The notes under the pieces: model-generated
Database searches by the model: none
Seen by the model: only the letters and a program-made list of their open reading frames with translations
Told to the model about the DNA's origin: nothing
Translations under genes and position numbers: made by a program
In this document: one piece after another, positions 1-14,881 of the stretch
Position numbering within the stretch: the first letter of the stretch is position 1
Layout: each line of letters begins with the position of its first letter
DNA from: Candidatus Rokuibacteriota bacterium
GTDB taxonomy: Bacteria > Methylomirabilota > Methylomirabilia > Rokubacteriales > JACPHL01
Assembly (NCBI GenBank): GCA_016188625.1
Contig: JACPHL010000274.1
Coordinates: 1-14,881, forward strand
Reading direction: 5' to 3'
DNA length: 14,881 nucleotides

Positions 1-261
1 CTGGCCGTGGCGGTCTTCGTCGAGCGGCTCGGGGCTCGCCGGCTGACCCTCACCCTGCCCGTCCTCAACGAGGCCGCCGCGATCCTCTTCCTGGTCGCCG
101 GCGGGGACAAGGCGGAGACCCTCCGCGCGGTGCTGGAGGCCGTGCCGGACGCCGAGCCGCTCCCGGCCCAACTGGTGGGCCCCCCGGCGGGCATGGTGAC
201 GTGGCTCGTCGATGCGGCCGCGGCGTCCCTGCTCGGGGGAGAGGCGGGAGGCGCCCCGTGA
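1..261 (+). CDS. pgl: 6-phosphogluconolactonase, C-terminal part (gene cut by window start)
   Basis: Pgl hydrolyses 6-phosphoglucono-1,5-lactone to 6-phosphogluconate, the second step of the oxidative pentose phosphate pathway, in the cytoplasm. Frame 1 is open from base 1, and the last 86 codons are visible. They carry the usual C-terminal signature of the family (Pgl/DevB/SOL, glucosamine-6-phosphate isomerase fold): [12 protein letters not shown], then a strand reading [12 protein letters not shown], then LPAQLV and a closing [13 protein letters not shown] helix. The N-terminal two thirds, including the start, lie outside the window. The stop TGA overlaps the GTG start of the glucokinase gene (GTGA), so the two are probably translationally coupled. 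The glucokinase neighbour supports the assignment, because both enzymes act on glucose entering the pentose phosphate route. The call rests on the C-terminal motif set only, but that set is distinctive. Confidence 0.88.
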
Positions 262-1238
262 TCCTGGCCGGCGACGTTGGGGGCACCAAGACCCTCCTCG
301 CGCTTTACGACGCCTCGGGCGGGACCCTCCGGGAGAAGATCTATCCCAGCGCGGAGTTCGGCTCGCTCGCCGAGATCCTGCGCCGCTTCCTGGGGGAAGG
401 GCCGTCCGGCGCCCTCGAGGCGGCGTGCTTCGCCGTCGCCGGGCCCGTGGTCGACGGCAGGAGCCGGCCCACCAACCTCCCCTGGGAGCTGGACGAGGCC
501 GAGCTGGCCTCCGTCCTGGCCGCCCGCGTCAGGCTCGTGAACGACCTCGAGGGGGCCGGCTACGGCGTCCTCGCCCTCGGCCCGGAGGAGTCGGTGGTGC
601 TCCAGGCCGGGGTCCAGCGGCAAGGGAACATGGCCGTCATCGCGGCCGGGACCGGGCTCGGGGAGGCGATCCTGGTGCGGACCGGCGCGGGGTATCACGT
701 CGTCGCCTCCGAGGGCGGGCACGCCGACTTCGGCCCGCGGACCGAGCTCGAGACGGCGCTCCTCGGCTACCTCCGGCAGGAGTACGGCCGCGTGAGCTAC
801 GAGCGGCTCCTCTCGGGGCCGGGACTCCAGAATATCTACCGGTTCCTCCGGGACTCGGGCTTCGCGACCGAACCCGAGTGGCTGCGGGACCGCCTGGCCG
901 CCGAGGACCCGAGCGCGGCGATCTCGGAGGTCGGGCTCGCCGGCGGCCACCCGCTCTGCGCCCAGGCCCTCGACCTCTTCGTCTCCGTCTACGGCGCCGA
1001 GGCGGGAAACCTGGCGCTCAAGGCCTTCGCCCTCGGCGGGGTCTATGTGGCGGGAGGGATCGCCCCGAAGATCCTCCCCAAGCTCGAGGACAGCACCTTT
1101 ATCGCCGCCTTCGTCGACAAGGGCCGCCTGGCCGATCTGATGCGGTCGCTCCCGGTGCGCGTGGTCCTGAACCCCCGCGTCGCCCTGCTCGGTGCCGCGA
1201 CCGTGGCCCGGGAGCTCACGGCGCGGGAGCGAGGCTGA
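258..1238 (+). CDS. glk: Glucokinase (Glk family)
   Basis: This enzyme phosphorylates glucose to glucose-6-phosphate with ATP in the cytoplasm. The 326-residue protein has the normal length for the E. coli Glk-type family (PF02685), which is distinct from ROK kinases. Visible motifs are the phosphate-binding DVGGTK at residues 6-11, a sugar-domain segment AVAGPVVDG near 59-67 followed by TNLPWEL, the catalytic Asp in LVNDLEG (D96), the second nucleotide motif GTGLGEA at 131-137, and the sugar-contacting [11 protein letters not shown] with E152 and H155. A long reading frame opens at 201, but GTG at 258 places DVGGTK at the proper N-terminal position and gives the 4-nt overlap with the upstream stop; the earlier ATG would add 19 Arg/Gly-rich residues foreign to the family. 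The GH15 gene begins 2 nt after its stop, so glucose released by that hydrolase is a likely substrate. Confidence 0.93.
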
Positions 1239-1240
1239 CC

Positions 1241-3064
1241 ATGGCCTATCAGCCGATCGAGAACTACGGGGTCATCGGCGACCTGCACACCGTCGCCCTG
1301 GTGTCCATGGACGGCTCCATCGACTGGTGCTGCCTCCCCCACTTCGATTCCCCCAGCGTCTTCGCCGCGCTCCTGGACGACGCCAAGGGCGGGCGCTTCC
1401 GGATCGCCCCGGTCCTCCCGGACGCCCGGCCGCAGCAGATGTACCTCCCCGACACCAACGTCCTGATCACCCGCTGCCTCCACCCGGACGGGGTCGTCGA
1501 GCTGATCGACTTCATGCCGGTCCAGGCCGAGGAGGGGCCCGACGAGACCCGCCGTCACCGGATCGTCCGCTGCGTCAACGGGGTCCGGGGCGCGGTCCCG
1601 GTCCGCCTGGAGTGCCGGCCGGCCCTCGACTACGCCCGGGTCCGACCCGAGGTGAGCCTGCGCGCCGGCGGGGTCCTGTTCCAGGGCGCCGGGATGGGGC
1701 TCGGGCTCACCGGCCCGGCCGAGTTCCGGGTGGCCGACGGCGGGGCCGTGGCGGAGTTCACCCTCCGCGCCGGGGAGCGGAAGTTCTTCGTCCTCGAGCA
1801 GGCCCAGCCCCCCGAGGCCTGCTGCCTCGCCTTCTCCCGCGAGGAGGGCGAGGAGTCGTTCCGGGCGACGGTGGAGTTCTGGCACCGCTGGCTCGGCCAC
1901 TCGGCCTACCGCGGGCGCTGGCGGGAGATGGTGAACCGCTCGGCCCTCACCCTGAAGCTCCTGACCTACGCCCCCACCGGGGCCATCGTCGCCGCACCGA
2001 CGACGAGCCTGCCGGAGCAGATCGGCGGGAGCCGGAACTGGGACTACCGCTACACCTGGATCCGCGACGCGAGCTTCACCCTCTACGGCCTGCTCCGGAT
2101 CGGGTTCACGAAAGAGGCCGAGGCCTTCATGCGCTGGATCGAGGCCCGGTGCCGGGAGGTCCCGCCGGGCCAGGGGCTCCAGGTCATGTACGGGATCGAC
2201 GGCCGCCAGAAGCTGGACGAGGAGATCCTGCCGCACCTGGAGGGTTACCGGGGCTCGCGCCCGGTCCGGGTCGGCAACGACGCCTACCGGCAGCTCCAGC
2301 TCGACATCTACGGCGAGCTGATGGACGCGGTCTACCTCTACAACAAGTACGGCGAGCCCATCGGCTACGACCTCTTGGCGAACCTCGAGCGGCTCCTGGA
2401 GTGGGTGATGGCCCACTGGGAGGAGCCCGACGAGGGGATCTGGGAGGTGCGGGGCGGGCGCCAGCGCTTCGTCTTCTCCCGGATGATGTGCTGGGTGGCC
2501 CTGGAGCGGGCGATGCGGATCGCCCGGCACCGCGGCCTCCCCGCCCCCTATGGCCGCTGGCGGCAGGTCCGCGACCAGATCTACCGGGAGGTCATGCAGC
2601 GCGGCTGGAGCGAGGAGCGTCGGGCCTTCGTCCAGTCCTACGGGAGCTCCTACGTGGACGCGAGCCTGCTCCTGATGCCGCTGGTGAAGTTCATGGGGCC
2701 CACGGACCCGCGGATGCTGGCGACGCTCGAGCGGATCCAGGAGGAGCTGGTGACGGACAGCCTGGTCTACCGCTACGACCCGAACGCCTCGGCCCCGGAC
2801 GGGATCGGCGAGCACGAGGGGACCTTCAGCATGTGCACCTTCTGGCTGGTCGAGTGCCTGACCCGGGCGGGGCGGCTCCCCGAGGCGCGCCTGATCTTCG
2901 AGAAGATGCACACCTACGCCAACCACCTCGGCCTCTACGCCGAGGAGATCGGGCCGGCGGGGGAGGCCCTGGGGAACTTCCCCCAGGCCTTCACGCACCT
3001 GGCCCTGATCAGCGCCGCCTTCAACCTCGACCGGGCCCTCGACCGCCGCCGGGAGCCCGACTAG
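1241..3064 (+). CDS. GH15 family glycoside hydrolase (glucoamylase/trehalase type)
   Basis: This is a 607-residue glycoside hydrolase family 15 protein, an inverting enzyme that releases beta-D-glucose from alpha-glucosides. The N-terminal domain has the typical opening [24 protein letters not shown] (residues 6-29) and a beta-sandwich region to about 220. The (alpha/alpha)6 barrel follows, with [15 protein letters not shown] (266-280), [18 protein letters not shown] (345-362) and DEGIWEVRG (397-405), whose E402 is the likely general acid. Near the end YAEEIGP (566-572, likely base E568) is followed by [10 protein letters not shown]. There is no signal peptide, so the enzyme is probably cytoplasmic. 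ATG 1241 starts directly at the conserved opening; a longer in-frame reading upstream is only a shadow of glk. This subfamily includes the mycobacterial and archaeal GH15 trehalases as well as glucoamylase-like enzymes, and sequence alone does not settle trehalose versus maltodextrin. Its position after pgl and glk fits intracellular trehalose or glycogen breakdown. Confidence 0.92.
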
Positions 3065-3081
3065 CCTGAGCGCCCTCCTGA

Positions 3082-3301
3082 TGAGGCGTCAGCCCCGGTG
3101 GGTTCGCTGGAAGGCGAACGCTCCCCCTGGGTGAGGCGTCGGCCCCGAGCGGAACGTTAAGCGGAACGGCGCGGGTCCCCGCCATGAGCGAGCCGGGTGG
3201 GGAAGCCGGCTCGCTGGCGGAACACGACCAGGAGGGGCCCCGGCCGGCGAGCCATAGGCGGGTGCGCCGTGGAGCGTGTGGAGCGAGGGGCTGACGCCTC
3301 A
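3082..3301. repeat. MITE-like segment bounded by 15-bp perfect inverted repeats
   Basis: The 15-mer TGAGGCGTCAGCCCC at 3082-3096 recurs as its exact reverse complement at 3287-3301, bounding a 220-bp non-coding segment. A third copy with one mismatch (TGAGGCGTCGGCCCC) lies in direct orientation at 3132-3146. Inside are a hairpin GTTCGC/GCGAAC (3102-3107 with 3114-3119) and a 10-bp perfect stem (3187-3196 with 3206-3215). No target-site duplication is apparent at the edges, and no transposase is encoded. An open frame on the minus strand spans most of the segment, but its Arg/Pro/Ser-rich translation and lack of motifs make it a chance ORF. The segment could be a decayed miniature element or simply a cluster of extragenic palindromes. 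Confidence 0.5.
3187..3215. terminator. Strong 10-bp hairpin between convergent genes
   Basis: AGCGAGCCGG (3187-3196) pairs perfectly with CCGGCTCGCT (3206-3215) around a 9-nt loop. No U-tract follows on either strand. It lies between the end of the GH15 gene and the end of the CoA-transferase B gene, so it may stop transcription or protect 3' ends from either side. Terminator function is inference; the dyad is directly visible. Confidence 0.45.
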
Positions 3302-3320
3302 CGCCGGGGTGCTCGTTACG

Positions 3321-3342
3321 GGGGGCGGAGCCCCCTCCGAGG
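3321..3342 (-). terminator. GC-rich hairpin just after the CoA-transferase B stop codon
   Basis: GGGGGC (3321-3326) pairs with GCCCCC (3330-3335) across a 3-nt GGA loop. Read on the minus strand, the element starts a few bases after the TGA at 3346-3348 and reads CCTCGGAGGGGGCTCC and on. Related CTCGGRGGGG elements follow the stop codons of the CBS gene (10309-10332, minus) and the ABC permease gene (9983-10006, plus), each oriented with its gene. There is no U-tract, so it is a candidate intrinsic terminator or extragenic palindrome. Confidence 0.45.
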
Positions 3343-3345
3343 CTG

Positions 3346-4113
3346 TCAGCTGATATAAAGGCGGTCGGGGTCGAGGGCGCGGAGGGCGGCCAGCTCCTCC
3401 GCGGTCGGGAGCGCGGTGGTGGCGAGGCGGGCGGCGGGGACCACGGAGAAGCCGGTATTGGCCTGGACCTCCTCCAGGGTGACCCCGGGGTGCAGGGCCT
3501 CCAGCTCCATCCGGCGGCTCTCCGGGTTGAAGCCGAAGATCCCGAGGTCCGTGATGACCTTGTGCATCCCCCCGGTGATCAGCCCCGCCGCCTCACGGCT
3601 CCGCCCGCCCGCGAGGAAGCCGGGGCTCGTCACGAAGTCCACGCGCTCCGCCAGCCGGCGCTTCTCGTGGAGCATGGCCACGAGCATCCTGGCCAGGCTG
3701 GCGATGTCGTTCCCCCCGCCGGTCCCGGGGAGCCGGATCGTCGGCCGGTCGGGATCGCCGATGAAGGAGCTGTTGAGGTTCCCGTACTGGTCGATCTGGG
3801 CGCCCCCCATGAAGCCGTAGTCCACGTAGCCGCGCTGGAGGAGGAGCAGGACGTCGGTGATGGGGAGGAGCATGTTCGCTTTGCGGGCGCAGCGCTGCTC
3901 GTTGGTCGAGGGAGGGAGCTTGCCGGGCTCGATGAGGGCCCCCACCACGCCGCCTTCGAAGAGGATGGTCAGGCGCGGGGCGTGGAGGCGCTGGGCCAGG
4001 GTCGAGGCCAGGAGCGGGATCCCGACCCCGGCGAAGACGGTCTGGCCGTCCTCGAGCACGCGGGCGCTCATGACCGTCAGGAGCTCGGCCTTGGTGTAGC
4101 CGTCCCTAGTCAT
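3346..4113 (-). CDS. CoA-transferase subunit B (glutaconate CoA-transferase-like)
   Basis: This is the beta subunit of a heteromeric class I (family I) CoA-transferase, which moves CoA between an acyl-CoA and a free carboxylate. The 255 residues match GctB/IpdB-type proteins in length. Visible features are an N-terminal LLTVMSARVLEDGQTVFAGVGIP segment (11-33), then ILFEGGVVGAL with E53, which sits where the family's catalytic glutamate is expected (glutaconate CoA-transferase beta E54). A glycine-rich YVDYGFMGGAQIDQYGNLN follows near 96-114, then the LPGTGGGNDIAS loop. The ATG at 4113 overlaps the end of the A subunit gene by 8 nt, giving a coupled two-subunit operon. The real substrate is unknown: glutaconate, a branched or aromatic-derived acid, and a steroid-ring product (IpdAB-like) are all possible. 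Retention of the Glu favours a true transferase over an IpdAB-type hydrolase. Confidence 0.87.
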   Translation of the reverse strand: MTRDGYTKAELLTVMSARVLEDGQTVFAGVGIPLLASTLAQRLHAPRLTILFEGGVVGALIEPGKLPPSTNEQRCARKANMLLPITDVLLLLQRGYVDYGFMGGAQIDQYGNLNSSFIGDPDRPTIRLPGTGGGNDIASLARMLVAMLHEKRRLAERVDFVTSPGFLAGGRSREAAGLITGGMHKVITDLGIFGFNPESRRMELEALHPGVTLEEVQANTGFSVVPAARLATTALPTAEELAALRALDPDRLYIS

Positions 4114-5077
4114 CGTGAACGATCCGTCCGCGCGCGGCCGCGTCCAGGATCCCCTTGAGACCGAGGAGCTCGAGATACTCCACCCAGCCCTTCGGGCCGT
4201 GAACGTACCGGTCGAGGTACTCGCGGGCCCCCTCCACGCCGCGCTCCTTGCTGAGCCGCGCGTACTCGTCCAGGTGCTCGTAGTACGGCTCGTAGAGCCC
4301 GTAGCACTCGTGGGGGAGCGAGCCGTAGGGGACCTCCACCACCGCCTCCACGCAGAAAAAGGGGATCGTCGTCCGGTCCGGGCTGCGGCGGATCTGGTCG
4401 TTGGTGATGATCCGCTCCGTGGTGAGGATCACCCGGTGGGCCGCCATGGCGATATCGGCGTCCATGAAGGGGAGCCCGTCGAACTGGGCGTTTCCGTACG
4501 GGTCGGCCCGGTGGACGTGGAGGAGGGCGACGTCGGGGGTGAGGGCGGGGATCAGGGCGAGGCGCTCGCCGGTGTAGGGGCAGTCGAGCTCCTTGACGGC
4601 CGAGGCGCGCCGGATCAGGTCGGAGCCCAGCATGGTCCGGGACGGGAGGAAGGGGACGCCCATGGCGCCGGCCCGGTAGCCGAGCCCGATGGACATGTGG
4701 CTCCACTCGTCGTAAACGACCTTCCCGCCCTCGACGTAGTGCCGCATGATCTTGGAGATCCCCCAGACGATCCCCTGGCTGATCCAGCTCGTGATGATCC
4801 GCCGGGCGGCCCCCGAGGCGAGGAGGAAGTCCCCCTCGGTGGACATGATGTTCCGGGAGACGGTGAGGTCCCGCCGGCCCTGCCGGATCAGCTCGAAAAC
4901 GCTCGCCATGGGCGTCCGCGACAGGGTGCAGCCGCCCAGGGCCACGTGGTCGCCGTCCCGGACGCCGCGCCTGACGGCGTCCTCCAGCGTGGTGACCTTC
5001 TCCTCGAACCCCCGGTTGGCCCGCTGGGTGCGCGCCCGGAGGTCCAGGTAGGACGGGATCAGAGGGTCGGCGGACAT
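4106..5077 (-). CDS. CoA-transferase subunit A (glutaconate CoA-transferase-like)
   Basis: This is the alpha subunit of the same heteromeric CoA-transferase (323 residues, normal for GctA-type proteins). After a short helical leader, residues 32-70 carry the A-subunit opening LEDAVRRGVRDGDHVALGGCTLSRTP, the oxyanion-hole/CoA-binding glycine region of the fold. Further conserved-looking stretches are GVPFLPSRTMLGSDL, CPYTGERLALIPALTPDVALLHVHRADPYGNAQ (near 175-208), ILTTERI and a Tyr-rich C-terminal region. That C-terminal extension is typical of GctA-like rather than short SCOT-A proteins. ATG 5077 is chosen because a consensus -35 and a -10 hexamer end exactly 8 nt before it; a longer frame in another register upstream is a shadow. 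The gene is cotranscribed with the B subunit and divergent from the M16 peptidase operon. The specific acyl substrate cannot be read from sequence. Confidence 0.87.
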   Translation of the reverse strand: MSADPLIPSYLDLRARTQRANRGFEEKVTTLEDAVRRGVRDGDHVALGGCTLSRTPMASVFELIRQGRRDLTVSRNIMSTEGDFLLASGAARRIITSWISQGIVWGISKIMRHYVEGGKVVYDEWSHMSIGLGYRAGAMGVPFLPSRTMLGSDLIRRASAVKELDCPYTGERLALIPALTPDVALLHVHRADPYGNAQFDGLPFMDADIAMAAHRVILTTERIITNDQIRRSPDRTTIPFFCVEAVVEVPYGSLPHECYGLYEPYYEHLDEYARLSKERGVEGAREYLDRYVHGPKGWVEYLELLGLKGILDAAARGRIVHDD

Positions 5078-5085
5078 TCCGCCCC

Positions 5086-5114
5086 ACCGTAGCGTCGCCG
5101 TGAAGGGATGTCAA
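5086..5114 (-). promoter_or_regulatory. Promoter of the CoA-transferase operon, predicted leaderless
   Basis: On the minus strand a perfect -35 TTGACA (5114-5109) is followed by a 17-nt spacer and TACGGT (5091-5086), which keeps the key T, A and final T of the -10. Only 8 nt (GGGGCGGA) separate the -10 from the ATG at 5077, so transcription should begin at or next to the start codon. The GGGGCGGA run looks only weakly like a ribosome site and would mostly not be in the mRNA. Confidence 0.65.
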
Positions 5115-5158
5115 GCCCGAACGCGCAGCCCGGTCGCGCGATCCAGCCTGGCGTGGGG

Positions 5159-5164
5159 TATAAT
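5159..5164 (+). promoter_or_regulatory. -10 box (TATAAT) of the M16/exporter operon, predicted leaderless
   Basis: A perfect TATAAT ends 8 nt before the ATG at 5173, in sequence that is otherwise strongly GC-rich. No convincing -35 is visible 16-18 nt upstream (GCGCGA lies at 17 nt). The distance implies a transcript starting at or very near the ATG. The same arrangement precedes the second M16 gene at 11024. Confidence 0.65.
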
Positions 5165-5172
5165 GGCCCGGG

Positions 5173-6513
5173 ATGACTGCCGCGCGGCGCCTCGTCTCCC
5201 TCCTGGTGCTGCTCCTCGCCCTCTCGGCCCCTGCCCAGGCCGCCGAGGTCCTCGAGGCGATCCTCGACAACGGCCTCAAGGTCCTCCTCCTCGAGGATCA
5301 TCGGAGCCCGGTCGCGACGTTCCAGATCTGGTACCGGGTCGGCTCCCGCAACGAGCGCCCGGGGCTGACCGGGCTCTCCCACCTCCTCGAGCACATGATG
5401 TTCAAGGGGACCGCCAGGTTCGGTCCCGGGGTCTTCGCCACGACCATCGAGCAGCTCGGCGGCCAGGACAACGCCTTTACCTCCCAGGACTACACCGCCT
5501 ACTTCGTCAACCTCGCCGCCGACCGCCTGGACGTCGTCCTCGAGCTGGAGGCCGACCGGGTGCAGCACCTCTTGCTCGATCCCAAGGCCTTCGAGGCGGA
5601 GCGCCGGGTGGTCCTGGAGGAGCGGCGGACGCGGACCGAGGACGATCCGGTCTCGGCCATGGCCGAGGAGCTCGGCGCCATCGCCTTCCGGCTCCACCCC
5701 TACGGCCTGCCGATCATCGGCTACAAGGAGGACATCGAGCGCCTGACCGTGGAGGACCTCCGCGCCTGGTACCGCGCCTATTACGCCCCGAGCAACGCCC
5801 TCGTCGTGGCGGTGGGGGACTTCAACGCCGCGGAGCTCCTGGAGAAGATCCGCAAGGCCTTCGGCGCGATCCCCCGGGGGCCGGATCCCCCGCCGGTCCG
5901 GGTGGTCGAGCCGGGGCAGGACGGGGAGCGGCGGGTGGTGGTGAAGAAGCAGGAGGCGCGCCTGGCCTTCGTCTTCATGGGCTATCTGACCCCGAACCAC
6001 GCCTCGCCGGACAGCTTCGCCCTGGATGTCCTGGCCACCATCCTCGCGGCGGGGCGGAGCTCGCGCCTCTACCAGGGCCTGGTTTACGAGCAGCGGCTGG
6101 CCCTGGACGCGGGCGGGGACTACAGCTTCCTGGCCTCGGACCCCGACCTCTTCACCTTCTACGCGAGCGTCCTGCCGGGCAAGACCGTGGAGGAGGTGGA
6201 GCGGGCGCTCCTGGCCGAGGTCGAGCGGCTCAAGACCGAGCCGGTCACCGACGAGGAGCTGGCCCGGGCCAAGAACCAGATCGACGCCGGCTTCGTCTTC
6301 CGGCAGGACTCCGTCTTCCGCCGCGCCATGACCCTGGCCCGCTTCGAGCTCGCCGGTGACTGGCGCCTCATGGACCGCTATCTCCCGGGGATCCGGGCCG
6401 TGACCCCGGCCGACCTCCTGCGGGTGGCCCGGACCTACTTCGATCCGGACAGGCGGAACACCGGGATCCTGCTCCCCCTCGCGTCCCACGGACCCGCCGT
6501 CCCGGACCGGTAG
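5173..6513 (+). CDS. M16 zinc metallopeptidase (catalytic subunit), secreted/periplasmic
   Basis: This 446-residue M16B (processing-peptidase-like) protein has an N-terminal signal peptide: a hydrophobic core at 7-19 and an AQA cleavage site near 23. The inverted zinc motif HLLEH is at 70-74, with E150 exactly 76 residues after H74, matching the family's HxxEH-x76-E pattern, so the zinc site is intact. The second M16 domain (about 185-420) has GRSSRLY with R298, but the Tyr usually found 13 residues later in this block is Leu (L311), so the Arg/Tyr pair is incomplete. That is the pattern of the catalytic member of two-subunit M16B enzymes, whose partner supplies Arg/Tyr; the gene at 11037 has exactly that complement. 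A 16-nt gap leads to the HlyD gene, so it is probably cotranscribed with the exporter. The substrate is unknown. Confidence 0.93.
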   Translation: MTAARRLVSLLVLLLALSAPAQAAEVLEAILDNGLKVLLLEDHRSPVATFQIWYRVGSRNERPGLTGLSHLLEHMMFKGTARFGPGVFATTIEQLGGQDNAFTSQDYTAYFVNLAADRLDVVLELEADRVQHLLLDPKAFEAERRVVLEERRTRTEDDPVSAMAEELGAIAFRLHPYGLPIIGYKEDIERLTVEDLRAWYRAYYAPSNALVVAVGDFNAAELLEKIRKAFGAIPRGPDPPPVRVVEPGQDGERRVVVKKQEARLAFVFMGYLTPNHASPDSFALDVLATILAAGRSSRLYQGLVYEQRLALDAGGDYSFLASDPDLFTFYASVLPGKTVEEVERALLAEVERLKTEPVTDEELARAKNQIDAGFVFRQDSVFRRAMTLARFELAGDWRLMDRYLPGIRAVTPADLLRVARTYFDPDRRNTGILLPLASHGPAVPDR

Positions 6514-6529
6514 GCGCGGGTACGAGTCG

Positions 6530-7858
6530 ATGGCCCGCCCCCGCCCGAGTCATCTCCTCATCGGCCTGCTGCTGCTCGCCGCCGGGCTCGCCGCGGCCGC
6601 CCTCGGCTGGCGCGCCCTGGCCGACCGCGAGGCCGGCCGCCGGGCCGTGAAGGTCTCGGGGACCGTCGAGGCGACCCGCGTCGAGGTCGCGGCCAAGATC
6701 TCCGGACGGATCCTGGCCATCGCGGTCCGGGAGGGTGAGGCGGTCGTTCCCGGACAGCTCCTGGTGAGGCTGGACGACGAGGAGCTCGAGGCCGCGGCGG
6801 CCCGCCTGGCGGCCGCGCTCGGCACGGCCCGGGCCGAGCTCCGGGACCTCGAGGCCGGGGCGCGCCGGGAGGAGCTCGAGGAGGCCCAGGCCGCGGTGGC
6901 GCGCGCCCGGGCCCGGCTCCGGGACCTCGAGGCGGGGGCGCGTCCCGAAGAGATCGAGGAGGCGACCCGGGCCGTCGAGCACGCCCGGGCCCGGCTCGAG
7001 GACCTCGAGGCCGGGGCGCGACCCCAGGAGATCGAGCAGGCGAGGAGCGCCCTGGCCACCGCCACGGCGACCCGCGAATGGGCCGAGCGGGAGTGGCAGC
7101 GGATGGCCGAGCTCTTCGCCCAGGGGCTGGTGGCCGCCAGGGAGCGCGACCGGGCCCGTCGCGAATACGAGGTCGCGCGGGCCGAGGAGCGGAGCGCCGG
7201 GGAGCGGCTCGGGCTCGTCCTGGCCGGGCCGCGACCGCACCAGGTCGAGGCGGTGCGGGCCGAGCTGAGGGCGGCCCAGGAGCGATTGGCCCTCCTGAAG
7301 GCCGGGCCGCGGCCGCACCAGGTCGAGGCGGCGCGGGCGGAGCTGCGGGCGGCCCAGGAGCGGCTGGCGCTGCTGGAGGCCGGGCCGCGGCCGCACCAGG
7401 TCGAGGCGGCGCGGGCCCGGGTGACCGAGGCGCGCGCCATGCTCGCCCAGGCCCAGGCCCGCCTGAAGGAGACCCGGATCCACGCCCCGCTCGCCGGCGT
7501 CGTCCTCCGGAAAAACCTCGAGGCCGGCGAGACCGCGACCCCGGGTGTCCCCATCCTGACGCTGGTGGATCCCCGGGACCTCTGGCTCCGGGCCTACATC
7601 CCCGAGCCCGAGATCGCCCGGGTCAAGGTCGGCCAGCCCGCCCGGATTATGGTGGACGCCTTCCCGGCCCGGGGATTCCCCGGGCGGCTCGTCGAGATCG
7701 CCTCCGAGGCGGAGTTCACCCCGAAAAACGTCCAGACCCAGAAGGAGCGGGTGAACCTCGTCTTCAGGATCAAGATCGCGGTGGAGAACCCCGAGGGGAC
7801 CCTCAAGCCCGGGATGCCCGCCGACGCCGTGATCCTCGTCGGGCCGGGCGCGGAGTGA
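6530..7858 (+). CDS. HlyD-family periplasmic adaptor (membrane fusion protein) with repeat-built coiled-coil
   Basis: This adaptor is expected to link an inner-membrane ABC exporter to an outer-membrane channel. The protein has 442 residues: a membrane anchor/signal helix (9-27), the first half of the lipoyl domain (about 41-82, with AKISGRILAIAVREGEAVVPGQLLV), a long helical hairpin (about 85-315), the second lipoyl half (RIHAPLAGVVL, then ETATPGVPILTLVD) and a beta-barrel domain (350-395). The end, with QTQKERVNLVFRIKIAVEN and LKPGMPADAVIL, is typical of the YbhG-like branch. The hairpin consists of three 26-residue repeats on each arm (104-181 and 227-304), sharing L..L.AG.RP....E. ATG 6530 is preceded by only a weak ribosome site. 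Its stop overlaps a GTG start of the ATPase gene. No outer-membrane TolC-like gene is in the window. Confidence 0.93.
   Translation: MARPRPSHLLIGLLLLAAGLAAAALGWRALADREAGRRAVKVSGTVEATRVEVAAKISGRILAIAVREGEAVVPGQLLVRLDDEELEAAAARLAAALGTARAELRDLEAGARREELEEAQAAVARARARLRDLEAGARPEEIEEATRAVEHARARLEDLEAGARPQEIEQARSALATATATREWAEREWQRMAELFAQGLVAARERDRARREYEVARAEERSAGERLGLVLAGPRPHQVEAVRAELRAAQERLALLKAGPRPHQVEAARAELRAAQERLALLEAGPRPHQVEAARARVTEARAMLAQAQARLKETRIHAPLAGVVLRKNLEAGETATPGVPILTLVDPRDLWLRAYIPEPEIARVKVGQPARIMVDAFPARGFPGRLVEIASEAEFTPKNVQTQKERVNLVFRIKIAVENPEGTLKPGMPADAVILVGPGAE
6839..7072 (+). repeat. Three 78-bp tandem repeats, first arm of the HlyD coiled-coil
   Basis: Codons 104-181 of the adaptor consist of three in-frame 26-residue units, each beginning L(R/E)DLEAGAR and ending in an Ala/Arg-rich helix. 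The first two units share most bases, including CTCCGGGACCTCGAGG. The exact multiple of three keeps the heptad-like helix register. Confidence 0.8.
7208..7441 (+). repeat. Three 78-bp tandem repeats, second arm of the HlyD coiled-coil
   Basis: Codons 227-304 are three 26-residue units, each with AGPRPHQVEA. The DNA beginning at 7301 and at 7379 (78 nt apart) is identical for about 37 bases, pointing to recent duplication or gene conversion. Period and unit number match the first arm. Confidence 0.85.
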
Positions 7859-8856
7859 CCGTCCCCATCCCGACGGCGGCGGGGGCGATGCGCCGGGACG
7901 CGGTGATCACCGAGGGGCTGACCAAGCGGTTCGGGTCGCTGACCGCCGTGGACCGGATCGACCTGCGGGTCGGCGAGGCGGACCTCTACGGCTTCCTCGG
8001 CCCGAACGGGGCGGGGAAGTCCACCACCCTCCGGATGCTCTGCGGCATCCTGGAGCCCACCGCCGGCCGGGGCACGGTGCTCGGGTTCGACATCGTCCGC
8101 GAGCCGGAGCGGATCAAGGCCGCCATCGGCTACATGTCCCAGCGCTTCTCCCTCTACGACGACCTGACCGCGGTGGAGAACCTCGCCTTCTACGCCGCGG
8201 TCTACGGCGTGCCGCGGCGGGAGCGGGCGGCCAGGATCGAGCGGATGGTCCGGCTCGCCGACCTCACCGGGCGCGAGGGGGCGCTGGGGGGGCAGCTCTC
8301 GGGCGGCTACCGCCAGCGCCTGGCCCTGGCCTGCGCCCTCGTCCACACCCCGCGCCTCCTCTTCCTCGACGAGCCGACCGCGGGGATCGATCCGGTCTCC
8401 CGGCGGAACTTCTGGGGGCTCATCCGCCGGCTCGTCGAGGGGGGCGTCACGGTCGTGGTGACGACCCACTACATGGACGAGGCCGAGCACTGCGACCGCC
8501 TCGGCTTCATCTACCAGGGCCAGCTCATCGCGCAGGGGACGCCGGAGGCGATCAAAACCGAGGCGTTCCGGAAGCCGGTCCTGGTGGTCGAGGCGGCCGA
8601 CCTCCGCCGGGCCGGCGACCTCCTCGAGGGGTGGGAGGCGGTGGAGGAGGTGGTCAGGCTGGGGCAGACCCTCCGCGTGGTCCTCGCCGAGGAGGGACGG
8701 GCCCCCGGAGACGTCGCCGCCTGGCTTGAGGCCCGAGAGGTCCGGGCGACCGTCGAGCGGGTCCCGCCCTCCATCGAGGACCTCTTCGTCTCCTTCGTGG
8801 ACCGGGAGCGGAAGGCGCGGCTCCGGGCCCAGCTCCGGGCCGTGGACCGGGGGTAG
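7855..8856 (+). CDS. ABC transporter ATP-binding protein (ABC-2 exporter)
   Basis: This ATPase drives the ABC-2 exporter encoded with the adjoining HlyD and permease genes (YbhF-like arrangement, single nucleotide-binding domain). It is 333 residues from GTG 7855. Motifs: Walker A GPNGAGKST (49-57), Q-loop YMSQ (Q96), signature LSGGYRQR (148-155, Tyr where Gln is canonical), Walker B LLFLDEP (168-174, E173 catalytic) and H-loop TTH (H205). The C-terminal region after about 235 is the extra domain common in this subgroup. GTG 7855 overlaps the adaptor's stop (GTGA) as in the pgl/glk junction, and the 11 codons it adds all end in G or C. ATG 7888 (322 residues), which begins immediately before the conserved domain, is a reasonable alternative start. 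Confidence 0.92.
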   Translation: MTVPIPTAAGAMRRDAVITEGLTKRFGSLTAVDRIDLRVGEADLYGFLGPNGAGKSTTLRMLCGILEPTAGRGTVLGFDIVREPERIKAAIGYMSQRFSLYDDLTAVENLAFYAAVYGVPRRERAARIERMVRLADLTGREGALGGQLSGGYRQRLALACALVHTPRLLFLDEPTAGIDPVSRRNFWGLIRRLVEGGVTVVVTTHYMDEAEHCDRLGFIYQGQLIAQGTPEAIKTEAFRKPVLVVEAADLRRAGDLLEGWEAVEEVVRLGQTLRVVLAEEGRAPGDVAAWLEAREVRATVERVPPSIEDLFVSFVDRERKARLRAQLRAVDRG

Positions 8857-8860
8857 GCCC

Positions 8861-9982
8861 ATGCGCCTGGCCGGGATGATCTGGAAGGAGTTCATCCACC
8901 TCCGCCGGGACCCGCTGGCGGTAACCCTCATGCTCTTCGTCCCGGTCGCCATGCTCTTCATCTTCGGCTACGCGATCAACACCGACGTCAAGCACCTGCC
9001 CACGGTGGTCTTCGACCAGTCCCGGGACGTAGAGGTCGCGCGGCTGCTCGAGGCCTTCGCCAACAGCCAGTACTTCGACCTCCGGTACCGGGCCCGCGAC
9101 CTCGAGGAGGTGACACGCCTCATCGACGCCGGATGGGCCAAGGTGGGGATCGTCATCCCGCCGGACTTCGCCCGGCGCCTGACCGGCCACGGCTCGGCCG
9201 CCGTCCAGGTCATCGTGGACGCCTCGGACCCGATGGTGGCCACCTCGGCCGTCAACGCGGCGACCGCCCTGGGGCTCGAGCGCTCCATCACCCTCCTGCG
9301 GCGGGCCGGGGACGGTGCGCTCTCGCGGGTGGAGGCGCCGCCCCTGGACGTCAGGATCCGGGCCTGGTACAACCCCGACCTCGAATCGGCGATCTTCATC
9401 GTCCCGGGGCTGGTGGGCGCCCTCCTCATGCAGACCACCATCACCATCATGGCGATGGCCGTCGTCCGGGAGCGGGAGCGGGGGACCCTGGAGGCGCTGA
9501 TCGTGAGCCCGATCCGGCGCTGGGAGCTGATGCTGGGGAAGATCGTCCCCAACCTCCTGGTGGCGTACGGCCAGATGACCCTGGCCCTGGCCGTGGCGCA
9601 CTTCGTCTTCGGGGTCCCGATCCGGGGGAGCCTCGCGCTCCTCTACCTCCTCTCGGCCCTCTTCATGCTGGGGACGCTGGGGGTCGGGATCTACATCTCC
9701 ACGGTGGCGAGCACCATCCCCCAGGCGATGCAGCTCGGCTTCCTGGCCATCTTCCCGAGCATCTACCTCTCGGGGCTCCTCTTCCCGATCGAGGGGATGC
9801 CCTGGCCCGCCCAGTGGCTGGCGGCCGTCATCCCGCTCACCTACTTTTTGCGGATCCTCCGGGGGATCATCCTGAAGGGGATCGGGATCGGGTATCTCTG
9901 GCCGGACATCTACCCCCTGGTCCTCTTCGGGGCGGCCGCCTTCACCCTGAGCGTGCTGCGCTTCCGGAAGTCCCTGGATTAG
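8861..9982 (+). CDS. ABC-2 type transporter permease
   Basis: This is the inner-membrane subunit of the exporter (373 residues, YhhJ/YbhS/YbhR-like). Topology read from the sequence: a cytoplasmic helix with KEFIHLRRDP (9-18), TM1 at about 20-39, a large extracytoplasmic domain at about 41-170, then five further hydrophobic segments near 178-202, 226-250, 257-281, 290-309 and 350-366. The cytoplasmic RERERGTLEALIVSPI (203-218) after TM2 is the family's hallmark coupling region, and SGLLFPIEGMP (304-314) is the typical late loop. Only one permease is present, so it is expected to homodimerise; YbhFGSR-type systems often have two. ATG 8861 lies 4 nt after the ATPase stop. What is exported is not evident; drugs, lipids and peptides are all known for the family. 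Confidence 0.92.
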   Translation: MRLAGMIWKEFIHLRRDPLAVTLMLFVPVAMLFIFGYAINTDVKHLPTVVFDQSRDVEVARLLEAFANSQYFDLRYRARDLEEVTRLIDAGWAKVGIVIPPDFARRLTGHGSAAVQVIVDASDPMVATSAVNAATALGLERSITLLRRAGDGALSRVEAPPLDVRIRAWYNPDLESAIFIVPGLVGALLMQTTITIMAMAVVRERERGTLEALIVSPIRRWELMLGKIVPNLLVAYGQMTLALAVAHFVFGVPIRGSLALLYLLSALFMLGTLGVGIYISTVASTIPQAMQLGFLAIFPSIYLSGLLFPIEGMPWPAQWLAAVIPLTYFLRILRGIILKGIGIGYLWPDIYPLVLFGAAAFTLSVLRFRKSLD

Positions 9983-10006
9983 ACTCGGGGGGGGCGAAGC
10001 CCCCCC
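9983..10006 (+). terminator. GC hairpin directly after the ABC permease stop codon
   Basis: GGGGGGGC (9988-9995) pairs perfectly with GCCCCCCC (9999-10006) around a GAA loop, starting a few bases after the TAG at 9980-9982. It resembles the element at 3321-3342 in sequence (ACTCGGGG lead-in) and placement. It is followed by TTCC rather than a clear U-tract. A terminator or 3'-end stabilising role is inferred. Confidence 0.5.
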
Positions 10007-10019
10007 TTCCGACGGCCCT

Positions 10020-10056
10020 CCGGGCAAAGCCCGGCCGTTCGCCCTTCGGCGAACGG
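10020..10056. repeat. Two adjacent perfect hairpins in a convergent spacer
   Basis: CCGGGC (10020-10025) pairs with GCCCGG (10029-10034) across AAA, and immediately afterwards CCGTTCGCC (10035-10043) pairs with GGCGAACGG (10048-10056) across CTTC. With the preceding hairpin this makes three back-to-back stems between the convergent permease and DUF1059 genes. The GTTCGC/GCGAAC stem also occurs at 3102-3119, in the other convergent spacer. The rest of the spacer to 10118 is C/G-rich with no gene seen. Confidence 0.6.
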
Positions 10057-10118
10057 ATCGGGCCTGCCTCCCCCCCAAGGCTCAGCTCGGGAGAGGCATC
10101 GGCGAGGGGGCGCTAGGG

Positions 10119-10295
10119 CTATTCGTCCTTGATGGCCGCCCGAGCCTTGGCGGCCACCTCGGGCGGGAGCGTCGGCAGGCAGTGTTCCTGCTGGACGTGC
10201 TCGGCGGCCTTGGCCATGACCTCCTCGACGTCCTCGCCCTCGATGACCGCCTTACAGAACGGCATCAGCTCGCTGCACCTGAGGACCTTCGCCAT
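10119..10295 (-). CDS. DUF1059-like small protein (58 residues)
   Basis: This is a small minus-strand gene, ATG at 10295 and TAG at 10119-10121. The product begins MAKVLRCSELMPFCKAVIEG, continues with EDVEEVMAKAAEHVQQEH and ends in AARAAIKDE-like sequence. That layout resembles the DUF1059 family of roughly 60-residue soluble proteins: an N-terminal Cys-containing beta segment, a charged EEVM..AAEH helix and a C-terminal ARAAI.DE tail. It has Cys at 7, 14 and 39. No biochemical function is established for the family that I can state. A consensus AGGAGG ribosome site (10308-10303) lies 7 nt upstream, so this is a real gene despite its size. It follows the CBS gene by 40 nt and is probably cotranscribed with it. 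Confidence 0.85.
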   Translation of the reverse strand: MAKVLRCSELMPFCKAVIEGEDVEEVMAKAAEHVQQEHCLPTLPPEVAAKARAAIKDE

Positions 10296-10302
10296 GCCCC
10301 AT

Positions 10303-10308
10303 CCTCCT
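10303..10308 (-). promoter_or_regulatory. Consensus Shine-Dalgarno (AGGAGG) of the DUF1059-like gene
   Basis: AGGAGG on the minus strand with a 7-nt gap to the ATG is the best ribosome site in the window and fixes the start of the 58-codon gene. Its first two bases (10308-10307) can pair into a hairpin (10307-10313 with 10324-10331, one bulged base), so partial masking is possible. Confidence 0.7.
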
Positions 10309-10335
10309 CGGGGCGCGGGCTCCCCTCCGAGTCCG

Positions 10336-10860
10336 TCAGCCGCCGTCCACCTCGGTCGGGCGCTTGAGCCGGTCGCCCGGTCGCAGGTTCAGCACCGCCT
10401 CCGGGAAGATCTCGGCCAGCCACTTGACCACGTCCTTGACGGTGACGACCCCGATGGGGCGATGCTCGGAGTCCACCAGCGGGACGGTCCGGTAGCCGGC
10501 GTTGTTCATCCGGTTGATGGCGTAACAGATCCGGTCGTTCGGGGCGAGGGCCTCCGGATCGGGCGTCATGACCTCGCCGAGCCTCGTGGCACGGGGATCC
10601 CGGCCCGCCCCCACGACCCGGGTCAGGACATCCCGCTCCGTGAAGATCCCGATGAGGCGCCCCTCGGGGTTCACGATCACGACCGCGGCGCGCCGGTTGG
10701 CCAGCATCTGGCCGATCGCCTCCTCGACGGTCGCCTCCACGGTGAGCTTGATGGGGAGGCTCGGCGCCAGGAGGCTGACGGTCTCGCTGAGGAGCGCCTC
10801 CTCGAGCTTTCGGAACTCCCTCTCCAGGGACTCGGAGTATTCATCCAGGAACTCGGCCAT
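10336..10860 (-). CDS. Tandem CBS domain protein
   Basis: This 174-residue soluble protein has an acidic helical N-terminus (1-25, EYSESLEREFRKLEEALL) followed by a CBS pair. CBS1 spans about 34-85 (ATVEEAIGQMLANRRAAVVIV, then RLIGIFTERDVLTRVV) and CBS2 about 95-150 (VMTPDPEALAPNDRICYAINRMNNAGYRTVPLVD, then PIGVVTVKDVVKWL). CBS pairs (Bateman modules) bind adenine nucleotides, and the two (T/S)x(R/K)D-type motifs, FTERD at 73-77 and TVKD at 140-143, are the usual ribose/phosphate contacts. No enzyme or transporter domain is attached, so it is a stand-alone module of unknown partner. It is transcribed away from the second M16 gene, with a strong SD (GGGGAGGG, 10872-10865) 4 nt before its ATG. 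Confidence 0.9.
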   Translation of the reverse strand: MAEFLDEYSESLEREFRKLEEALLSETVSLLAPSLPIKLTVEATVEEAIGQMLANRRAAVVIVNPEGRLIGIFTERDVLTRVVGAGRDPRATRLGEVMTPDPEALAPNDRICYAINRMNNAGYRTVPLVDSEHRPIGVVTVKDVVKWLAEIFPEAVLNLRPGDRLKRPTEVDGG

Positions 10861-10936
10861 GGATCCCTCCCCGGTCCGTCGTCGGCCCTGGCCGGGGGCA
10901 TCCAGCCTCCCGAGGGCTCACGGTGGACTTGCCGGG

Positions 10937-10965
10937 AGTCTAGGCCGCCGCCGCAGGGCTGTCAA
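10937..10965 (-). promoter_or_regulatory. Promoter of the CBS/DUF1059 operon
   Basis: On the minus strand a perfect -35 TTGACA (10965-10960), a 17-nt spacer and -10 TAGACT (10942-10937) form a near-consensus housekeeping promoter. The predicted transcript has a leader of roughly 70 nt before the ATG at 10860, unlike the leaderless promoters at 5086 and 5159. Confidence 0.7.
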
Positions 10966-11000
10966 GGGCGAGGTTGCCCCCTGGCTCGGCGATCCCGACC

Positions 11001-11029
11001 TTCCCACCGTGGCGGGCTTGGCCTATAAT
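11001..11029 (+). promoter_or_regulatory. Promoter of the second M16 operon, predicted leaderless
   Basis: A -35-like TTCCCA (11001-11006, 4 of 6), a 17-nt spacer and a perfect TATAAT (11024-11029) end 7 nt before the ATG at 11037. Transcription should therefore begin at about the start codon, leaving no room for a ribosome-binding leader. The design repeats that of the first M16 gene. Confidence 0.7.
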
Positions 11030-11036
11030 CGGGCTG

Positions 11037-12392
11037 ATGCCTCCCGGGCCAGCTCCCTCGCGGTGCCGCCTTCGCCCGGCCGCGCTTCTCCTGGCGCTCC
11101 TTTTGGGGTTCGCCGCCCCCGTCGCCGCCCAGGACCTGGCCGTCCGCGAGCTCCTCCCGAACGGCGTGACCCTCCTCGTGGCCGAGCGCCCCGCCCTGCC
11201 CATCGTCGTCCTCCGCGCCTGGATCCGGGCCGGTGCCATCCTGGACTCGCCGGGGAAGGCCGGCCTCGCCAACCTGACCGCCGAGCTCCTGACCCGGGGG
11301 ACCCGCACCCGGACCGGCCGCCAGATCGACCAGGCCATCGAGTTCGTGGGCGGCTCGCTCTCCTCCGGGGGGGGCCGCGACGGCATCGTGGTCTCCCTGT
11401 CGGTGCTGAAGAAGGACCTCGCCCTCGGGCTGGACCTGGTGGCCGACGTCCTGCTCAACCCGACCTTCCCCCAGGAGGAGTTCGAGCGCAAGGTCCAGGA
11501 GATCCGCGCCGCCGTCCAGCGCGCCGAGGAGAGCCCGGAGACGGTCGCCTCCAAGGCGTTCCGCCGCCTGGTCTTCGACCCGCACCCCTATGGCACCCCC
11601 GTGGAGGGGACCGTCGAGTCCCTGGGCCGGCTGACCCGGGATGATGTGGTCGCCTTCTACACCGAGACCTACCGGCCCCAGGAGACGGTGGTCGTGGCGG
11701 TGGGCGATGTGACGCGGGACGAGATCCGGGTCGCCCTCGAGCAGCGGCTCGGCGGCTGGCCCATGCGCCCGCGGGCGACCGCAAGCCCCGCGGCGGCCCC
11801 CCTCGGGGGACCGGCGAAGACCCGGACGATCCAGAAGGACGTGAGCCAGGCCTCGGTCCTGCTCGGCCAGGCGGGCATCGGGCGGCACCACCCCGACTAC
11901 TACGCCCTCCAGGTGGCGAGCTACATCCTTGGTGGAGGCTCCGCCTCCCGGCTCTACCACCGCCTCCGGGAGGAGCGCGGGCTGGTGTACAGCGTGTACA
12001 GCTACCTCGCCCCGGGCCGGTACGGGGCCGTCTTCGAGCTGGGCTTTCAGACCAGGAACGATGGGGTCCGCGAGGCCCTCGAGGTCGTCCGTCAGGAGCT
12101 GACCCGTCTCCGCCATGAGTGGGTCTCGGAGGAGGAGGTGGCGCGGGCCAAGGCGTACCTCATCGGGAGCTTCCCGCTCCGGATGGACACCACCGGCGAG
12201 GTCGCCGGCCTCCTGCTCACCATCGAGGAGCACGGGCTCGGCCTCGACTACCCCTCGCGCTTCCGCGGGCTCATCGAGGCGGTCAGCGTGCAGCAGATCT
12301 TCCAGGCGGTCCGGACCCACTGGGACCCCGACGCCATGATCCTCGTGGTGGTCGGGAACCTCAAACAGGCCGGCCTCCCCGCCAGCGAGTAA
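11037..12392 (+). CDS. M16 family protein lacking the zinc site (non-catalytic partner subunit), secreted/periplasmic
   Basis: This 451-residue M16B-fold protein has a signal peptide: Arg-rich n-region, hydrophobic core at 15-27 and AQ cleavage region near 31. Where the catalytic HxxEH should lie it has NLTAE (79-83), and the third ligand position is Ala (A159), so it cannot bind zinc in the usual way. The second domain keeps the substrate-gripping Arg/Tyr pair in GSASRLYHRLREERGLVYSV (R305, Y318). This is the mirror image of the peptidase at 5173, which has zinc ligands but Leu in place of the Tyr, and it matches known two-subunit M16B proteases. The ATG at 11037 is chosen because TATAAT ends 7 nt before it and it directly precedes the signal peptide; the frame upstream lacks signal-like sequence. 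It is followed after 4 nt by a secreted protein gene. Confidence 0.91.
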   Translation: MPPGPAPSRCRLRPAALLLALLLGFAAPVAAQDLAVRELLPNGVTLLVAERPALPIVVLRAWIRAGAILDSPGKAGLANLTAELLTRGTRTRTGRQIDQAIEFVGGSLSSGGGRDGIVVSLSVLKKDLALGLDLVADVLLNPTFPQEEFERKVQEIRAAVQRAEESPETVASKAFRRLVFDPHPYGTPVEGTVESLGRLTRDDVVAFYTETYRPQETVVVAVGDVTRDEIRVALEQRLGGWPMRPRATASPAAAPLGGPAKTRTIQKDVSQASVLLGQAGIGRHHPDYYALQVASYILGGGSASRLYHRLREERGLVYSVYSYLAPGRYGAVFELGFQTRNDGVREALEVVRQELTRLRHEWVSEEEVARAKAYLIGSFPLRMDTTGEVAGLLLTIEEHGLGLDYPSRFRGLIEAVSVQQIFQAVRTHWDPDAMILVVVGNLKQAGLPASE

Positions 12393-12396
12393 GGTC

Positions 12397-12966
12397 GTGC
12401 GAACCCTGGCCGTCCTCCTCGCCGTGGTCGCGCTGGCCGTAACCGCCCCGGCCCGGGCCGTCTACCTCGAGCCGACCCACGCGCAGGTCGCGGAGGCGGT
12501 CGAGGAGGGGCGGGCCAGCATCACGCGGGAGGAGTTCGGGCAGGAGTGGCTGGTGCGCCTGCCCGGCGGGGAGGAGGTGCGGGTCACCACGCCCTTCTCC
12601 CGGGTGGCCCTCGCCGCGCGGCAGGCGGCCTTCAAGGGGGAGCCGCTCGAGGAGCGGGAGATCCAGGGCCATCTCGACCGGGGCAAGGGGCGGATCCAGT
12701 TCCTCGTCGCCGTCCACGGCCCGAGGGTGGACTTTGCCCGCTGGTACGCGGCCGTCCTCCGGGTCGGCCAGCGGGAGATCAAGGCCGTCTTCGCCCAGAA
12801 CGAGCGGACCGCGCTCCGGCTCGAGGACGGCCGCTACCTCGCGCGGAACATCTATGCCTTTCCCACCGAGGGGTTCGCCCCCACCGGCACCGTCACCCTG
12901 GTGGTCCGGACCCGGGAAGGCAAGGAGGTCCTCCGCGTCCTCATCGACCTGGGCGCCATGCGCTGA
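12397..12966 (+). CDS. Putative secreted protein of unknown function
   Basis: I do not recognise this 189-residue protein. It begins at GTG 12397, 4 nt after the M16 partner's stop, with an AAGG-containing stretch overlapping that stop as a possible ribosome site. Residues 1-21 form a clear signal peptide (hydrophobic LAVLLAVVALAVTAPA, ARA cleavage site). The mature part starts VYLEPTHAQVAEAVEEG, has alternating strand-like stretches (EWLVRLPGGEEVRVTTPF, then a helix SRVALAARQAAF) and ends in predicted beta strands (TGTVTLVVRTREGKEVLRVLIDLG). It has no Cys in the mature part and no lipobox, so it is probably a soluble periplasmic protein. Its place in an operon with an M16 subunit and an AsmA-like protein suggests an envelope role, but no function can be assigned. 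Confidence 0.8.
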   Translation: MRTLAVLLAVVALAVTAPARAVYLEPTHAQVAEAVEEGRASITREEFGQEWLVRLPGGEEVRVTTPFSRVALAARQAAFKGEPLEEREIQGHLDRGKGRIQFLVAVHGPRVDFARWYAAVLRVGQREIKAVFAQNERTALRLEDGRYLARNIYAFPTEGFAPTGTVTLVVRTREGKEVLRVLIDLGAMR

Positions 12967-12999
12967 GCACTGCGAGTCGGCGCCGAGGCGACCCGGCCT

Positions 13000-14643
13000 G
13001 TGGAGCGGCGGGAGGCCCCCGATGCGCCCGGCGAGGGTTCACGCGAGAGGCAGGGCGTGAGCGGGCGACGCGTGGCGCTGCTCCTCGGGCTCGCGGCCGT
13101 GGTCGCGATGGCGCTTGGCCTCGTCGCCCTCCCCCGCCTCGTCGAGCTCCCGCGGGTCCGCGCGCTCATCGCCGGGGAGACCTCCCGGCTCCTGGACCGA
13201 CGGGTCGCCTTCGAGCGCCTCGACCTGGCGCTCTTCCCCCTCCCCTCGGTCGTGCTGACGCGGCTCGAGGTCGCCAACGCCGAGGGGTTCAGCCGTGAGC
13301 CGTTCCTGGAGGTCCGCGAGGCACGGGTCAGGGTTCGCCTGCTCCCCCTGCTCCTGGGGCGTCTCGAGTTCGGGGAGGTGACCCTGGTCCAGCCGTGGGT
13401 CCTCCTCGAGCGGAGCGGCCGCGGGACCTGGAATCTCCCCGCGCCCGGCGGCGGGCGCCCGCTCCCCGCGGCCCCCCTGGTCGCGATCTCGCGCGTCGCG
13501 CTGAGCGACGGGAGCCTCACCTACCGGGAGCTCGGCCCCGACCTGACCCCCGTCGCCACGTACACCGTGGACCGGATCGACCTCGGCCTCCGGGATCTCG
13601 GCTGGACCACGCCGCTCCACATCGAGGGGGAGGCCCGCTTCGCGGCGGGCGGCGTGGCGGTGCGCTTCCGGGGCGAGGCCGGGCCCCTCTCCACGGTCGT
13701 CCGGGGCCTCGGCGAGCTCCCGCTCAAGGCCGACATCAGGGTCGCGGTGGAAGGGTGGGAGGGCCTCCCGCCGCTGGGCGCGCTGGCGGTGAGCGGGCGC
13801 GGGGAGGGCCAACTCCGGCTCGCGGGTCGGCTCGCCCATCTCTCCGGGGGAGGCCGCCTGGACTTCCCGCGCCTCGTCCTCAGCCGAGAGCAGCCGGCCT
13901 GTCCGCCCCCCCGCGGACGCAGCCTGGTCCTGGACGAGGTCCGCCTGCCGGTGACCGTGGCCGAGAGCCGGCTCCTGGCGAACCCCGTGACCCTCGGCGT
14001 GGGCGGGGGGCGGATCGCGGGGGAGCTCAGCCTCGGGTGGGAGGGGAACGACCCCGTGTTCCGGATCACCGGCCTCGTGGTCCGGGCGGTGGCCGCGGAG
14101 CGCCTGCTCGTGGACTACCTCTGCCAGCCCTACGCGGTGACCGGGCCGATCGACCTCACGGGGGAATTCTCGGCGCGCGGCCTCGGCGAGGCCTTCTGGC
14201 AGAGCGCGCGTGGGAGCGGCCGGCTCGAGGTCGGGCCGGGTCGGGTGGTCGGACCGGCGGCCCTCTCCCTCTTCACGGAGGTGGCCCGGGTCGGCGGGGC
14301 GATCTACTCCATCCTCAACGTGGACCTCCCCCTCTCCCTCTTCGCCTCGCCGCTAGAGTTCAAGCGGCTCTCCGCCTCCTGGCGGATCGAGGACGGCCGG
14401 GTGAGCACGCGCGACCTCCGCTACCGGAGCCGGCTCATGCGGATCGGCGGCGTCGGGAGCTACGGGCTCCTCGACCGGCGGCTCGACTTCGACCTCGCGG
14501 TCGAGACGGGGCGGACCGCCTACACCGTGAAGGTGGGGGGGACCGCCGATCAGCCGACCTTCCGGCCCATCCCGCGCTCGATCCTGAAGGGCGCCACCGA
14601 CCTCCTCCGCCGGCTCCTGGAGGGGCTGCCCGGTCGGGAGTAG
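13000..14643 (+). CDS. AsmA-like inner-membrane-anchored periplasmic protein
   Basis: This is an AsmA/DUF748-type protein, a family of large envelope proteins anchored by one N-terminal helix and related to bridge-like lipid transfer proteins. It has 547 residues from GTG 13000. One membrane helix lies at about 25-45 (ALLLGLAAVVAMALGLVALP). It is followed by the typical AsmA_N-like pattern LLDRRVAFERLDLALFPLPSVVLTRLEVAN, a repetitive beta-rich middle, and an AsmA C-terminal block from about 410 (SLFTEVARVGGAIYSILN, then LEFKRLSASWRIEDGRVSTRDL, GGVGSYGLLDRRLDFDLAVET). GTG 13057 is an alternative start: it has a better upstream purine-rich site and would remove 19 charged residues before the helix. 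It is 33 nt downstream of the secreted-protein gene and probably ends the operon. Confidence 0.85.
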   Translation: MERREAPDAPGEGSRERQGVSGRRVALLLGLAAVVAMALGLVALPRLVELPRVRALIAGETSRLLDRRVAFERLDLALFPLPSVVLTRLEVANAEGFSREPFLEVREARVRVRLLPLLLGRLEFGEVTLVQPWVLLERSGRGTWNLPAPGGGRPLPAAPLVAISRVALSDGSLTYRELGPDLTPVATYTVDRIDLGLRDLGWTTPLHIEGEARFAAGGVAVRFRGEAGPLSTVVRGLGELPLKADIRVAVEGWEGLPPLGALAVSGRGEGQLRLAGRLAHLSGGGRLDFPRLVLSREQPACPPPRGRSLVLDEVRLPVTVAESRLLANPVTLGVGGGRIAGELSLGWEGNDPVFRITGLVVRAVAAERLLVDYLCQPYAVTGPIDLTGEFSARGLGEAFWQSARGSGRLEVGPGRVVGPAALSLFTEVARVGGAIYSILNVDLPLSLFASPLEFKRLSASWRIEDGRVSTRDLRYRSRLMRIGGVGSYGLLDRRLDFDLAVETGRTAYTVKVGGTADQPTFRPIPRSILKGATDLLRRLLEGLPGRE

Positions 14644-14651
14644 GCCCTCCG

Positions 14652-14675
14652 GCGGCGTGAAGCGACTCACGCCGC
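14652..14675 (+). terminator. Hairpin ending the M16-partner/AsmA operon
   Basis: GCGGCGTGA (14652-14660) pairs perfectly with TCACGCCGC (14667-14675) around a 6-nt loop, starting 8 nt after the AsmA-like stop. No U-tract follows, so it is a candidate terminator only. It separates the operon from the citrate synthase promoter. Confidence 0.5.
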
Positions 14676-14688
14676 GAGCCCGATCCGC

Positions 14689-14717
14689 TTGAAGCCGCTC
14701 GGGGGATGTGGTACAAA
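14689..14717 (+). promoter_or_regulatory. Promoter of citrate synthase gene
   Basis: TTGAAG (14689-14694, 4 of 6) and TACAAA (14712-14717, 4 of 6) are separated by 17 nt. The -10 lies in an A/T-rich patch (TACAAAGAATTAT) that is unusual for this window. The predicted start near 14724 gives a short leader with GGAG (14735-14738) 5 nt before the ATG. Confidence 0.6.
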
Positions 14718-14743
14718 GAATTATCCTGCGCGGCGGAGTGATC

Positions 14744-14881
14744 ATGACCACCCCGACCTTCAAGGCCGGCCTCGAAGACGTCGTCGTCTCCACCTCCGAG
14801 ATCTGCTTCATCGACGGCGAGCAGGGACGGCTCCTCTACCGGGGCTACGACATCCACGACCTCGTCGCCCGCTCCACCTTC
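14744..14881 (+). CDS. gltA: Citrate synthase, N-terminal part (gene cut by window end)
   Basis: Citrate synthase condenses oxaloacetate with acetyl-CoA, the entry step of the TCA cycle. The first 46 codons are visible. The product opens MTTPTFKAGLEDVVVSTSEI and continues CFIDGEQGRLLYRGYDIHDL, the characteristic start of the short bacterial/archaeal type (CitZ-like) of about 370-430 residues rather than the longer E. coli GltA type. 2-Methylcitrate synthase has a similar N-terminus and cannot be excluded from this fragment. ATG 14744 is supported by GGAG five bases upstream and by the promoter at 14689-14717. The catalytic His and Asp residues lie beyond the window. Confidence 0.9.
   Translation, partial: MTTPTFKAGLEDVVVSTSEICFIDGEQGRLLYRGYDIHDLVARSTF

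Follow-up and report, generated by a model that had tools for sequence, protein, structure and literature searches.

SPH2681 and SPH2682 of Sphingomonas sp. A1 were crystallised together as an M16B heterodimer, which cuts short peptides in vitro (PMC12731061). TTHA1264/TTHA1265 and AlbF/AlbE are M16B heterodimers too (PMC12731061), and the PDB title of 4NNZ describes subunit PA0372 of the heterodimeric zinc protease PA0371-PA0372 of Pseudomonas. In Helicobacter pylori, PqqE and YmxG form another complementary M16B pair, and PqqE without its partner retains ~70% of its activity (PMC8115454). The window analyzed here, a stretch of 14,881 nucleotides from the draft genome (2.6 Mb, 84% complete) of a Candidatus Rokuibacteriota bacterium, carries two M16 genes, A and B, with ~4.5 kb between them (6513 to 11037), as the initial annotation of the sequence had stated. 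That interval holds genes for an HlyD-type adaptor, an ABC ATPase and an ABC-2 permease, followed by DUF1059 and CBS genes on the opposite strand. The features of the locus are as follows:

5159..5164, plus strand: TATAAT (-10) of a predicted leaderless promoter, 8 nt 5' of the A start codon
5173..6513, plus strand: M16B zinc (active) subunit A, from Pfam, motifs, and matches to 4nnz_A and 3amj_C
6530..7858, plus strand: HlyD-type periplasmic adaptor of the exporter, from domain match and synteny
7876..8856 (start provisional), plus strand: ABC ATPase (DrrA/RbbA-like), from domain match
8861..9982, plus strand: ABC-2 permease of the exporter, from domain match and order-wide search
10119..10295, minus strand: small DUF1059 protein of the divergent unit between exporter and B
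10336..10860, minus strand: two-CBS-domain protein, in the divergent unit with DUF1059
11024..11029, plus strand: TATAAT (-10) of a predicted leaderless promoter belonging to B itself, 7 nt 5' of its start codon
11037..12392, plus strand: M16B partner (inactive) subunit B, from Pfam, motifs, and match to 3amj_B
12397..12966, plus strand: gene X, small exported protein, located behind B across the order

We consider it very likely that A and B together make up one periplasmic M16B heterosubunit peptidase, with A as its zinc and B as its Arg/Tyr subunit, that the exporter is a separate neighbor, and that B is transcribed from its own promoter. Both A (446 aa) and B (451 aa) contain PF00675 and PF05193 (Pfam), i.e., the ~50-kDa, two-M16-domain build that serves as the criterion for the SPH2681/SPH2682 type. 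A direct check of the residues found every motif that had initially been reported. The zinc site of A is intact (HLLEH 70-74 and E150), with L311 at the Tyr position; the zinc ligands of B are gone, NLTAE 79-83 replacing HxxEH and A159 replacing the third ligand, and R305 and Y318 are present. The N-termini of A (...LLLALSAPAQA/AE) and B (...LLLGFAAPVAA/QD) are Sec-type signal peptides by inspection, in keeping with the earlier claim that both proteins have one. The best solved-structure match of A was 4nnz_A (1.4e-97), followed by 3amj_C, titled "zinc peptidase active subunit" (6e-90), and the closest solved structure to B was 3amj_B, titled "zinc peptidase inactive subunit" (1.4e-56).

The two residues of the Arg/Tyr pair fared differently. 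In IDE, the pair is R824/Y831, seven residues apart. The canonical M16 spacing is likewise 7, as in R298/Y305 of PttP (PMC8960859), and the functional Arg of B is R311, seven residues ahead of Y318, rather than the R305 initially proposed. Thus, the original Tyr assignment (Y318 in B, L311 in A) holds, while the Arg assignment (R305 in B, R298 in A) had to be abandoned. R298 of A corresponds to R305 of B; this near-invariant Arg, found in 248 of 253 sequences drawn from the two subunits, is best read as a structural residue common to both. Since the canonical positions of A are occupied by V304/L311, reassignment of the Arg to R311 leaves A without either member of a pair that B retains in full (R311/Y318), making the reciprocity stronger than it first appeared. 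In alignments with 3AMJ, the corresponding positions are V/V in the active chain and R/Y in the inactive chain.

The initial annotation held that the genes of such pairs are usually adjacent, and in most relatives outside the order A and B do directly adjoin; adjacent A-B genes were found in Nitrospirota, Methylomirabilota, Binatota, Gammaproteobacteria, and other phyla. At this locus, the closest relative with a name, a candidate division NC10 (Methylomirabilota) bacterium, shares 57% identity. We compared gene order in about 60 genomes of the window's order, where A-HlyD-ABC-permease-B occurs in 24 and A-B in 20. A precedes B on one strand in every genome with both on the same contig, and in many A-B genomes the start codon of B can overlap the stop codon of A. 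A search of the A-B genomes showed the orthologous exporter to be absent, save for a detached copy in genome G032, the other hits being distant permease paralogues. On the A+B tree the two arrangements alternate, and at least 11 changes are needed. The short gap between A and B in G058 retains a 33-codon scar that codes for the C-terminal 33 residues of the permease (E 2e-12), so the direction of change there was deletion of the exporter; exporter scars were sought in the other A-B adjacent genomes, and none was convincing. We infer one early insertion of the exporter and about ten later deletions, with the deletion itself shown for G058 only. The order-wide synteny therefore explains the spacing of A and B: the exporter lies between the subunits here and has probably been deleted in other genomes. 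Among the genomes compared, the CBS gene, and with it the divergent unit, occurs at this position in the window's genome only. Dense, G+C-rich inverted repeats were also observed at 9985-10110, right behind the permease stop, where the exporter operon's transcript perhaps ends.

Several genomes show the subunits and the exporter coming apart. In G002, the exporter and B are on other contigs, away from A, and in G003 the exporter has stayed next to A, and B is found at another place, beside a CorA-like gene and X. G048 (contig C429, L244) has kept the promoter, HlyD, ABC, permease, and X; its A is down to the first codons and a signal-peptide remnant, and its B is a fragment matching residues 95-163. 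This is a recent double loss of A and B. In its congener, G026, neither subunit scored above threshold, nor did the exporter or X. This fits a view of A and B as a unit, with the exporter independent of it. Two genomes count against the pairing: G009 (92% complete) has A and the exporter, with B and X not found in the assembly, and G005 has a broken A without B. G007 was examined as a further genome with A and without B and was rejected; the edge of its contig C196 encodes the C-terminus of B just before X, so that B lies in an assembly gap. Across the order, B orthologues are one-to-one with A, and A-B distances are correlated (r = 0.87; 0.85 in a second calculation). However, this value is no higher than for neighboring genes of the same operon, and the correlation alone is thus no proof of interaction.

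Gene X encodes 189 aa, is present in 52 of 59 genomes of the order, and has 30 invariant columns in 16 sequences. Its profile had no significant match in Pfam, NCBIfam, or the PDB and was not found at the loci outside the order, and its structure, predicted alone, had a pLDDT of 43.5. It represents a nameless exported family and an unstudied neighbor of the pair.

Where the exporter has been kept, it could be functionally tied to the peptidase, e.g., through transport or release of peptides cut by the heterodimer, with X as a third component, but we regard this as unlikely. Another reading, in which peptidase and exporter form one module, the HlyD/ABC-2 exporter handling a peptide that the M16 pair trims, would account for the gene placement, 24 genomes having the exporter trio co-linear with the two subunit genes. 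Furthermore, M16B pairs do act in peptide biosynthesis, e.g., AlbE/AlbF in subtilosin maturation (PMC12731061). However, some 20 A-B genomes, including G058 with its scar, do without the exporter, G048 retains it without A and B, and outgroups have no such exporter at the A-B locus. In addition, the permease is closer to the RbbA/DrrB type than to peptide exporters, and no precursor gene was seen. Considering these points, a single module appears very unlikely. A literature search for an M16 peptidase, HlyD, and an ABC transporter in one operon found nothing.

The initial annotation had also noticed the same unusual promoter design in front of A and B, and TATAAT does precede their ATG codons, by 8 and 7 nt, respectively. 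These are the only two TATAAT sites in the window, on either strand. Genome-wide, the pattern TATAATN5-10ATG occurs at 24 sites, including those of A and B, vs. 1 for a reversed control pattern, and TATAAT 5-10 nt before ATG is predicted to mark a small class of leaderless-type genes in this genome. Leaderless transcription with such spacing is described in two reports (PMC3160421, PMC12340547), and the distance from TATAAT to the start codon suggests that the A and B transcripts probably begin at the start codon itself, i.e., that both genes are probably transcribed without a leader. A sigma-70 scan did not pick up the A promoter, since it has no -35 match. Of 52 genomes of the order, 40 have the element in front of A, the expectation from the same loci being 0.006 per gene (per 200 nt). 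The element precedes B in only 2 of 49, namely in the window and in G003, two cases in which B does not immediately follow A or the exporter, and HlyD in 1 of 32, namely in G032, with its detached exporter. It was found before none of the ABC (0/33), permease (0/33), or X (0/44) genes, and the strict element is absent from the B genes of G002, G039, and G030, which are likewise away from A. Thus, some of the genes separated from the A operon, namely B here and in G003 and HlyD in G032, have a TATAAT of their own, which gives a reason for the shared design.

Other M16 genes occur in the same genome. A second complementary pair (C344:213-2592; L006) consists of an HFVEH zinc subunit and a partner whose frame is broken in the assembly, and a stand-alone M16B protein (C277:5091-6134; L007) has both a zinc site and an R/Y pair, and is of the homodimer type. 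Cross-pairing of A or B with the C344 pair or the C277 protein is conceivable.

The reciprocal losses claimed for the window proved to be an exact partition across the order's orthologues. All 53 A orthologues have the zinc site and lack both R and Y, and all 49 scorable B orthologues lack the zinc site and have both R and Y. At named loci of other phyla, the expected motifs were found in 72 of 78 A and 69 of 69 B sequences, the exceptions being fusion proteins or stand-alone paralogues. M16B homodimers of the BHP/BH2405 type are recognized by both motifs in one chain, and neither A nor B has both. These data bear on the possibility that A is a self-sufficient homodimer and B a pseudo-peptidase with some other role, such as chaperone or regulator, the two forming no composite site. 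BHP of Bacillus halodurans is indeed a homodimer (PMC12731061), the same genome encodes the complete single-chain enzyme of C277, and H. pylori PqqE is partly active alone (PMC8115454). However, BHP-type homodimers keep in one chain the two motifs that A and B divide without exception across the order, and the co-crystallised subunits of 3AMJ show the same division, making a self-sufficient A highly improbable. As for the initial description of an obligate heterodimer, sequence and synteny support a complementary pair, but "obligate" goes too far in view of the activity of Helicobacter PqqE alone.

Natural fusions are consistent with pairing of A and B in one enzyme. Single ORFs joining an A-type to a B-type half were found in Planctomycetota, Acidobacteria, cyanobacteria, Verrucomicrobia, and others. 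The predicted structure of one planctomycete fusion (L106) is a confident clamshell (pLDDT 88, pTM 0.88), its N-terminal half matching 5euf (Z 47.5) and 3ami_A (Z 44.7) and its C-terminal half 3amj_B (Z 46.5); as a whole, it resembles the single-chain M16 clamshells PqqL, FusC, and IDE. In the alignment used (A1, MAFFT), single-chain B rows landed on the N-terminal half, so that the C-terminal half of the model is supported by nine fusion rows only, although confidence there is still high. The single A+B ORF of G034 was rejected as a true fusion, the B signal peptide lying inside its linker.

A third arrangement, in which A partners another M16 protein such as the B-type subunit of C344 and the window's B is a relic, gains something from the presence of that second complementary pair but can be set aside as having almost no likelihood, given that the B reading frame is intact, that B matches A one-to-one throughout the order, at the correlation reported above, and adjoins A in relatives, and that the C344 partner adjoins an A-type gene of its own and has a broken frame in this assembly.

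With A and B read as one heterosubunit peptidase, the following scheme can be proposed. Sec would export both chains, which would then pair as a clamshell. A would supply HxxEH/E for zinc binding and water activation, and B would contribute the R311/Y318 pair that holds substrate and transition state, such that a short peptide is cleaved inside an enclosed chamber. The exporter would be dispensable, having come to lie between A and B early in the order and having later been deleted repeatedly with A and B kept. In this genome, the divergent CBS/DUF1059 unit would also have severed B from the A-exporter operon, and transcription of the severed B would start from a separate TATAAT promoter, leaderless like that of A.

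Two degenerate-looking, distant M16 genes can thus be read as one enzyme, a unit that pipelines annotating B as an inactive peptidase overlook. The order also offers a natural experiment, in which an intruding operon was apparently deleted repeatedly from loci that kept both subunits, and in which both subunits were lost from one that kept the intruder. The kind of enzyme is known; what this analysis adds is the correction of the R/Y assignment, the partition seen throughout the order, and a gene-order history that explains the split pair. Judged by their sequences, A and B belong to the M16B heterosubunit peptidases of the SPH2681/SPH2682 type. In 3AMJ/3AMI, A maps to the active and B to the inactive subunit, and the division between zinc site and R/Y pair is the same; the difference is that 4.5 kb, containing an exporter and a divergent CBS unit, separates the genes here. 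PA0372 (4NNZ) is the nearest solved sequence to A, but PA0371 and PA0372 are presumably adjacent, given their consecutive locus numbers, with no exporter between. TTHA1264/TTHA1265 and AlbF/AlbE match A and B more weakly in sequence, and AlbEF differs in being bound to subtilosin biosynthesis (PMC12731061). Separation of the subunit genes, although it might seem an anomaly, has a precedent in H. pylori PqqE (HP1012) and YmxG (HP0657), a complementary M16B pair at separate loci (PMC8115454), whose genes, unlike A and B, are fully unlinked.
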